Assembly: GCA_009780855.1 (NCBI GenBank)
Contig: WQZG01000005.1
Location: 1-64,000 of the forward strand
DNA from: Treponema sp.
GTDB lineage: Bacteria > Spirochaetota > Spirochaetia > Treponematales > Breznakiellaceae
Direction of reading: 5' to 3'
DNA: 64,000 nucleotides
The notes under the pieces are model-generated. The model did not search any database and was not told the DNA's origin. It saw only the letters and a list, made by a program, of their open reading frames with translations. Of the stretch, positions 1-64,000 are shown in pieces (position 1 is the stretch's first letter; each line of letters starts with the position of its first letter). The position numbers and the translations under genes were made by a program.

Positions 1-674
1 TAATCCCCGACCAGCAGGTGGAGCGGTTTCTCGTCTTCGGTAATATCGGGGAACCGGCCTGCCGGTTTGTAAAAAAAGTTATCGTTATGGTCGTCGTTGA
101 CCATGGAGACTTCTCCAAGCAGCAGGCAGTTTCCGTGAGTTATGTCTGCCCAGAATTCGTGGAATACGCCGCGGAACAATGTAATGCTCTCGCCCTGGGA
201 AAGCCTGACAATACTGCCGGCCGGTACAGTATAATTTCTGCCGTCAACCGCGACCGGGACAGGGGATTTTTCATCAAACTTATGGGGCCCCTCTGATGCG
301 TAAAGCCTGACGGCAAGACAGCCGTCTCCGCCCCGCACAATTATGTCTTCCATCTTGTTTTGATGATAATGAAAAGGCGTTACCTGGTTCTGCATGCAGA
401 TCATAAGTTTTTCTGCGTATGTTTTTTGATTTTTTGGATTATTATAATTGCCGTTGCGGATTGTAAATAATAATAATCCGATTTTTTCATAATTACCGCT
501 TCCAAAATCGGTCAGGTCCCAGCCCAGCTGGTTTTCCGCTATTTCGCTGTATTCGGCGCCTTTTGTTTTCCATTCCTCCGGGCTCCAGAATGCGAAGGGC
601 GGTAATTTGAACCTGCTGGATTGAATAAAACTTTTTGCATTACGGATATAACTGTTTATTTCTGAACGTTTCAT
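1..674 (-). CDS. D-lyxose ketol-isomerase (3' end outside window)
   Basis: Interconverts D-lyxose and D-xylulose (and probably D-mannose and D-fructose) in the cytoplasm. The 224 residues visible read MKRSEINSYI and carry the family's metal-site segments: TPFHYHQNKMEDI (two His and a Glu) near residue 110, and FHEFWADI followed by GEVSMVNDDHNDN near residues 175-205. The start at 674 is supported by an AGGAG site seven bases upstream. The E. coli O157 enzyme of this family has about 225 residues, so only the last few residues are missing. It follows the DUF115 gene by 26 bp on the same strand. It would feed pentose/hexose isomers into the pentose phosphate pathway, which fits the sugar-uptake genes nearby, but the link is inferred. 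Confidence 0.8.
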   Translation of the reverse strand, partial: MKRSEINSYIRNAKSFIQSSRFKLPPFAFWSPEEWKTKGAEYSEIAENQLGWDLTDFGSGNYEKIGLLLFTIRNGNYNNPKNQKTYAEKLMICMQNQVTPFHYHQNKMEDIIVRGGDGCLAVRLYASEGPHKFDEKSPVPVAVDGRNYTVPAGSIVRLSQGESITLFRGVFHEFWADITHGNCLLLGEVSMVNDDHNDNFFYKPAGRFPDITEDEKPLHLLVGD

Positions 675-700
675 TTTTACTCCTATTAATGTAATTCCTG

Positions 701-2452
701 TTAATGTAGTTCCTGAACCTGGATTAACGCCTTTTCCCAAATTTTTAAAAACGGCTCTATTTCCATCCTAACACGTTTTAAAAACCCCAGATCCGAGGCC
801 GGCGGGCGTCTGCCTTCCGCGGCGGCACATTCGGGAAAATGGGCCCATAAATAATCGCATGTGTCGAGTATTTCGTCCAAATCGACAACCAGCACAGGTA
901 TTTGTCCTGTCAAAAAAGCGCGAAGTTTTAAAAGGTTCTGCATTTCGTTTTTGATAAAACCAGAAATTGCAGCTTTTTTTTCCCCAGCCTTGTTTTCTCC
1001 GTGTAAATATTTATGCCCGGCATACAAACCTGCCGCGTCAGTGTGTGTCTTTGCCATTGACGCGCCGGCTGCCGGCGGATGCGGGGAAGTCAGCAGCCGC
1101 AAAGCGTCCGCAGCGTCAAGTTCCTTTACTCCCAGCGCAAGCCCGGGGCCTTTTATTTGGAAAATCCGGTCTGTACCGGAAAATTCTGCCTCAAACAAAT
1201 CGCGGTAGCCGCGCATGGCCGGGTCGCTGCGGACATTTTCCCCGGACTCCGACTGCAGCGTAAAAGTTCCTTCCCTATAGGCGGTTTCCGCGTTAAGCAG
1301 GGATTTGAACCGGTTTGCGGAAGCCAGCCGGGCCAGGTGTCCGGGGCTTGAGCGGGCATGGTAAGAGTCAACGGTAAAAGCGAAATCCAGGCCGGCTGTA
1401 ATTACCGGGCCGCATCCGATACTGCGCGCAAGTTCAACAGCGGTCAATCCTACCGAGCCAAGGGGGAGGAGACCGGGAGGCAGCAGCCCCAGTTTTTGTA
1501 GGCGGTCAAACAGCCGCAGTTTTGTCCACGGGGTCCAAAAAAAATAATTTTTGCCGTCCAGAACCCGGGTTGAAGCCGGCAGCGCCGAAAGATCAACGGC
1601 GGCCGGTATTTTTTGCCCGCGGGTATTTATAAAGTCCCGCAGGTTCCAGAACTGGCTTTCCAGTATTACGGCCAGATCCGGTTTTATATTGCGTTCTTTT
1701 AGCGAAGTCATGCAGGTGTCGGCGCAGATAATTCTGAAGGGCCTGTTCTGCGGCACGCTTAATTGCGCCGGAATTTTATCAAGCATTACATCCATACCGG
1801 GACCGGCGCCCAATACCAGAACCGGATTCTCGCCGTAATCAAGCTGCGAAATATCTCCGGACTCCGGCAAAAGCGCCAGATTCCTTACCGCGTTTTTGGC
1901 ATAGAGGCGGCCCAGCTTTATCAAGGTCATGGCGTTGCCCCAGACAGTCGCAATATCTTTTTGCAGCGCGGTGACCAGACAGTTGTAGTGATCCGGATAT
2001 AATTGCCAGCCTCCGGTAAGCCGTATCATTTCGATTCTGCGAAAACTTCTGCCTCCCCAGATTTTTTTTACTGCTTCGCAGAGATACGCGGCGGTATACG
2101 GACCGGCTTCTGTTTTTAATAATACAATGCGGTTTTTTTTTGCACCAATTTTTACGTCAAGCAGGGATTTCATTTTTTGCAGGGAAAATTCATAAAGAAG
2201 ATTGTCTGCTTCAATGCAGAGTATGGCGCTGTTGTTTTTTAAATTATCCAGTAAAAAATTAAGCCCGTAACCGTATAACGGAGACGGGCATAAGTAAAGG
2301 GTTCCTTCAGCGGTATGTACGTTTTGTATTATTCGTTCAGACTGACCGATTGGATCTATTTTTGACAGGAGGGTCTTGCCCCTGTAACCAATGCTGAATC
2401 CGTTTCCCGCGGCAAGTTCATGCGGCAGTTCCTGGCTGTTAACAGGGTGCAT
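701..2452 (-). CDS. DUF115 / MptE-like protein (motility-associated Maf-type glycosyltransferase family)
   Basis: A 583-residue protein whose centre (about 205-400) is a DUF115 / 6-hydroxymethylpterin pyrophosphokinase MptE-like domain. It shows the nucleotide-binding-like LVLGAGPGMD loop near residue 213 and the CADTC...PDLAVILES segment about 30 residues later. Long spirochaetal proteins of this layout are usually annotated as motility-associated factors thought to glycosylate flagellin; that role is family knowledge, not visible here. There is no signal peptide or membrane segment, so it is cytosolic. The gene lies 19 bp downstream of the SurA/PpiD-like gene on the same strand and probably shares its transcript. 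Confidence 0.72.
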   Translation of the reverse strand: MHPVNSQELPHELAAGNGFSIGYRGKTLLSKIDPIGQSERIIQNVHTAEGTLYLCPSPLYGYGLNFLLDNLKNNSAILCIEADNLLYEFSLQKMKSLLDVKIGAKKNRIVLLKTEAGPYTAAYLCEAVKKIWGGRSFRRIEMIRLTGGWQLYPDHYNCLVTALQKDIATVWGNAMTLIKLGRLYAKNAVRNLALLPESGDISQLDYGENPVLVLGAGPGMDVMLDKIPAQLSVPQNRPFRIICADTCMTSLKERNIKPDLAVILESQFWNLRDFINTRGQKIPAAVDLSALPASTRVLDGKNYFFWTPWTKLRLFDRLQKLGLLPPGLLPLGSVGLTAVELARSIGCGPVITAGLDFAFTVDSYHARSSPGHLARLASANRFKSLLNAETAYREGTFTLQSESGENVRSDPAMRGYRDLFEAEFSGTDRIFQIKGPGLALGVKELDAADALRLLTSPHPPAAGASMAKTHTDAAGLYAGHKYLHGENKAGEKKAAISGFIKNEMQNLLKLRAFLTGQIPVLVVDLDEILDTCDYLWAHFPECAAAEGRRPPASDLGFLKRVRMEIEPFLKIWEKALIQVQELH

Positions 2453-2471
2453 AAACCGCCCGGGTCCTGTG

Positions 2472-4067
2472 TTATTGCTGAATGGTATTACTGTTGTTCA
2501 GGAACAGCCGGCTAAAAGTATCCCAGAACTTGTCGCTCAGTTTTCCGTTACTAAGGAAGTAGCTCCTGATGTCCTGATCATCGGCCTGGTTAAGCCAGTA
2601 CGAATAATACATCCTGATAAAACTTGTTTCCTGTTCATCGGCTGTGATTTCTTCCGTGGGATAAATGACGATTACGTTATCGCCCAATACTATGGGGTTG
2701 GAAGGCAGTTTTAGCGGTGTGTTAAAGCAGGCTTTCCAGAATGTATCGTTCGATCCCGCTCCGTTCAGTTCGGGAACCTGTGATGATGATACCGATGTAA
2801 AGAAACTAACGTCCCCGTAGTTCAGCGGCAGCGGTCCAAAAGTCTGCTTGGTCAATGCCCATTGGGTTACAGCGCTGTCAAAATCATTGGAAACAACGCT
2901 TGCCATAAATTCATTCGCCTTACCGATTAACCAGTCTTCCGCGCGGCCGCGTTCGTATGTCATTGTATAATTGCGGATCCTGTCCATTATAACAGCATCG
3001 TTGGTGTCGGCCGGCCTGGCTGTTTCCTCGGCCCGGAAGAACGCCCATGAACTGTCGGAGATTTTAACTACATCGCTGATTTCACCTTTTGGCAGACTTA
3101 TAATCTGCTCGCGGATCTGCTCATCCGGAATTTCTGTCAAAAGTTCAAAAACCATTTTGCTGCCCATGTCTCCGGAGTTCTCGGCGTAGGAGTCAACAGA
3201 CTTGTTTTTTGCCGCGTCTTCAAAAGTCTCGCTCCCGGCTTTGACCGATGCGAGTATTTGCCTTGCTTCCCGTTCGCTGGCTACCGAAATTTTTGAAAAA
3301 TGGGTTATTCGGAACAGGCTGGGATTGGCCGTTACCCATGAAGCGATTTCCGAGTCCGGGTATGAGCTGATGGGAAATGCCACCATATCAAAGGACCTCT
3401 GCGGAGTAGCCATATTGCTGATAAAATCGCCTTCGCCGGCCGGCGCTTTGAGCCCGGTTATGTCGGTGTAAAACATGTTTGTCGTAATGCTGTCCCGGAT
3501 TTGACGCCAGAGGGCCATTCTTTTGTTGTTGTCCATGGCTCTGTATTTTACCGACGAGAATCTTCCGTTTTCCTGGAAATCCGGCAGCGAAGCCACTGTC
3601 CTGTCCACAACATCCTGCGGCGCTATATACCCGGAATTTTTCATTTCATCGAGGATAGCTGTCTGCACAACGGTCTGTTCAAAAGCCTCCCTCCATATCT
3701 GGTAAAGGGTGATTTGATAATTGGAATCATCCATATTGGTTTGGTATTGTCTGGCCAGGGACTGCTGCACCTGGTAAAAATAATTGCCGTCCACGTAACT
3801 GATAGGCACGTTGTTATATGAGCCGAAACTCAGGTCGACGCCCCGCCTTGCCTGCGGAACTATGGCCGGTACTAAAACAAAAGCTACAATTACTATGATC
3901 AGAATTACAATTGTTCCGACAAAAATAAATGGATTTTGTTTAAATCTCCTAATAAAATCAGCTTTTGTGGAATCGTCCTGTTTATCCGGATACGAACCCG
4001 AAGACTTGCGGACTTGTTTTTTGGGCGCGGTTTTGGTTGTTTCCGGCTTTTCTTTTTTTGCTGCCAT
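2472..4067 (-). CDS. Membrane-anchored SurA/PpiD-like peptidyl-prolyl isomerase (periplasmic foldase)
   Basis: 531 residues. A charged Lys-rich N-terminus (1-42) is followed by one membrane anchor (about 46-70, NPFIFVGTIVILIIVIVAFV) and a long periplasmic part. Residues 80-240 look like a SurA N-terminal chaperone domain; about 245-350 resembles a degenerate parvulin domain (HFSKISVASEREARQILASV... and GDMGSKMVFELLTEIPDEQI). This N-in, C-out layout with a rotamase-like core is that of PpiD, an envelope protein foldase. Several conserved parvulin residues are unclear, so it may act as a chaperone without isomerase activity. It is first in a minus-strand unit with the DUF115 gene. Confidence 0.7.
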   Translation of the reverse strand: MAAKKEKPETTKTAPKKQVRKSSGSYPDKQDDSTKADFIRRFKQNPFIFVGTIVILIIVIVAFVLVPAIVPQARRGVDLSFGSYNNVPISYVDGNYFYQVQQSLARQYQTNMDDSNYQITLYQIWREAFEQTVVQTAILDEMKNSGYIAPQDVVDRTVASLPDFQENGRFSSVKYRAMDNNKRMALWRQIRDSITTNMFYTDITGLKAPAGEGDFISNMATPQRSFDMVAFPISSYPDSEIASWVTANPSLFRITHFSKISVASEREARQILASVKAGSETFEDAAKNKSVDSYAENSGDMGSKMVFELLTEIPDEQIREQIISLPKGEISDVVKISDSSWAFFRAEETARPADTNDAVIMDRIRNYTMTYERGRAEDWLIGKANEFMASVVSNDFDSAVTQWALTKQTFGPLPLNYGDVSFFTSVSSSQVPELNGAGSNDTFWKACFNTPLKLPSNPIVLGDNVIVIYPTEEITADEQETSFIRMYYSYWLNQADDQDIRSYFLSNGKLSDKFWDTFSRLFLNNSNTIQQ

Positions 4068-4202
4068 GTTTCACTCCAATAGGTTAAAAGAATACCAATA
4101 ATCCCGGAAATCGTCAACGTGATTTTTTGGGACATGAGGTAATTTGAAGCAATTCGAGTACTTGACATTTTCGGTTCTTACCGATATTCTGGAAACGATT
4201 CT

Positions 4203-4277
4203 GGGGGTGTAGTGAAGCTGGTTTATCACGCTGGCCTGTCAAGCCGGAAATCGCGGGTTCAAGTCCCGTCGCTCCCG
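4203..4277 (+). tRNA. tRNA-Asp (anticodon GTC)
   Basis: Folds as a complete cloverleaf. The acceptor GGGGGTG pairs with CGCTCCC (G-T wobbles allowed), the D stem is GTGA/TCAC, the anticodon stem CTGGC/GCCGG carries the loop CTGTCAA with anticodon GTC, and the T arm is GCGGG-TTCAAGT-CCCGT. The discriminator base is G, as is typical for tRNA-Asp. No CCA is encoded directly after it. Confidence 0.95.
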
Positions 4278-4278
4278 T

Positions 4279-4332
4279 CGCCAAAAATGCCGCAGGTATT
4301 TTTGGCGTTGCAGTTTTGACATAGTCAAAACT
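4279..4332 (+). terminator. Two perfect hairpins downstream of tRNA-Asp
   Basis: CGCCAAAAAT (4279-4288) pairs perfectly with ATTTTTGGCG (4298-4307) over a 9-nt loop. AGTTTTGAC (4312-4320) pairs perfectly with GTCAAAACT (4324-4332) over a 3-nt loop. Neither has a long T tract, so these may be processing or termination signals for the tRNA transcript. The function is inferred from position. Confidence 0.45.
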
Positions 4333-4423
4333 ACACTCGCTATGAGGGGACGGAGGCGGCCTGGAGGGAGCAAACAGGAGGTTTGTGACCGGAAGGAAGT
4401 CCCGTCGCCGGGAATGTGAATTT

Positions 4424-4448
4424 ACCGTCCATTGGGGCGGTTTTTTTG
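4424..4448 (+). terminator. Rho-independent terminator between the two tRNA genes
   Basis: ACCGTCC (4424-4430) pairs with GGGCGGT (4435-4441, one T-G pair) over an ATTG loop and runs straight into a tract of Ts ending in TGTC. It lies between tRNA-Asp and tRNA-Pro, so the two tRNAs are probably separate transcription units. Confidence 0.6.
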
Positions 4449-4523
4449 TCAAAAGAATGAATGGGGCAACGCTGCGCGTTGGCTCTTTTAGGGAATGGAA
4501 TATATGCTCCCTGGCGGGGGCGA

Positions 4524-4596
4524 CGGGTCGTAGCGCAGTTGGTAGCGCGCTTGGTTCGGGACCAAGAGGTCGCCGGTTCAAATCCGGCCGGCCCGA
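4524..4596 (+). tRNA. tRNA-Pro (anticodon CGG)
   Basis: A complete cloverleaf. The acceptor CGGGTCG pairs with CGGCCCG, the D arm is GCGC...GCGC, the anticodon stem CTTGG/CCAAG holds the loop TTCGGGA with anticodon CGG, and the T arm is GCCGG-TTCAAAT-CCGGC. The discriminator is A. No CCA is encoded. A Gly-codon-like run of GGAGGCGG repeats follows immediately (4610-4650). Confidence 0.95.
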
Positions 4597-4840
4597 TTGT
4601 TCATTTTTTTGGAGGCGGCGGAGGCGGAACCGGCATCGGAGGCGGTACAGGCCTTGGTTTATCGCGACTGTCATGTAAAAATTTAGAAAAATTAAATATT
4701 CCAAACATATAAAACTTTCTTATTGAATTATAAAACTAATCTATAAAATAAAACTATTCTATGGCCGAAAGTGCATATCCATAATGTTATGGTTTTGCTT
4801 ATTTGGCTGCTTTTTCATATATTTTCTTATCTTATTTTGC

Positions 4841-4872
4841 TTGACATGTTAGTATACTTGTTTTAAAGTATA
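4841..4872 (+). promoter_or_regulatory. Promoter and palindromic operator of ABC/sulfatase locus A
   Basis: A consensus -35 TTGACA (4841-4846) is followed by the palindrome TATACTT-N6-AAGTATA (4853-4859 and 4866-4872), which covers the position where the -10 box must lie (TAAAGT at 4864-4869, spacer 17). The binding-protein gene starts at 4898 behind a TAAGGAGG site. A repressor bound at the palindrome would block the promoter. The regulator is not identified; the 7-6-7 geometry recurs at 20410-20429. Confidence 0.55.
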
Positions 4873-4897
4873 TAACAATGCAACTAAGGAGGATTTT

Positions 4898-6715
4898 ATG
4901 AAGAAGACAATGTTATTGTTTATTGGTCTTACGGTCGCGGCTGCGTTTGTATTCGCAAACGGTTCCGGTCAGACGGCCAGGCCGGCAGCTACGGGGAAAA
5001 CGGTTGAATGGGCAACAGGGACTACTACCAATGTAACTCCCAAGCCATTGGCTGTTAGTCCGCAGGCGGGAACTGATATTGAATTTCCGCAGCCTGCGAC
5101 TTCGTATACCACAAATACCAAATATCCCAATCAACCGGCTGTTTCCAATTTAAACGGTTTCCCGATTGTGCAGCAGACGGTTAACATGAGCGTCGCGACT
5201 CCGACCATTACGACGATTTCCGATTATGTTAACAATGACGCGACCATTTATATGGAAAAATTGACCAATGTCCATGTAAACTTTATTATGCTTCCGACAG
5301 AGAACTTCCTGGAAAGGGTCAATCTGATGGTAGCGTCGGGGGAAAAACTCCCGGACGTATTCGCCTGCGTCATGTTCGGCGCGTCAGATCAGATCACCCT
5401 TGGACAGAGCGGTTCTTTTCTCCCGTTAAACGATTTGATTGAAAGGCACGGGTATAACTTTCAGAGGCTTATGAAGGATCATGAGGAAGTTCGGCCTTCC
5501 ATAACTACCGCTGATGGCAATATTTATTCCCTGCCGCATTACGAAATCAATGAGGCGGACAGGGTAGCCCATCGTTTCTGGATCAACCAGCTTTTCCTTA
5601 ATAATCTTGGAATGAAGATGCCCACCACTACCGAGGAATTTTATCAGTATCTGGTGGCCGTCCGGGACAAGGATCCCAACAAGAACGGTATCAAAGACGA
5701 AGTTCCCCTAATGAGCTCCAGAAACGCGTGGAATTCCGGGATTGAAAGTTTCCTTATGAACTCTTTTATTTTCGATGATCAGGCAGGTTACGGTACCGGC
5801 GCCCGCCGTATGTTTATTGACTCCCAGGGAAAGATACAGGTAAATTATAACAAACCTGAATTCCGCCAGGGCCTGGAATATTTCTACAGACTTGGTTCGG
5901 AGGGCCTTTTGGACCCCCTGTCGTTTACACAAACTTCCAATGAACTGGTCGCTTTTGTTGAACAGGCCAATGTACCCAACAGACTGGGTGCTGTAAGCGC
6001 AGGCGCTCCCAACGGTTTTACTGAATTAAACGGCGAAAGGCGTAAAGATTTTAGCCCGGTTACTCCGCTTAAAGGTCCCAACGGCCGCCAGGCTGTATAT
6101 TATGATCGGTTCAGACCTGTCATGGGCGGACGTTTCTCCATTACCAAAGATTGCCAGATCCCCGATGTCGCTATGAAGTGGGCGGACGCTTGTTATACTA
6201 CTGATTGGTGGACCAGGAACCGTTTCGGCGTTCTGGGCAGAGACTGGATTATACCGCCGGCCGGAACAGTCGCTGTTGACGGCGGTCCCGCAAAGTACCA
6301 GGAAGTACTCAAATGGGGCGAAACAACCAGTGCTTATTGGGCAACCAATAACTTCTCGGTAGCAGGATGGGCTTCATATAATCAGGCAAAATCCCTGACA
6401 GATCCTTTTGAATTTGAAGCTGTCCTCTGGCAGGCACGCAACCAGCTTTGGCCTTACCGTGATATGAACATTATGCCCGGCGCATTGCCGTATACCCTGG
6501 CAGAAGCGCGGGAAGTTAACCAGCTTAATCCTCTGCTGTGCGAGCGCGTTAATACTTTATTCGCACAGGCCGCGACAGGGAAGCTCCAGATAACCGACGC
6601 TGTATGGAACAGCTATGTGGCTGAGCTTGACAAGATGGGACTCCCCAGACTTTTGGAAATTGTTCAGGGCGCATTTGACCGCGGATGGGCCCAATCTTTA
6701 GGTTATAAAAAGTAA
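4898..6715 (+). CDS. Extracellular sugar-binding protein of ABC transporter A (LplA-like, family 1)
   Basis: 605 residues: signal peptide 1-21 (MKKTMLLFIGLTVAAAFVFA) and a large solute-binding domain. It captures the substrate outside the inner membrane and delivers it to the two permeases that follow. Typical features are LPDVFACVM near residue 150, DGNIYSLPHYE near 205 and the EEFYQYLVAVRDKDPNKNG segment near 245, as in LplA and other large oligosaccharide-binding proteins. No lipobox Cys follows the signal peptide (the cleavage region reads VFANGSG), so unlike the locus C protein it is probably soluble or anchored another way. It is first in the operon and separated from the permeases by a long hairpin (6724-6790). 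Confidence 0.88.
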   Translation: MKKTMLLFIGLTVAAAFVFANGSGQTARPAATGKTVEWATGTTTNVTPKPLAVSPQAGTDIEFPQPATSYTTNTKYPNQPAVSNLNGFPIVQQTVNMSVATPTITTISDYVNNDATIYMEKLTNVHVNFIMLPTENFLERVNLMVASGEKLPDVFACVMFGASDQITLGQSGSFLPLNDLIERHGYNFQRLMKDHEEVRPSITTADGNIYSLPHYEINEADRVAHRFWINQLFLNNLGMKMPTTTEEFYQYLVAVRDKDPNKNGIKDEVPLMSSRNAWNSGIESFLMNSFIFDDQAGYGTGARRMFIDSQGKIQVNYNKPEFRQGLEYFYRLGSEGLLDPLSFTQTSNELVAFVEQANVPNRLGAVSAGAPNGFTELNGERRKDFSPVTPLKGPNGRQAVYYDRFRPVMGGRFSITKDCQIPDVAMKWADACYTTDWWTRNRFGVLGRDWIIPPAGTVAVDGGPAKYQEVLKWGETTSAYWATNNFSVAGWASYNQAKSLTDPFEFEAVLWQARNQLWPYRDMNIMPGALPYTLAEAREVNQLNPLLCERVNTLFAQAATGKLQITDAVWNSYVAELDKMGLPRLLEIVQGAFDRGWAQSLGYKK

Positions 6716-6723
6716 TATGATAC

Positions 6724-6790
6724 TTTCCCGCCGTGCATGCTTTGCAGACGTTGTATGTTTTACATACGATGCATCGCAGACGGCGGGAAA
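6724..6790 (+). other. Intercistronic stem-loop between binding protein and permease genes
   Basis: TTTCCCGCCGT (6724-6734) pairs perfectly with ACGGCGGGAAA (6780-6790), and inside the loop GTATGT (6753-6758) pairs with ACATAC (6762-6767). No T tract follows. A structure at this place commonly lowers permease expression relative to the binding protein or stabilises the upstream mRNA; that role is inferred. Confidence 0.6.
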
Positions 6791-6832
6791 TCATTACCCG
6801 GATAGGCAGAACTAATTCCAAAGTGGTATCAA

Positions 6833-7747
6833 ATGGATAAAGCAAGAATAAAGCTTATAAAGAAGAACTGGCGTTTATACACCTTGTTTGCGATTCCTTT
6901 GGCTTGGTTCGTCATCTTTAGATACTGGCCCATGTTGGGTGTTCAGATCGCCTTTAAAGATTTTATGATGGGCGATACAATTTTTAATGCCCCGTGGGTC
7001 GGTTTTTCCAACTTTCTAAGGTTTTTTAAATATTATAATTTTTGGCAGATAATACGTAATACGCTTTCAATCTCAATTTACCAGTTAATTGCGGGATTCC
7101 CCATCCCGATCATATTCGCTCTTGCCATTAACGCGACCAATCGTATGGGGCTTAAAAAAGCTACCCAGTACATTACCTATATGCCTTACTTTATTTCCAC
7201 CGTAGTAGTAGTTGGTCTGATGATGCAGCTATTTAATCCCAGAGTCGGAATAATCAGTCTGGCGCTTCAGGCTCTTGGAGGTTCCAGGGATGATTATTTC
7301 TCGGTTCCCCAACTGTTCAGTTCTCTTTATGTCTGGTCCGGTATTTGGCAGCATTTTGGATGGAACAGTATTATTTACATAGCCGCACTTTCAGGAATTT
7401 CCCCGGAACTGCACGAGTCCGCCATGATTGACGGCGCCAGCCGTTTCAAGCGTATTCTGTACATAGACATTCCCGGAATACTGCCCACAATGATTATTTT
7501 ATTAATAATGAACTGCGGATCTGTAATGACTGTAGGATTTGAAAAAGTATTCCTTATGCAGAATAATCTTAACTTAACGCGTTCGCAGGTCATTTCCACT
7601 TATGTGTATACTGTAGGTCTGCGCACCATGCCGCCGGAATTCTCCTACGGTTCGGCGATTGACTTATTTAACTCGATCATAAATTTAATAATGATATTGG
7701 CAGTCAATAAACTGGCGCAGAGGTTCAGTGAAACAAGTCTCTGGTAA
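6833..7747 (+). CDS. ABC transporter permease, LplB type (locus A)
   Basis: 304 residues with about six membrane helices, beginning after a short cytosolic N-terminus. The EAA-type coupling loop reads ELHESAMIDGASRFKRILYIDIPGI in pieces around residues 200-225 and contacts the shared ATPase. The C-terminus SETSLW is characteristic of LplB/sugar permeases of this subgroup. It forms the membrane channel with the next gene, 11 bp downstream. No ATPase gene is present in the operon, so an MsmK/UgpC-like ATPase encoded elsewhere probably serves it. Confidence 0.9.
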   Translation: MDKARIKLIKKNWRLYTLFAIPLAWFVIFRYWPMLGVQIAFKDFMMGDTIFNAPWVGFSNFLRFFKYYNFWQIIRNTLSISIYQLIAGFPIPIIFALAINATNRMGLKKATQYITYMPYFISTVVVVGLMMQLFNPRVGIISLALQALGGSRDDYFSVPQLFSSLYVWSGIWQHFGWNSIIYIAALSGISPELHESAMIDGASRFKRILYIDIPGILPTMIILLIMNCGSVMTVGFEKVFLMQNNLNLTRSQVISTYVYTVGLRTMPPEFSYGSAIDLFNSIINLIMILAVNKLAQRFSETSLW

Positions 7748-7758
7748 CAGGAGCATTT

Positions 7759-8718
7759 ATGTCGGATGAATCAATGGATCCAAAGAGAAAAAATTTGGGG
7801 TTAAGGGAAAGGATTCTTGCATCAAAAAGAAAGAACTCACTCATTACCTCGGGAGAAAAAAGGTTCTATTTTTTTACTGACGCATTGCTTGTATTTTTTC
7901 TGCTTCTGGTAGCCTATCCCATTATTTATGTTTTTAGCGCGTCCTTCAGCAACCCAAGCGCGATAGTAGCAGGCAAGGTAAAACTGTGGCCGGTGGGGTT
8001 GAGTTTAAGCGGTTATGCAGCGGTATTCAGGGAACCCAGCGTATGGATGGGATATCGGAATACCCTTTTTTATACAGTATTCGGTACCATAATTTCTCTG
8101 GTGCTGACTATCCTGTGCGCCTATCCCCTCTCCAGGAAGGATTTTGTCGGGCGCAATCTCTTTATGTTCATTGTTACTTTTACGATGATTTTCTCCGGCG
8201 GTATGCTCCCTACATACATAGTGGTCAAGTCATTGGGGATTCTGAATACCAGGTGGGCCATGCTGCTTCCCGGAGCTGTAGGAGCCTGGAACGTTATTGT
8301 TACCAGAACTTATTATCAGACCAATGTTTCTGACGAACTCCTGGATGCTGCCTATATTGACGGATGTAATGATTACAGATTCCTGGCCCAAATAGTAATT
8401 CCTTTGACAGCGCCCATCACGGCGGTAATGGTTCTGTTCTACGCCGTGGGAAACTGGAATGCTTATTTCAGCGCGTTTTTATATTTAACAAACCGCAGCC
8501 TTTTCCCTTTGCAATTATTCCTGCGGGAAATCTTGATTTTAAACCAGATTAATCAGGATTTGATTCTTGACCCGGCATTAATGGCGGCAAGGCAGGGAAT
8601 GGCCGACCTTTTAAAGTTTTCGCTTATCATAGTAGCAAGCCTCCCGATTTGGTGCGCCTATCCCTTTGTCCAGAAATATTTTGTAAAAGGAATAATGGTA
8701 GGAGCAATCAAAGGCTGA
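7759..8718 (+). CDS. ABC transporter permease, YtcP type (locus A)
   Basis: 319 residues. A charged cytosolic tail (1-32) precedes about six membrane helices. The coupling loop DELLDAAYIDGCNDYRFLAQ lies near residues 193-212, and the C-terminus FVKGIMVGAIKG is the standard ending of YtcP/LplC-type carbohydrate permeases. It pairs with the LplB-type permease just upstream. Its stop codon falls in the first of three AAAGGCTGA repeats (8710-8755). Confidence 0.9.
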   Translation: MSDESMDPKRKNLGLRERILASKRKNSLITSGEKRFYFFTDALLVFFLLLVAYPIIYVFSASFSNPSAIVAGKVKLWPVGLSLSGYAAVFREPSVWMGYRNTLFYTVFGTIISLVLTILCAYPLSRKDFVGRNLFMFIVTFTMIFSGGMLPTYIVVKSLGILNTRWAMLLPGAVGAWNVIVTRTYYQTNVSDELLDAAYIDGCNDYRFLAQIVIPLTAPITAVMVLFYAVGNWNAYFSAFLYLTNRSLFPLQLFLREILILNQINQDLILDPALMAARQGMADLLKFSLIIVASLPIWCAYPFVQKYFVKGIMVGAIKG

Positions 8719-8755
8719 ATTTTTATTAAAGGCTGATTTGCCAAAAGGCTGATTT
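8710..8755 (+). repeat. Three short direct repeats at the permease 3' end
   Basis: AAAGGCTGA occurs at 8710-8718 (containing the stop codon), 8728-8736 and 8744-8752, spaced 18 and 16 bases, each followed by ATTT or TTT. This looks like replication slippage at the end of the gene; each copy keeps a TGA. Confidence 0.6.
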
Positions 8756-8840
8756 ACCATTTACAGAATTTTCTCAAACATCTATAATACCAATTATTAT
8801 ATTTTATAGTATTCAACAATAATTAATTCCGGAGGACAAA

Positions 8841-9107
8841 ATGGGCGTTTCTGAAAATTTTATAGGTCTTATTCAAAGGACCAGCGAAAGTTTTATCCGT
8901 GATAATATTTACATGCTGGACAAATCCCTTATCGCAAAAGCGTTAAAAAATATCGCTCCCCAGTACCAGGAAAAGGTACTTAAAAATATGGGCAGCGAAG
9001 GATCCGCGGAAGTCAAACGGTTAATGGCAAGTTTGGGAGAGGTCAGCGCCGAAACTGTTGAGTCTGCCCAGCAGGAAATTATTTCCCTTGCGTCCCAGAT
9101 GATGTAA
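8841..9107 (+). CDS. 88-residue protein resembling the FliG C-terminal domain
   Basis: A small soluble protein starting behind a CCGGAGG site. From about residue 17 to the end it reads like the FliG C-terminal domain: the segments FIRDNIYMLDKSLI, AKALKNIAPQYQEKVLKNM and VSAETVESAQQEIISLA align by eye with FliG stretches of the kind FxDIVLLDDRSIQ, LALALKxASEEVKEKILKNM and VRLRDVEEAQQxIVxIA. The torque-generating charged residues of true FliG are partly absent and the N and middle domains are missing, so it is not a motor switch protein as such. The next gene starts directly after its stop codon, so the two are translationally coupled. Family assignment is from memory, without a search. Confidence 0.6.
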   Translation: MGVSENFIGLIQRTSESFIRDNIYMLDKSLIAKALKNIAPQYQEKVLKNMGSEGSAEVKRLMASLGEVSAETVESAQQEIISLASQMM

Positions 9108-10532
9108 TTGAATTATATACTTTTTTTCCCGGACGAGATGCGGGCCGAAACGCTTAGCGTGTACGGTCACGCATCTGTAAAAACGCCCAATTATGACCGC
9201 CTTGCCCGCGGGGGCGTTACTTTTGAGCAGTGTCATGTCCAAAACACGGTCTGTTCTCCTTCCCGCTGCAGTCTGATTACAGGCCAGTATGTACACAGCA
9301 TGGGCCACCGGACCCTGTGGAACCTTATTAAGCCGTACGAACATAATTTATTCGGTTATCTTAGGGAAGCCGGTTACGATGTACGTATTTACGGCAAAAA
9401 CGACATGCTTGCCGCGGAATCAATACCTCTGTTTACCGATGAGTTTCACCAGATGCGTCCTGCGGTTAGGGCAAACCATGAGAGCGTGCAGCCCCTGCAG
9501 GAGTGCAATGATTTTCTTTTTAAACCAATAAACGGTAATTACCGGGAACACGGCGATTATGCAAATTTAAAGGCCGGAATGGATTTTATCCGCAGCCGTA
9601 AGAGCGGCGATAAACCTTTTATGCTTTTTTTGCCGCTTACATTCCCGCACTGTCCATATACGGCGCACGAGCCTTTTTATTCCATGTATGATGAAAACTG
9701 CATTGCTCCGTTAAGGCCTGTCTGCGGCAAAAAACCGGATTACCACGGACTGATCCGCAGTTACCGTAATCTGGAAAAATCCAACCTTAAAAAAATACAG
9801 GCTGTCTATATGGGAATGATTTCCTTTACAGACGCGCTGCTGGGCGAACTTATGGATTGTATCGGAGAATCCGGTATAGCCGATGATACAATGCTTTTTG
9901 TCAGTTCGGATCACGGAGATTATGCCGGCGATTACGGTCTGGTGGAAAAATGGCCTTCCGGCTGCGAGGACGTTCTGACCAGGGTGCCGCTTCTGGTCTC
10001 CGGGCCCGGCTGTCGGAAAGGCTGCAGATCGAACGAACAGGTTGAGCTTTTTGACATAATGCCTACCATTCTGGAAAACGCCGGGATTAAAACAAGACAT
10101 ACCCACTACGCGCGTTCGCTCGCGCCCCAGCTCGCCGGCAAGCCTGGTGATCCGGAACGGGCGGTCTTTTGCGAGGGCGGTTACAATAATAACGAATTCC
10201 ATTGTAACGAAGGCTGTGACCGTGAATCCCGCGGATTCATGAAAGGCCCCACAAACGTTTATTACCCCAAAGGCATGCAGCAGCGCGAACACCGGGATAG
10301 CGTCGGCCGCGCGTCAATGATACGTACGCTTACAAAAAAGTTAGTACTTAGAACTTACGGCGGCAATGAGCTCTACGATCTCCGCGAAGATCCCCTGGAA
10401 CTGAACAATGTGTACGGGGAAAAAAGTTACTCCGGGATACAGGCCGGACTGGAGAGGCGTATGCTGGACTGGTACATAGCTACTTCTGACAGTGTACCGG
10501 AAGAAGAAGATCCCAGGGGCCTGCCTGATTAA
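9108..10532 (+). CDS. Cytosolic Cys-type sulfatase (locus A)
   Basis: 474 residues, formylglycine-dependent sulfatase hydrolysing sulfate esters. The metal-binding Asp lies at residue 9 (FFPDEMRAE), the modification motif C49-S-P-S-R53 is followed by CSLITGQY, and the second metal-site segment SSDHGDYAGDYG lies near residue 265. It has no signal peptide, so it works in the cytoplasm. It starts with TTG immediately after the TAA of the FliG-C-like gene; no other start is possible without losing Asp9. Cys at position 49 needs oxidation by an anaerobic maturase such as the one encoded at 24181-25299. Substrate unknown, presumably delivered by transporter A. Confidence 0.88.
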   Translation: MNYILFFPDEMRAETLSVYGHASVKTPNYDRLARGGVTFEQCHVQNTVCSPSRCSLITGQYVHSMGHRTLWNLIKPYEHNLFGYLREAGYDVRIYGKNDMLAAESIPLFTDEFHQMRPAVRANHESVQPLQECNDFLFKPINGNYREHGDYANLKAGMDFIRSRKSGDKPFMLFLPLTFPHCPYTAHEPFYSMYDENCIAPLRPVCGKKPDYHGLIRSYRNLEKSNLKKIQAVYMGMISFTDALLGELMDCIGESGIADDTMLFVSSDHGDYAGDYGLVEKWPSGCEDVLTRVPLLVSGPGCRKGCRSNEQVELFDIMPTILENAGIKTRHTHYARSLAPQLAGKPGDPERAVFCEGGYNNNEFHCNEGCDRESRGFMKGPTNVYYPKGMQQREHRDSVGRASMIRTLTKKLVLRTYGGNELYDLREDPLELNNVYGEKSYSGIQAGLERRMLDWYIATSDSVPEEEDPRGLPD

Positions 10533-10545
10533 CATTCCTGCCGGA

Positions 10546-13500
10546 TTAACCTTCTGTTTCCGGCGCAGTTGTTTCCATATTCTTTTTAAGTTCCGCAAGC
10601 ACTGCCAGGGCCGCAGGAAAGTTATAATCTTCCATTTGTTTTATCAGTTCGGCGCATCCGGGCAGACCCCTTATTGTGTTTATCATTTTTAGGGACTCCG
10701 GGTTGCCGGATCCCAGCATCGGTTCCAGTATTTCGATCAACTCATCCGTCCCGGAAATCCTGTAATCGTTATTTACAAGCAGGGACGGATTAATATCTGC
10801 GGTCACGTAAGCACTTAGATCTTCCAAAGTATCTGCCAATTCTTTTTGCAGAACCGCCATCAGCAGCCTGATTTTTTCCGGCAGATCGCCCGCTTGCAGC
10901 AGATCGTCCTCTGCAAATAATTTTTCTGATCCTTTAAGCGCGGTTTCGGTTTCCAGGGCGGCTTTCTGCAGTGCGGTCCGGCCTATAAGCGCCGCGTTGC
11001 TTTTTAAGGTGTGTACCAGTCTGTACGCGGTTTTAATATCTTTGCTGTCAAGCGCATTCTGGATTTCGCGGAATTTATTTTGATTGGTTCTTTTAAATTC
11101 AATTTTTAATTCCGTCTGCAATTTAATATCCAGTTCATCATCTTCATTCTCCATAACCGGCGGATCAATGCTGTTAACCGGTTCCATGTGGCGCAGAAGG
11201 CATAACCATAATTCATGCGCAAGGAAAGGTTTGCCCAGATAGTCGGCCATACCTGCTACCTTGTAATGATCCCTGTCATCCATCATTATGTTCGCGGTCA
11301 TCGCTACTATTGGAGTTTTTGTTCCGGTTTCCCGGATTTTCGCAGTAGCTTCGATCCCGTCCATTGCAGGCATGTGTATATCCATCAGTATAAGGTCAAA
11401 AGGTTTTTCGCCCCTTGCCGCGCGCGAGCATATTATTTCCAGGCCCTTTTTGCCGTTCTCCGCAATTACGCAGCCCAGTCCCACTTTTGCCAGGTGTTCG
11501 GTAATTACTTTCTGGTTCATCTGGTTGTCTTCGCATACCAATATTTCACCTTTAAAATAAGGCTTTGCGATCTTTTTTACCGGCTGGGGTTTTTTTACAA
11601 TAGTTTCCTGGACTTCTGTTTTTTCTGTAAGATCAAATGTCAGATCAAAAGATGCCGCGGTTCCTTCTCCCGGCGTACTTCTGATGTTGAGTTTGCTGTT
11701 CATCAGGCCCAGGATATTTTTCGTTATGGTAAGTCCCAGCCCCGTACCTCCGTATTTGCGGGTTGTACTTATGTCGGCCTGCATAAACGGCTCGAATACT
11801 TTTTTAATCTGGCCTTCGTCCATGCCGATGCCGGAATCTTCAACCATAAACCTAAGTGTAACAGTGTCTTTGGTTTGGTCGCTTATTATTACTGAAAGTT
11901 TGACGCCGCCGAATTCGGTAAATTTTACCGCGTTGGAAAGCAGATTAAGCAAAACCTGCCGCAGCTTGGTCGGGTCGCCCACCAGTATTTTGTTTATTAC
12001 GGACTCGGCGTATAACTGCAGGTATATATTTTTTTTGACTGCTTTGGGCATGATTATATTTTTGCATGATTCCAGCAGCTTGCGCAGATCAAACGGAATG
12101 GCTTCAATATTAAACGCGCCGGATTCGACTTTAGACAAATCAAGAATATCATTGATGATGTCCAGCAGCCCCCTGGCGTTTTCTTTTATCATTTCCAGGT
12201 ATTCTCTTACCCTGGGAGTTACCTGGCTGTCCAGCGACAGTTCAGAAAACCCGATTATGCTGTTCATCGGAGTTCTTATCTCATGGCTCATGTTTGCCAA
12301 AAAAGCCGACTTCGCCCTTGACGCGGATTCCGCTTCCTTCTGTTTAACAGCAAGAATTTTTGCGAATACGATAAGCCCGGCTATAATCAGCAGCAATAAT
12401 ACCGCCGCCGCAATGGACAGCCTAAACTCAAGCGGATTTGATTCCCAAACGGGCAGCATGCGGTTGATGATAATATGGCCGGATGGCAAAGAAGTTTCCC
12501 TTATGCCGAATTTTTTAACAGCGTCATAATCAAACTGCCATTGATTAAACGATGCCGATTCGAAAACCGCGGGTAACTGCGAAACCGGTTTTCCCTTAAG
12601 AATTTCCGAAGCCATAAAAGCGGCCAGTTTAATTTTTACTTTTGGATCAATGACGAGTCCGCCCAGGGTTCCGTGCCCGATATACGGCGCGCATATGCTG
12701 AATACGGGGTTGGCGGAAGCGGCGGTGACAAACTTTGTCAGATCTTTTTCCGTATAAAAAGTGTCATCGCAGCTCTTCATATAACTGCCTATCAGAACAA
12801 GCGTGTCATTCATACCGCGTATATCTTCCAGGATTTCCGGAAGCGGTTTATCTTCGCTGAAAATAAATTCTACAGGCAGGCTGCTGGATTCAATGCTGCT
12901 GCTGATTATCCTCTGCAGATTTTTGTTTCTTGGCAGGTGGTAGCCGTTGAGGATATAAATCCTGCGCGCCTGAGGCTGCAGGCGCAGCATCCAGGTTACT
13001 GTTTCTTCAAATGAAATTGTTTCGGAGATACCTGTGATAAATTCATCAAATCCGTACAGAATGGATTCATCAAGTCCCATGGTTCCAAAAAAAACAACCG
13101 GCGTCCCTGGAAACAAAATATAGTAATTGTTAAGTACAAATTCCAGCGCCTCATTGCCTGACGCGATTATCAAATCCGGATAATGGGCGATATAATCCGT
13201 GCGTATTATTCCGGAAATCAGCGCGTTAAAGCTGGCCTGGCTGTGGAGTTCATTTGAATTCAAATCGATGCTGCGGTATTCAAATTCAGAATCAAGCCGG
13301 ATATATTTTTTTATGGATTCCATATCATTGTGTTCCCATTCAATTTGCGCATCGTAAGAATTTATATGAAGGATTGTTTTTTTGGTTTTTAACGGCTCCC
13401 GGCTTTTATAAATCAAATTTATCGTACCGTCAGAGTGCATATCTTCGTAAGCTTTCTGCAGCAGGGGCGCAAGATGAGCGTACCTCTTGTTTACATATGA

Positions 13501-14106
13501 GTAACATGGCTGGGTCTCAAGCACACCGGCTTTCCTTATTCCCTGTGGGTATTTGTGATCGAAATTTTTATTCGCCGGAAGTATGACTACATCGGTCTCG
13601 TTATCAAGCAAAGTCCTCCATAGTTCATCGAATGTGGTTACTTCGGTAATTTCGGAAATCCCTGTTTTTATAAGACTGTTTATTACATATTCATTCTGCC
13701 AGCGGCAGCCAATCCGTAACCCTGTTAAATTTTCCCAGCCGCGGAATGTTATTGAATCGCCGCTCCTGGTATATGCGATAAATTCCACATCAATTATGGC
13801 CACAGGCACCTGCATCAGGTTCCCGTAGCTTGATTCCCAGCCGTTGGTCTGGATCGCCAGTACCGCGGATTCGCCGTAATTTACATCGGCGATTGCGGTG
13901 CGCATTCCCGTTACCTGCGGAACCATCTGATATCCGGAACGCTTTAGGGCCTCATACAAAATACGGTGAATTATTATTGACTGGTCATCGGTTAACGCGA
14001 CTTTAACCGCGGGTAAATCCAGAACGTCGGCCGTTAGAAGGCCTGTATGGGATAAATTCAGAATAACAAACAATAAGCCAAAAAAGATTATGGCAAATTT
14101 TTTCAA
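10546..14106 (-). CDS. Hybrid sensor histidine kinase with two periplasmic binding-protein-like domains, receiver and Hpt
   Basis: About 1186 residues. Signal/anchor 1-26; a first periplasmic domain (about 35-265) resembles SBP_bac_3 proteins; a second (about 275-540) resembles the ABC_sub_bind family ([33 protein letters not shown]). A membrane helix follows near 565-587, then HisKA with [10 protein letters not shown] near 608, HATPase (NLLSNAVKF near 724), a receiver with phosphoacceptor in [13 protein letters not shown] near 907, and an Hpt domain with [10 protein letters not shown] near 1034. This is a complete phosphorelay minus the output protein, which is not adjacent. Start: two TTG codons (14112, 14106); the second sits at proper distance from an AGGGG site. 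It lies between sulfatase loci A and B and could sense sugars; that is inference. Confidence 0.85.
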
Positions 14107-14261
14107 AATCAACCCCTTTTTTGAATTAAAAATTTGCGCGGACTGTAACCAGCCGGATTCCGCGGCAGATCTTATTCATAAATATATTAAGAAATTATTA
14201 AAAAAGCATTGAATTTTTGAAGAATTTTTTAAATTTTTTATGTGATAGCGGCGGGGAAGCG

Positions 14262-14281
14262 GCGGGCTCCGGGCAGCCCGC
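14262..14281 (-). terminator. GC-rich hairpin after the locus B sulfatase
   Basis: GCGGGCT (14262-14268) pairs perfectly with AGCCCGC (14275-14281) over a 6-nt loop, 35 bp beyond the sulfatase stop codon. No uninterrupted T tract follows on the minus strand, so termination here is only possible. The rest of 14113-14315 is an AT-rich spacer holding the kinase leader. Confidence 0.35.
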
Positions 14282-14315
14282 AGTATGCAGGCTTGCCCGG
14301 CGGTATCTAAATACT

Positions 14316-15692
14316 TTATCCGGGGAATTTTGGAAGGCTGAATTTATCTCCGGTGGAATCTATCCATTTCTGAAGCCTTGCGTTGAGCTCCCTCATTTTT
14401 GGCCAGTAGCGGCCGTAATGGCAAAGGTTTACCTGTTCGTAAGGATCGTCGTTGAGGTTGTACATTATCCATTCGTGGTTCTCAAAACAGGCGTATTTCC
14501 AGCCGTCTTTTGTAAGAATACCGCGCCAGGGCTTGTCCACAGTTTCCGTCTGCATGGCCGAGACTACCTGCTGCAGATAAGCGCTGTCTGGTTCTTCGTA
14601 CGCCGGATTGTCCCTTAATCTGTAATGCGAATAATCGGTCCCTTCCATCCAGGCCGGAGCCTTTATCCCGCACAGGCCGAGGGTCGTCGGCGCAATATCC
14701 ACATGATTTACCGGAACGTGCGCAAGCTTTCCGCAGCCGCGGTGATCGTAGCCCATTGGCTGTTCTCCCGCAATGATAAAAGGAATTTTTACAGATTCCT
14801 CAAGAGGAGAAGTTTTTCTGAAGTACCCGTGGGAGCCGTGCATGTCGCCGTGGTCGGAGAAAAAAATGATGTGGGTATCAAACAGCAAATCGTTTTTGCG
14901 GAGCGCTTCCCAGATGCGGCCCACGTTTTCGTCAATGTTTTCGATCATCGCGTAATAGCCTGACAGCTCCGCCGAGGCCTGATCCCTGACCCATTTAACA
15001 TCCGGAACATTGGGCCTGAATTTTATGGAACCTGCGTTGTGATTTTTGAGATTCCTCTCCGGCGCCATGCAGGGATTGTGCGGCGGCTGTACGGACAGCA
15101 CTGCGAAAAATGGCTCGTCATCGCCCCTGCGCTTCTTATCGCCCTGCCTGCCGATATATTCGATCATCATGTCCGTAAGTACATCGGTTTCGTAACCGTC
15201 AAGCCTGTACTGGAAGGGAGGCCTGCTTTCACCGCCGTTGATATCGCCGCCCCCGTGAATCCAGGTATCCCACTGGCTGTTGTTGTTCTCGTAGCCGATC
15301 CAGGTTTTAAAACCGCCGCGCGCTTCCGGCGGAACAATGTGTTTTGTCGCTCTGCCGGCGCTGCCTTCCTTGTACCCGTCAAGATGCCATTTCCCCAGAT
15401 AAAAGGTATCGTACCCGTTATCGTTGAATACATTGGCTATTGTTTTATGGGACGGGTCCATGCGGTATTGATGCCCCGGAACGCATTTATGCGGGTAAAA
15501 GCTGGTAAGCATTGAACCCCGGAAGGGACAGCAAAGCGGGAAACCGCCGACCGCGTCGGTAAAGAGCAGGCCGGAGCGCGACATATTATCAAGATTGGGT
15601 GTGTACACATTGGGATCACCGTTAATTCCCAGGGCCTGGGCCCTCTGCTGGTCAGTCATTATCCAGAGTACATTTTTTCTTTTTTGGCTCAT
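14316..15692 (-). CDS. Cytosolic Cys-type sulfatase (locus B)
   Basis: 458 residues from the ATG at 15692, which follows GGGAGCGAACC; a longer reading frame up to 15791 would overlap the upstream permease and lacks support. Metal-site Asp14 lies in WIMTDQQRAQALG, the formylglycine motif is C54-C-P-F-R58, and FFSDHGDMHGSHG near residue 290 supplies further metal ligands. No signal peptide. The N-terminus resembles choline-sulfatase/N-sulfoglucosamine sulfohydrolase-like members of the sulfatase family, but the substrate cannot be told. It is last in the minus-strand unit after the LplB- and YtcP-type permeases, 17 bp after the latter. Confidence 0.88.
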   Translation of the reverse strand: MSQKRKNVLWIMTDQQRAQALGINGDPNVYTPNLDNMSRSGLLFTDAVGGFPLCCPFRGSMLTSFYPHKCVPGHQYRMDPSHKTIANVFNDNGYDTFYLGKWHLDGYKEGSAGRATKHIVPPEARGGFKTWIGYENNNSQWDTWIHGGGDINGGESRPPFQYRLDGYETDVLTDMMIEYIGRQGDKKRRGDDEPFFAVLSVQPPHNPCMAPERNLKNHNAGSIKFRPNVPDVKWVRDQASAELSGYYAMIENIDENVGRIWEALRKNDLLFDTHIIFFSDHGDMHGSHGYFRKTSPLEESVKIPFIIAGEQPMGYDHRGCGKLAHVPVNHVDIAPTTLGLCGIKAPAWMEGTDYSHYRLRDNPAYEEPDSAYLQQVVSAMQTETVDKPWRGILTKDGWKYACFENHEWIMYNLNDDPYEQVNLCHYGRYWPKMRELNARLQKWIDSTGDKFSLPKFPG

Positions 15693-15709
15693 GGTTCGCT
15701 CCCTTGTGT

Positions 15710-16585
15710 TTATTCTTTTAATGAACCCAGCATGACTCCCTGTGTAAAATGCTTTTGAAAGAAAGGATATACACAGAGAATTGGCAGACATGCGGCGACA
15801 ATGCAGGCGTATTTTAACTGATCTCCCAAAAATAATCTGTCCAGTCCCATTTCCATTGATCCTAGTAATTGGGGATCATTATTTATCAGGATTTTAACCA
15901 GGAACATCTGTAACGGATGTAAATTGGAATTGGGCAGATAAAGCAGGGCAGGCAAGTAACTGTTCCACAAATCAACTGAATAAAATATCGCAAGTGTTGC
16001 CAGTATGGCTTTTGAAATTGGGATTATGATCTTGAAGAGAATTGTAAAATCATTGGCGCCGTCAATCTTGGCAGATTCCACCAGTGAATCGGGCAGGGAC
16101 GCAAAAAAGGTTCTTGTTATAATGGCGTAATATACTGAAATAGCGCCCGGCAGCAGTATTGACCATATTGTATTATAAAGTCCAAGTTTATTGATTATTA
16201 TATATGTAGGGATCATGCCGCCGCTAAATAGCATTGTGAAAATAGCAAAACCTGCAATGGGATTTCTGCCGCCAAATGTTTTTCTTGAAATTGGATATGC
16301 AAGAAGAACTGTCATAATGATCCTGATTGCAGTTCCAAATACTGTATAAAAAACCGTATTGCCGTAATACCGCCATATTGAGGGATTCTCAAACAACAAT
16401 GCCATTGCCTTTAGTGAAAAACCTCTGGGCAGAAGCAATACCGGATTAACCGCTATTTTTACTGAATCGCTGATGGACATGCTAAGTACATAAAGCATCG
16501 GATATGCGCATGCTACAGCAATAATAGTTAACAGAAATAAAACAACTGCCTGGAATACAAGATCACCCTGCGAATATTTTACCAT
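15710..16585 (-). CDS. ABC transporter permease, YtcP type (locus B)
   Basis: 291 residues with about six membrane helices. The coupling loop reads DSLVESAKIDGANDFTILFK near residues 160-180, and the protein ends HFTQGVMLGSLKE, as in other YtcP-type sugar permeases. It is the channel partner of the LplB-type permease encoded 9 bp upstream and is followed 17 bp later by the sulfatase. Confidence 0.9.
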   Translation of the reverse strand: MVKYSQGDLVFQAVVLFLLTIIAVACAYPMLYVLSMSISDSVKIAVNPVLLLPRGFSLKAMALLFENPSIWRYYGNTVFYTVFGTAIRIIMTVLLAYPISRKTFGGRNPIAGFAIFTMLFSGGMIPTYIIINKLGLYNTIWSILLPGAISVYYAIITRTFFASLPDSLVESAKIDGANDFTILFKIIIPISKAILATLAIFYSVDLWNSYLPALLYLPNSNLHPLQMFLVKILINNDPQLLGSMEMGLDRLFLGDQLKYACIVAACLPILCVYPFFQKHFTQGVMLGSLKE

Positions 16586-16594
16586 ATTAATACC

Positions 16595-17509
16595 CTACCA
16601 AAGACTTGTTTCAGAAATTTTACTGCTTAAAGCATTGAATGTAACAAGCAGCACCGTATTAATGACAGAATTAAATAATCCCACGGCTGTCCCGAACCCA
16701 AAATTCGCTTCCAGTAAACCTCTTCTGTATACATAGGTTGAAATAACGTCCGACACATCATAAATACCGGGACCGTACATCAGATTGATTTTTTCAAAAC
16801 CAATGGACATAAGCGATCCCATTCTGATAATGAACATGATAACAATAATGGGTATTAACTGCGGCAGGGTAATCCTGAACAAAATTTTTAACCTTGAAGC
16901 GCCGTCAATAATGGCGGCTTCATAAAGCTGCGGATCAAAAGACGATATTGATGATAAATAAATTATCGAGGTCCATCCCGCAAACTGCCAAATGTTCGAG
17001 ACTACGTATAAGGGTCTGAACCAGGCGCTTTCGCCCATAAAATTGATCGGCGTACCGCCGGACATTTTGATAAAAGTATTGACAACGCCGGTTGTGGGAT
17101 TAAAAAAGTTTACCATCATTCCGACAATAACTACTACAGAAATAAAGTTCGGCATGTACGATATAGTTTGTACAACCTTTTTATACCTTCTTAAATCGCA
17201 TTCATTCAGTAATAGGGCTATGATGATGGGAGCAGGAAATCCGAATATTAATGTAAGCAAACTCAAATAGAAAGTATTAAAAATAATTCTTGAAAAATTG
17301 GGGTTGTTAAAAAATTGAATAAAATATTTAAGGCCGACAAACTGACTGTTCAGGACTCCTTTTATGGGATTATAGTTCTGGAACGCCATTATCAGACCAA
17401 ACATGGGCGCATACTGAAATATTAAAAAATACAGAATGGGAATGACCAGCATCAACCAAAGCAGTTTGTCTCTCCGGAATGCTTTACTGATTGTATTATT
17501 TGTATTCAA
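16595..17509 (-). CDS. ABC transporter permease, LplB type (locus B), TTG start
   Basis: About 305 residues, six membrane helices, coupling loop QLYEAAIIDGASRLKILFRI near residues 200-220, C-terminus SETSLW as in the locus A homologue. The start was chosen at TTG 17509 because AGGAG lies seven bases upstream and a consensus promoter (-35 TTGACA 17585-17580, -10 TATAAT 17561-17556) sits inside the longer reading frame, ruling out the ATG at 17569. An ATG at 17530 is possible but has no ribosome-binding site. It shares a transport function with the YtcP-type gene that follows and with the binding protein at 18808-20379. Confidence 0.85.
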   Translation of the reverse strand: MNTNNTISKAFRRDKLLWLMLVIPILYFLIFQYAPMFGLIMAFQNYNPIKGVLNSQFVGLKYFIQFFNNPNFSRIIFNTFYLSLLTLIFGFPAPIIIALLLNECDLRRYKKVVQTISYMPNFISVVVIVGMMVNFFNPTTGVVNTFIKMSGGTPINFMGESAWFRPLYVVSNIWQFAGWTSIIYLSSISSFDPQLYEAAIIDGASRLKILFRITLPQLIPIIVIMFIIRMGSLMSIGFEKINLMYGPGIYDVSDVISTYVYRRGLLEANFGFGTAVGLFNSVINTVLLVTFNALSSKISETSLW

Positions 17510-17555
17510 ATTATTACTCCTGACCATAATATTATCAAAGGCTTCTCTGTAAAAA

Positions 17556-17585
17556 ATTATAATTCTCATAATCTCATTTTGTCAA
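17556..17585 (-). promoter_or_regulatory. Sigma-70-type promoter of the locus B permease operon
   Basis: On the minus strand TTGACA (17585-17580) and TATAAT (17561-17556) are separated by 18 bases; both hexamers are perfect consensus. It would start transcription near 17549, about 40 bases before the TTG start. Confidence 0.7.
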
Positions 17586-17634
17586 TGATGAAATTGCCAT
17601 TGGCCCAATCAAACACAGGCTTAAACAAATACAA

Positions 17635-17663
17635 TTGACAAGCATTCATAATATTTTTAAGAT
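17635..17663 (+). promoter_or_regulatory. Promoter of the URO-D-like gene, divergent from the permease promoter
   Basis: TTGACA (17635-17640) and TAAGAT (17658-17663) with a 17-base spacer precede the gene at 17695. Its -35 lies 50 bp from the -35 of the divergent permease promoter, so one regulator could control both. Confidence 0.5.
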
Positions 17664-17694
17664 TTTATACAATCTGATAATTTTTGAGGTTTAC

Positions 17695-18750
17695 ATGAAA
17701 TATGTTGATTTTCCTGCCATCCAAAAAAATTTTGAATATTTCTGGAATCATGAATACTTTGGCCGCTGTGCGCTGCGGTTAACTGCCCCAATAAAACCAG
17801 TGAGTTCACTGATAATCAATAATTACGAGGATATGATTAAGGAATGGTGTGACGGAGAAACCAGGCTTAAGAGAAATCGTACGCTATCTGAAAATACTTA
17901 TTATCTTGGTGAAGCATTTCCGCTTTTTTTTATTAACCTTGGAGCAGCAGGCAATGCAGGATATTTTAAAAATATTAAATATGAGTTTACAAAAGATACA
18001 TTATGGTTTTTCCCGATAAATAACAATGATGAATTAATTTTTTCCAAAGATTCTTTTTTATATAAGTCTACGATTGACTTGGCAAAATATTTTGCTGATA
18101 ACGCAAACGGAGAATTTATTTTAGGCATGCCGGGCTGTTCCAGCAATATTGACGCACTTGCCCATTTGCGCGGGACCGAACAATTATTAATGAATTTAAT
18201 AGACAATCCGGAAAAGGTAAAAGAAGATTTAAAAGCCGTTCAAAAATCATGGTTTGAAATAGTAAATGATGTTTACAGGATAATCAGCAAAAATTATTAC
18301 GGCGGTTCGGCTACATGGCTGGGCACATACGCAAAAGGGTTCCATTCACAGCTGCAATCTGACATATCGGTTATGCTGTCTCCGGATCAATTCGATGATT
18401 TTGTTCTTGAAGATTTGCAATTACAGTCGGAAATTCTGGAATATCCCTGTTACCATCTTGACGGCCAGGAGCAAATTCTGCATCTTGATAAATTACTTTC
18501 GATTAAAAACCTGAGGTTAATTCAATATACATTTTGCGCGGGCCAGCCAACTCCAGCAGAACAGATTCCGGTTTTAAAAAGAATTCAAAAAAGCGGAAAA
18601 TTACTTTTGCTATTTTTGGAACCAAAGTATGTAAAACCCATTCTGGAAAATTTGTCGGCAAAAAATTTATTTATTAATACATCCTGCCGTAATCCGGACG
18701 AAGCTGATCAGATTTTTAAAATAGTCCAGGATTACAGCAAAGAAAGATGA
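17695..18750 (+). CDS. URO-D-like protein (uroporphyrinogen decarboxylase / corrinoid methyltransferase superfamily)
   Basis: About 351 residues, starting at MKYVDF behind a GAGG site. The N-terminal segment FEYFWNHEYFGRCALRLTAP and the later ILEYPCYHLDGQEQILHLDKLL (near residue 255) resemble the URO-D superfamily branch often annotated as trimethylamine corrinoid protein or MtbA-like. True haem decarboxylases keep other residues, so a haem role is unlikely; a methyl-transfer or unknown role is possible. No corrinoid protein gene is adjacent. It sits inside locus B, on the opposite strand, between the binding protein and its permeases. It is noticeably AT-rich. Confidence 0.55.
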   Translation: MKYVDFPAIQKNFEYFWNHEYFGRCALRLTAPIKPVSSLIINNYEDMIKEWCDGETRLKRNRTLSENTYYLGEAFPLFFINLGAAGNAGYFKNIKYEFTKDTLWFFPINNNDELIFSKDSFLYKSTIDLAKYFADNANGEFILGMPGCSSNIDALAHLRGTEQLLMNLIDNPEKVKEDLKAVQKSWFEIVNDVYRIISKNYYGGSATWLGTYAKGFHSQLQSDISVMLSPDQFDDFVLEDLQLQSEILEYPCYHLDGQEQILHLDKLLSIKNLRLIQYTFCAGQPTPAEQIPVLKRIQKSGKLLLLFLEPKYVKPILENLSAKNLFINTSCRNPDEADQIFKIVQDYSKER

Positions 18751-18759
18751 ATGAACGAT

Positions 18760-18789
18760 GTCCAGGCAAGTTGGGAAACTTGTCCGGAC
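18760..18789. terminator. Hairpin between convergent genes
   Basis: GTCCAGGCAAGTT (18760-18772) pairs with AACTTGTCCGGAC (18777-18789) at 12 of 13 positions over a 4-nt loop, between the ends of the URO-D-like gene and the binding-protein gene. No clear T tract; it may act as a bidirectional terminator or 3' stabiliser. Confidence 0.45.
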
Positions 18790-18807
18790 ACCTTTCACAG
18801 GGAACTA

Positions 18808-20379
18808 TTATAAAGATTTTTGATATCTTTCGTACATTCCCTGATACAGTGCTGTCAGTTTATCTATTCCCATGTCTCTGAGTTTATTCCGGAAGGCATT
18901 GAAATTGGAAAGAGGTTCATTCCCCTTGATAAATCTGATTGTCATTTCATCGATGTATGTTTTTATATCCGGCCAATATTCCATTATGGCCGATTGTTCG
19001 CTTTCTGTGGGAATAAGCGCCGGAATAGCTGCAATATATTGATCCGGATTGGCGGCTATAAGATCAATTCCCGCTTTATATTGTCCAACGCCTCTTGCAA
19101 TATTGAACTCGCCGTTTTGGATATCAAGATAATGGAAAGCGCCTATCAGACGGAGCTGGGTAATAATATTGTATTGAGGATTGTTGATCATATTATCCGT
19201 AAACTGTATTTTACCGTTCACGATATTATAATGAATACCTTCAATTCCGCAGAGGGACAGACGTGTACCTTCCGGGTTTGCATACACATAATTGAGGAAT
19301 TCCATTGCCAAAGCGGGGTTTTTGCAGTCTCTTGTAATACCCTGATATGTATCTCCGCGGGCTGTCGGAAGCGGTACCCAGCGGCCTTTCCCGTCAGGTC
19401 CTACCGGTGTAAATGTCCATACAAACAAAGGATCGCCGCCTATGGCTCCCTTAACCTGGTTAATATAGTTATCGCAGTCTCCGGGATTTGCCGCTGTTGT
19501 CGGAACAAGACCTTTAGTCAGCAGATCATTGATGTTTGTTGCGCCGGTTCCGTACATGGGATCAAGCATTCCTTCAGTGCTGAGCTTGTTCATAAATGTC
19601 AAATAATCCCTGAATTCATCACGCATGGCATCGTAAATGATTTTATTGTTTGAATCCGGATAAAAATAAGCATTCTCCGGCTGCTGTACCGGAATTCCAA
19701 AACCGCTTTTAAAGAATCTGACATTCCCGCCGTACGGTACAATGTCCGAGGTCGGAGTAATCAAATTTGTGGTTTTCAATGTACTTAAGACTTTATACCA
19801 GTCATCAATGGTCTTTGGTATTTGCAGTCCAAGCTTATCAAGAAGATCTTTGCGGACTACCATACCCTGCCCGTTGGGAACATCCAATAGATAATTGGTA
19901 AAGAAATATATGTTCCCGTCCGGATCAGTCATGCCGGCTGCCAAATCCGGATTTTTTTTGAAAAGATTTACTATATCCGGACCATTTGAATTAATCAGGT
20001 CATTCAGTTTAATCAATATGCCCTGCTGCGCGTATTTCATTACATCGGTTACAGAAGTTGTAGGCAGCTGGATGATATCCGGGAGATTTATGCCTGCCGC
20101 CAGACGGGCCTGGGCGCTGGTATTATACTGCGCGGGCGGTAATACTTCCCAATTGATTTTTAGATTTAAACGTTTTTGTACTTCATTCCATACCGGCAAA
20201 TTATCATTGAATGAAACCGGAGTTGCTGTACCGGCGATATCCGGTTTGCATATAGTCAGTTCCCGTGCTCCGGAGGCGGCAGCGGAACTTTGAGTTCCCC
20301 CTCCTGCGGATAGATTCATTGTTAAAATAATTGCCAGTATCATTAGCAATGACCACTTAAAAACTCTGCTTCTTTTCAT
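18808..20379 (-). CDS. Extracellular sugar-binding protein of ABC transporter B (LplA-like)
   Basis: 523 residues from the ATG at 20379, which follows GGAGGAATTTTT; the six residues of longer reading are the ribosome-binding site itself. Signal peptide about 1-22, ending near LSAGGGTQSS without a lipobox Cys. The binding domain shows LPDIIQLPT near residue 90, DPDGNIYFFTNYL near 150 and LGLQIPKTIDDWYKVLSTL near 180, as in large family 1 oligosaccharide-binding proteins. Its permeases lie 1.3 kb downstream, beyond a divergent gene, so it is transcribed separately. Confidence 0.88.
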   Translation of the reverse strand: MKRSRVFKWSLLMILAIILTMNLSAGGGTQSSAAASGARELTICKPDIAGTATPVSFNDNLPVWNEVQKRLNLKINWEVLPPAQYNTSAQARLAAGINLPDIIQLPTTSVTDVMKYAQQGILIKLNDLINSNGPDIVNLFKKNPDLAAGMTDPDGNIYFFTNYLLDVPNGQGMVVRKDLLDKLGLQIPKTIDDWYKVLSTLKTTNLITPTSDIVPYGGNVRFFKSGFGIPVQQPENAYFYPDSNNKIIYDAMRDEFRDYLTFMNKLSTEGMLDPMYGTGATNINDLLTKGLVPTTAANPGDCDNYINQVKGAIGGDPLFVWTFTPVGPDGKGRWVPLPTARGDTYQGITRDCKNPALAMEFLNYVYANPEGTRLSLCGIEGIHYNIVNGKIQFTDNMINNPQYNIITQLRLIGAFHYLDIQNGEFNIARGVGQYKAGIDLIAANPDQYIAAIPALIPTESEQSAIMEYWPDIKTYIDEMTIRFIKGNEPLSNFNAFRNKLRDMGIDKLTALYQGMYERYQKSL

Positions 20380-20409
20380 AAAAATTCCTCCGAGCAAAAA
20401 TTTATTATC

Positions 20410-20450
20410 ATTACAAGTGGCATTGTAATATATTATTTCCGGGAAATCAA
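20410..20450 (-). promoter_or_regulatory. Promoter and palindromic operator of the locus B binding-protein gene
   Basis: On the minus strand TTGATT (20450-20445) and TACAAT (20427-20422) are 17 bases apart. The -10 is embedded in the perfect palindrome ATTACAA-N6-TTGTAAT (20410-20429), which has the same 7-6-7 layout as the palindrome at locus A but a different sequence. Confidence 0.55.
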
Positions 20451-20521
20451 GTTTTAAAAATAAGTATTGCCAATAATTATTTTTTCAGTATAAAGTAATA
20501 AACATCTCAGGTAGGTTTATA

Positions 20522-21889
20522 ATGAAAAAAACAAATATAGTCTTCATCCTGGTTGATGATATGGGATATGGCGATCTTGGTATATTCGGCGATGGTTCAT
20601 CCAAAACGCCGTGTCTTGACAAGCTGGTTAGTGAGGGTGTTTGTCTGTCCCACTACTATACGCCCTCTCCGGTTTGCGCGCCTGCCCGCGCCGGAATTAT
20701 CACTGGCAGATATCCGCACCGCACGGGCGCAATCGACACTTATGAGGCGTACGGCGTTGACAGGATGTCGCTCAAGGAAACAACGCTTGCCGATATTTTT
20801 AAAAAGAACGGTTACAGAACCGGGCTGGTAGGCAAGTGGCATCTGGGCGCTTTTGGAGATGAATACGCTCCCCGGGGCAGGGGATTTGAGGAGGCTGTCT
20901 GTTTCCGCGGCGGCTGGAGCGATTATTTTGAATTCAAGCTGGATGATAACGGAAAAAAACGCATCGGCAAAGGCGAATATCTGACCGAGGTATTTACCGC
21001 AGAAGCAATTAAGTACATCAGTAACCATAAGAACGAACCTTTCTTCCTTCATGTAACCTATAATGCGCCGCATTTTCCGTTCCAGTGCCCGGATGAATAT
21101 ATGAAGCAGTTCCGCGAGACCGGTAAATTCAACGACACACTGGCCACGCTTTACGGCATGATTAACTGCATGGATAAAGGCGTCGGCGAGATTCTTGATT
21201 GCATTAAAAAATGCGGAATCGAAGACGATACCATCGTTGTATTCGCAAGCGACAACGGCCCGCAGCTTTTCGACAAGGTTGACAGGTATAACTGCCATCT
21301 GCACGGGTGTAAGTGCACTGCCTATGACGGCGGTCTTAGGGTGCCTGCCATAGTCAAATGGCCGGGGAAGATTCCGGCGGATGTACGCGTACACGATTTT
21401 ATTCACGGCTGCGACTGGTTCCCGACCCTGCTTGAGGCATGCGGTTTGCCGGTCCCGGCAGAGTTAAAGCTTGACGGCCGCAGCGTGCTTGGCGCGCTTA
21501 CGCGGCATCCGGATGAATACGGCAGACAGCGCTGCTGGCAGTGGAACCGTCTTACACCGGTTTCCAAATGCAACGCCGCCATACGGGACGGTAAATGGAA
21601 ACTCCTCTGGCCAATAATAAACGAGGCCATGCAGGTACCGGCCGACGCAGATATTCTGGACAGAAAAATGAAACAGGTTGAAGGTTACCCGGCAGAGCTT
21701 GTACCGTACGATGAATCGTTCCGCAAGATTCCGGATCCGTTTCCTGCGGAGCTTTACAATATGGAAGATGATCCGCTTGAACGGAACAACCTGGCGGGCA
21801 AGTATCCGGATTTGGTAAAGCAGCTTACCGTTGATTTTGAGAGCTGGTTTGAAGAAGTAGAAGCAGAGCGCCGCTCCATTACACGCTAA
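20522..21889 (+). CDS. Cytosolic Cys-type sulfatase (arylsulfatase A-like)
   Basis: 455 residues. Metal ligands Asp12/Asp13 (FILVDDMGYGDLG), formylglycine motif C52-A-P-A-R56 followed by AGIITGRYPHRTG, GKWHLG near residue 103 and ASDNGPQLF near 243. This is the canonical arylsulfatase A/GALNS-like arrangement (sulfatase S1 type). There is no signal peptide: the first residues already form the first beta strand. It is followed 18 bp later by a second sulfatase and is divergent from the locus B binding-protein gene. Confidence 0.92.
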   Translation: MKKTNIVFILVDDMGYGDLGIFGDGSSKTPCLDKLVSEGVCLSHYYTPSPVCAPARAGIITGRYPHRTGAIDTYEAYGVDRMSLKETTLADIFKKNGYRTGLVGKWHLGAFGDEYAPRGRGFEEAVCFRGGWSDYFEFKLDDNGKKRIGKGEYLTEVFTAEAIKYISNHKNEPFFLHVTYNAPHFPFQCPDEYMKQFRETGKFNDTLATLYGMINCMDKGVGEILDCIKKCGIEDDTIVVFASDNGPQLFDKVDRYNCHLHGCKCTAYDGGLRVPAIVKWPGKIPADVRVHDFIHGCDWFPTLLEACGLPVPAELKLDGRSVLGALTRHPDEYGRQRCWQWNRLTPVSKCNAAIRDGKWKLLWPIINEAMQVPADADILDRKMKQVEGYPAELVPYDESFRKIPDPFPAELYNMEDDPLERNNLAGKYPDLVKQLTVDFESWFEEVEAERRSITR

Positions 21890-21907
21890 ATCTTACGGAG
21901 GAATTCG

Positions 21908-23371
21908 ATGAAAGCCATAATGATGATGTTTGATTCGCTTAACCGGAATTTTTTATCGGCCTACGGCTGTGACTGGACAAAGACGCCCAACTTTAAACGC
22001 CTGGCGGACAAGGCCGTTGTTTTTGACAATTGTTGGGCCGGCAGCCTTCCGTGCATGCCCGCGCGGCGTGAACTGCACACGGGCCGGTACAATTTCCTCC
22101 ACCGCAGCTGGGGGCCTGTTGAGCCTTTTGATGATTCAATGCCGGAGATATTACAGAGGGCAGGTGTTTATACCCGCCTTATAAGCGATCATCAGCATTA
22201 CTGGGAAGACGGCGGCGCAACTTACCACCACCGTTACAATACCTGGGAGACTGTCAGAGGCCAGGAAGCCGATCAATGGAAAGGCCAGGTCCGCAAGCCG
22301 GTGATCCCGCCGCATCTGGGACAGCTTGGACCCCAGGAAGTAATTAACCGTTCATACATGACAAAAGAAGAAGACCAGCCCCAGGCCAATGTCTTTAGAT
22401 TGGGCCTGGAATTCCTGGAGCAAAACAAAAATGAAGATAACTGGTTTCTCCACCTTGAGACTTTTGATCCGCACGAGCCGTTCTACTCCATGCAGAAGTA
22501 CAAGGACCTTTATCCCCACGAGTATAACGGCCCGCAGTTTGACTGGCCTCCCTACAGCAAAGTAACCGAAGGTAAGGAAGCGGTGCAGCATGTGCGTTAC
22601 GAATACGCGGCTCTGCTTTCAATGTGCGACGCCTGGCTGGGCCGGCTTTTGGACTTTATGGACGCCAACGATATGTGGAAGGATACACTTCTAATCGTAA
22701 ATACCGACCACGGTTTTTTACTGGGCGAACATGACTGTTGGGCAAAATGTTTCCATCCCTTCTATAACGAAATCGCCCATACTCCGTTTTTTGTCTGGGA
22801 TCCCCGGACCGGTATAAAGGGCCAGAGAAGACAATCTTTGGTGCAGACCATTGATATCGCGCCGACCCTTCTCGATTATTTTAATGTTGGAGTCCCTCCG
22901 GATATGCAGGGCAGGCCGTTAAAGGATGTAATTAAGTCGGATAAACCGATCCGCGAAGGCGCCCTGTACGGGCTGTTCGGCGCCCAGATTAATGTAACCG
23001 ACGGCCGCTATGTTTATATGCGCGATCCTGTCCCGTCAAACAAACCGCTTTATGAATATACCCATATGCCGACCCACATGCGTACATTTTTCTCCTTAAA
23101 GGAAATGGGTACCATGGCAATCGCACCGCCCTTTGCTTTTACCAAGGGCGTTCCTGTAATGAAGATTGAAGCTCTGGCCGGTTTCCTTTCCGGGACCGCG
23201 GCGCCGCAGTTCGGGACAAAACTTTTTGATCTTCAAAATGATCCGGGGCAGGAAAATCCGATCAACGATAAAGCCGCCGAGGAACGTATGATCCGCCTGA
23301 TGGTAAAGTTAATGAAGGAAAACGACTGCCCGCCGGAACAGTTTGAACGGATGGGGCTGCGGGATTCTTAA
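21908..23371 (+). CDS. Cytosolic Cys-type sulfatase (SLPCMPARRE subgroup)
   Basis: 487 residues, starting behind GGAGG. Metal ligand Asp9 (MMMFDSLNRNFL), motif C49-M-P-A-R53 inside GSLPCMPARRE, and NTDHGFLLGEHDCW near residue 262 for the second half of the metal site. It is clearly paralogous to the locus C sulfatase at 44883, which has the same GSLPCMPARRE context and similar length. No signal peptide. It shares a transcript with the preceding sulfatase (18 bp gap) and ends 6 bp before the convergent TauE-type gene. Confidence 0.9.
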   Translation: MKAIMMMFDSLNRNFLSAYGCDWTKTPNFKRLADKAVVFDNCWAGSLPCMPARRELHTGRYNFLHRSWGPVEPFDDSMPEILQRAGVYTRLISDHQHYWEDGGATYHHRYNTWETVRGQEADQWKGQVRKPVIPPHLGQLGPQEVINRSYMTKEEDQPQANVFRLGLEFLEQNKNEDNWFLHLETFDPHEPFYSMQKYKDLYPHEYNGPQFDWPPYSKVTEGKEAVQHVRYEYAALLSMCDAWLGRLLDFMDANDMWKDTLLIVNTDHGFLLGEHDCWAKCFHPFYNEIAHTPFFVWDPRTGIKGQRRQSLVQTIDIAPTLLDYFNVGVPPDMQGRPLKDVIKSDKPIREGALYGLFGAQINVTDGRYVYMRDPVPSNKPLYEYTHMPTHMRTFFSLKEMGTMAIAPPFAFTKGVPVMKIEALAGFLSGTAAPQFGTKLFDLQNDPGQENPINDKAAEERMIRLMVKLMKENDCPPEQFERMGLRDS

Positions 23372-23377
23372 CCGGAG

Positions 23378-24184
23378 TTAAGCGGGAATTAAAATAGAAG
23401 ATTTTACCAGGTGGAACAGCGAAAGCAGCATTACGCTTATCAGTATTACCCTGAATAATTTATCTACCTGGCTATTGTTCATGTCCTGGTAAACAGCCGA
23501 TCCCATAAGGCCGCCGATTACCCCGCCAGAGGCCATTGTTATCAATATTGCAATGGGTACCTGCGGAACACTTTTGGTAACTATGGAAATTAACAGGCTG
23601 GCAAGCTGCGACAGGCAAATAACATAAATCGAATACAGGCTGGTTGTTTTGCTTTCCATCCCCAAAAAATATGAAATTATCATTATGTTAATCGGGCCGC
23701 CGCCTATCCCCAGGAACGCGGATACCATTCCCATAAAAAGACCCAGCAAAAAACAAACAATAATATTGCGGACAGTAAGCGGAGTTATTTTGTTTTTGTT
23801 GAGCATGTAAAAAAAAGCGGCGGCGCAGAGCAGTATCAGTATTCCCGACTGAATAATCCCGACCAGATTCCGCGCGGCCATTGATATGGCGGCGTTGAAC
23901 GCGAACTTGCCTGTTACGCCGCCCAAAACCCCGCCCAGTGCCAGAACGATTCCGCGGCGGTCAGTGAGTCTGTTGTTTTTAATCCGGTTCTGGAGCATGG
24001 TAACAAAGCTCATGGTCAGGACTGTAGCGCCGGCTAAAAAATTTATTTCTTCAGCCTTTAACGAGAAAAAAGTATCCAGTATCGGTTTGATTATTATGCC
24101 GCCGCCGATACCGCTGATGGCGCCCATAACCGAAGGAATCAGGGCCGTAAAAAAGAAAACGAGAAATTGTTCCAGTGATATCAA
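23378..24184 (-). CDS. TauE/SafE family sulfur-oxyanion exporter
   Basis: 268 residues, eight or so membrane helices with the two internal GIGGG motifs of the family (GAISGIGGGIIIKPI near residue 22 and AFLGIGGGPINIM near 155). Members export sulfite, sulfoacetate or related anions. Its ATGA overlaps the stop of the sulfatase-maturase gene, so the two are translationally coupled, which suggests that it removes sulfate or sulfite set free by intracellular sulfatases. The exact anion is inferred. Confidence 0.82.
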   Translation of the reverse strand: MISLEQFLVFFFTALIPSVMGAISGIGGGIIIKPILDTFFSLKAEEINFLAGATVLTMSFVTMLQNRIKNNRLTDRRGIVLALGGVLGGVTGKFAFNAAISMAARNLVGIIQSGILILLCAAAFFYMLNKNKITPLTVRNIIVCFLLGLFMGMVSAFLGIGGGPINIMIISYFLGMESKTTSLYSIYVICLSQLASLLISIVTKSVPQVPIAILITMASGGVIGGLMGSAVYQDMNNSQVDKLFRVILISVMLLSLFHLVKSSILIPA

Positions 24185-25299
24185 GAGAAATACCGCCTTA
24201 CGGTGTGTCCCAGAGGTTCAAGGCATTTATCCAAAAATTGCTTATAACCGCAGACAGATCCGTACGAAGGGCTGCCGGGAGCGCCGAAGTAAACTACCCT
24301 GTTCATTCTTTTACAGCCGCCGTTGCAGTATTTTAGGTATTTGCAGGTATTGCACAGGGGTGGTAATTTGCGCTCCTCGCTTACAAAAGCCTGCATTACC
24401 GGACTGTCAAAAATTTCGCGCAGGGTGATTTGGGCAAGATTGCCGGAGTTGTATTTATCCAGCACATAGAAGTCGCAGGGGTAAACACTGCCGTCTGCTT
24501 CCACAACATACTGGGCATGGCAGCGGCCGTTGATTCCGCAGGATGACGGGACTCCCCTTAAAAAATAATTGGCCGTATCGTCAAACAGTTTAACGCTGTA
24601 ATAGGTTCCCTTTTCCAGTTCCTTCATCCACCAATAATAAAGCCTGCTGTAAAATGACGCAAACCGGGCCGGCTTTAGCGGGTAGGGGGAAGATTCGCTT
24701 TCATCAAAACTTTCCAGGCAGGGAATAAACTGGATATACATTATTTTTTCGCCAGTTATAAAATTCCATACCTTGTCCGGCATGTCGGCAAGTTCGTTGG
24801 TCAGTACGCAGAGGATGTTGTATTCAGCCTTGTGTTCGTCCATTATTGCTTTGGCCTTCATGCAGGCTTCAAAGGAACCTTCGCCGTTTGCCTTGACTCT
24901 TATGCTGTTGTGGAGTCCGGCGTTAGCGTCGATTGACAGGCCTGTCAGAAAATTGTGCTTCTTTAAAAATCCAGCCCAGCCATCGTCAATCAGCAGGCCG
25001 TTGGTCTGCAGGGCCCAATTGGTTTTAATCTTTTTTTGCGATTTAAATGTATCAACAAAATATTCGAACCAGGGAAGACCCGCAAGCGTCGGTTCCCCGC
25101 CCTGGAAGGCAATTGTGATTTCGTCTCCTTCGTCCAGGTCTTTTTGAATGTTGGCGATGATTTTTTCCGCGGTTTCTTTTTGCATGATCCCGTAGGACGG
25201 ATTTTCGCGGTGCTCGCCTACATCGTGGTAGAAGCAGTATTTGCAGCGCATGTTGCAAAGCGAAGAAGCGGGTTTAATAAGCAGGGAAAGGCGTTTCAT
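24181..25299 (-). CDS. Anaerobic sulfatase-maturating enzyme (radical SAM, SPASM)
   Basis: 372 residues. Oxidises the Cys of sulfatase C-x-P-x-R motifs to formylglycine in the cytoplasm, without oxygen. The radical SAM cluster motif C15-N-M-R-C19-K-Y-C22 is at the N-terminus, QGGEPTLAG near residue 65 is the usual second motif, and the Cys-rich SPASM region for two auxiliary 4Fe-4S clusters lies about 255-350 (CGINGRCHAQY, DGSVYPCDFYVL, CNTCKYLKYCNGGCKR). It overlaps the BASS carrier gene upstream and the TauE-type gene downstream by four bases each. It is the only maturase in the window and could serve all five sulfatases. Confidence 0.93.
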   Translation of the reverse strand: MKRLSLLIKPASSLCNMRCKYCFYHDVGEHRENPSYGIMQKETAEKIIANIQKDLDEGDEITIAFQGGEPTLAGLPWFEYFVDTFKSQKKIKTNWALQTNGLLIDDGWAGFLKKHNFLTGLSIDANAGLHNSIRVKANGEGSFEACMKAKAIMDEHKAEYNILCVLTNELADMPDKVWNFITGEKIMYIQFIPCLESFDESESSPYPLKPARFASFYSRLYYWWMKELEKGTYYSVKLFDDTANYFLRGVPSSCGINGRCHAQYVVEADGSVYPCDFYVLDKYNSGNLAQITLREIFDSPVMQAFVSEERKLPPLCNTCKYLKYCNGGCKRMNRVVYFGAPGSPSYGSVCGYKQFLDKCLEPLGHTVRRYFS

Positions 25300-26321
25300 T
25301 TAGTTTGTTCTCCTGCTGGTTTCTTAAGCATAATTTTCCCTAAAATGGCTGCGACAGACTGCTGGAATACTATTCCCAAAACCGCGGGCAGGGCAGCAGC
25401 CGGCGGGAAAAATTGAATGCCCAGCGTCATTGCGGCGCTGATATTGCGAAGCCCCGATGTAAAAAACAGCGAAACCTGTTTGCTCTCGGCCGGATTACCC
25501 AGCAGGCCCAGGCGCGCTCCCAAAAGCCCTGTGAATTTGCCGCACGCAAAACCCAGTACCGTAAAGCAGATGCACATTGTTCCTATTATCCAAATCCGCG
25601 GGTTGCCGATATTTACCTGCGAAGCCACGGGAGCGACATTTGCCGATATTACCAAAAACAGACAGAGTTTGGAAATAGGGCCAAAATACGGACTTACAGC
25701 TTTGGGAACCGATCCCCGGCTTGTCTCGTTTACAGCGACGCCGATGATTGTAGGTATTACAACCATGTAAATAAGAGACAATGCCATGCCGCTCATGTCC
25801 AGGGCTATTTTTGTACCGAGCAAAAGCCTGACGGTGCCCGGCACCACAAACGGCGCCAGTATTGTATCAATTAGTATGAGCGCCAGCGTAAGGGCCGGAT
25901 CGCCTTTGTATATTGAAACCCAGATAAAACTGGAAACCGCTGTCGGGACCGAATAGACCAATATGTAACCGGATACCGTGTCAGGGCTGCCGCCAAACAC
26001 CAGGCTGCTTATCAGCATGGTCATAACCGGCATAAGGACATGGGCGCTTATAAAGAAAAAAATTATCGGCAGCGGGTTTTTAATTGCCTGGACAAGGTCC
26101 CGTATTCTGAGTTTAAGCGCTCCGGAAAGTGTCATCGCGCCGAACAGCCAGGGGATTAGGGGTTTTAATTTTATATAATATACCGAAAAAATTACTCCCA
26201 GGATTATTCCTGTAGGAGTCAGGGCAGGCATCATGTGTTCCATAACGCCGTTGATTTTATTTGCCGTTTCCGAAAATTTAAAAGTGTTTCCGGGTTTTTT
26301 GCCGTCGCTGCCGGTGTTCAT
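25296..26321 (-). CDS. BASS-family (bile acid:sodium symporter type) carrier
   Basis: 341 residues with about ten membrane helices, matching the SBF/BASS family of sodium-coupled organic-anion carriers (segments ALTPTGIILGVIF, FGGSPDTVSGYILVYSVPTAVSSF, and SLFFTSGLRNISAAMTLG near residue 290, where the conserved discontinuous-helix region lies). It is first in the operon with the sulfatase maturase and TauE-type exporter, so its substrate is probably a sulfur compound or anion linked to sulfatase action; not provable here. The ATG follows an extended -10 box by nine bases with no ribosome-binding site. Confidence 0.78.
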   Translation of the reverse strand: MNTGSDGKKPGNTFKFSETANKINGVMEHMMPALTPTGIILGVIFSVYYIKLKPLIPWLFGAMTLSGALKLRIRDLVQAIKNPLPIIFFFISAHVLMPVMTMLISSLVFGGSPDTVSGYILVYSVPTAVSSFIWVSIYKGDPALTLALILIDTILAPFVVPGTVRLLLGTKIALDMSGMALSLIYMVVIPTIIGVAVNETSRGSVPKAVSPYFGPISKLCLFLVISANVAPVASQVNIGNPRIWIIGTMCICFTVLGFACGKFTGLLGARLGLLGNPAESKQVSLFFTSGLRNISAAMTLGIQFFPPAAALPAVLGIVFQQSVAAILGKIMLKKPAGEQTK

Positions 26322-26330
26322 TATTTTTTT

Positions 26331-26339
26331 ATTATATCA
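26331..26339 (-). promoter_or_regulatory. Extended -10 promoter of the BASS-anSME-TauE operon
   Basis: On the minus strand TGATATAAT (26339-26331) is an extended -10 element ending nine bases before the ATG at 26321. Transcription would begin about three bases before the start codon, giving a virtually leaderless mRNA. Confidence 0.55.
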
Positions 26340-26351
26340 CCCGGTAAAATA

Positions 26352-26378
26352 TTGACTACCGGGAGGAGCTCTTATAAT
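26352..26378 (+). promoter_or_regulatory. Promoter of the thioredoxin reductase gene
   Basis: TTGACT (26352-26357) and a perfect TATAAT (26373-26378) with a 15-base spacer. The -10 ends nine bases before the ATG at 26388. The GGGAGGAG in the spacer lies upstream of the start of transcription and cannot be a ribosome-binding site. Confidence 0.6.
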
Positions 26379-26387
26379 ATTATTGAT

Positions 26388-27338
26388 ATGGCAAAAGAAA
26401 ACTACAAAAATAATGATGTCGAACTTGTCATTATAGGAGCAGGTCCGGCCGGTTTGACAGCGGCCCAATACGGCGCGCGCGCCGGCCTGCATGTTGTCGT
26501 ATTCGAGCAGCTTGCGCCGGGCGGCCAGGTCCTGCTAATAAATGAACTTGAAAATTATCCCGGCATTGCTCCCCATAAAAACGGTTATGATTTTTCCCAG
26601 GAATTGCGCAAACAGGCCCAGGATTTTGGCGCGATTTTTGTTATGGAAAGAGTCACCCTGGTAAGGAAGGAAGATTACGGTTTTTATCTGGAGCTTGGAT
26701 CGGGCGCCCATTTAAGCGCGACTGCGCTGATTTATGCTACAGGCGCCAAACACCGCAAACTGGAAATTCCGGGAGAAGAACGCTTCTTTGGCAGGGGAGT
26801 TTCCTATTGCGCGACCTGCGACGGGCCATTTTTTAAAGAGAAAAAAATTTTTGTCGCCGGCGGAGGGGACGCGGCCTGCGATGAAGCGCAGTACCTTTCC
26901 AATTTGACGCCCAAAGTAGTTCTTGTCCACCGCCGGGACAAGTTCCGCGCGCAAAAGTCCCTTGCGGACAGAGTCCTGTCCAATCCCAATATTGAAGTAC
27001 GCTTCAACACCGTCTTAAAAGAAATAAAAGGCGCCCAAAAAGTCACCTCTGTTGTTCTGGAAACTACCGGCCAGGCTCCCAAAGAAGAAGAAGCCGACGC
27101 CGTATTTGTAAGTGTCGGGTCGGTGCCGCAGACTTCGCTGATTCCTGACGCAAAAAAGGATGAAGCCGGTTATATTATCACCGATCAGAACATGGCTGCT
27201 TCGGTTCCGGGCATTTTTACCGCCGGTGATGTAAGGGCTTCTTCCTTTAGGCAGGTAGTTGTTGCGGCAGGCGAAGGCGCTGTCGCGGCTCACAGTGCTT
27301 CTGTTTATATTGATATGTTAAAAGGCCAGGCATATTGA
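26388..27338 (+). CDS. trxB: Thioredoxin reductase
   Basis: 316 residues from ATG 26388 (MAKENYKNND). FAD-binding GAGPAGLTAAQYG near residue 17, redox-active CATC in SYCATCDGPFF near 140, NADPH-binding AGGGDAACDEA near 158 and the C-terminal FTAGDVRASSFRQ near 285 are all present. It transfers electrons from NADPH to thioredoxin in the cytoplasm. The upstream in-frame extension to 26235 lies over the divergent carrier gene and is not coding. The next gene starts with a TTG overlapping its stop codon. Confidence 0.93.
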   Translation: MAKENYKNNDVELVIIGAGPAGLTAAQYGARAGLHVVVFEQLAPGGQVLLINELENYPGIAPHKNGYDFSQELRKQAQDFGAIFVMERVTLVRKEDYGFYLELGSGAHLSATALIYATGAKHRKLEIPGEERFFGRGVSYCATCDGPFFKEKKIFVAGGGDAACDEAQYLSNLTPKVVLVHRRDKFRAQKSLADRVLSNPNIEVRFNTVLKEIKGAQKVTSVVLETTGQAPKEEEADAVFVSVGSVPQTSLIPDAKKDEAGYIITDQNMAASVPGIFTAGDVRASSFRQVVVAAGEGAVAAHSASVYIDMLKGQAY

Positions 27339-29014
27339 AATTTAAAAAAAATCTTTTTTTCCTCGGTTTATTAATTCTTGTCTGTACGGGCGGAGTGTTT
27401 GCGGTCTCTTTTTTTGATGATTCGGGTTCTTTTGATTCTTCGAAAGCAGAAAACTCGCTGGCGCAGAACATTGTCTCGCAGATGACCGATGAACAGGCCC
27501 TTGCCCAGACTTTTATGCTGGGCTGGGTCGGCGCTGAACCTTCGCCGCTCATAGTCAACTGGATCCGCGACAGAAATATCGGCGGGGTAAAAATCTTCGG
27601 CTGGAATACCGGTGATACTTTGCTTCTCGCGCAGACCATAGGCCAATTGCAGGATTACGCTCTTAATACACAATTTGCCATACCGCTCTTTGTCGCAACG
27701 GATCAGGAAGGCGGGCTGGTGCGCCATGTTAAAGGTTCGACCAGCGAAACCCCGGGTAACATGGCAATAGGCGCGTCCGGGTATCCCATTGATTCATATT
27801 TGTCCGGTTATTACATAGGGCGTGAGCTTTCAATACTGGGCGTTAACATGAATTTCGCGCCGACCGTTGATCTTTTTACCAAACAGGATTCGGTATTAAT
27901 CGGGCCCAGATCCTTTGGAGATGACCCTGTCCGCACCGGAATCCTTGGCGCAGCTTTTGTCAAAGGTCTGCAGGCATCCGGAGTTATACCAACCGCCAAA
28001 CATTTTCCCGGGCACGGAGATACAGACCTTGATTCCCACGGAGTACTGCCCAGAATAGATATTCCGTTTGATACACTTTGGGACCGGGAACTTATCCCAT
28101 ACAGGCTGATGGTCAGGGAAGGGCTGCCTGCGGTAATGAGCGGACACCTGGCGTTTCCGCAGACTCCCGCGGGCGGTACTCCTGCCAGCCTCTCATCATG
28201 GTTTTTAAAGGACATACTCCGGGATCGGCTTGGCTTTGACGGACTTATAATTACCGACGATCTGATGATGAACGGCGCCGCTGTTTTTGCCGGCAGTGTT
28301 TCCAAAGCCGCAAAAGCCGCCCTTCTTGCCGGCAACGACATTATTATGTTTTCCAAAACCCCCAATCTTTTTGATCCGATTTGGACCGGCCTTGTCCAGG
28401 CCATGAAGGATGATCCGGTTTTACGGGAACAGGTAAGAAAGTCCGCCGTCCGCATCCTTGAAGTAAAATTAAAGTATTTAAAGGGAGACAATGCCGTTCC
28501 GTTTGTCCCGGATTTAAACAAAGTAAACGAAGGCCTCCCCGATCCGGAAGGCACGGCCTTTTTCCTGGACCTGGCGGCCAGGAGCGTTACCGTTATCAAG
28601 GGCCAGGATACTGTTTTCCCGATGAGTCCGGAAAAATCCGGCAAAGTACTTTTGGCGGGCCGCTACCAGGATTTTTTTACTGCCGGTGAAAAAGCATTCC
28701 CGGATGCGGAATTTTTCCGCTTTCCCAACCGCACCGGCGCCGAACTCGCCCGGCTGGCCAGGGGCGCTGACACAATAATACTTTGTCTGTCGGATTCCGA
28801 CGATTTGGTTTTTCTGCGTTCCCTAAAAGATCTTGGCAAGCGGGTAATAATTTTTTCTGTTTTAAGTCCCTTTTATGTTGAAGAAGCCCTGTGGGCCGAT
28901 GCCGCCATCGCGGTTTACAGTTACGCTCCCGAATCCTTTATCGCAGGTTTCTCGGTAATGCTGGGCCGCATACCGGCGGAAGGAAAACTGCCCTTCCCGC
29001 TTAGAAACGGATGA
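27335..29014 (+). CDS. Exported GH3 glycosidase, NagZ-like (beta-N-acetylhexosaminidase)
   Basis: 559 residues, TTG start overlapping the trxB stop as TTGA. Signal peptide 1-23 (VCTGGVFA). The GH3 catalytic domain shows ATDQEGGLVRHV near residue 130, KHFPGHGDTDLDSHG near 220 (the NagZ His/Asp acid-base loop) and the nucleophile Asp in LIITDDLMMNGA near 306. It would release N-acetylglucosamine from muropeptides or glycans. Most Gram-negative NagZ enzymes are cytosolic; the signal peptide here places this one outside the inner membrane. Residues 400-559 form a C-terminal domain as in two-domain GH3 enzymes. Confidence 0.85.
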   Translation: MKFKKNLFFLGLLILVCTGGVFAVSFFDDSGSFDSSKAENSLAQNIVSQMTDEQALAQTFMLGWVGAEPSPLIVNWIRDRNIGGVKIFGWNTGDTLLLAQTIGQLQDYALNTQFAIPLFVATDQEGGLVRHVKGSTSETPGNMAIGASGYPIDSYLSGYYIGRELSILGVNMNFAPTVDLFTKQDSVLIGPRSFGDDPVRTGILGAAFVKGLQASGVIPTAKHFPGHGDTDLDSHGVLPRIDIPFDTLWDRELIPYRLMVREGLPAVMSGHLAFPQTPAGGTPASLSSWFLKDILRDRLGFDGLIITDDLMMNGAAVFAGSVSKAAKAALLAGNDIIMFSKTPNLFDPIWTGLVQAMKDDPVLREQVRKSAVRILEVKLKYLKGDNAVPFVPDLNKVNEGLPDPEGTAFFLDLAARSVTVIKGQDTVFPMSPEKSGKVLLAGRYQDFFTAGEKAFPDAEFFRFPNRTGAELARLARGADTIILCLSDSDDLVFLRSLKDLGKRVIIFSVLSPFYVEEALWADAAIAVYSYAPESFIAGFSVMLGRIPAEGKLPFPLRNG

Positions 29015-29883
29015 CCGGTAAAACACCTTCCTGGCATTTGATTCCCAAAACCGGATACCGGGAAATCGAATCTTTTTTAAGGGAAAGGGAACCTGTCTGC
29101 GTGGGCGCCTGTTCCAGATTCATTTCCGGCAATACCAATGTCTGGACGATTAAAGCAGACAGTACAACCGCTGCTTATGGCGGAAGCGGCGGCAGTTCAA
29201 TCGCAGGATTATTACTCCACAGCCGCAATTCCCTTTACCCGATATTTACAGGCAGCGGCGAAATACCACTCCCCAAATTCCTGACCCGTTTTCTGCGCAG
29301 GGCCAGCATACATTCGGTGCAGGGCCTTTGCAGTGACACCGAGAAACTAGAACAGGGAATGGAAAGCCGCGGATATAAAATTTCGGACCGGATCGACTAC
29401 GACCTTATGACATTGGACAGCGAACCTTTGCCGGGCAGCTTTAAAGCCGGTCCTGTTGGCCTTGTGCTAAGAAAACCTGCTGAATCCGATACAGAGGCGC
29501 TGTTCCGGCTCCATTCTGCCTATGAACAGGAAGAAGTAATTCCTGCAGGCGGTTATTTTAACCCCGACAACAGCCTTAAAACTCTAAAAAAGATCCTGTA
29601 CCAGGAACAGATTCTTATCGCCTGCCTTGACGGCGAAATTGCCGGTAAAATCAACACCAACGCAAAATCATTTACCAGAGCCCAGATTGGCGGCGTCTAT
29701 GTCCGCCCTGAATTCCGCGGCCTGGGCATTGCCGCCAGGATGTCGGCCGAATTTATGAAGCAGCTCTTTGCCGATTACAAAGGAATTTCGCTTTACGTTA
29801 AAAAACGCAATGCAGCCGCAAAAAGCGTGTACAGGCGGCTGGGTTTTACTGTAAGCGGCGATTTTAGGATAAGTTATTACTAA
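29011..29883 (+). CDS. GNAT-family N-acetyltransferase
   Basis: 290 residues. The C-terminal half (about 150-290) is a GNAT fold with the acetyl-CoA loop VRPEFRGLGIAARM near residue 231 and YVKKRNAAAKSVYRRLGF near 265. The N-terminal half has no clear motif and may be a degenerate second GNAT lobe. The acceptor is unknown. It overlaps the glycosidase stop by four bases (ATGA) and ends the trxB operon. The first copy of a 28-bp repeat begins at the last base of its stop region. Confidence 0.75.
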   Translation: MTGKTPSWHLIPKTGYREIESFLREREPVCVGACSRFISGNTNVWTIKADSTTAAYGGSGGSSIAGLLLHSRNSLYPIFTGSGEIPLPKFLTRFLRRASIHSVQGLCSDTEKLEQGMESRGYKISDRIDYDLMTLDSEPLPGSFKAGPVGLVLRKPAESDTEALFRLHSAYEQEEVIPAGGYFNPDNSLKTLKKILYQEQILIACLDGEIAGKINTNAKSFTRAQIGGVYVRPEFRGLGIAARMSAEFMKQLFADYKGISLYVKKRNAAAKSVYRRLGFTVSGDFRISYY

Positions 29884-29908
29884 AAGAGCCAACAGCGCAG
29901 CTGTTGAC
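29881..29908 (+). repeat. 28-bp direct repeat, copy 1 (contains palindrome)
   Basis: Identical to 29959-29986. It contains the perfect palindrome CAACAGC-gca-GCTGTTG and ends in GTTGAC. A further GC-rich hairpin (GGACGC...GCGTCC, 29913-29942) lies between the two copies. Confidence 0.8.
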
Positions 29909-29958
29909 CCGTCGGACGCGCCGGTTCGCAGAGCCGGGCGTCCATTTAATTCATTCCT

Positions 29959-30009
29959 TAAAAGAGCCAACAGCGCAGCTGTTGACATTTCCAAACTGTT
30001 ATTTACAAT
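29959..30009 (+). promoter_or_regulatory. Promoter of the ctpA-like gene overlapping 28-bp repeat copy 2
   Basis: Repeat copy 2 occupies 29959-29986 and its last bases form the -35 TTGACA (29982-29987). TACAAT (30004-30009) is the -10, with a 16-base spacer. The palindrome CAACAGC-gca-GCTGTTG thus abuts the -35, as an operator would. The ATG at 30016 follows the -10 by six bases and has no ribosome-binding site. Confidence 0.6.
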
Positions 30010-30015
30010 TAATTT

Positions 30016-31527
30016 ATGGAAAATAATACCATTCAGCGAAAAAAAATCCTGCCGTTATCCCTTATATGGATAGCTTCAACTGTTATTTTTTGTGCGATTT
30101 TTATTCTTGTCTCAATTCCAAAGGTCCAGGCACAGAGCCGCCAGCAGGAAGATGATACAAGCCAGTACATTTCGATCATCAGAAGCGTTTTTGATTTTAT
30201 TCAGCGTCATTACGTGGAAGAAGTCGATCCCAAAGTAATTTTCGAAGGGGCCATGAACGGTATGTTCAATTCGCTTGGGGATCCGTATTCGGTATACCTT
30301 TCCGAAATGGATATGTCCGACATGAACGATACCACGCAGGGAAGTTTTGGCGGAGTCGGCCTTTATATTTCCAAACAGGTCAGCACGGACGGGAAACCCG
30401 CCTTTGTAGAGGTGGCTGCCCCGATTGAAGATACACCCGGCTGGCGTTCAGGAATTAACCCCGGAGACCTTATTGTCGAGATAAACGGCGAATCCACCGG
30501 ACCGCTTACGTCGGACGAAGTTCTTGCCAGGCTGCGGGGAACACCGGGAGAACCGGTTACTCTTCTTATCAGGCGCGGCGAAAAACTGGAATTCCCGGTT
30601 ACCATTGTACGGGCCGTCATTGAAGTACCGACCGTAAAATCCGCCATGATAGACGATATAGGATACCTCAAGCTCCTTACCTTTACTCCGATGTCAACGG
30701 ACAGGGCAAGGGAAGCCCTCAACGATTTTGCCTCAAAAGGCTATAAGTCGGTGATACTGGATTTAAGAAATAATTACGGAGGCCTGCTGAATTCCGCAGT
30801 CGGAATTACCAATCTCTTTGTTGAAGGCGGAGTTGTTGTTTCCACCAAATCCCGCATAACTTCGGAAAACATCGTTTACTACGCAAGGGCCAAAGCGGTC
30901 GCGGGCCCGGATATTCCGATGATAGTATTAATCAACCGCGGTTCCGCTTCCGCGTCAGAGATTGTTGCCGGCGCCCTCAAGGATCGGGGCCGCGCTTACC
31001 TGGTCGGCGAAAGATCTTACGGGAAAGGTTCGGTTCAGCAGGTATATCCTCTTTCTGCCGCCGGTACAAGTTTAAAATCCGTAGGTTTTAAGATCACCAC
31101 CGCAAGATACTATACTCCCAGCGATGTTAACATCGACAAGATAGGCATTCCGCCGGACAGGGAAGTTTTGTTCCCGGAATTCAGCTCTGATGACGCCGTT
31201 AAACTGAACGAACTGCTTAACGCCAACGAAATCTCCGATTATGTAGCCGCCAATCCGGACGCTTCCGACGCCCAGGTTGAAACTTTTGCCAGGGATTTAA
31301 GTTCGCGTTACGATTTGGACGTGCCGCTCCTTAAGCGTTTGATCCGCAATGAGCAGAACCGGACAACCATAGCCCCGGTTTACGATTTGGAATACGATGT
31401 TCAGCTTCAGGAAGCCGTTAATATTCTGCGGGAGGGAAATTTCCAGTCATTGATGCAGACTTCAAAAACCTTAAAGGAACTGCAGGACGAAGCTGCGCAG
31501 GATGATGAATTTGCCCAGGCCTCTTGA
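30016..31527 (+). CDS. C-terminal processing peptidase, S41 family (CtpA-like)
   Basis: 503 residues. N-terminal membrane anchor or signal (about 15-37), PDZ domain about 100-185 (GGVGLYISKQV, SGINPGDLIVEING), and the S41 protease domain with the catalytic Ser in NRGSASASEIVAGAL near residue 313 and Lys in GERSYGKGSVQQ near 337. It cleaves envelope proteins from their C-termini. Residues 395-503 are an extension rich in acidic residues. Start at 30016 appears leaderless. The rsmE-like gene follows with a TTG overlapping the stop. Confidence 0.9.
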   Translation: MENNTIQRKKILPLSLIWIASTVIFCAIFILVSIPKVQAQSRQQEDDTSQYISIIRSVFDFIQRHYVEEVDPKVIFEGAMNGMFNSLGDPYSVYLSEMDMSDMNDTTQGSFGGVGLYISKQVSTDGKPAFVEVAAPIEDTPGWRSGINPGDLIVEINGESTGPLTSDEVLARLRGTPGEPVTLLIRRGEKLEFPVTIVRAVIEVPTVKSAMIDDIGYLKLLTFTPMSTDRAREALNDFASKGYKSVILDLRNNYGGLLNSAVGITNLFVEGGVVVSTKSRITSENIVYYARAKAVAGPDIPMIVLINRGSASASEIVAGALKDRGRAYLVGERSYGKGSVQQVYPLSAAGTSLKSVGFKITTARYYTPSDVNIDKIGIPPDREVLFPEFSSDDAVKLNELLNANEISDYVAANPDASDAQVETFARDLSSRYDLDVPLLKRLIRNEQNRTTIAPVYDLEYDVQLQEAVNILREGNFQSLMQTSKTLKELQDEAAQDDEFAQAS

Positions 31528-32393
31528 AAAAATTCATTCTGAATTCATCCCCTGATTCCCGGGGGAATGTTATATTAAGCGGGAAGGATTTTCACTATCT
31601 TATCCATGTCCGGCGCATGCAGCCCGGATCGGTAATTGATGCGATCCTTCCCGGCGGCGCGCAGGCGCAGCTTTGCGTTAAGTCAATAACCGGTAATACT
31701 GTTACCGCCTCCTGCGGGCTGTCAGCAGAGCTGTCAGCGGATACGCCGTCTGAAGCAGCGCTCAATACTGCTGCCGGCAATTACCCGGCGCCGGAATGTT
31801 TATCATTGCCTCCCGTTTATCTTTTCCAGGCCCTTCCCAAAGGGACTAAAATGGACCTGATAGTCAGACAGGCCGCGGAAGCCGGGGTAAGCGTAATCGT
31901 TCCTTTTGTTTCTGAATTTTCACAGGTTAAAATCAAAGGCGGCAGCATCGGCAGCTTGCCTGGCGCCGTTTCCGGGGAAAAACAAAACCGGTGGGAGCGT
32001 ATAATCAGGGAAGCCAGACAGCAATCGGGTTCAGATATTCCTACTATTATAAAAAAACCATTGGACTTTGATGGTTTAATGGAATATTGGCAGGAGCTGC
32101 AGGCGCGGTTTCCCGGAGGAACCGGAATTCTTTTTCATCAGACCCCACTTGAACCGGGTACATTACATGATTATCTTGTTAATAGTTTAAAATTTATTGT
32201 TTTGGCAGTTGGTCCGGAAGGAGGATTCTCTGCAGCCGAGGCCGCAAGGTTTCTGTCGGCGGGGTTTAAACCCATAGTTTTGGGTAAAACAGTTTTAAGA
32301 ACCGAAACTGCAGCCCTTTACGCGGCTGCCGCGGTATTTACCATATTATCGGAGCGTACATCTTGGCTGTCGAAAAAGAACCTTCCCCAGTAA
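31524..32393 (+). CDS. rsmE: 16S rRNA (uracil1498-N3)-methyltransferase
   Basis: 289 residues, TTG start overlapping the ctpA stop as TTGA. The N-terminal PUA-like part (1-75, KDFHYLIHVRRMQPGSVIDAI) binds rRNA; the C-terminal SPOUT knot shows VLAVGPEGGFSAAEAARF near residue 227 and LGKTVLRTETAALYAAA near 253, the family's SAM-binding signature. A 25-residue low-complexity insertion (about 72-95) separates the two parts. Confidence 0.92.
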   Translation: MKKFILNSSPDSRGNVILSGKDFHYLIHVRRMQPGSVIDAILPGGAQAQLCVKSITGNTVTASCGLSAELSADTPSEAALNTAAGNYPAPECLSLPPVYLFQALPKGTKMDLIVRQAAEAGVSVIVPFVSEFSQVKIKGGSIGSLPGAVSGEKQNRWERIIREARQQSGSDIPTIIKKPLDFDGLMEYWQELQARFPGGTGILFHQTPLEPGTLHDYLVNSLKFIVLAVGPEGGFSAAEAARFLSAGFKPIVLGKTVLRTETAALYAAAAVFTILSERTSWLSKKNLPQ

Positions 32394-33154
32394 CCCGCGG
32401 CCGCATCAGCCTGCTCAGGGTACCCATTGATATTATCCCTCCCGATGATTTGCAGGAGATAGTCTGCAGACAATTTTTTGACACCCAGGGCAGGGAAAAC
32501 GAAGATCGGCAGGGATTCAATATTGTACTCATGTCGATCTGGGATCTTTTAAAAGCCAGAAGGGCAGGGGAATACCGGGACTTTATCATGAAGGCATCCA
32601 TGATTATTCCCATTTCGAAAAGCCAGATAACAGGCGCCCGTTTTTTAAAAAAATCAACTCCTGTCAGGTACATGCCCTTTCATTTTATTATTAACCTCCT
32701 TAGTATTCTTGAAACCCATGAATTTACTGTATACCTAATGGGAGGCAATGAAAAAATTCTGCGCAGGGTCGAAAATAATATTCACCAGACTTTTCCCAGG
32801 CTCCGGATTGTCGGCCGTTGCAAACCTTCTTTTGGCAGGCAGGAGGAACCGGTTATTGTTGAGGCAATCCGCAAAGCGGCGCCTCACCTGTTCCTTGGCG
32901 GGCGCGGCATACGCGGCGGTGAATTATGGATTGCCAGGAATGACACCGGTCTTAACCGCGGGATAAGACTCTGGTGCAGCGATATTTTTGATGTTTTTGC
33001 GGAAAAACGGAGCCGCCCCGGCGAAAAAATTTTTAATCTGGGGCTGGAAGCTTTTTATTATTGTCTTAAAAATCCCCTTCGATTTTTTAGGGTCTTTTCG
33101 TATATCCGTTATAAATTCCTGCTTCTGTTTTACAGATTGTTCAACAAAGACTGA
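32363..33154 (+). CDS. WecG/TagA/CpsF-family glycosyltransferase (GT26)
   Basis: 263 residues, TTG start overlapping the end of rsmE by 31 bases. It matches the WecG/TagA family: YMPFHFIINLLSILETHEFTVYLMGGNEKILRRV in the middle part (about 100-135), LFLGGRGIRGGELWI near 178. It transfers a sugar (N-acetylmannosaminuronate or N-acetylmannosamine in known members) to a lipid-linked acceptor during cell-surface polymer synthesis. Residues around 70 (KASMIIPISKSQITGARFL) replace the usual DG...P motif in part, so the donor is uncertain. It overlaps the 3' end of the convergent methylase gene by 14 bases. Confidence 0.75.
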   Translation: MAVEKEPSPVTRGRISLLRVPIDIIPPDDLQEIVCRQFFDTQGRENEDRQGFNIVLMSIWDLLKARRAGEYRDFIMKASMIIPISKSQITGARFLKKSTPVRYMPFHFIINLLSILETHEFTVYLMGGNEKILRRVENNIHQTFPRLRIVGRCKPSFGRQEEPVIVEAIRKAAPHLFLGGRGIRGGELWIARNDTGLNRGIRLWCSDIFDVFAEKRSRPGEKIFNLGLEAFYYCLKNPLRFFRVFSYIRYKFLLLFYRLFNKD

Positions 33155-33932
33155 GCCTGGCGGCTTTTGCCATATTGTCGATCAAATATTCCGCTTCCCG
33201 TTCCGTAAGTCCGGCCCTTGCAAAAAGATCCCTGTAAAAGCGTTCCTGTTCTTCCCTGCCCGGCTTTTTATAAAAACCCAAATCCTTGAGCCTGTCGGTG
33301 AGGCGTTTAACATGTAAATTGATATTTTCCTGGTCCATGGGAACCCATTGGCCCTTTGCGCTGAATTTTTCCGCGCCTGCCATTGCAAGGTATAATTCAT
33401 AAGCGTAAACCATTACGGCATGGGATAAATTTAATGAAGGAAAAAGATCGTCGGCCGGAATATGGGAAGCCATGTTGCAGATTTCCAGTTCCTCATCTTC
33501 CAGCCCTGTCCTCTCATTGCCAAAAACTATGGCCGCCTGTCCCTGACTGTCGGCTAACAAGGCCGCGGTTTCGGCAGGCGTCATGCTGACATGTTTGCGG
33601 CGGCGCCCCCTGCGGCGTGTAGTGCCTATTACCAGGGAAAAATCCCTGACTGCCTCCTGCAGCGAACCAAAGGTTTCGGCCTTTTCCCAAACATCTGCCG
33701 CGTGAATGGCCCTGGCCCTGATAACCGCCAGATTCCCGCCGTACTCAAATCCGGCCTCTGTCATAATACCGCCCGCAGACGTATCGTCCGCGGACGGGAC
33801 ATCTACCGAGAACTCTGGCGCGACCAGGCGCAGCCGCGAGAGTCCCATGTTCTTCATGGCCCTGCAAACCGCTCCTACATTTCCGGCTTCCGCCGGCCGG
33901 GAAAGGATTATAACCACATCATTCAGGTTCAT
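33141..33932 (-). CDS. SpoU/TrmJ-like RNA 2'-O-methyltransferase
   Basis: 263 residues. The SPOUT signature is complete: VVIILSRPAEAGNVGAVCRAMKNMG at residues 6-31 (given in part by AGNVGAVCRAM), AAIVFGNERTGLEDEEL near 132 and PSLNLSHAVMVYAYELYL near 165. This is the TrmJ subgroup, which methylates position 32 of tRNAs. A basic run RRRGRRRKH near 106 and a C-terminal extension of about 80 residues resemble the TrmJ dimerisation tail. The start ATG lies six bases after TAAAAT (33944-33939) and lacks a ribosome-binding site. Confidence 0.83.
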   Translation of the reverse strand: MNLNDVVIILSRPAEAGNVGAVCRAMKNMGLSRLRLVAPEFSVDVPSADDTSAGGIMTEAGFEYGGNLAVIRARAIHAADVWEKAETFGSLQEAVRDFSLVIGTTRRRGRRRKHVSMTPAETAALLADSQGQAAIVFGNERTGLEDEELEICNMASHIPADDLFPSLNLSHAVMVYAYELYLAMAGAEKFSAKGQWVPMDQENINLHVKRLTDRLKDLGFYKKPGREEQERFYRDLFARAGLTEREAEYLIDNMAKAARLSLC

Positions 33933-34052
33933 GCAGAGATTTTAATCGCAAACAGCTACTTAAAAAACCCCGTTATTTCCTTTAAGATATTTTTAAAGTA
34001 TTCCTGACAGGGGCGTTGGAATACATAATGACGCATATGGAATAAATCTTTT

Positions 34053-34811
34053 ATGGAAAAAACTTTTTATGGTAAGAAGGCTCTTGTTGTCGGCGGAACC
34101 GGCGGTATCGGTAAGGCCGCTGCGATTGATTTGGCAAAAAGGGGCGCGGACCTGACTATACACGGAGGATCTTCGCAGGAGCGGCTTGAGAATACATTAA
34201 AAATAATCCGGGAAAATAACGGAACAGCGGAAGGCTTCCTTTTACCGATTAAGGGCCCGCAGGCAGCGGAAGAAATTTTTAAATCCTGCAAACAGCCGGA
34301 TATTTTGGTCTGCGCGTGGGGGCCTTTTGGAAGGCGTTCCCTGGAAAATGCAGATTCAAGTTTTTGGCAGTCCATGGTTGAGGGTAACCTGATAATTCCG
34401 GGAATTCTGGTATCGCTTGCATTACCCGGAATGTTAAAAAAAAATTGGGGCAGAATTCTGCTTTTTGGCGGCACAAATACCGATACTATAAGGGGATATT
34501 CTACAAGCGCGGCTTATTCGGCGGCAAAAACAGCCCTTGGGGTACTGGCCAAAAGTGTTGTAAAAAATGTAGCCGGATACGCGGAACAGGCTGCCTGTAA
34601 TAGTTATCCTGATATTACATGCAATGTAATCTGTCCGGGATTGACAGATACAGAATATCTGGACAATGATTTACGGCAATATAACCGGGAAAAAAGCCCC
34701 GGCGGCAAGCCTTTGGATGTATTTGAAGTATCAAAAGTTTGCATGGATATTTTGGAGAATTCCGGAGTAACCGGTGCAATTATCCCTGTTGACAGGGGAA
34801 TTAGTATTTGA
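34053..34811 (+). CDS. Short-chain dehydrogenase/reductase
   Basis: 252 residues with the classical SDR pattern: NAD(P)-binding GGTGGIGKAAAID near residue 14, FGGTNTD before the catalytic Tyr-x3-Lys in AAYSAAKTALG near 152, and PGLTDTEYLDNDL near 196. The family includes FabG-like ketoacyl reductases and sugar or polyol dehydrogenases; the substrate cannot be told. It stands alone: no partner genes of a fatty-acid operon are present. Its stop codon overlaps the -35 of the next promoter. Confidence 0.83.
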   Translation: MEKTFYGKKALVVGGTGGIGKAAAIDLAKRGADLTIHGGSSQERLENTLKIIRENNGTAEGFLLPIKGPQAAEEIFKSCKQPDILVCAWGPFGRRSLENADSSFWQSMVEGNLIIPGILVSLALPGMLKKNWGRILLFGGTNTDTIRGYSTSAAYSAAKTALGVLAKSVVKNVAGYAEQAACNSYPDITCNVICPGLTDTEYLDNDLRQYNREKSPGGKPLDVFEVSKVCMDILENSGVTGAIIPVDRGISI

Positions 34812-34836
34812 CAAAGTGTTAATAAAAATGTAAAAT
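34808..34836 (+). promoter_or_regulatory. Promoter of the STAS/YbjN-like/PspA cluster
   Basis: TTGACA (34808-34813), 17-base spacer, TAAAAT (34831-34836). The -35 includes the TGA stop of the SDR gene. Transcription would start near 34843, 40 bases before the chosen ATG at 34883. Confidence 0.7.
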
Positions 34837-34882
34837 ACGGTAAAGCAGATAAAGGGTTATTGACATGGGTGAAGGAAGCGTC

Positions 34883-35434
34883 ATGACAAACAATGAGATT
34901 GTTAACGGATTTGATGACGAAAAAGACGAGAGCCTCAAAATAAAATTGCAAAAAGTTAATGAAGTAGAAGGCTGTCTTGTTCTCTATTTAACCGGATATA
35001 TCGATACCTATAATTCCAATTATTTCCAAAAAAGGGTCGCAAAAGCCATTGAGTCTGGTTTTATAAGACTGGTATTCCAGTGCGGCGGTCTTAACTATGT
35101 GTCATCGACGGGAATCGGTTCTTTTACCGCTTTTTTAAAATCCGTTAAACCCAGGGGCGGAGATCTGGTACTGCTGGAAATACAACCTAAAGTTTACGAA
35201 GTTTTTCAGCTTCTTGGATTTTCACAATTTTTTAATATTAAAGATAATCTGGACGATTCAATCAATTTTTTCCGCACCGGCAACACCACAGAAACTGTGG
35301 CAATTTTCCCCAAGGTTTTTGCCTGCCCCATCTGTTCCAAAAAGCTTAAGGCACTTAAACCAGGCCGGTTCCGCTGTTCGGAATGCAAAACTATTCTGGC
35401 AATAGACAACGCCGGACAGGTTTTCCTTGGTTGA
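34883..35434 (+). CDS. STAS-domain protein with C-terminal zinc ribbon
   Basis: 183 residues from ATG 34883, which has GAAGGAAG five bases upstream; an ATG at 34865 lacks a site. Residues about 18-125 are a STAS domain like anti-sigma-factor antagonists (YLTGYIDTYNSNYF, then YVSSTGIGSFTAFL with the Ser that partner kinases phosphorylate, near residue 75). Residues 145-175 add two Cys pairs, CPIC and CSEC, spaced as in a zinc ribbon. The combination is unusual for SpoIIAA-like proteins. No anti-sigma kinase gene is adjacent. The gene leads a cluster with a YbjN-like gene and a PspA gene. Confidence 0.75.
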   Translation: MTNNEIVNGFDDEKDESLKIKLQKVNEVEGCLVLYLTGYIDTYNSNYFQKRVAKAIESGFIRLVFQCGGLNYVSSTGIGSFTAFLKSVKPRGGDLVLLEIQPKVYEVFQLLGFSQFFNIKDNLDDSINFFRTGNTTETVAIFPKVFACPICSKKLKALKPGRFRCSECKTILAIDNAGQVFLG

Positions 35435-35448
35435 TACGGTAATTTAAG

Positions 35449-35832
35449 ATGGCTGCCAATAAGATCGAACAATACCTGATTGATTTAATGTACACTTACC
35501 GTGAAGTGGAACCTAACTTCTGGATTATTGATGATCCGGATCACGGACTTGAAGGGTTGGCCGTTATTTATGCCGAACCGCTTGTAATTATCCGGATTCA
35601 GTTAATGGACGCGCCCAAAAGTAAACGCCTCGAATTTTTTACTAAACTTCTCGAACTTAACGCCGGGGATCTGGTTCACGGAGCTTACGGTCTTGATAAC
35701 GAAAAAGTAGTCCTTATAGATACCTTACAGTACGAAACCGTGGATTATTCGCAATTCCGTGCTGTTCTGGACGCTTTTAGTCTGGCCTTAACTCAGCATT
35801 ATCCTATTCTCTCGGCTTACCGGGGCGTTTAA
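35449..35832 (+). CDS. YbjN/CesT-chaperone-like small protein
   Basis: 127 residues, soluble and acidic, without signal peptide. The pattern WIIDDPDHGLEGLAVIYAEP, LLELNAGDLVHGAYGLDNEKVVLID and the final helix AVLDAFSLAL resembles the YbjN / type III secretion chaperone-like fold, in which alpha-beta proteins bind partner proteins. This is pattern recognition without strong motifs. It lies 14 bp after the STAS gene and 10 bp before the PspA gene, so the three probably act together in an envelope-stress response. Confidence 0.5.
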   Translation: MAANKIEQYLIDLMYTYREVEPNFWIIDDPDHGLEGLAVIYAEPLVIIRIQLMDAPKSKRLEFFTKLLELNAGDLVHGAYGLDNEKVVLIDTLQYETVDYSQFRAVLDAFSLALTQHYPILSAYRGV

Positions 35833-35842
35833 GAAGGTTTAT

Positions 35843-36538
35843 ATGGGAATTTTTTCACGTTTAAAAACCCTGGTCTCATCCAATGTCAATGATATGATTA
35901 GCAAGGCCGAAAAGCCGGAAAAAATGCTCAATCAGCTTTTAATTGACATGAATGAACAGCTTATTGAATCCAAAAAAGCCGTGGCAATGGCCATTGCCGA
36001 CGAAAAAAAGCTTGAAAGGGAGACCGCCAACCAAACCGCATCGGCCCAGGAATGGGAAAGAAAAGCCATGCTTGCGGTAAACGCCGGCAAGGATGATCTT
36101 GCAAAGGAAGCCCTTTTACGCAAACAGGAATACGACAGGGCGGCCGCGGAATACCAAAAACAGTGGCAGGCGCAAAAAACTTCGGTTGATTCGCTTAAAG
36201 AATCGCTGCGGGAGCTTCAAAACAAGATAGAAGAAGCCCAGCGCAAGAAAAATCTTCTGGTCGCAAGGGCAAAACGCGCGGAGGCCCAGCAAAAAATACA
36301 AACAACCATATCAAGTGTCTCCGGAAACCGCAGCGCCTTTGATGCTTTTGACCGGATGGCCACAAAAGTTGACCAAATGGAAGCCCAGGCCGACGCGGAA
36401 AAGGAACTGGAAGACTTTAGCGCCAATTCAAGCCTGGATAAGCGTTTTGCGGAACTGGAAAAATCAGATTCCAGCGCGGATATGCTGTTAATCGAACTTA
36501 AAGAAAAAATGAAGGCCCTGCCGGAAAAAACCCAGTAA
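35843..36538 (+). CDS. pspA: PspA/IM30 family protein
   Basis: 231 residues, almost entirely helical coiled coil. The N-terminus MGIFSRLKTLVSSNVNDMI and the following EKPEKMLNQLLIDMNEQL are the family signature: an amphipathic helix that binds the inner membrane, followed by coiled coil about 25-190. It forms large membrane-protecting oligomers under envelope stress. The usual regulators PspF, PspB and PspC are not adjacent. A terminator follows at 36589. Confidence 0.92.
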   Translation: MGIFSRLKTLVSSNVNDMISKAEKPEKMLNQLLIDMNEQLIESKKAVAMAIADEKKLERETANQTASAQEWERKAMLAVNAGKDDLAKEALLRKQEYDRAAAEYQKQWQAQKTSVDSLKESLRELQNKIEEAQRKKNLLVARAKRAEAQQKIQTTISSVSGNRSAFDAFDRMATKVDQMEAQADAEKELEDFSANSSLDKRFAELEKSDSSADMLLIELKEKMKALPEKTQ

Positions 36539-36588
36539 CTTTTTGGTTTGGAAATTGTGCATAACTTGTTAATTATTGCAGAATATTG

Positions 36589-36623
36589 ACCCGCGGACAA
36601 TTGCGCGGGTTCTTTGATTTTTT
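36589..36623 (+). terminator. Rho-independent terminator after pspA
   Basis: ACCCGCG (36589-36595) pairs perfectly with CGCGGGT (36604-36610) over an 8-nt loop and is followed by TCTTTGATTTTTT. It lies 50 bp after the pspA stop. Confidence 0.75.
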
Positions 36624-36655
36624 ATCATGTAAACACACCTGTTATTAATTGCATT

Positions 36656-36680
36656 TAATTCTTTATATTATAAAGAATTA
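36656..36680. repeat. 25-bp perfect palindrome
   Basis: TAATTCTTTATA (36656-36667) and TATAAAGAATTA (36669-36680) around a single T. It lies in the AT-rich 290-bp gap between pspA and the next operon; it could be an operator for that operon. Nothing else in the gap is recognisable. Confidence 0.6.
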
Positions 36681-36827
36681 CGCTACTTATTTATTATAAT
36701 TATCATAATTTTGCCGGTTTATGGTTTATTTTCTTTGGAGATTTTGGCCTTTCGTATTATTTTGGATTGTTGATAACTTGTTCATGAATTTAAGCCCAGT
36801 GTTATATCTTGCGCTGGCAGGATTCAA

Positions 36828-37790
36828 GTGATAGTCTGTATTTACGGTATTATAATGAAAAATTTGGCCCGGCTGATTATTTTTTTCAGTCTTGCTTTTG
36901 TTATCCTGTTTATTTGCTCCGGTTTCTTTAGATTTCTCTCTTCCTGGATAGATTCGGTCCGTGTTATTTCCAATGATACCGAACGCGGGGGAATGCTGCT
37001 TTCTTCTTTTTCGGCCGCTCTTCCAATAAGTCTTTTTATTGGAATTTTACTTGCCCTAAGCTACTCTGTTAGACGGAAGATTCCTGCTGTTTCCAGCATA
37101 ATTACGGTTTTTTTGCTCTCGGTTATTTTTTGTTATGGAATTTTTTTTGGTATCGAAAGAATTCGGGTTTATGATCCCGGTTTCCTGGTTAATTCCGGTC
37201 CCCAAAAAAGGTCCGGTCTTATTTTATCCCAGCAGGATACAAGAGTTGTTCTCTTGGGAGATAGCAATACCCCGGCCGGTTACCCAAGGGTCCTGGCGTT
37301 TCCGGAAAGACCTCTTGTTTACCAGGAATCCGCTCTGGGGCCTGTTTCGGCAACAATTACCCTGCCCATAGAAAAAAATGCCCCCTGGTTTATCCAAAGT
37401 ATATTAATTGATTTTTCACTTACCGCAAGGGAATTTGACACCCGGTACGCCGGTGATCCGCTGTCTTTTTTGGCTTATGTGTGCTCCCTTCTTTTATTTC
37501 TTGCCTGCCTGCGTTTCCTTTTTGGGCTAAGTTCATGGCCCATGGCCAATCTTTTGTTCGGGTTTCTGGTATTCCGCCTTGTCCTAAGCCTGGTGGTATT
37601 TTTAAATTCAACGGAAGTCCAGACTTTTTTAATAACTTTTGCCAATAAACGTATACCGGATTATTTAACAGTACCGTTTGTTTTTTTGGTGTTAAGCGCG
37701 GCTGTTATACTTTATACTTTTTTGGCGTTTCTGGCGCGGCGGAAAAGTATTCATAATGACAGTAGTCATTTTGACAGAGGTCATTCATGA
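36828..37790 (+). CDS. Six-helix membrane protein with central extracytoplasmic domain, function unknown
   Basis: 320 residues from GTG 36828 (AGGA five bases upstream); an ATG at 36855 is the alternative. Three membrane helices (about 15-40, 60-80, 88-110), a beta-rich outside domain (about 113-208) and three more helices (about 213-235, 245-268, 282-305). This topology is that of LptF/LptG lipid-export permeases, but no sequence motif confirms it, so I give no function. It overlaps the next gene by four bases (ATGA). Confidence 0.55.
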   Translation: MIVCIYGIIMKNLARLIIFFSLAFVILFICSGFFRFLSSWIDSVRVISNDTERGGMLLSSFSAALPISLFIGILLALSYSVRRKIPAVSSIITVFLLSVIFCYGIFFGIERIRVYDPGFLVNSGPQKRSGLILSQQDTRVVLLGDSNTPAGYPRVLAFPERPLVYQESALGPVSATITLPIEKNAPWFIQSILIDFSLTAREFDTRYAGDPLSFLAYVCSLLLFLACLRFLFGLSSWPMANLLFGFLVFRLVLSLVVFLNSTEVQTFLITFANKRIPDYLTVPFVFLVLSAAVILYTFLAFLARRKSIHNDSSHFDRGHS

Positions 37791-39589
37791 AAAAATTTGA
37801 CCCTCAAAAGCTCCTATCCCCGCATTCGTTGTTTTTGCTTTATTTAATATTGTCTTCCGCTGCGATCATGGGATTTAAGATGATTTTTCCCGGCAGTATC
37901 CCGCTTCCGTTTTTTTCTGCATCCTGGCGTTTAATTACCGGAGGGGAAACCTTGATCCAGCTATTCCCCGCATTGGCCCTGTCCGCGCTTGTAATCCCGT
38001 TTGGCGTTCATTTTAATCCGCAGGAAAAATATAGTTCATTTTCGCCTAAATTCCTCAATGATCTTGGCCCGTTTATTTTTAACGCGATTTTTTCTGCAGC
38101 CATATACGCCCTGGCTTCTCTTTTGATACTGCCGCTTACATTGAATTATAAAACCGATCTGGAAGCAAAGGCACGGCTTTTTTATCTTTCCGAAGAAAGG
38201 GCCCGCGTCCACGCCGGCCAGGGTGAATGGCAGGAGGCGGCGCAGTTTCTGGATATTTGTAACAGGATTTGGCCGGACGCTCCCGAACTTGCCGGCCTCC
38301 GTACGGAAACTTCAATACGGCTGGATGAGATTAGCCATAAACAGGAACCTCTTCCAAAAGGGACGCTTACTACCAGGTATGATTTAACCACTCCAAAGCC
38401 TGTTAACGCGGCGCAGGCTCTGGCCCTGGCAGATGCGGCAATGAAGGAAGAAAGATATTTTGACGCGCATTGGCTTGCTACATTGGCCGGTGATCTTGCC
38501 GGTCCCGGCAGCTCCGAATCGGCCGCTTCCGCAGCGCTGGCAAGCCGGGCCTGGAACGCTGTATCTTCACTTGAACCAAATGCCCGCCAGAGCGAGGCGT
38601 ACAGGATTTACTACCTCAAGCGGGACGCCTACAGGGCCCTTGTCTCAAACGAATGGATACAGGCTTATTATCTTTTCCGCGATCTTTTGTCGGCGGCTCC
38701 CGGCGATCCTGACGGTCAATATTTTCTGAGCCTAAGCGAACAGGGCCTTATCCGCATGGCTTTTTTTATTGACGAGATCGAACTTAGGGACAGCCCTGAC
38801 GGAGCCCTTCTTTCTGTTCCGTACAATGACGGCGGCTCAGCAGGCGGCCGGCTCGTTATTCGTTTTAAATCCCTCTCAATGTACCCGGATGTTGCCTACG
38901 GAATCGGTGCAGAGATCCTGGCCTTTGATTATTCCGGCAGGCAGCTCTGGCGTATTGACGCGCCCTATGCCAAAATAGTCCCCCTGTCTATTCGACAGGA
39001 CTTGTCTATTGGACAGGACTTATCTAACGGGCAGCAAAATACCGGGCCACGGATTTCCATCCTTATGCATGCCCTGGACAGAATGGACGCAAACCTGAGC
39101 TGGAAACCAACCGCCGTCAGCTTTGCCGGCGTTGCTCCGGTAAACACCCAGATATCCCTTGATTTAAACTGGGATGACTTTGTACTGCTTTCCGGCATCA
39201 GCCGGGGTTATGATAACCTGAATCCCGCTCAACTGATAGCCGCCGCCGGTCTTGGTCCGGACTACGGTTATCTGCCGCAGATTTTCCAGGCGCAGGCGAT
39301 CAGCAGGTTTACGGAACCTGTATTGTTCCTGCCGCTTTTAATATTGATTCTGGCTGCTGCCTGGCGTTTCAGGGCCCCGGTCAGGCCGCGTTACATGTGG
39401 CTTCCCATGCTTGGAATTCTGCCAGTGGTTTTTAACGGCGTATTTATGCTTTACCGTTACCTTACAGACAATCTGACCATCTGGACAGTGATCGGTCTTG
39501 GTTTTTCGATGGTTGTCTTTTTGTTTTCTGCCGGGGTTCTTGTTCTGTTTATTCTTTCGCTTATTATCCTTGCGGCCCAGCGCGGCTGA
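37787..39589 (+). CDS. Large membrane protein with TPR-like extracytoplasmic region, function unknown
   Basis: 600 residues. Helices near 12-30, 55-75 and 88-115, then a long domain: about 125-330 looks like degenerate TPR repeats (LFYLSEERARVHAGQGEWQEAAQFLD; ALADAAMKEERYFDAHWLATLAGD; YYLFRDLLSAAPGDPDGQYFL), about 330-500 is beta-rich, and three helices follow near 510-530, 538-560 and 568-598. The six-helix frame with a large insert mirrors the preceding gene. It is the middle member of a three-gene operon that ends with a J-domain protein. Confidence 0.55.
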   Translation: MKKFDPQKLLSPHSLFLLYLILSSAAIMGFKMIFPGSIPLPFFSASWRLITGGETLIQLFPALALSALVIPFGVHFNPQEKYSSFSPKFLNDLGPFIFNAIFSAAIYALASLLILPLTLNYKTDLEAKARLFYLSEERARVHAGQGEWQEAAQFLDICNRIWPDAPELAGLRTETSIRLDEISHKQEPLPKGTLTTRYDLTTPKPVNAAQALALADAAMKEERYFDAHWLATLAGDLAGPGSSESAASAALASRAWNAVSSLEPNARQSEAYRIYYLKRDAYRALVSNEWIQAYYLFRDLLSAAPGDPDGQYFLSLSEQGLIRMAFFIDEIELRDSPDGALLSVPYNDGGSAGGRLVIRFKSLSMYPDVAYGIGAEILAFDYSGRQLWRIDAPYAKIVPLSIRQDLSIGQDLSNGQQNTGPRISILMHALDRMDANLSWKPTAVSFAGVAPVNTQISLDLNWDDFVLLSGISRGYDNLNPAQLIAAAGLGPDYGYLPQIFQAQAISRFTEPVLFLPLLILILAAAWRFRAPVRPRYMWLPMLGILPVVFNGVFMLYRYLTDNLTIWTVIGLGFSMVVFLFSAGVLVLFILSLIILAAQRG

Positions 39590-39596
39590 TCCGCAA

Positions 39597-40385
39597 ATGA
39601 AATTTAAAAAATTTTTTTTCCGTCTGCCGGGGAAACTGCGGCTGATCGCCGGAGTGCTTCTTGGCGGATTGATTGGCCTTATCGGCGGGCTTGCCGGATT
39701 AATTATCGGTATGGTTTTGGGTTACCTTGTTCAGGAGCTGCTGGGCCAGTTTGCCGTTAACAGTGAAGTCCGCCTATATTATGACAATCCCGGCGCGTTT
39801 AGTTTTTACGAAGGCGAACCTGGTCTTGCCGCTTTCTGCGGGCTTGGCATCCTTATAATCGCAAAATCCGCTCTTGGCCAGATAAACACGGAAGTCGCGA
39901 TCGCGGAAACTGTCCGCAAGGCAAAGCTGTGTTTCCCCGGCGCTGCCGCCGATCATGGAATGATCGAAAATTTTTGCCGGCTCGCATGGTCACGGCGGGG
40001 GAGCCTTAACCCGGACCTGCTTGCCGAGAGCCTTGTCTGCGGGCGCAGACATTCAGACGGCGGAGATAACCTTCATCATATGGGAGCTGTTCTATACAAT
40101 CTGGCTTCCACGGATACTGCCCGCAGGTTTGCGCAGGATATCTGGCATACCCTTGATCCGCAGTTCGAACCGGCGCCCGTTCCCGATGATCCCTGGAAGA
40201 TCCTCGACATTTCCCCGCAGACGCCCCTCTCCGAGGTTAAGGCTCATTACCGCATGCTTGCGGCCCAGTTCCATCCTGATGTGCTGCAGGGCCTGGACGA
40301 GGAACACCGGCAGACAGCGGCCCATGCCTTTATCGCGATTCAAAAAGCCTACGATCAAATTTTGCAAATCATGGGCCGCCTGTAA
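39597..40385 (+). CDS. Membrane-anchored J-domain protein (DjlA-like)
   Basis: 262 residues from ATG 39597. A glycine-rich membrane hairpin (about 14-48: LLGGLIGLIGGLAGLIIGMV) is followed by a helical TerB-like region (about 75-175) and a C-terminal J domain (about 198-262, DDPWKILDISPQTPLSEVK and the HPD motif in AAQFHPDVL). DjlA recruits DnaK to the inner membrane; this protein probably does the same for substrates handled by the two upstream membrane proteins. Starts 7 bp after the preceding stop. Confidence 0.8.
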   Translation: MKFKKFFFRLPGKLRLIAGVLLGGLIGLIGGLAGLIIGMVLGYLVQELLGQFAVNSEVRLYYDNPGAFSFYEGEPGLAAFCGLGILIIAKSALGQINTEVAIAETVRKAKLCFPGAAADHGMIENFCRLAWSRRGSLNPDLLAESLVCGRRHSDGGDNLHHMGAVLYNLASTDTARRFAQDIWHTLDPQFEPAPVPDDPWKILDISPQTPLSEVKAHYRMLAAQFHPDVLQGLDEEHRQTAAHAFIAIQKAYDQILQIMGRL

Positions 40386-40438
40386 TTGCAATTGCTGTTA
40401 TTGGTTATGTATTATTTAGCCAGAATGGAGGAAAAACA

Positions 40439-41557
40439 ATGACCATAAGGCGCCAGTTGTTTTTTTCAAATGTCCGCATTCTTTTGCTTTCATTTGCGAC
40501 TCTTGTTTTTATCGGCAATATTTCGGCGTTCATCATATTCAGAACCGGGAGACCGTACAGTGAATCCCTTATGGAATTTATAAGACCCTACAGGAATGAC
40601 ATGAGGTTAATCTGGATTTTGGGGATAGCCTTTTTTATTATTCTTATAAGCGTAGTTAATAATTATTATACCCACCGCATGTCAAAGCGGATAATCAAGC
40701 CGCTTGAGCCGTTAAGCGAGGGAGTTCACCAGATTAATGAAAGTAATTTTTCTTACCGCATAAATTACCGCAACGATGATGAATTTCGGCCCATTTGCGA
40801 CGCCTTTAACGAGATGGCCGCCAAACTTGAAACTTCCGCGGTGCGGCGCCAAAAGGAAGAAGCAAACCGCCGGGAGCTAATCGCCGGTATTTCCCATGAT
40901 CTGCGCACTCCCCTTACATCGATAAAAGGCTGTCTTGAAGGAATTGAAACCGGCGTCGCCTCCACCCCGGAAATGAAGGACCGGTATCTAAAGTTCATGA
41001 AAAATAAAACCGCTGATTTGGAACACATAATCGAACAGCTCTTCCTTTTTTCAAAACTGGATATGGACGAATTCCCGCTTTCATTAAGGCGCACCGACAT
41101 TACCGCGGCTGTCTGTGACATGATTGAAAATTCGCGGGCCGAGTACAGTTCAAGAGGCATGGATATCAAAATCACCGGAATGCCGGAGAACGTTTATGTC
41201 AATGCCGATGTTATAATGCTGCGGAACGTGATCATAAATATTTTTGAGAACAGCGTAAAGTATAAAACCAAAAAGACAGTACAGATGAAGGTAAGCGCCG
41301 CAGCCGAAAACAATGACGTTCTCCTTAGTCTGGCGGATAACGGCCCCGGCGTGCAGGCGGATTTTGTATCCAAACTTTTTAACGCGTTCTACCGCACCGA
41401 TCCTTCGCGCAGCAGACAGGGTTCCGGACTAGGTCTTACCATATGCGGAAAAATTATTGAAAGGATGGGCGGGAGCATAAACGCCGAACTGCCGGAGACC
41501 GGCGGACTTACCATTATTATAAGACTCCCGCTGATTCAGGAGAACGGCAATGCCTGA
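40439..41557 (+). CDS. Sensor histidine kinase (HAMP-HisKA-HATPase)
   Basis: 372 residues behind a TGGAGG site. Two membrane helices (about 12-35 and 57-80) enclose a very short outside loop of about 20 residues, so it may sense membrane state or a partner protein. HAMP about 80-135, HisKA with the phosphoacceptor in GISHDLRTPLTSIKG near residue 152, HATPase with RNVIINIFENSVKY near 262, LADNGPGV near 300 and GSGLGLTICG near 330. It overlaps the response-regulator gene by 8 bases. Confidence 0.92.
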   Translation: MTIRRQLFFSNVRILLLSFATLVFIGNISAFIIFRTGRPYSESLMEFIRPYRNDMRLIWILGIAFFIILISVVNNYYTHRMSKRIIKPLEPLSEGVHQINESNFSYRINYRNDDEFRPICDAFNEMAAKLETSAVRRQKEEANRRELIAGISHDLRTPLTSIKGCLEGIETGVASTPEMKDRYLKFMKNKTADLEHIIEQLFLFSKLDMDEFPLSLRRTDITAAVCDMIENSRAEYSSRGMDIKITGMPENVYVNADVIMLRNVIINIFENSVKYKTKKTVQMKVSAAAENNDVLLSLADNGPGVQADFVSKLFNAFYRTDPSRSRQGSGLGLTICGKIIERMGGSINAELPETGGLTIIIRLPLIQENGNA

Positions 41558-42257
41558 TATAAAAGCAAAAATTCTGATTATAGAAGATGACCGGGAAATT
41601 GCGGCCATTGAAAAGGACTTTTTGGATATTAACGGTTTTGAGGCAGTCATAGAAAATGACGGCATCGAAGGTCAAAAACTCGCACTTTCCGGTAAATTTT
41701 CACTTATTATTCTTGATCTCATGCTGCCCGGCAAAGACGGAATGGCAATCTGCAGGGATATAAGGGATAAAATTGACATCCCTATTTTAATTGTAACAGC
41801 CAGGACAGAGGATAATGAAATAATACGGGGCCTTGGACTGGGCGCCGACGATTATATCATTAAGCCTTTTTCTCCGACAGAACTGGTTGCGCGTGTCAAA
41901 TCACACATTGCCAGGTACAAACGGCTGACCAGGAATACATTAAATCCGCAAAAAACCGATGATTTCGATTTTGGCTGGCTAAGAATAAACAAGGGGACCC
42001 GCAGTGTTTTTATAAATGAGAACGAAATTTTTTTAACCAACATTGAATATGAAATGCTGTTGTTTTTTATTGCCAATGCCGGAATGGTTTTTAGCAAAGA
42101 ACAGCTGTACAGCAGAATTTGGGGAGAAGACATGTACGGCGATCTAAAAACGGTAGCGGTGCATATAAACCGGCTGCGCGAAAAGATAGAAAAGGTCCCT
42201 TCCGATCCGGTTCACCTTCAGACTGTATGGGGAGCCGGTTACCGTTTTATGTCTTAA
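41550..42257 (+). CDS. OmpR/PhoB-family response regulator
   Basis: 235 residues. Receiver domain 1-122 with acidic pocket EDD near residue 12, phosphoacceptor Asp in LIILDLMLPGKDG near 55 and Lys in IIKPFSP near 106. Winged-helix DNA-binding domain about 135-235 ending in HLQTVWGAGYRFMS. Partner of the kinase encoded just upstream. The flavodoxin-like gene downstream could be a target, but no binding sites were identified. Confidence 0.94.
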   Translation: MPDIKAKILIIEDDREIAAIEKDFLDINGFEAVIENDGIEGQKLALSGKFSLIILDLMLPGKDGMAICRDIRDKIDIPILIVTARTEDNEIIRGLGLGADDYIIKPFSPTELVARVKSHIARYKRLTRNTLNPQKTDDFDFGWLRINKGTRSVFINENEIFLTNIEYEMLLFFIANAGMVFSKEQLYSRIWGEDMYGDLKTVAVHINRLREKIEKVPSDPVHLQTVWGAGYRFMS

Positions 42258-42347
42258 TTTCAAACCTCAGTTTACCAAAATTTTACTTTTAGTTTATCTT
42301 TTGTTTACATTTGTGTGTTTTACTGTATTTTATCAGGAGACAAAAAA

Positions 42348-42818
42348 ATGGAAGACACAGTATATTATATCTCCAGAAACAAAGAAGGCGACAATAGTAA
42401 AGTTGATCATGTCGCCAATGTCGCCGGCGCCATTGCAGCCGGCTCCCAGGCATCTTCAAACGCGATCGGCAAACACACGTTCGTAGCCGGCGCGAATATC
42501 CTTTTTACGGGATGCGAAGTAAAGGGCGGGAAAATTCCCGGTTCCTTCAGCAAAATGCTTAAGGGCCTCGACCCGGCCGAAGTAAAAACAGTAGCGTTGT
42601 TTTCCGTTATCAAGGGCGGAAGCGCGACGGCGATGGCGGCAGCCAAAGCCATTCTTGATCCAAAGGGCGTTAAAATTTGCGCCGAGGAATTTTCCTGTTT
42701 TGAAGCAACCGCATTTAAGAACAAGGGCTGCCCCACGGAAGATGACTTTAAAAAAGCCAGGGAATTCGGGGCGATGATAAAGTCCAAATACCGGAATTCG
42801 TCTTCATCTTCCAAATAA
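42348..42818 (+). CDS. Flavodoxin-like protein
   Basis: 156 residues from ATG 42348 (AGGAGA site). The order of strands and loops (VYYISRNKEGD..., ANILFTGCEVKGGKIPGSF near 51-69, VALFSVIKGGSATAMAAAK near 86-104, GVKICAEEFSC near 111-121) follows the flavodoxin fold, but the phosphate-binding loop T-x-T-G-x-T is absent and the C-terminus is a Ser/Lys tail. FMN binding is therefore uncertain. It is preceded by a possible promoter TTTACA-N16-TATTTT (42304-42331). Confidence 0.6.
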   Translation: MEDTVYYISRNKEGDNSKVDHVANVAGAIAAGSQASSNAIGKHTFVAGANILFTGCEVKGGKIPGSFSKMLKGLDPAEVKTVALFSVIKGGSATAMAAAKAILDPKGVKICAEEFSCFEATAFKNKGCPTEDDFKKAREFGAMIKSKYRNSSSSSK

Positions 42819-42842
42819 CCAGGCAGCCGGGCCGTAAACAGA

Positions 42843-44117
42843 TTACGACCTGCTGATCCTTGCGCCAAGTGATGTAAGCCTGGCGGCGAGGTCTTCGTAG
42901 CCCCTGTCTATTTGGTAAATATTGTCTATTACGCTTTTGCCCTGTGCGCACAGGGCAGCAATTACCATTGCCATACCGGCCCTTATATCCGGACTTGCCA
43001 GCTGTGAGCCGGTAAGCCGTGTGGGGCCGGATATGACCGCGCGGTGCGGATCACAGAGTACTATCCTTGCTCCCATCGCTATAAGCTTGTCTGTAAAATA
43101 CAGCCTGGATTCAAACATTTTCTCGTGAATCAACACCGTACCTTTTACCTGGGTCGCGACTACTGTTGTAATGCTTGTCAGATCGGGCGGGAATCCAGGC
43201 CATGGAGCGTCGTCTATCTTTGGAATCATGCCGTCAAGATCACAGTTTACTTCCATGGTTTGTTCCGGCGGGACCCTAATCGTATTCCCCTCGTGCTCCC
43301 AGACAATGCCCAGTTTACCAAAAGCAATTTTTGCCGGCCGCAATTCCATGGGTTTAATGCCCTCAATCAAAAGTTCTCCCTTTGTAGCGGCGGCCAGTCC
43401 GATCAGGGAACCTGCTTCCATAAAATCTGCGCCGATTTCTGCCTCGCAGCCTGTAAGTTTTTTAACGCCCCTTATGGTCAAAACATTGGAACCGATGCCG
43501 CTGATTTTGGCGCCCATGGAAACCAGCATTCCGCAAAGATCCTGAACATGGGGTTCGCAGGCTGCATTTGTAAGGATGGTTTTACCTCTGGCGGTAACAG
43601 CGGCCATAATCGCATTCTCCGTAGCTGTGACCGAAGCTTCATCCAGATAAATATCCGCGCCGGCCAGACCTGATGCCGCGAATTCAAACGTGGAATTTAT
43701 ATTTATATTGGCTCCAAGCTCTGTCAGGGCCTGGAGGTGGGTGTCCAGCCTGCGCCTGCCGATCACATCTCCTCCCGGGGGCGGCAGAACAGCTTTCCCC
43801 GATCTGGCCAGCAGGGGGCCTGCAAACAAAATCGAAGCCCGTATTTTATGCGCGAGTTCCGCCGGTATCTCGGAAGTCTTGATGTTGCGCAGTACAAGCT
43901 GCCAGGTATTGGCGCCTTTTCTTTTGGCCTCGCCGCCAAGGGAACGGTATATTTCCAGCATTACCTGGACATCTTCGATATCAGGAATATTTTTTAAAAC
44001 AACAGGTTCATCGGTCAATAAAGCCGCGGCAATACACGGCAGGGCAGCGTTCTTGTTGCCGCTGACTTTTATTTTCCCGCTGATCGGATATCCGCCTTCG
44101 ATAAGGTATTGATTCAT
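42843..44117 (-). CDS. murA: UDP-N-acetylglucosamine 1-carboxyvinyltransferase with Asp in place of catalytic Cys
   Basis: 424 residues. Catalyses the first committed step of peptidoglycan synthesis, transfer of enolpyruvate from PEP to UDP-GlcNAc, in the cytoplasm. [10 protein letters not shown] near residue 18 contains the conserved Lys-Asn pair; the active-site loop reads [14 protein letters not shown], so residue 117 (codon GAT, 43769-43767) is Asp where most MurA enzymes have Cys (Cys115 in E. coli). The same change occurs in Chlamydia, Mycobacterium and Borrelia MurA, which are active but insensitive to fosfomycin. The gene stands alone. Confidence 0.94.
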
Positions 44118-44181
44118 GTTTTACTTATATCAATACTGGCCGCTTAAAACAAGATTGCCGGAGAAGTTATTATAGAAGTTA

Positions 44182-44511
44182 TTACTGGCCTGTTATTTCC
44201 ACGCCTGTCCTTAATATTTCCTTAACAAAAGGATTATCATTGTATAGCTCAGAAGTCGGGAATGCGTTAGGTTCCAGCAGTAAATCCTTGTCGTATTTTA
44301 TTTTTAAATAAAATAGATCGGTTAAAATATCCAATTTGCGCTTTGATTCAAAAGCATGTGAAAAAAAGCAAATATCTACATCGCTGTTTTCTTTTTGTTC
44401 TCCCTTTGCCCAGGACCCATACAAATATACCTTATCAATAGGCATTGCTTTTTTTACATCGGCTATGTATTGATTGGCAATTTCTGTTATGGTTTCAAGG
44501 TCTGCAGCCAT
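44182..44511 (-). CDS. MNT-type minimal nucleotidyltransferase (antitoxin-like)
   Basis: 109 residues from ATG 44511, which has AGGGAGG seven bases upstream. The nucleotidyltransferase motif GSWAKGEQKENSDVDICFFS lies near residues 30-49: G-S-x10-D-x-D with both metal Asp residues. Such proteins are the antitoxin half of HEPN-MNT pairs and add AMP to the HEPN toxin. The matching HEPN gene lies directly upstream but is broken (44540-44719). Confidence 0.82.
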   Translation of the reverse strand: MAADLETITEIANQYIADVKKAMPIDKVYLYGSWAKGEQKENSDVDICFFSHAFESKRKLDILTDLFYLKIKYDKDLLLEPNAFPTSELYNDNPFVKEILRTGVEITGQ

Positions 44512-44539
44512 GTAAATGCCTCCCTGGTTTTTTCTCATG

Positions 44540-44719
44540 AATCCGGGGAATATTATCATCAATGAATACCAGATACAGTCCCTTGCATAGTTTTTCTATT
44601 GCCTACTGACACATGAAAACAACATAAAGCCAGCGTCCTGCAATGAACATTGCCTCTGCGGTTTCGAGATCGTACCTGGAAATATCCAGCCAATATTCAA
44701 ATTTTGCTTGTGAATCCAT
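44540..44719 (-). pseudogene. HEPN-domain toxin gene, broken by a stop codon and truncated
   Basis: Reading from ATG 44719 gives MDSQAKFEYWLDISRYDLET, an intact start of a HEPN domain, through YVVFMCQ; codon 39 is TAG (44605-44603) where the family has a second Gln (CAG), and the same frame continues AIEKLCKGLYLVFIDD and PRIHE before losing similarity at the MNT gene. About the last 60-70 residues of a HEPN protein, including the usual catalytic R-x4-6-H motif, are missing. One C-to-T change plus a deletion explain it. Not a functional toxin. Confidence 0.75.
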
Positions 44720-44735
44720 ATTGTTTCTTTACCAA

Positions 44736-44798
44736 ACATAACATAGATCACTTGGTTTTTCAATATGGAATCTAAATCTTTAATTTTTTATGTTATGT
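44736..44798. repeat. Inverted repeat upstream of locus C
   Basis: ACATAACATA (44736-44745) and TATGTTATGT (44789-44798) are perfect 10-bp inverted repeats 43 bp apart in the AT-rich leader of locus C. It may be a looped operator or chance in AT-rich DNA. Confidence 0.35.
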
Positions 44799-44882
44799 AT
44801 TACTGATTCTATATTAATTTTTCTTGCTTTTATCAATATGTCATGTTAAACTTGAATATGCATTTTGTACTTAGGAGTTGAA

Positions 44883-46337
44883 ATGAACCTAATTACAATT
44901 TTAATAGACAGCCTAAACCGCCACTGCATTGGGCCTTACGGTAATCGTTTTGTCAAAACACCCAACCTTGACAGGTTTGCACAAAAAGCAGCTGTATTTG
45001 ACAGTCATTTTGTCGGATCACTTCCGTGTATGCCGGCGAGACGGGAACTAATGAGCGGCCGGAAAGAATTTTTTTGGCGGGGCTGGGGTCCGCTTGAGCC
45101 TTTTGACAAACCAATTGCTATTGAAGCAGAGAAACTGGGAGCCGCTACTGCGATTGTGACCGACCATTACCATTACTGGGAATACGCGGCCCATGGTTAT
45201 CTTGAGCATTTCAACAGTGTAAAAATGATCCGCGGCCATGAACTTAATATGTATAACACAGAGCCTCTTGACAGAATACCTGCCTGGGCGCAGGCAATGA
45301 TTAAATGGCGGTCTAAACAGGGTGAAATTTATTATAATAATGTAAAGGACTTTAAAAGCGAAGAAGATTTTTTTTCTCCCAGGACCTTGTGTGAAGCTTC
45401 GGACTGGCTGGAAAAAAACCATACCCATAAAAAATTTTTTTTATGGACAGAATGTTTTGATATACATGAACCTTTCCATGTACCGGAACCTTACCGGTCA
45501 ATGTACACAGATAAACTCTCAGATGATTTTACAGTTTGGCCTCCGTATCAGGATGGGTATCACGGACATACGCAGAATTTCTGGCAAAATGTTTCCAAAG
45601 ATGAAATAGAATTTATCCGCGGTCAGTATTACGGCAAGATAACTATGACCGACAAGTGGCTTGGGAAATTGTTTGGCGTAATGGATAAAAATAATCTCTG
45701 GGATAACACTGCTGTGATCATTACAGCAGATCACGGCCATGAGCTGGGTGAAAAACAGCGTTTTGGGAAGCAGCCGCCTCATTATGACCTGCATGCCAAT
45801 ATACCGCTGATGATCTGGATCCCGGGAATGACGAATCAGAAACGGATCAATGCTTTTACAACCGCTGTAGATCTGTACCCTACAATGCTGGGACTTCTCG
45901 GAGAAAAAAATCCCGTTGCTCCTCACGGACGTTCATTGTTACCGTTAATAAACGGAGTGACCGACAAGCACCGTGAAGCGGTAGTGTACGGAACCTATGC
46001 AGCCGGCGCCACTGTTACCAATAAAAATTATACTTACCACAGTACCTGGGATCCTCAGTCTGAAATCAATAAATATTCTGCGATAATGTTCAGACCTTCG
46101 CCGGAGGCAGTCAGCGGAAAATTTATTCCGGGAGTGGATTGTCCGGTATGGAAAATACCGGACAGGAATCAGGCGCCTGTACCAGAACTGCTGTTCGATC
46201 GTAAAAACGATACGCTGCAGGAACATGATATAAGCAGAACGGACCGGAAGGCTGTCAATGAAATGCGTGGGATTCTGAAGAAGTTGATGGATGATGAAGG
46301 AGTACCTCCGGAACAGTATAAACGGCTGGGGTTTTAG
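44883..46337 (+). CDS. Cytosolic Cys-type sulfatase (locus C, SLPCMPARRE subgroup)
   Basis: 484 residues from ATG 44883 (TAGGAG upstream). Metal ligand Asp9 (TILIDSLNRHCIG), formylglycine motif C49-M-P-A-R53 in GSLPCMPARRE, ITADHGHELGEKQRFGKQ near residue 280. Paralogue of the sulfatase at 21908. No signal peptide. Here the sulfatase comes first and the transporter genes follow, the reverse of loci A and B, which speaks for repeated assembly of the same functional set rather than simple duplication. Confidence 0.9.
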   Translation: MNLITILIDSLNRHCIGPYGNRFVKTPNLDRFAQKAAVFDSHFVGSLPCMPARRELMSGRKEFFWRGWGPLEPFDKPIAIEAEKLGAATAIVTDHYHYWEYAAHGYLEHFNSVKMIRGHELNMYNTEPLDRIPAWAQAMIKWRSKQGEIYYNNVKDFKSEEDFFSPRTLCEASDWLEKNHTHKKFFLWTECFDIHEPFHVPEPYRSMYTDKLSDDFTVWPPYQDGYHGHTQNFWQNVSKDEIEFIRGQYYGKITMTDKWLGKLFGVMDKNNLWDNTAVIITADHGHELGEKQRFGKQPPHYDLHANIPLMIWIPGMTNQKRINAFTTAVDLYPTMLGLLGEKNPVAPHGRSLLPLINGVTDKHREAVVYGTYAAGATVTNKNYTYHSTWDPQSEINKYSAIMFRPSPEAVSGKFIPGVDCPVWKIPDRNQAPVPELLFDRKNDTLQEHDISRTDRKAVNEMRGILKKLMDDEGVPPEQYKRLGF

Positions 46338-46373
46338 TTTAAATAAACAAAACTCGGCGGATTGGAGTATGAA

Positions 46374-47315
46374 ATGATAAAATTTAAAAATCCAAAAACG
46401 CTATACAGTAAAAGAATGTTCAGACAAATTATACGTCATTGGGAATATTATCTGATGCTACTGCCGGTATTGGCATATTTTGCAATTTTTTGTTATCAGC
46501 CCATGTATGGTGTACAAATTGCATTCCGTGATTTCAGAGCCTCACGCGGGATTATAGGGAGCCCGTTTGTCGGCCTGAAACATTTTATCCGTTTTTTTGA
46601 ATCTTTTTATTTCAGCAGGTTAATCATTAATACGGTGAGCATATCGGTATTAACCATATTGGTTTCTTTTCCGGCTCCAATATTGCTCGCATTAATGATG
46701 AATGAACTGCGCAGTAATAAATTCAAGCGCATAATTCAGACATTTACATACGCACCGCATTTTATCTCGACAGTCGTACTTGTCGGAATGCTGCAGATAT
46801 TCCTGTCCAAAAGTTATGGATCAATAAACGGCTTAATAAAACTAATTGGCCTGGAACCTGTTGATTTTATGGCCTCTGCGCCGTGGTTCAGGCCTGTCTA
46901 CGTACTTTCTGGTGTGTGGCAGAGCGCGGGATGGGGCTCAATCATTTACATGGCTTCCCTTACCAGCATTGATCCGCAGCTTATTGAAGCAGCCCGTATG
47001 GATGGCGCAGGTAGGCTTCGTGTAATCTGGCATATTAATATTCCGGGTATTCTGCCTACAGTAATTATTTTGCTGATTTTAAATGTCGGCTCCATTATGA
47101 GTATTGGTTTTGAAAAGGCGTTCCTGATGCAAAATGATCGTAACATAGCGGCATCGGAGATCATATCGACATATGTCTATAAACAGGGGCTTTTGAATGC
47201 GCAATTTAGTTTTGCAGCCGCAGTGGGATTATTCAACTCAGTTATAAATCTGATACTTCTGTTTACAGTTAACACTGTAGTAAAACATATTTCACCTGAT
47301 CATTCGTTATTTTAA
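46374..47315 (+). CDS. ABC transporter permease, LplB type (locus C)
   Basis: 313 residues from ATG 46374 (GGAGT seven bases upstream; a TTG at 46362 is the site itself). Six membrane helices, coupling loop QLIEAARMDGAGRLRVIWHI near residues 200-220. The C-terminus ISPDHSLF diverges from the SETSLW ending of the other two LplB-type proteins. It lies 36 bp after the sulfatase and 12 bp before the YtcP-type gene. Confidence 0.88.
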   Translation: MIKFKNPKTLYSKRMFRQIIRHWEYYLMLLPVLAYFAIFCYQPMYGVQIAFRDFRASRGIIGSPFVGLKHFIRFFESFYFSRLIINTVSISVLTILVSFPAPILLALMMNELRSNKFKRIIQTFTYAPHFISTVVLVGMLQIFLSKSYGSINGLIKLIGLEPVDFMASAPWFRPVYVLSGVWQSAGWGSIIYMASLTSIDPQLIEAARMDGAGRLRVIWHINIPGILPTVIILLILNVGSIMSIGFEKAFLMQNDRNIAASEIISTYVYKQGLLNAQFSFAAAVGLFNSVINLILLFTVNTVVKHISPDHSLF

Positions 47316-47327
47316 GAGGATATGTGA

Positions 47328-48206
47328 ATGTCAAAAAATGCACGATCAATCGGAAACCTAATTTTTGATATTATAAATGTTTTACTGCTTTGCATAATTC
47401 TTTTAATTGTACTTTACCCGCTGTATTTTGTTGTAATTGCTTCATTCAGCGATCCTTATCAAGTAATCAGCGGAAAATTGACAATATTGCCCAGGGGAAT
47501 TAATGTATTAGGTTATCAGAGAATATTTCAAAATGCTGAATTGTGGAATGGTTATTTAAATACAATACAGTACACAATAGCAGGACTTGCCATTAATATG
47601 ACGCTCACAACTCTTGGCGGATTTGCACTTTCACGCCGCACACTGCCTGGCCGGAAAGCTATTATGCTGCTTATCACATTCACCATGTACTTCAGCGGCG
47701 GAATGATTCCTTCATATCTGCTGATTAAAAACCTTCATATGATAAATACGTTATGGGCAATGGTACTTCCCGGCGCTGTTTCAGTTTTTAATTTAATTAT
47801 TATGCGGACTTTCTTTATGCAGTTTTCAGAGGAGCTGCTTGATGCAGCTTCAATAGACGGATGTTCCGCTTTCAGGACACTGTTCAGGATTGTATTGCCG
47901 CTTTCCGGTCCGGTCATGTCTGTTATTCTGCTTTACTACGGTGTTGGACACTGGAATGAATTTTTTAAGGGAATTTTATATCTCACAGACAGAAGCAAAT
48001 ATCCTTTGCAGCTTGTACTCAGAAATATATTAATTCAGAATGTAATTACTGATATTTATGATGATACTGCAGTGACTCAATTATTGTTGGTGGAAAGCAT
48101 TAAATATGGAGTAATCATAGTATCCACACTTCCTGTCATGATGCTTTACCCTTTCCTGCAAAAATATTTTGTTAAAGGTGCAATGATAGGAGCGATTAAA
48201 GGTTGA
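47328..48206 (+). CDS. ABC transporter permease, YtcP type (locus C)
   Basis: 292 residues, six membrane helices, coupling loop EELLDAASIDGCSAFRTLFR near residues 166-185, C-terminus FVKGAMIGAIKG identical in pattern to the locus A homologue. Channel partner of the preceding permease. Confidence 0.9.
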   Translation: MSKNARSIGNLIFDIINVLLLCIILLIVLYPLYFVVIASFSDPYQVISGKLTILPRGINVLGYQRIFQNAELWNGYLNTIQYTIAGLAINMTLTTLGGFALSRRTLPGRKAIMLLITFTMYFSGGMIPSYLLIKNLHMINTLWAMVLPGAVSVFNLIIMRTFFMQFSEELLDAASIDGCSAFRTLFRIVLPLSGPVMSVILLYYGVGHWNEFFKGILYLTDRSKYPLQLVLRNILIQNVITDIYDDTAVTQLLLVESIKYGVIIVSTLPVMMLYPFLQKYFVKGAMIGAIKG

Positions 48207-48223
48207 TTCCATACAGGTAACTG

Positions 48224-48236
48224 GCGGCTCTGCCGC
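48224..48236 (+). other. Small intercistronic hairpin before the locus C binding-protein gene
   Basis: GCGGC-tct-GCCGC followed by TTAAAAAAT, between the YtcP-type permease and the binding-protein gene. It could attenuate or protect mRNA, as at 6724-6790, but is short. Confidence 0.35.
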
Positions 48237-48263
48237 TTAAAAAATATTACCAAGGAGAGAAGA

Positions 48264-49850
48264 ATGATAAAAAAGAGTTTAATTGTGTTTTCTTTTTGTG
48301 CAGCAATGCTGCTGGTTTTTGCGGCCTGTTCAAAACCCGCTGTAACAGCAACAGCGCCTGTAAAATCAACTGCCGCTGTAAATGCTGCTTTGCCTGCTGT
48401 GACTCCTGTGACGTTAAAAATTATGCAATCCTACAACTCTGTAACACGGCCGTACTCGGAAATAGAATTATGGCAGCGTTATGAAAAACGCACAAATGTT
48501 ATTATTAACTGGATAAGTGTTACTGATACCGAACGAAACGAAAAACGTAATCTTTCAATTGCATCCGGTGATTTACCTGATGCATATTACCGCTGCGGTT
48601 TTACAAACGCAGACCTACTTTCTTACGGAATGGATGGTATTTTTATTAACCTCATGCCGCTTATTCCGGATTACGCTCCGAATTTTAAGGCAATGATGGA
48701 CTCAGATCGTGCAGTAAGCAAAGGTATTACACAGGCTGACGGTAATATATATTCGCTGCCCTTCCTTTGTGATTTCCTTTCTGCAAATTACGGAACCAAA
48801 ATTTTCTATAACAGCAAATGGCTGGATGCAGTAAAACTGACCGAACCTGCAACAATAACGGAATTTACAAATCTTCTGAGAGCATTCAAGAATGCAAATC
48901 CGGGCGGAGGTGAAAAATGCATTCCCCTTGAATGCAATGATCTTCCGGGGATCGTTCTTTATCTGCAGGGAATGTTCGGACTTCAGAACCGCGGTTCCGC
49001 CACCAATTGGGTTGATATGGATCCAAATACAAACAAACTTCGATTTTACCCTGCCGCTGACGAATATCGCAGCGTAATGGATTATACACATCAGCTTTTT
49101 GCTGAAAAACTAATAAATCCCGATATATTTACCAACAATCTGAATTTGGCCGGAGCTAATCTGCAAAATCAGTTTGTCGGCGCTTATATTGCAGTTAACC
49201 CGGTTGCAGCCGGACAATATTCAGCTGATTATATTGGCGGAGGCGTGATGGCCGGGCCGACCGGTATCAGGCTTGCCAATGGAATTAATCCTAAAATGCG
49301 CGATCCGGGTGCATTTACAATCACCAAAGTCAATCAATATCCGGAATTAACAATGAGATGGGAAGATTATTTTTATTCTGAAGATGGCATCAGGGAATTT
49401 TTTATGGGATGGGAAGGCGAGACATATACGATAGATAACGGTGTTTATAATTATGTGCCTTATATAACAAACAATCCAAACGGCCTGACGCTTGATCAGG
49501 CTGCAAGCCAGTTTGTTCCATGGCCCGGCGCCGGTCAGCCAACATTGCAAACTGAAATGTATTCCAAGGGCGGCGCTTCAATGCCGGAAGCAGTAGCTGC
49601 TACCCGTAAATCAGAACCGTATTTCCCAAAGGAAATATGGGCGCCATTTACCCATACGGCAGCAGAGAGTGACAGGATCAATGCATTACAGGCTGATCTG
49701 AATAATTGTATTGGTGAAGCGAGAGCCAATTTTGTCACAAACGGTGTAACAGATGCCACCTGGAACAAATATCTAAGTGATCTTAAATCCATTGGTTTGG
49801 ATGAATTCATGCAAATTGAACAGGCAGCCTATGACAGATATATAAAATGA
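48264..49850 (+). CDS. Sugar-binding lipoprotein of ABC transporter C (LplA-like)
   Basis: 528 residues behind AAGGAGAG. The signal peptide ends in a lipobox, LLVFAAC with Cys21, so the protein is lipid-anchored; an Ala/Thr/Val-rich linker (22-50) follows. The binding domain shows LPDAYYRCGFTNADLLSYG near residue 95, DGNIYSLPFLCD near 155 and a C-terminal IGLDEFMQIEQAAYDRYIK typical of these proteins. It captures substrate for the two permeases upstream. A rho-independent terminator follows. Confidence 0.9.
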   Translation: MIKKSLIVFSFCAAMLLVFAACSKPAVTATAPVKSTAAVNAALPAVTPVTLKIMQSYNSVTRPYSEIELWQRYEKRTNVIINWISVTDTERNEKRNLSIASGDLPDAYYRCGFTNADLLSYGMDGIFINLMPLIPDYAPNFKAMMDSDRAVSKGITQADGNIYSLPFLCDFLSANYGTKIFYNSKWLDAVKLTEPATITEFTNLLRAFKNANPGGGEKCIPLECNDLPGIVLYLQGMFGLQNRGSATNWVDMDPNTNKLRFYPAADEYRSVMDYTHQLFAEKLINPDIFTNNLNLAGANLQNQFVGAYIAVNPVAAGQYSADYIGGGVMAGPTGIRLANGINPKMRDPGAFTITKVNQYPELTMRWEDYFYSEDGIREFFMGWEGETYTIDNGVYNYVPYITNNPNGLTLDQAASQFVPWPGAGQPTLQTEMYSKGGASMPEAVAATRKSEPYFPKEIWAPFTHTAAESDRINALQADLNNCIGEARANFVTNGVTDATWNKYLSDLKSIGLDEFMQIEQAAYDRYIK

Positions 49851-49877
49851 TAAACCGGAGAATAGTTTGAAGAATAG

Positions 49878-49910
49878 ACAGCCCTGGGAATAACATCAGG
49901 GCTGTTTTTC
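49878..49910 (+). terminator. Rho-independent terminator of locus C
   Basis: ACAGCCCTG (49878-49886) pairs perfectly with CAGGGCTGT (49897-49905) over a 10-nt loop, followed by TTTTC. Confidence 0.88.
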
Positions 49911-50042
49911 TTGGAGATAAAATTATTCTCAATGTGGATTCATTGGCTGTGGATTTTCAGGCTTGCATTTATTCTTTTTTTATGTGAATATTTTTGGATA
50001 ATTTTGATCTATTTTATTTTTTTTGAATTTTAAGGATAAATA

Positions 50043-50486
50043 ATGAATTTATCATTATTAAGATATAAATTTTTTCATATAAAATTTAATTTAGACAGAA
50101 GAAAAAAAATATTTTTAATATTATCATTTATTTCATTATTAACAGGTATTTTATGCTATTTGTTTTTTAGACCTTCTTTTATTTTCCACATTAATATTTT
50201 CAAAATGGAAAAATTTGATAAATTGGTGTTTTTTAATTTTTTAAGATATAATCTGCCCGATGGATTATGGTTAATTTCCGGAATTTTTTTATTACGGGCA
50301 ATATGGATCAGGAATTATTTGATTTCTCAGGTTTACATTGGTACTTTAATAATTTTTTCGCTGCTCTTTGAAATATTACAGTACTTTAATATAACACCTG
50401 GTACTTTCGATGCAATAGACCTTATTTTTATGGGTATAATTGCTCTTGTTGAGCAAATAATTTATTTTTTATTTTTAAAGGAGTAA
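50043..50486 (+). CDS. VanZ-like small membrane protein
   Basis: 147 residues, about four membrane helices (20-45, 78-98, 100-122, 125-145). The pattern FNFLRYNLPDGLWLISG, LLFEILQYFNITPGTFDAIDLIFMG recalls VanZ-family proteins (helix ending in E-x-x-Q followed by D-x-x-D-hydrophobic). Function in the family is poorly known. The gene is strikingly AT-rich and poor in GC codons compared with its neighbours. Confidence 0.6.
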   Translation: MNLSLLRYKFFHIKFNLDRRKKIFLILSFISLLTGILCYLFFRPSFIFHINIFKMEKFDKLVFFNFLRYNLPDGLWLISGIFLLRAIWIRNYLISQVYIGTLIIFSLLFEILQYFNITPGTFDAIDLIFMGIIALVEQIIYFLFLKE

Positions 50487-50492
50487 TTTTTT

Positions 50493-50996
50493 ATGAAGAG
50501 GAATTTATTAAAACATGGCGGTGCATTATTTGTAATTATTTTATTTGTTGCATTGGCTTTTGGAAGTGCTACACAAGTCTCAAGCGTTCAAAAAGATTCA
50601 AGTGATCAAATAGTTATAAGCAGTGAAACACAATCGACAGGGATTGTACATGATATGCAAGATCCTATGTTTAATGGAAATATGGAATATTCCAAAATGA
50701 AACCTTATACTACTCTGGGCATGGTGTTTGCGACTTCAACTACTAATTATGATGAAAATGGTCATGAATTTGCCAGTCAGGAAAGTGTATTAATTTTATT
50801 ATTAAAAGAGGCATTTAAACTCGGAGCTGATGACATAGTAAATCTGCGTACATCCGTTAATACTACTTGGTACCAAGTGTTGTTAGATAATGCTTCCCAG
50901 CAAAATACTGCTAATACTTCAACCACACCAACAAAAATTATGAAAAAAACAGTTATGATTTCCGGAAGTGCATTGGCAATAAAATATATTAATTAG
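50493..50996 (+). CDS. Exported protein of unknown function, YbjQ-like pattern
   Basis: 167 residues with a signal peptide (1-25, LFVIILFVALAFGSA). The core YTTLGMVFATSTTNYD and LLKEAFKLGADDIVNLRTSVN resembles YbjQ-like/heavy-metal-binding small domains (short beta strand, then helix A-x-x-L-G-A-D-x-I-V), but the match is weak. It starts 6 bp after the VanZ-like gene and shares its AT-rich composition. A 15-bp inverted repeat begins two bases after the stop. Confidence 0.5.
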   Translation: MKRNLLKHGGALFVIILFVALAFGSATQVSSVQKDSSDQIVISSETQSTGIVHDMQDPMFNGNMEYSKMKPYTTLGMVFATSTTNYDENGHEFASQESVLILLLKEAFKLGADDIVNLRTSVNTTWYQVLLDNASQQNTANTSTTPTKIMKKTVMISGSALAIKYIN

Positions 50997-50997
50997 T

Positions 50998-51031
50998 GTC
51001 AGTCCATAATGTAGACACATTATGGACTGAC
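50998..51031 (+). terminator. Perfect 15-bp hairpin after the YbjQ-like gene
   Basis: GTCAGTCCATAATGT (50998-51012) pairs perfectly with ACATTATGGACTGAC (51017-51031) over a 4-nt loop. No T tract follows. It may be a 3' protective hairpin or part of a small repeat element with the next hairpin. Confidence 0.55.
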
Positions 51032-51075
51032 TACCTTGAGTACTGTATTTTAGCAGCCTTTAGGCGAGAAAATAC

Positions 51076-51116
51076 AATGTTTGTCTGCAAAGTAACCGAC
51101 TTTGTAGACAAACATT
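51076..51116 (+). repeat. 18-bp hairpin sharing a motif with the preceding one
   Basis: AATGTTTGTCTGCAAAGT (51076-51093) pairs with ACTTTGTAGACAAACATT (51099-51116), one G-T pair, 5-nt loop. Both hairpins contain TGTAGACA. A weaker stem GTATTTT/AAAATAC lies between them. The rest of 51117-51218 is leader of the OmpA-like gene. Confidence 0.55.
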
Positions 51117-51218
51117 AATTAGTTGATTTGTCAATCATCAATCATCAGACCTAAAATCGCTTGACACACGATATATTGATAAAATTCCTGTAATCATGTA
51201 AAAAAAGGTAGATATAAA

Positions 51219-52250
51219 ATGAATTTCAACTTAAAAAAATTACAAATCCTGGCCGCTCTTCTGGTTTTATTGTGCTTGAGTGTCTATGCTCAAACTTCCG
51301 GCCAGGAGGAAGTCGATTACCTGCTTTTTTTGCCCAACAGCAGTTCCGGTTTTGTGGATGCGGCCCAGGCAAATATTCAGCTTGATAACCTTTCAAAATA
51401 CCTGACAGGAAAAAACCTGGCTCCAGGTCAAATTTGTATTTACGGTTACGCAGCTGAAGCTTCAAATAATATCGATCCTGTAATCCTGTCCGGGGACAGG
51501 GCCTCTTTTGTTATAAATGAATTGGTCAAACGCGGTGTTAAAAAAGAATTGTTCGCGGACGCGGTCGGTTACGGTTCAGTAGACCTTTGGGGCAGCAATA
51601 CTTCTGAATCTACCATGATGCTCAACAGGCGTGTAAGAATCGTAATTGACGGCAATGTTGTTACTCCGGCCGAAGTCAAAACTGCCGAGGTAAAACCTGA
51701 CGCAGTTCAACCTGACGTAGTCAAACCCGTACAAACACCGCCTGTATCCATTGCACAGCCGCTTCCTGTTCCGCCCGCCGAGACAAAGGCAGCTTTCCCC
51801 TGGTGGTTATTACTCCTATTGCTGCTTGCCGTGTTGTTACTGATTTTTATTTTGGCTGCGTCAAAGAAAAAGAAGCCGGCAGGGCAGTCTGCTGACAAAC
51901 CTGCGGCCGTTACTGCGGTTTCTGCTGCACGTGATGAAGCTTCCGCAGCGCCGGTAATTGCAGCTGCTTCGGTTTTACACGAAGCAGAGCCTGCCGCTGC
52001 ACCTGTGATAGTACCGGCCGCTGCTTCCGCCGCGGTAAAAGAAATTACTGTCAATATTGAAGAAGAAATCCGCATCAGAGCATACGAATTATATTTGCTG
52101 CGCGGCGGTCAAAACGGTAACGCGGAGACTGACTGGTATACAGCACTGCCGGAGGTTTGCGCCAGGTATACAACGCGCGGTTACAGGACTTACGCGGAGA
52201 ACGGTACTTGGTGGGCCGGCATAACCGAGGCAGTCCGGTACACAGATTAA
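51219..52250 (+). CDS. OmpA-like domain protein with membrane helix and C-terminal DUF2934-like domain
   Basis: 343 residues. Signal peptide 1-25 (LCLSVYAQ). Residues 30-145 form an OmpA-type peptidoglycan-binding domain: ICIYGYAAEASN, LSGDRASFVINELVKRGVKKELF and MLNRRVRIVIDG. A Pro/Val-rich linker (150-190) leads to a membrane helix (192-213), then an Ala-rich cytosolic linker and a DUF2934-like tail (IRIRAYELYLLRGGQNGNAETDWY near residue 285). The protein therefore seems to span from cell wall to cytoplasm. Function unknown. Confidence 0.72.
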   Translation: MNFNLKKLQILAALLVLLCLSVYAQTSGQEEVDYLLFLPNSSSGFVDAAQANIQLDNLSKYLTGKNLAPGQICIYGYAAEASNNIDPVILSGDRASFVINELVKRGVKKELFADAVGYGSVDLWGSNTSESTMMLNRRVRIVIDGNVVTPAEVKTAEVKPDAVQPDVVKPVQTPPVSIAQPLPVPPAETKAAFPWWLLLLLLLAVLLLIFILAASKKKKPAGQSADKPAAVTAVSAARDEASAAPVIAAASVLHEAEPAAAPVIVPAAASAAVKEITVNIEEEIRIRAYELYLLRGGQNGNAETDWYTALPEVCARYTTRGYRTYAENGTWWAGITEAVRYTD

Positions 52251-52275
52251 AGTGCTTTCATTTTAGAGCGCTTTT
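52249..52275. terminator. Possible bidirectional terminator between convergent genes
   Basis: AAAGTGCT (52249-52256) pairs with AGCGCTTT (52267-52274, one T-G pair) over a 10-nt loop, overlapping the stop codons of both the OmpA-like gene and etfA. Confidence 0.5.
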
Positions 52276-53270
52276 ATCAGCTCCGGCACAATCTGGAAAA
52301 CATCGCCTGTTACCGTGATATCGGCCATCTGCATAAGCGGTGTGTCAGGTTTTTTATCTATGGCAACTATGGTTTCGCAGGTCTGCATTCCTACCAGGTG
52401 CTGGATTTGTCCGGAAATTCCGCAGGCAATGTACAGCTTAACCTGAACGGTCTGCCCGGTCTGCCCGATTTGGTGGGCATAGGGAATCCATCCCGCGTCA
52501 ACAGCGGCCCTGCTCGCGCCTACCGCTCCGTTAAGTTTTGCCGCAAGTTCGCGCAGCATGTCAAAACCTGCCGGACCTTTCATCGCGCGGCCGCCGGAGA
52601 CAATGATTTTTGCTTCGCTTAAATTTACGTTGCCTTCGGTATTCCGCACCAGTTCCAGTATTTTTTTGATATTCCCGTTTTCGCCTGGAACAGGATTTTC
52701 GGCGATCAATTTACCGGTGCGCCCTTCTTCGCGCTGCAGAGGTTTCATTACCTGGGGCCGTACTGTTGCCATCTGCGGACGGTGATTTGATGTGCGTATC
52801 GTGGCCATGATGTTCCCGCCGAAGGCCGGACGGGTCTGCAGCAGGTCGCCGTTTTCCGGATCAATTTCCAGTTGGGTGCAGTCGGCGGTAAGACCGCAGA
52901 CGCTGCGTACGGCGATACGCGGGATCAGCGCGCGTCCGCGTGCGGTGGCCGCGCCCAGCATTATCTCCGGCCTGTATTTGCGGATAAGGCGGTCTGCAAT
53001 ACGGCATTCAAGTTCGTCGTTAAATCCGTAAAGTTCCGGAGAGTCCGCAACAATTACCGTGTCTGCGCCGTATTCAAACAGGGCAGATGCCTGGCCTGTT
53101 ACTCCCTTTCCGATCAACAGGGCGCATACATTCCCGCCGCGAATATCGGCCAGACGCCTGGCCGCGCCCAGCAGTTCGTAAGTTACCGGTTCCACACGGC
53201 CGAACAATACTTCAGCCAAAATCCAGACATCCCTGTATTGGGTCCTGTCGGTTTCGTTAATGATGATCAT
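52263..53270 (-). CDS. etfA: Electron transfer flavoprotein, alpha subunit
   Basis: 335 residues from ATG 53270, four bases of overlap with etfB (ATGA). The C-terminal FAD-binding domain is typical: SGGRAMKGPAGFDMLRELA near residue 205, ASRAAVDAGWIPYAHQIGQTG near 230 and IACGISGQIQHLVGMQ near 265. With EtfB it carries electrons between flavoenzymes. No acyl-CoA dehydrogenase or FixC-type quinone reductase is adjacent; the only companion is an MTHFR-like gene. Confidence 0.92.
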   Translation of the reverse strand: MIIINETDRTQYRDVWILAEVLFGRVEPVTYELLGAARRLADIRGGNVCALLIGKGVTGQASALFEYGADTVIVADSPELYGFNDELECRIADRLIRKYRPEIMLGAATARGRALIPRIAVRSVCGLTADCTQLEIDPENGDLLQTRPAFGGNIMATIRTSNHRPQMATVRPQVMKPLQREEGRTGKLIAENPVPGENGNIKKILELVRNTEGNVNLSEAKIIVSGGRAMKGPAGFDMLRELAAKLNGAVGASRAAVDAGWIPYAHQIGQTGQTVQVKLYIACGISGQIQHLVGMQTCETIVAIDKKPDTPLMQMADITVTGDVFQIVPELIKAL

Positions 53271-54070
53271 GCTCTGCCTCCCTCGATAAGTCCCCGCTGC
53301 CGTAATGAGGCAATCAGCTGGCCGGCGCATTCGGACGAACTGCCGTTTATACTTTGGGTAACGCTGCCGCGGGGAAGCGGAGGCTGGGTTTTGACGACTC
53401 TGGTCGGCGACGGCTCCAGGCCTATCCTGTCAAGATCAGCGCCGATATCGGCCGGTTTCCAGATCTTGATTTCGCAGGCATTGGCCGCGAGCACTCCCTT
53501 AAGTGTGGGAACTCTGGGCTGATTGATTCCCTTGACTACAGTTAATACCGCGGGCAGGCGCAGTTCGCAGAGGTCGGAGCCGTTTTCGTTCATCCGCACA
53601 GCAGTTATGCAGCCGCTGTTATAATTTTTTATTTCGATAACATAGGTTGCCTGCTGCCAGTCAAGATGGGCCGCAATGCCGGGGCCAATCTGCGCCGTAT
53701 CGCCGTCCATGGCCTGCTTGCCGCAGATTACCAGATCAACGCCGCCAATTGTCTCAATGGCTCGATACAGCGCGTAACTTGTAGCCCAGGTGTCAGAACC
53801 TCCGAAGGCCCTGTCACTGAGAAGTACACCGCTGTCTGCTCCGATTGCAATCGCTTCGCGCAGTGAGTTGACGGCCTTCTCCGGACCCATGGAAAGCGCG
53901 ATTACCTCGCCGCCAAAACGCTCGCGCATTCGTATTCCTTCTTCAATTGCATAAAGGTCAAAGGGATTCAGTATTGATTTAATGCCTTCCCGTACAATGC
54001 GTTTTGTTACCGGATCAATGCTGGCGTTATCGGTGCCCGGCACCTGTTTGATGCAAACGATTATCTTCAT
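53267..54070 (-). CDS. etfB: Electron transfer flavoprotein, beta subunit
   Basis: 267 residues from ATG 54070 (GGAAGG upstream). MKIIVCIKQVPGTDNASIDP at the start, NPFDLYAIEEGIRM near residue 36, ALSMGPEKAVNSLREAIAIGAD near 60 and GKQAMDGDTAQIGPGIAA near 115 are the ETF-beta signature. It binds AMP in ordinary ETFs and a second FAD in bifurcating ones; the GKQAMDGDTAQIGP region is compatible with the latter, but this needs alignment. Overlaps the MTHFR-like gene by four bases. Confidence 0.92.
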   Translation of the reverse strand: MKIIVCIKQVPGTDNASIDPVTKRIVREGIKSILNPFDLYAIEEGIRMRERFGGEVIALSMGPEKAVNSLREAIAIGADSGVLLSDRAFGGSDTWATSYALYRAIETIGGVDLVICGKQAMDGDTAQIGPGIAAHLDWQQATYVIEIKNYNSGCITAVRMNENGSDLCELRLPAVLTVVKGINQPRVPTLKGVLAANACEIKIWKPADIGADLDRIGLEPSPTRVVKTQPPLPRGSVTQSINGSSSECAGQLIASLRQRGLIEGGRA

Positions 54071-54885
54071 ACCGCGCCTTCCTTTGCCACCCGGTTCCAG
54101 AGACCTTCGACAATGTGGTATTGGGTCTTGAAACCCAGCAGTGAAAGATAGACGCCGCACTGCGGGAACCACCGGTGAAGTTTTTCCAGGGTAGCCAGCG
54201 GATCAAACTCTGCGTTCTCCGGAATTTTATATCCCACAACATCCGACAGCAGATGCAGTTTCTTGGTCATCCACGCCTCGACAATAACCGGTATCTGCGA
54301 ATATTTTTCCAGCAGTTCGGTAACAATTTTATTTTGTTCAATAATGGGCTGAGTAATGATGAATGAAGCGCCGGCGGCCAGTTTCCGATCCAGTTTGGCG
54401 AATTCCTCCTCGGCCGGCTCATAGGGGTTGAACGCGACTCCCAGTACAAATTCCGGATATTGCCTGTGTATGTAGGCGAGCAGTTCTACCGAAGTTATTG
54501 CGGCTGTGCCGGCAATACCCAAATCTGCGGCCGAAAGTTTTGGCAGGCGGTTTGAACCGTCGCCGCTTACAATTAAAAAATATTTAAAGCCCATTACTTT
54601 ACTCTGCCGCAGCATAAGATCGAGATCGCGTTTGCTGTGGAAAGTATTCAGGTGCAGCATAACCTGTTCGGGCAGGACGCGAAGCTTTAAGTGTTCAATA
54701 ACTTCATGACCCTGGAAAGCCAGCAGACCCATCGCGTTGTCGGTGATACAGGCGCAGAATCCTGAATCCATTACGCGGTTGAATTTTTCTGCAAATGATT
54801 GCAGGTCGGCCTGTAGTTTTTCTGTGTCCTGTTTGGGAGGCAGGATTTCAACATGGTAAACATGGTTCTTAATATGCTCGCGCAT
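54067..54885 (-). CDS. Methylenetetrahydrofolate reductase-like protein
   Basis: 272 residues. TIM-barrel MTHFR family: VEILPPKQDTEKLQ near residue 12 (with the Glu that occupies the catalytic position), HLNTFHSKRDLDLML near 85, LIVSGDGSNRLP near 108, LGVAFNPYEPAEEEFAKLDRKLAAGASFIITQPI near 148-180. It is shorter than E. coli MetF (about 296) but complete as a barrel. It would reduce methylene-H4folate to methyl-H4folate, for methionine or the acetyl-CoA pathway. It heads an operon with etfB and etfA, all joined by ATGA overlaps, so electrons probably pass between it and the flavoprotein. Confidence 0.82.
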   Translation of the reverse strand: MREHIKNHVYHVEILPPKQDTEKLQADLQSFAEKFNRVMDSGFCACITDNAMGLLAFQGHEVIEHLKLRVLPEQVMLHLNTFHSKRDLDLMLRQSKVMGFKYFLIVSGDGSNRLPKLSAADLGIAGTAAITSVELLAYIHRQYPEFVLGVAFNPYEPAEEEFAKLDRKLAAGASFIITQPIIEQNKIVTELLEKYSQIPVIVEAWMTKKLHLLSDVVGYKIPENAEFDPLATLEKLHRWFPQCGVYLSLLGFKTQYHIVEGLWNRVAKEGAV

Positions 54886-54932
54886 TCAAACCGCCTTTAA
54901 CAGCAAGAATTTATGGTTATGTAGGATGATAC

Positions 54933-54946
54933 GTATGTAAACATAC
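54933..54946. promoter_or_regulatory. Palindrome upstream of the MTHFR-etf operon
   Basis: GTATGT-aa-ACATAC, about 48 bp upstream of the MTHFR-like start. It could be an operator; the same arms occur in the loop of the hairpin at 6753-6767, which may be chance. Confidence 0.3.
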
Positions 54947-54978
54947 TGTTATTGGCAGCGCTCGTCAATTAGTCAGTT

Positions 54979-55023
54979 AAAAAAAATGGAACCAGAAACA
55001 GGGGGGATTCTGTTTCCGGTTCC
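54979..55023 (-). terminator. Rho-independent terminator of hsp20
   Basis: GGAACCAGAAACAG (54988-55001) pairs with CTGTTTCCGGTTCC (55010-55023), 13 of 14 positions. Read on the minus strand the stem is followed by a run of eight Ts (54986-54979). It lies 33 bp beyond the hsp20 stop. Confidence 0.85.
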
Positions 55024-55055
55024 GGTGTGTTAATTAAGATGCTGTACGGGCAGGA

Positions 55056-55502
55056 TTAATTTTTTGAAATCTGGATGACCTTCTTTTGCGCCTCTGCCTG
55101 CTTGCCGATCTCTACTGAAAGGACTCCGTTTTTGTATGAGGCCGCAATTGATTCCTTGTCTGCCATCTCGGGCAGGGTAAAGGAGCGGCAGAAGGAAGAC
55201 TGGCGCCTTTCCTGTACCATGTAGCCGTCCTTTTCTTCTTTCTTGTCCTCTTCTTTTTTGGATTCGATGGTAAGTGTATTGTTGTCCAGATGGATTTCAA
55301 TATCCTTTTCATCAAAGCCCGGCAAATCCGCTTCCAGAATATAAGCTTTTTCGGTCTCCCTTATGTCTACGGCCGGAAGGCGGTTAAAAATCCTGTCTGA
55401 CGGACTAAGGAACGAATCCCCGAACAGTGAATCCATATACCGGTCAAAACCGGTAAGCGCGTTCTCAAATACCCTTGGACGATAAAGTGTTACTGCTTTC
55501 AT
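55056..55502 (-). CDS. Hsp20 / alpha-crystallin-family small heat-shock protein
   Basis: 148 residues, ATG 55502 behind GAGGAG. Alpha-crystallin domain about 45-135: PAVDIRETEKAYILEADLPGFDEKDIEIHLDNN in pieces, and the A-x-x-x-n-GVL signature as ASYKNGVLSVEI near residue 125; the C-terminus KKVIQISKN contains the I-x-I tail motif (IQI). It holds unfolding proteins as an ATP-independent chaperone. It has its own terminator and a striking promoter/leader (see 55524-55657), so it is monocistronic. Confidence 0.93.
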   Translation of the reverse strand: MKAVTLYRPRVFENALTGFDRYMDSLFGDSFLSPSDRIFNRLPAVDIRETEKAYILEADLPGFDEKDIEIHLDNNTLTIESKKEEDKKEEKDGYMVQERRQSSFCRSFTLPEMADKESIAASYKNGVLSVEIGKQAEAQKKVIQISKN

Positions 55503-55523
55503 AACTTATCTCCTCTTGTTTGT

Positions 55524-55627
55524 CTGGCAGGATTTTCTTCAGCCCGGATCCTGAGTTACAGTTTTTAACTAAGTAACTGAGGAGCTGACAGCTCCAATTG
55601 GCATCCGGGTTCTGGTTCTCTCTGCCA
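55524..55627 (-). ncRNA. Structured 5' leader of hsp20 mRNA (possible RNA thermometer)
   Basis: The leader can fold into a nested multibranch structure. TGGCAG (55525-55530) pairs with CTGCCA (55622-55627); inside it CCCGGAT (55543-55549) pairs with ATCCGGG (55603-55609); inside that are two hairpins, AGTTAC/GTAACT (55554-55559 with 55573-55578) and GGAGC/GCTCC (55581-55585 with 55591-55595). The ribosome-binding site itself is 15 bases beyond the outer stem. Regulatory role is inferred. Confidence 0.55.
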
Positions 55628-55640
55628 ACATTAATATATT

Positions 55641-55657
55641 AGCAATAACCATGCCAA
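55641..55657 (-). promoter_or_regulatory. Sigma-54 (RpoN) promoter of hsp20
   Basis: On the minus strand the bases read TTGGCATGGTTATTGCT: -24 element TGGCA (55656-55652) and -12 element TTGC (55645-55642) at the exact sigma-54 spacing, matching the consensus YTGGCACGRNNNTTGCW at all defined positions but one. The predicted start near 55630 lies just before the structured leader. Confidence 0.7.
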
Positions 55658-55969
55658 GTTTTTTATAAAATAATTAATATACAGAATTTTATCTTTTTTA
55701 AGGCAATTATTTGATAATTATTATGGAATATTTTTGTGTTTATAGACGAAATTCATCTATTTCCCCCCTAAAGCCCCCATAAACGAAGTTTTTTTAATCA
55801 TAAACTATACCAATAAGCTGTGTTTTTGGCCTTTTTTTCACTTGTAAAATTTTTGTTTTTATTAATTGCGTAATTATGACCCTATTTATAAAAAACGTCT
55901 TTTAATTGAATTGTTTTGACCCGTTTTTTATTTTTTAACTTTTTAATGGGTATATTTTTAACCGGATTT

Positions 55970-55978
55970 TGTTATAAT
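55970..55978 (+). promoter_or_regulatory. Extended -10 promoter of the pyr genes
   Basis: TGTTATAAT: TG (55970-55971 region) one base before a perfect TATAAT (55973-55978). The ATG at 55986 follows by seven bases, with no ribosome-binding site. The rest of 55660-55970 is AT-rich spacer in which I see no gene. Confidence 0.5.
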
Positions 55979-55985
55979 CCGTTTA

Positions 55986-56855
55986 ATGTCCGTTCATCCA
56001 ATAAATAATAACCGCATATGCAGGGATTATATTTTATGTGAATGTAAAAATTCCTTCATGCTTAATGATGAAATAGCCGTCCTTGAATTTTTTTGGCCGG
56101 GCCATGTTCCGGGGAGCGGTCAATTTTTTCTTGTAAGGCCGCTGACCTCGTCTGTTTTTTTGGGCAGACCTCTTGGCGCGGCCGGGTTTTTACCCGGCGG
56201 ATTTGGCGGTCCGGGAGTTGTCCGTTTTTTACTGGCTGTCAGGGGCACAGGCACGCAGGAGCTTGCAGCGATTAGGCCCGGAGAAAAAGCTTTCCTTACC
56301 GGCCCTCTTGGCAGGGGATGGAACGAAGTTTCAGCGGAGGCAGGATTTGGTCTGGCCCGCCATGGCGCTGTTGCCCTGGTAAGCGGCGGCACCGGCATTG
56401 CTCCCCTTGGTTTTTTGGCTGCTGAGCTGCAATCTGCCGGGATTCTATCTGCCGAACCCCAGTCTGCTGGCCTTCAGTTTGATTTTTACGCTGGTTTTAA
56501 AAGCAAAGCCTTTGGATTTCAAGATTTAAAACCGCGAAAACTTGTAATAACAAGCGAGCACGTACCCAATGGGTACGACGCATTCGAAGGATACGATATA
56601 TCCGCCGGTCTTGTGACTGACCATTTTTCCCCGGATTCATATGACGCTGTTTACGCCTGCGGTCCGGAACCTATGATTAAGGCTGCGGCAGATAAATGTT
56701 TAAAGGCGGGCGTACCGTGTTTTGTCAGCATGGAACGGCGCATGGCCTGCGGCGCCGGAGCCTGTCTCGGGTGTACAGTCAGGACGAAGGCCGGCAACAG
56801 ACGCTGCTGCGCGGACGGTCCTGTATTTAACGCGGAGGATATAATTTTTGAATGA
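55986..56855 (+). CDS. pyrK: Dihydroorotate dehydrogenase electron-transfer subunit (PyrK-like)
   Basis: 289 residues. FAD-binding domain about 20-120 (SVFLGRPLGAAGF near residue 55), NAD-binding domain about 125-225 (LVSGGTGIAPLGFLAAEL near 130), and the 2Fe-2S Cys cluster near 255-280 as MACGAGACLGCTVRT ... RRCCADGP. It passes electrons from PyrD to NAD. An insertion of two near-identical short segments (SAGILSAEPQ, SAGLQ) near 150-160 looks like a recent internal duplication. It overlaps pyrD, and the start appears leaderless. Confidence 0.88.
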   Translation: MSVHPINNNRICRDYILCECKNSFMLNDEIAVLEFFWPGHVPGSGQFFLVRPLTSSVFLGRPLGAAGFLPGGFGGPGVVRFLLAVRGTGTQELAAIRPGEKAFLTGPLGRGWNEVSAEAGFGLARHGAVALVSGGTGIAPLGFLAAELQSAGILSAEPQSAGLQFDFYAGFKSKAFGFQDLKPRKLVITSEHVPNGYDAFEGYDISAGLVTDHFSPDSYDAVYACGPEPMIKAAADKCLKAGVPCFVSMERRMACGAGACLGCTVRTKAGNRRCCADGPVFNAEDIIFE

Positions 56856-57777
56856 TACATTTATCGAACCGGATCTGTCGGTTGTAATAGCCGGTATCCG
56901 TTTAAGGAATCCTGTTATAGCGGCTTCCGGTACGTTCGGCTACGGAAAAGAATACCGGGGGCTGCTGGACATCGGCGCGCTAGGCGGCATCTGTACCAAG
57001 GGGCTCACCTTAAACCCCAGACCCGGGAATGAAGGCCGGCGGATCCATGAAACTCCCTCCGGGCTTATGAATTCCATCGGCCTTGAAAATCCGGGGATTC
57101 CCGCTTTTATCGAAAATGAACTCCCCGAACTCCGTAAACTCGGACCCGCGGTTATCGCCAATCTCTCCGGTTCCACGGCAGAGGAGTATGAACAGGGCGC
57201 GGCTCTTTTGGACAAAACCTCAATAGACATGATTGAACTGAATATTTCCTGCCCGAATGTAAAGGCAGGCGGAATGGCTTTTGGCCTTGATCCCTGCGCC
57301 GCGGCGCCTGTAGTAAAAGCCGTACGCAAAGCAGCTGCTTCAAAACCGCTAATTGTAAAACTAAGTCCCAACGCTCCAGATCTTGCCGCTGTAGCACAGG
57401 CCTGTGAGGAAGCAGGAGCGGACGCGTTTTCTCTGGTCAATACCTTCAAGGCAATGGCAATTGACATAAACAGCAGGAAACCGGTTTTTAATAATATCAG
57501 CGCGGGTTTGTCCGGCCCGGCAATCAGACCAATTGCCCTGCGTATGGTCTGGGAGCTGTGGGAGACTGTCAATGTTCCGCTCATAGGTATAGGCGGAATA
57601 GCGGACGCAGCGGACGCACTGGAATTTATGATGGCCGGAGCAGCCGCGGTGCAGGTCGGTTCGGTAACTTTTACCCATCCGCCGGCAATGAACGAAATCG
57701 TCAGCGGAATTCAGGATTTTATGAAAAACAACCATTACGCAAAAACCGCGCAATTGTGTATAAGAAAACGCGCATGA
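56848..57777 (+). CDS. pyrD: Dihydroorotate dehydrogenase, catalytic subunit (class 1B)
   Basis: 309 residues, TTG start at 56848 with GGAGG ten bases upstream, overlapping pyrK by 8 bases. FMN barrel signature: AASGTFGYGKEYRGLLDIGALGGICTKGLTL near residue 20-50 (in part), NLSGSTAEEYEQGA near 107, ELNISCPNVKAGG near 130 with the class 1 catalytic Cys, and IGIGGIADAADALEFMMAGAAAVQVGS near 247-273. Oxidises dihydroorotate to orotate in pyrimidine synthesis, with PyrK as partner. Confidence 0.95.
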   Translation: MNDTFIEPDLSVVIAGIRLRNPVIAASGTFGYGKEYRGLLDIGALGGICTKGLTLNPRPGNEGRRIHETPSGLMNSIGLENPGIPAFIENELPELRKLGPAVIANLSGSTAEEYEQGAALLDKTSIDMIELNISCPNVKAGGMAFGLDPCAAAPVVKAVRKAAASKPLIVKLSPNAPDLAAVAQACEEAGADAFSLVNTFKAMAIDINSRKPVFNNISAGLSGPAIRPIALRMVWELWETVNVPLIGIGGIADAADALEFMMAGAAAVQVGSVTFTHPPAMNEIVSGIQDFMKNNHYAKTAQLCIRKRA

Positions 57778-57794
57778 AATAACACGTAAAAAAA

Positions 57795-57829
57795 AACCAT
57801 AAAGAAAATCATAAAGAAAACCATTAAAG
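57795..57829 (+). repeat. Three tandem 12-bp repeats
   Basis: AACCATAAAGAA, AATCATAAAGAA and AACCATTAAAG follow one another in the 100-bp gap between pyrD and pyrE; a small slippage repeat. Confidence 0.6.
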
Positions 57830-57877
57830 CTGTTTTTAGGCATATCTTTTTATTCAGCTTCATGTTAATTTTATCCC

Positions 57878-58462
57878 ATGAAAAATATTTTGCCGCTTTT
57901 AAAGGAATCCGGCGCCATGCTGGAGGGGCATTTTTTGCTGTCGTCCGGCCGTCATTCAGATCGTTATTTCCAGTGCGCCAGACTTCTGCAGTATCCGGAC
58001 AAGGCCGCGGCAGCCCTTGAAGATGTCGCGCAGCAAATCAAAGCGGACATCGCCTGCGGAAAACTAAAGATTGATATTGTCGCGGGGCCTGCCATGGGCG
58101 GTATTATCGCAGCCTATGAGCTTGGCCGTCAGCTTGGGTTGCCGGCCATTTTTACCGAACGCGATGAAACCGGTGTAATGCGTCTGCGGCGTTTTGAAAT
58201 TAAACCCGGCGCCCGTGTTCTGATTGCAGAAGACGCGGTTACTACCGGAAAATCATGCGGGGAATGCGCGGCTGCGCTGGAAGCAGCGGGAGCCGCAGTC
58301 ACGGCCCTGGCCTGCATCGTAGACCGCCGGCTGCCGGGCCAGGAAATCAAATGGCCTTTTTATCCGGCTGTAAAAGTCGATGCCGGCAACTGGGAAGCTG
58401 CTGATTGCCAATTGTGCAAAAGCGGTATTCCCGCGGTCAAACCCGGCTCAAGGAAACAATAA
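57878..58462 (+). CDS. pyrE: Orotate phosphoribosyltransferase
   Basis: 194 residues. The PRPP-binding motif VLIAEDAVTTGKSCGECAAAL lies near residues 115-135, and FTERDETGVMRLRRFEIKPG near 95; GHFLLSSGRHSDRYFQCARLL at 18-38 is the orotate-binding start. It converts orotate and PRPP to OMP, the step after PyrD/PyrK. No ribosome-binding site is evident before the ATG. Confidence 0.95.
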   Translation: MKNILPLLKESGAMLEGHFLLSSGRHSDRYFQCARLLQYPDKAAAALEDVAQQIKADIACGKLKIDIVAGPAMGGIIAAYELGRQLGLPAIFTERDETGVMRLRRFEIKPGARVLIAEDAVTTGKSCGECAAALEAAGAAVTALACIVDRRLPGQEIKWPFYPAVKVDAGNWEAADCQLCKSGIPAVKPGSRKQ

Positions 58463-58508
58463 TTCAGGGAAAATTATTTAGTAAAATATTTTAAAAAGGA
58501 AACTATAA

Positions 58509-59765
58509 ATGAAAGAATATAATCCGTACGAAAATGTAATTTCGGTCATCCGCGACGCGGCCGGCAAACTCGGGCTTGCGGAAGCGGATTATATAGCTAC
58601 CATGTACTGTGAGCGGGAATTAAAAGTTACGTTTCCTGTCCGCATGGACGACGGTTCTGTCCGGATGTTTGAAGGTTACAGGGTTCAGCATTCCAGTTCG
58701 CGCGGGCCCTGCAAGGGCGGTATACGTTATCACCCCAACATCGACGAGAACGAAGTAAAGGCGCTCGCGGCCTGGATGACTTTTAAGTGCGCAGTTGTCG
58801 GCCTTCCCTACGGCGGCGCAAAGGGCGCTGTCAAGGTTGACCCTGCAGCCATTTCCCACGCCGAACTTGAACGCATGACCAGGCGGTTTACCGCGATGAT
58901 TGCCCCTCTTTTGGGCCCCGAGCGGGATATTCCGGCGCCTGACATAAATACCAACGCAGAAATAATGGCCTGGATTATGGATACCTACAGTATGCTAAAG
59001 GGCTACGCTGTTCCCGGAGTCGTTACCGGCAAACCTCTGGACATCGGGGGCTCACTTGGCCGCCCGGAAGCCACCGGCCGCGGGGTTATGATCACGGCCA
59101 GGGAAATTTTGAAAAAACTGGGCAGGCCCGCTAAAAATATCCGCGCCGTAATTCAGGGCATGGGCAATGTAGGCAGCGTGTCCGCCAAACTGCTTGACGG
59201 GCTGGGCGCCTGTGTAATCGGCGTCAGCGATGTTTCCGGCGGCATATACAGGGAATCCGGACTGGATATTCCGGACATACTGCGCTTTCTTGCCGTTAAA
59301 GGCAATCTATTAAAAGATTATAAAGGTGAAGGTGTTACCTGCATTTCCAACGCAGAGCTTCTTGTCCTTAAAACCGATTTACTAATACCGGCTGCGCTTG
59401 AGAACCAAATCAACGAAGACAACGCGGCGGATATCAAGGCATCCGTGATCATTGAGGCGGCCAACGGTCCCACAACTGTGGAAGCAGACAGGATCCTTGA
59501 TGAACGCGGTGTCATTGTAGTGCCGGACATACTGGCCAACGCTGGCGGAGTTGTGGTTTCATATTTTGAATGGGTGCAGAACATCCAGTCCCTTATGTGG
59601 GACGAAGATGAAATAAATAAAACCCTTGACCGCATTATGTGCAAGGCAATCGATACGGTCTGGGATACCCATAATGAAAAAAATGTAAGCCTAAGAACCA
59701 GCGCTTACATGCTCGCCCTCAAGAAACTGGTTGCCGCCAAAAAAACCCGCGGGATTTTCCCGTGA
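58509..59765 (+). CDS. gdhA: Glutamate dehydrogenase (Glu/Leu/Phe/Val dehydrogenase family)
   Basis: 418 residues, AAGGAAAC site upstream. GPCKGGIRYHPNIDENEVKALAAWMTFKCA near residues 63-98 contains the substrate-binding Lys residues, GLPYGGAKGAVKVDP near 98 the catalytic Lys, and the Rossmann segment AVIQGMGNVGSVSAKLL near 213 binds NAD. Interconverts glutamate with 2-oxoglutarate and ammonia. The length (about 420) is that of the catabolic or archaeal-like hexameric type rather than the 450-residue biosynthetic type. Confidence 0.92.
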   Translation: MKEYNPYENVISVIRDAAGKLGLAEADYIATMYCERELKVTFPVRMDDGSVRMFEGYRVQHSSSRGPCKGGIRYHPNIDENEVKALAAWMTFKCAVVGLPYGGAKGAVKVDPAAISHAELERMTRRFTAMIAPLLGPERDIPAPDINTNAEIMAWIMDTYSMLKGYAVPGVVTGKPLDIGGSLGRPEATGRGVMITAREILKKLGRPAKNIRAVIQGMGNVGSVSAKLLDGLGACVIGVSDVSGGIYRESGLDIPDILRFLAVKGNLLKDYKGEGVTCISNAELLVLKTDLLIPAALENQINEDNAADIKASVIIEAANGPTTVEADRILDERGVIVVPDILANAGGVVVSYFEWVQNIQSLMWDEDEINKTLDRIMCKAIDTVWDTHNEKNVSLRTSAYMLALKKLVAAKKTRGIFP

Positions 59766-59821
59766 TTTAAGCAATGATACTTTAGTCTTTATTGTTTGAA
59801 TAATTTAAATACTCTGACACA

Positions 59822-60128
59822 CTGCTGTCCTGCTTGTTCTGGCTCCGCGAACCCTAAGCTACTTTATTGACTCGGTATACGGCAGCGGCCCCGTTGCCTT
59901 TATCGTCAGGCAGGTTCTAAATTTTATGGAAACTTCGCGGGTAAATCATTAAGCCGGATTATTCTCTGACTGCTTGCGTTGGGGCCGTGATTATCGCGCG
60001 GGTTGCCGCCATAATGTACTGCGCGTTTTATTCAGAAAAAAAGATATTTTGGCCGCGGCAGGGTGGTTAATGGTGTTTCCTTTGAAGCTGCGTTCGTAAA
60101 CGCGGCAGAGCAGGCCATACAAATGCAA
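59822..60128 (+). pseudogene. Degenerate coding remnants
   Basis: The 447-bp gap 59766-60212 holds protein-like stretches without usable starts. Frame ending at TAA 59952 reads LLVLAPRTLSYFIDSVYGSG and PVAFIVRQVLNFMETSRVNH; further on AVIIARVAAIMYCAFYSEKK and, one frame away, NGVSFEAAFVNAAEQAIQMQ. I do not recognise a family. It looks like one or two decayed genes. Confidence 0.35.
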
Positions 60129-60169
60129 CCCGTACTTTAGTACCGTGCTTTAGCGCCGTAAAGTACGGG
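60129..60169 (+). terminator. Inverted repeat between decayed region and ankyrin gene
   Basis: CCCGTACTTTA (60129-60139) pairs perfectly with TAAAGTACGGG (60159-60169) over a 19-nt loop. No T tract. Confidence 0.4.
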
Positions 60170-60200
60170 CGCTCCCTATACCCTATACGCCAAAAATGTT

Positions 60201-60206
60201 TATAAT
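60201..60206 (+). promoter_or_regulatory. -10 box of the ankyrin gene
   Basis: A perfect TATAAT six bases before the ATG at 60213, no ribosome-binding site between; likely another leaderless start. No clear -35. Confidence 0.4.
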
Positions 60207-60212
60207 TACGGC

Positions 60213-60692
60213 ATGAAGCGTTTTTTGGTTATTATAAATATTCTTTTGCTTTTCCCCGTGAATTTTATTTTTTCGCAGGATAATCAGACTCCGGATACTT
60301 ATCCTCCCAAAGCCATTTTAAATGCGGCCTATATCGGCGATGTTGATCTTCTTCAGAAGATCCTTGCTACAAATCCGGACAGGGACGTACGTGATTCCCT
60401 GGGAGGCACGGCTCTCCATGTGGCTGTTTTACAGAACAATCTGGACATTATTAAAATCCTTATTGAAAACGGTTTTGATGTAAACGCGACAGTTCCGGTG
60501 ACAGGTTACCAGATGGTGCGCGGTTATACGCCTCTGCATTATTGCGTGTGGACCAATAACGTTGACGCGGCAAGGCTGCTATTACAGTACAAGGCAGATA
60601 AAAATATCAAGGCATTGGACGGCATGACGCCTGTTGAGAAAGCGACCAAAGAGGGCAAGCGCGATTTGCTTCTTCTTTTTGCCAAATATTAA
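60213..60692 (+). CDS. Exported ankyrin-repeat protein
   Basis: 159 residues. Signal peptide 1-21 (VNFIFSQ). Three ankyrin repeats: ILNAAYIGDVDLLQKILATN (about 36-62), GGTALHVAVLQNNLDIIKIL (about 66-98) and GYTPLHYCVWTNNVDAARLL (about 106-138), with a fourth partial one at the end. It probably binds a protein in the periplasm; partner unknown. It overlaps the convergent radical SAM gene by four bases. Confidence 0.85.
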   Translation: MKRFLVIINILLLFPVNFIFSQDNQTPDTYPPKAILNAAYIGDVDLLQKILATNPDRDVRDSLGGTALHVAVLQNNLDIIKILIENGFDVNATVPVTGYQMVRGYTPLHYCVWTNNVDAARLLLQYKADKNIKALDGMTPVEKATKEGKRDLLLLFAKY

Positions 60693-61507
60693 TTAAAAAT
60701 TTCTACCGGTAAATTTGGCGCGGTTTTTTCCAGAGCCTTTTTTAGGGCCCTTGCCCTGTTCTCCAGAAGTTCCGGTTCAGCCTGCTGCGCCGCCGGGTCC
60801 GACGGGCCGGAGCGCGCCTTGCCGTAAATCTGCACTGATTTTAAATTACCCGCGGCCGCAAACCCGGTTACCAAATTGCTCCAGGCTTCTTCTTCGTTCG
60901 CCGGCGGCGGCAAACCGTTAATTTTACAAACCATGGTTTGTACCGTAAAAGGAGCCTTAAGCGAAAACTCCTTTACACGTTCGTTTAATTTTCCAAATTC
61001 TATACCGCAGGGGCTGTTGATTTTTTTAAACCATTCTTCTGTACCCGCGTCAACCTTTAGCCAAATACATAAACCTTCATTGGCTTTTTTGGAAAGCAAA
61101 TCGAAAATTTTGTTTTTTAAAAGTCCTGTTCCGTTTGTTATAAGGACAACCTGGGTCCCGGAGACAAGCTCGTCCCGGATATTAATTGTCCTTTCAAGCA
61201 TTTGTTCAAAATCCGCTGACATGGTCGGTTCGCCGTTTCCGGAAAAACACAGATCCATTATTGGGATTTTTTCTTCCAGGGCAGTCTTTACCGCTTCCCG
61301 CAGATCCGCATCTGCCTGTACAGAGGAGAAAGCCGCTCTCTCCGGAAAGGGAAAAACCTCACAATAAGGACAATTGTAATTGCAGGTTTTTTTATCGGGG
61401 AAAAGGTTGATGCCGATTGAAAGCCCTTTGGAGCGGCGGGAGTAAACGGGATAAATCAATGAGCCTTTTTCGCGTCCCCTGTGATTTTCGATTGCTCCCG
61501 CTTTCAA
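60689..61507 (-). CDS. Radical SAM protein (COG0731-like)
   Basis: 272 residues. The cluster motif CNYNCPYCEVFPFPE lies near residues 42-56, SIGINLFPDKKTCNYNCPYC being the start of the domain, and MDLCFSGNGEPTMSADF near 98 is the SAM-contact motif. This is the COG0731-type family of stand-alone radical SAM proteins related to tRNA wyosine synthase TYW1; many members are uncharacterised. No SPASM Cys cluster. The product is not predictable from neighbours. Confidence 0.8.
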   Translation of the reverse strand: MKAGAIENHRGREKGSLIYPVYSRRSKGLSIGINLFPDKKTCNYNCPYCEVFPFPERAAFSSVQADADLREAVKTALEEKIPIMDLCFSGNGEPTMSADFEQMLERTINIRDELVSGTQVVLITNGTGLLKNKIFDLLSKKANEGLCIWLKVDAGTEEWFKKINSPCGIEFGKLNERVKEFSLKAPFTVQTMVCKINGLPPPANEEEAWSNLVTGFAAAGNLKSVQIYGKARSGPSDPAAQQAEPELLENRARALKKALEKTAPNLPVEIFN

Positions 61508-61526
61508 TTCCTGTTCACTTCCGCCT

Positions 61527-63506
61527 TTACTTCCTTAAAACCAGGTTCGCCAGCGCGGCCGCCGTGTAACCCATGTGCTCCGCGACTTTGGCGGTGGGGC
61601 CGGATTCACCGAATCTGTCTATGGAAAAAATGTCTTCAGGTTTGGCCCAGCGTTCCCAGCCCATACGGACTCCGGCTTCGCAGCAGATCACACGGGCGCC
61701 CTGCGGAACAATTGCGTTCCGGATGACTTCGCTTTGTTTTTCAAAAAGCTCCCTGCTTATCATGGAAACAACCTGTACTTTTTTACCCTGTTTTGCCGCG
61801 ATATCTGCCGCTTCCATTGCCGTGTTTACTTCGGATCCTGTGGCGATTATGACCGTATCGGCAGCAGCGGATTTTTTTGCGATGTAGGCGCCGGTCCGGA
61901 TGGTATTCTTCCATTCGGGATCGTCCTTGGCAAAAACAACAGTGTTCTGCCGCGTCAATGCCAGAACGGTCGGGCCGTTTTTATTTTCCATGGCCATGAT
62001 CCAGGCTTCGCCGGTTTCTTCCGCGTCGGCAGGCCGCAGCACAAGTACATTGGGCATGGCGCGCAGGCTGGCGATATGTTCAATTGGCTGGTGGGTGGGG
62101 CCGTCTTCGCCAATCAGTATGGAGTCGTGGGTCAGGACATAAATTACAGGCTGCTTCATTATGGCGGAGAGCCTTAACGCAGGCCGCAGATAATCGGAGA
62201 ATACCATGAAGGTGGCGCAGAACGGACGCAGGCCGCCGTGAAGCGCAATGCCGTTGGAAATGGCCGCCATCGCAAATTCCCTGATCCCAAAATGAATGTA
62301 TCTGCCGGTTCTGTCAGCGGATGTAAACGCCTTCTCCGGCAGCGCGACCGCGTTGGGTGTTCTCAAATCTGCCGATCCTCCGACCAGGGCCTTGTTGGCC
62401 GCCGCAATTGCCGCCAGTGTTTTGTTGGCGGCTGTCCTGGTCGCGATTTTTTCGCTCGGCTGGTAAACCGGCATTGCCGCCTTAAAAATCCTGCCCGCGT
62501 AAAAATCATCCCATTCGGTTTTTAGGCCGGGATTTTCCGCTGCCCAGGCATTAAAGTTTTCCTGCCACGCCAGTCTTGTTTTTTTCCATTCAGCTTTTTT
62601 AATCTCAAAATACGCGGCCGCTTCCGGGGCCACATAAAAATCGCCTTCAATTCCAAGGGCCTTTCTGGCGGCCGCTATTTCTTCCGCGCCCAGCGGAGCG
62701 CCGTGTATATCGGAGGTGCCCTGTTTTGTCGGCGCTCCCTTGCCGATGATTGATTTTAAAATAATAAGGCTCGGTTTTTTTGTCTCCGCCTTTGCCCGGC
62801 TTACCAGATTGTTGATTCCTTCAAAATCGTACATCGAACCGGACTGAACCTTCCAGCCGTACGCTTCATAGCGTTTTGCAACATCTTCTGTAAAAGCCAG
62901 ATCGGTGCTGCCGTCTATCGTAATATTGTTTGAATCGTAAAAAACTATAAGTTTTCCAAGGCCCAAATGGCCGGCCAGGGAAGACGCCTCTGATGTTACT
63001 CCTTCCATAAAACATCCGTCGCCGGATAAAACATATGTGTAATGATCCACAATTTTATGCTTGGGCGTATTGAATCTGGCCGCCAGCATTTCCTCCGCTA
63101 TGGCCATTCCCACGGCTGACGCGAATCCCTGACCCAGCGGGCCGGTAGTCATTTCAATTCCTTCGGCAAGGCCGTATTCCGGATGGCCTGCCGCAGCGGA
63201 GCCGATTTGCCTGAAATTTTTTATTGAATCCAGGGTAATGGTTTTATACCCGGAAAGATAAAGCAGCGAATACAGAAACATGGAGCCGTGTCCCGCTGAT
63301 AAAATAAAACGGTCGCGGTCCGGCCATTTTGAGTCTGACGGATCGTGGCGCAGCAGTTCGCCGTAAAGAATTGCTCCAAGTTCTGCCGCTCCCATGCAGA
63401 CACCCGGATGTCCGGAGTTTGCCTTCTGAACCGCGTCCATGGAAAGGGCCCTTACGGAGACGGCAATTTTTTCCAGCGCCTTGATATTTAATTTATCACT
63501 GTACAT
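61527..63506 (-). CDS. tkt: Transketolase
   Basis: 659 residues, AAAGGAG site. Thiamine diphosphate motif GDGCFMEGVTSEASSLAGHLGLGKLIVFYDSNNITIDG near residues 155-192 (in part), pyrimidine domain HFGIREFAMAAISNGIALHGG near 405 with the catalytic Glu, and DSILIGEDGPTHQPIEH near 465. Single-chain, full length. It shuffles two-carbon units in the pentose phosphate pathway, which would take up xylulose 5-phosphate derived from lyxose or xylose. Confidence 0.96.
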   Translation of the reverse strand: MYSDKLNIKALEKIAVSVRALSMDAVQKANSGHPGVCMGAAELGAILYGELLRHDPSDSKWPDRDRFILSAGHGSMFLYSLLYLSGYKTITLDSIKNFRQIGSAAAGHPEYGLAEGIEMTTGPLGQGFASAVGMAIAEEMLAARFNTPKHKIVDHYTYVLSGDGCFMEGVTSEASSLAGHLGLGKLIVFYDSNNITIDGSTDLAFTEDVAKRYEAYGWKVQSGSMYDFEGINNLVSRAKAETKKPSLIILKSIIGKGAPTKQGTSDIHGAPLGAEEIAAARKALGIEGDFYVAPEAAAYFEIKKAEWKKTRLAWQENFNAWAAENPGLKTEWDDFYAGRIFKAAMPVYQPSEKIATRTAANKTLAAIAAANKALVGGSADLRTPNAVALPEKAFTSADRTGRYIHFGIREFAMAAISNGIALHGGLRPFCATFMVFSDYLRPALRLSAIMKQPVIYVLTHDSILIGEDGPTHQPIEHIASLRAMPNVLVLRPADAEETGEAWIMAMENKNGPTVLALTRQNTVVFAKDDPEWKNTIRTGAYIAKKSAAADTVIIATGSEVNTAMEAADIAAKQGKKVQVVSMISRELFEKQSEVIRNAIVPQGARVICCEAGVRMGWERWAKPEDIFSIDRFGESGPTAKVAEHMGYTAAALANLVLRK

Positions 63507-63544
63507 ATTATTTTCTCCTTTTTCTTCCGGTTTTTTCCAGTTTT

Positions 63545-64000
63545 TTATTTCCAGTTTTTTTCGGTGTTTTTTATATAGTCGATTATTTTTGAGCCTTCAG
63601 CTTTTTCATTGAGCAATTTGTTGAATTCATCCTGCTGGCAAAAAAAACTTACAATGGAAAGCGTCTTTAGATGGTACTGCGCCGATGCCGAGACCAGCAA
63701 TATTAATGAATTAACCGGTTTCCCGTCCAGGGCTTTCCAGTCCGCGCTGTGTTCCAAAAAACCAATGGCCGCAAACTGCTCTTCCGGGGCTGTAATTACC
63801 GGATTTCTGGGATGGGGAACAGCTATTCCGTTGCCTATGCCGGTGGTCATCAGGGCTTCCCTTTCCATCACGGCTTTGAGTAAAATTCTCGAGGTTATCG
63901 AATCCGGAATCCGGATTGTATTTATAAAGGTCTCAAGAATTTTTTGCACCGGACCTCCCGGCAGCCCGTAGTAAATTCCGCCGCGTTCCAGAAGTTCACC
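63545..64000 (-). CDS. PTS EIIA domain protein, PtsN/FruA-like (5' end outside window)
   Basis: 152 residues visible; the frame stays open to the window edge (GELLERGGIYYGLPGGPVQK), so the true start lies upstream. The phosphorylated His is in GIGNGIAVPHPRNP, followed by AIGFLEHSADWKALDG and LILLVSASAQYHLKTLS, the fructose/nitrogen EIIA pattern. In spirochaetes such domains often follow an N-terminal DNA-binding-like region, which the visible GGIYYGLPG linker would fit. Likely a regulator rather than a sugar carrier, since no EIIBC is adjacent. It lies 38 bp upstream of tkt. Confidence 0.8.
   Translation of the reverse strand, partial: GELLERGGIYYGLPGGPVQKILETFINTIRIPDSITSRILLKAVMEREALMTTGIGNGIAVPHPRNPVITAPEEQFAAIGFLEHSADWKALDGKPVNSLILLVSASAQYHLKTLSIVSFFCQQDEFNKLLNEKAEGSKIIDYIKNTEKNWK

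Follow-up and report, generated by a model that had tools for sequence, protein, structure and literature searches.

A candidate link between sulfatase activation and sulfate export in a gut-type spirochaete

Cells that desulfate sugars in the cytosol must dispose of the sulfate, and no exporter for sulfate released by cytosolic sulfatases is described in the open-access literature that we searched. A locus in a 4.0 Mb, gut-type spirochaete assembly (Treponema sp.; G000) bears on this question. In the 64,000-nucleotide stretch analyzed here (the window), genes for a BASS-family carrier, a sulfatase maturase (anSME) and a TauE/SafE-family carrier form a minus-strand run at 26321-23378. An earlier note on this DNA had proposed that a coupled exporter of sulfur oxyanions relieves sulfate build-up, and had cast both carriers in that role. 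Does either of them export sulfate? Our analysis favors a narrower answer, to which we assign a probability of about 0.6: the unit joins sulfatase activation to product disposal, with TauE as the sulfate exporter, its substrate and direction being read from gene context.

Genes and junctions of the locus

The features of the locus are as follows.

25296-26321, minus strand: BASS/SBF-family carrier, 341 aa (PF01758, 72 bits; ASBT-type PDB match, E 2e-24; orthologs in relatives beside uxaC/uxaA/kduI)
25296-25299, minus strand: ATGA, shared by the BASS stop and the anSME start (read from the sequence; equal 4-base overlap in genomes G016 and G034)
24181-25299, minus strand: anSME, 372 aa (4K37, E 4e-84; Radical_SAM and SPASM; TIGR03942, 312 bits, under the cut-off)
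24181-24184, minus strand: TTGA, shared by the anSME stop and the TauE start (read from the sequence; Shine-Dalgarno-like taaggcggt 7 bases upstream)
23378-24184, minus strand: TauE/SafE putative exporter of a sulfatase-associated subfamily (GxGGGxxIKPxxD), 268 aa (PF01925, 87 bits; clade, alignment and model)
21908-23371, plus strand: sulfatase, Cys-type (CMPAR), without signal peptide (PF00884)
20522-21889, plus strand: sulfatase, Cys-type (CAPAR), without signal peptide (PF00884, 220 bits)

Gene identities and coordinates were verified in the sequence, and Pfam domains and coordinates agree with the earlier placement of the three genes. The same note had read ATGA at both junctions. This is correct for BASS/anSME (25299-25296), but the anSME/TauE junction reads TTGA, which rules out ATGA there and still gives a 4-base overlap (24184-24181). 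TauE thus starts with TTG, seven bases downstream of a good Shine-Dalgarno sequence, and the N-terminus obtained from this start agrees with those of homologs in the alignment. We infer that anSME and TauE are translationally coupled on one message. Past TauE, on the opposite strand, lie the two Cys-type sulfatase genes, the nearer of which is convergent with TauE, the two stops lying 6 bp apart.

The window anSME is a radical SAM/SPASM protein whose predicted role is formylglycine formation on Cys-type sulfatases. Its best PDB match is the characterised C. perfringens anSME (4K37), and it shares with this enzyme and the TIGR03942 maturases the radical SAM plus SPASM layout, the CxxxCxxC motif, auxiliary cysteines and a YPCDF motif. 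C15, C19 and C22 are invariant and eight or more other cysteines are aligned, as expected of a radical SAM/SPASM protein. Unlike TIGR03942 maturases, it falls under the NCBIfam equivalog cut-off (311.7 vs 349.45 bits), and its gene overlaps a carrier gene on both sides. The nearest named matches are from Treponema MAGs. A second anSME gene, cut by the end of contig C50 (L040:12714-14361), implies that the window locus is not the sole sulfatase activator of the genome. It is preceded by a dienelactone-hydrolase-like gene, and a similar protein also precedes an anSME-like gene in genome G033.

The window genome has 78 sulfatase matches on more than 30 contigs, five of them in the window (at 9108, 14316, 20522, 21908 and 44865). 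We recovered 75 for signal-peptide and motif scoring, and 74 of these scored without a signal peptide, in line with the intracellular location that the earlier note had assumed. The apparent signal of the remaining one vanishes with an internal start (MGKPDIL), and on our reading of the sequence it looks mis-started. By scripted motif search, 71/75 have a Cys-type site; in the other four the pattern was not detected. ABC importer genes occur within 4 ORFs of at least 43 sulfatases. No ATP-sulfurylase was found in this genome, matches to PAPS_reduct were weak only, and the sulfate set free apparently cannot be activated by the host. The lack of signal peptides, the nearby ABC importers and the missing ATP-sulfurylase together make this a host suited to sulfate export.

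Recurrence of putative exporter genes beside anSME

TauE matches PF01925 with 87 bits against a cut-off of 32.6, and its predicted model (pLDDT 91) has two helix breaks, both at GGG motifs. It forms a clade with the anSME-adjacent TauE proteins of loci L044 and L046 and one protein from G016 (support 97/99), outside which four other TauE proteins of the window genome fall. Twelve aligned members of this subfamily share G.GGG..IKP..D and a second motif, GGGP.N. Searches of PDB by sequence gave no credible match to the window TauE. By fold, the sole notable neighbor was BacA/UppP (E 4.5e-3, TM 0.55-0.57), a likeness of low significance that is suggestive at most.

Among 296 Spirochaetota genomes, the TauE subfamily occurs in 23, and anSME is present in 20/23 of these vs 29/273 of the others. 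Counted by genus, the co-occurrence has P 4e-7, or 6e-5 after removal of the genera from which seed sequences came. The association has exceptions: in genus g91, the subfamily TauE lies in unrelated neighborhoods (seven loci examined), and genome G143 carries it and has neither a sulfatase nor an anSME match. A second TauE gene of the window genome (L222:2520-3656, contig C31; 378 aa), outside the window subfamily, lies directly downstream of a sulfatase gene within a sulfatase cluster.

Adjacency was scored in anSME loci gathered from public genomes (80) and from searches of relatives and the phylum (51); after one duplicate and the unscorable loci were dropped, 124 remained. TauE occupies 17/238 slots adjoining anSME vs 4/713 slots at least 4 genes away (Fisher 8e-8), and CHR (chromate-transporter) genes occupy 8/238 vs 6/713, both comparisons being uncorrected for kinship between loci. 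TauE, CHR or a YeiH-family gene adjoins anSME in 25/124 loci, on the same strand in 22; about 80% of the surveyed loci have no such neighbor. Four-base anSME/TauE overlaps occur in enterococci too (GTGA or ATGA). In G033, a gene of the YeiH ('sulfate exporter') family lies upstream of anSME and a TauE gene is convergent to it, and in G307 anSME, TauE and two CHR genes stand together. Nearer relatives of the window locus also include loci without an exporter beside anSME (L034, L042, L045 and L047, of which L042 is incomplete), and the TauE ortholog of G016 was not seen beside its anSME.

This distribution does not suggest a single origin. The exporter-neighbor label requires 23 changes on the anSME tree, 20 of them forced by strongly supported branches, which argues against one inherited block. 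A single clade of anSME-adjacent TauE proteins was likewise not supported, the label needing 8 changes on the TauE tree. We also considered a contrast between loci with exported and with cytosolic sulfatases. The exporter is absent at all loci with clear lipoprotein sulfatases, which number about 6 and include some mis-called starts, and the contrast was set aside as too small to count. Among the surveyed loci, a Butyrivibrio sequence (L079:7171-10613) holds a row of TauE, anSME and a CitMHS/ArsB-type carrier, another two-carrier unit around anSME.

The BASS carrier and rival explanations

The BASS protein has an SBF domain (PF01758, 72 bits vs a cut-off of 24.3), scores under the cut-offs of TIGR00841 and PanS, and matches bacterial ASBT-type transporters in PDB. 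E..MQN is the sodium-site motif of ASBT-type symporters. The window protein lacks it: IEVGMQN of a solved relative aligns with FTSGLRN, and the BASS orthologs likewise read GLRN or GMRN at this position. Orthologs occur in 17/35 members of the family, 11 of which are without anSME, and several adjoin uxaC, altronate/galactarate dehydratase (uxaA), a mannitol-type dehydrogenase or kduI. These contexts make an organic-acid carrier more likely than a sulfate carrier, and the latter assignment was rejected. Judged by its neighbors, the protein probably serves hexuronate/uronate catabolism, its gene having later joined that of anSME.

That both carriers export sulfur oxyanions, as the earlier note held, is accordingly quite improbable. 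In favor of that version, the 4-base BASS-anSME overlap is kept in three genera (the window genome, G016 and G034), and BASS is present in each of the six family members that carry anSME (P 0.008, not corrected for kinship). Against it stand the 11 anSME-less genomes with the ortholog and its hexuronate neighbors, together with the failure to see BASS adjoining anSME at any surveyed anSME locus outside this family. The complete BASS-anSME-TauE order appeared in the window genome only. The three-gene unit instead divides into a recurrent anSME-TauE pair and a BASS-anSME pair confined to the three genera. What stands of the earlier proposal is that anSME recurrently adjoins TauE or other putative exporters in Spirochaetota and Bacillota; BASS as a second exporter does not.

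The single occurrence of the full order might also be taken to mean that anSME and TauE became neighbors by operon drift, with no functional link. The enrichment of TauE in adjoining slots, its repeated independent occurrence there, the recurrent overlaps and the phylogenetic co-occurrence of the subfamily with anSME leave this explanation very little probability. TauE could instead export another anion freed together with sulfate, such as an organic acid, sulfite or a sulfonate, its link to anSME reflecting the catabolism of sulfated substrates in general. For TauE/SafE proteins, export of sulfite, sulfoacetate and 3-sulfolactate has been reported, and sulfamate is the cargo proposed for one of them (PMC10413263); G143, with the subfamily and no sulfatases, also fits such a role. 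But sulfate is the only product common to all sulfatases, and CHR and YeiH, families linked to sulfate-like anions, hold the same place in other loci; we consider another anion unlikely. Gene context thus supports sulfate export well for TauE, and not for BASS.

Proposed role and related systems

In the sulfate-export reading that we favor, sulfated oligosaccharides would enter the cytosol via ABC importers, and anSME would convert the active-site cysteine of cytosolic sulfatases to formylglycine. The activated enzymes would set sulfate free, and TauE, translated by coupling from the same message as anSME, would carry it out. BASS, encoded upstream on what would be the same message, would most likely transport not sulfate but an organic acid from the breakdown of uronates.

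Each related system shares part of this arrangement. The TauE of Cupriavidus sulfonate metabolism belongs to the same Pfam family and exports a sulfur-oxyanion waste, as proposed for the window TauE; its waste is sulfite, whereas that of the window protein, a distinct subfamily (GxGGGxxIKPxxD) coupled to sulfatase maturation, would be sulfate. A pneumococcal PTS/sulfatase island (PMC3283741) has a sulfatase, a sulfatase-modifying factor and, adjoining it, a TauE-family protein that is mentioned in passing with its role unassigned. That island differs from the window in using PTS rather than ABC uptake, in lacking BASS and in having no export role proposed. The acesulfame clusters (PMC10413263, PMC11500405) combine ABC import, cytosolic sulfatase-type hydrolysis and a TauE-like protein proposed to remove the anion product, much as we propose here. 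They differ in the enzyme (metallo-beta-lactamase type in Bosea/Chelatococcus), in the absence of anSME and in the proposed cargo, sulfamate. Beyond such passing or related mentions, a recurrent pairing of anSME with an exporter is not described in the open-access literature searched.

The pair recurs in many other gut anaerobes, sometimes with an exporter from an unrelated family, which suggests that removing waste sulfate is an integral component of sulfatase systems inside the cell. A broader generalization, which we advance tentatively and hold at a little below even odds, is that anaerobes with cytosolic sulfatases have repeatedly built a dedicated sulfate-export module beside the sulfatase activator from unrelated exporters (the TauE subfamily, CHR and YeiH). 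Such a module, if real, would be the intracellular counterpart to the release of sulfate outside the cell by exported sulfatases. The pair provides named candidate sulfate exporters in culturable gut bacteria, would give a large TauE subfamily and some proteins of the CHR and YeiH families an assigned substrate, and bears on how the sulfate of host or algal glycans reaches gut sulfate reducers.

Several window ORFs without a Pfam match lie outside the run described here, all on the plus strand. One of 371 aa (17635-18750) is flanked by ABC permease genes and the gene of a solute-binding protein. Three further long ORFs occupy 36828-37790, 37787-39589 and 48264-49850, the last of which comes after a sulfatase gene and two ABC permease genes.
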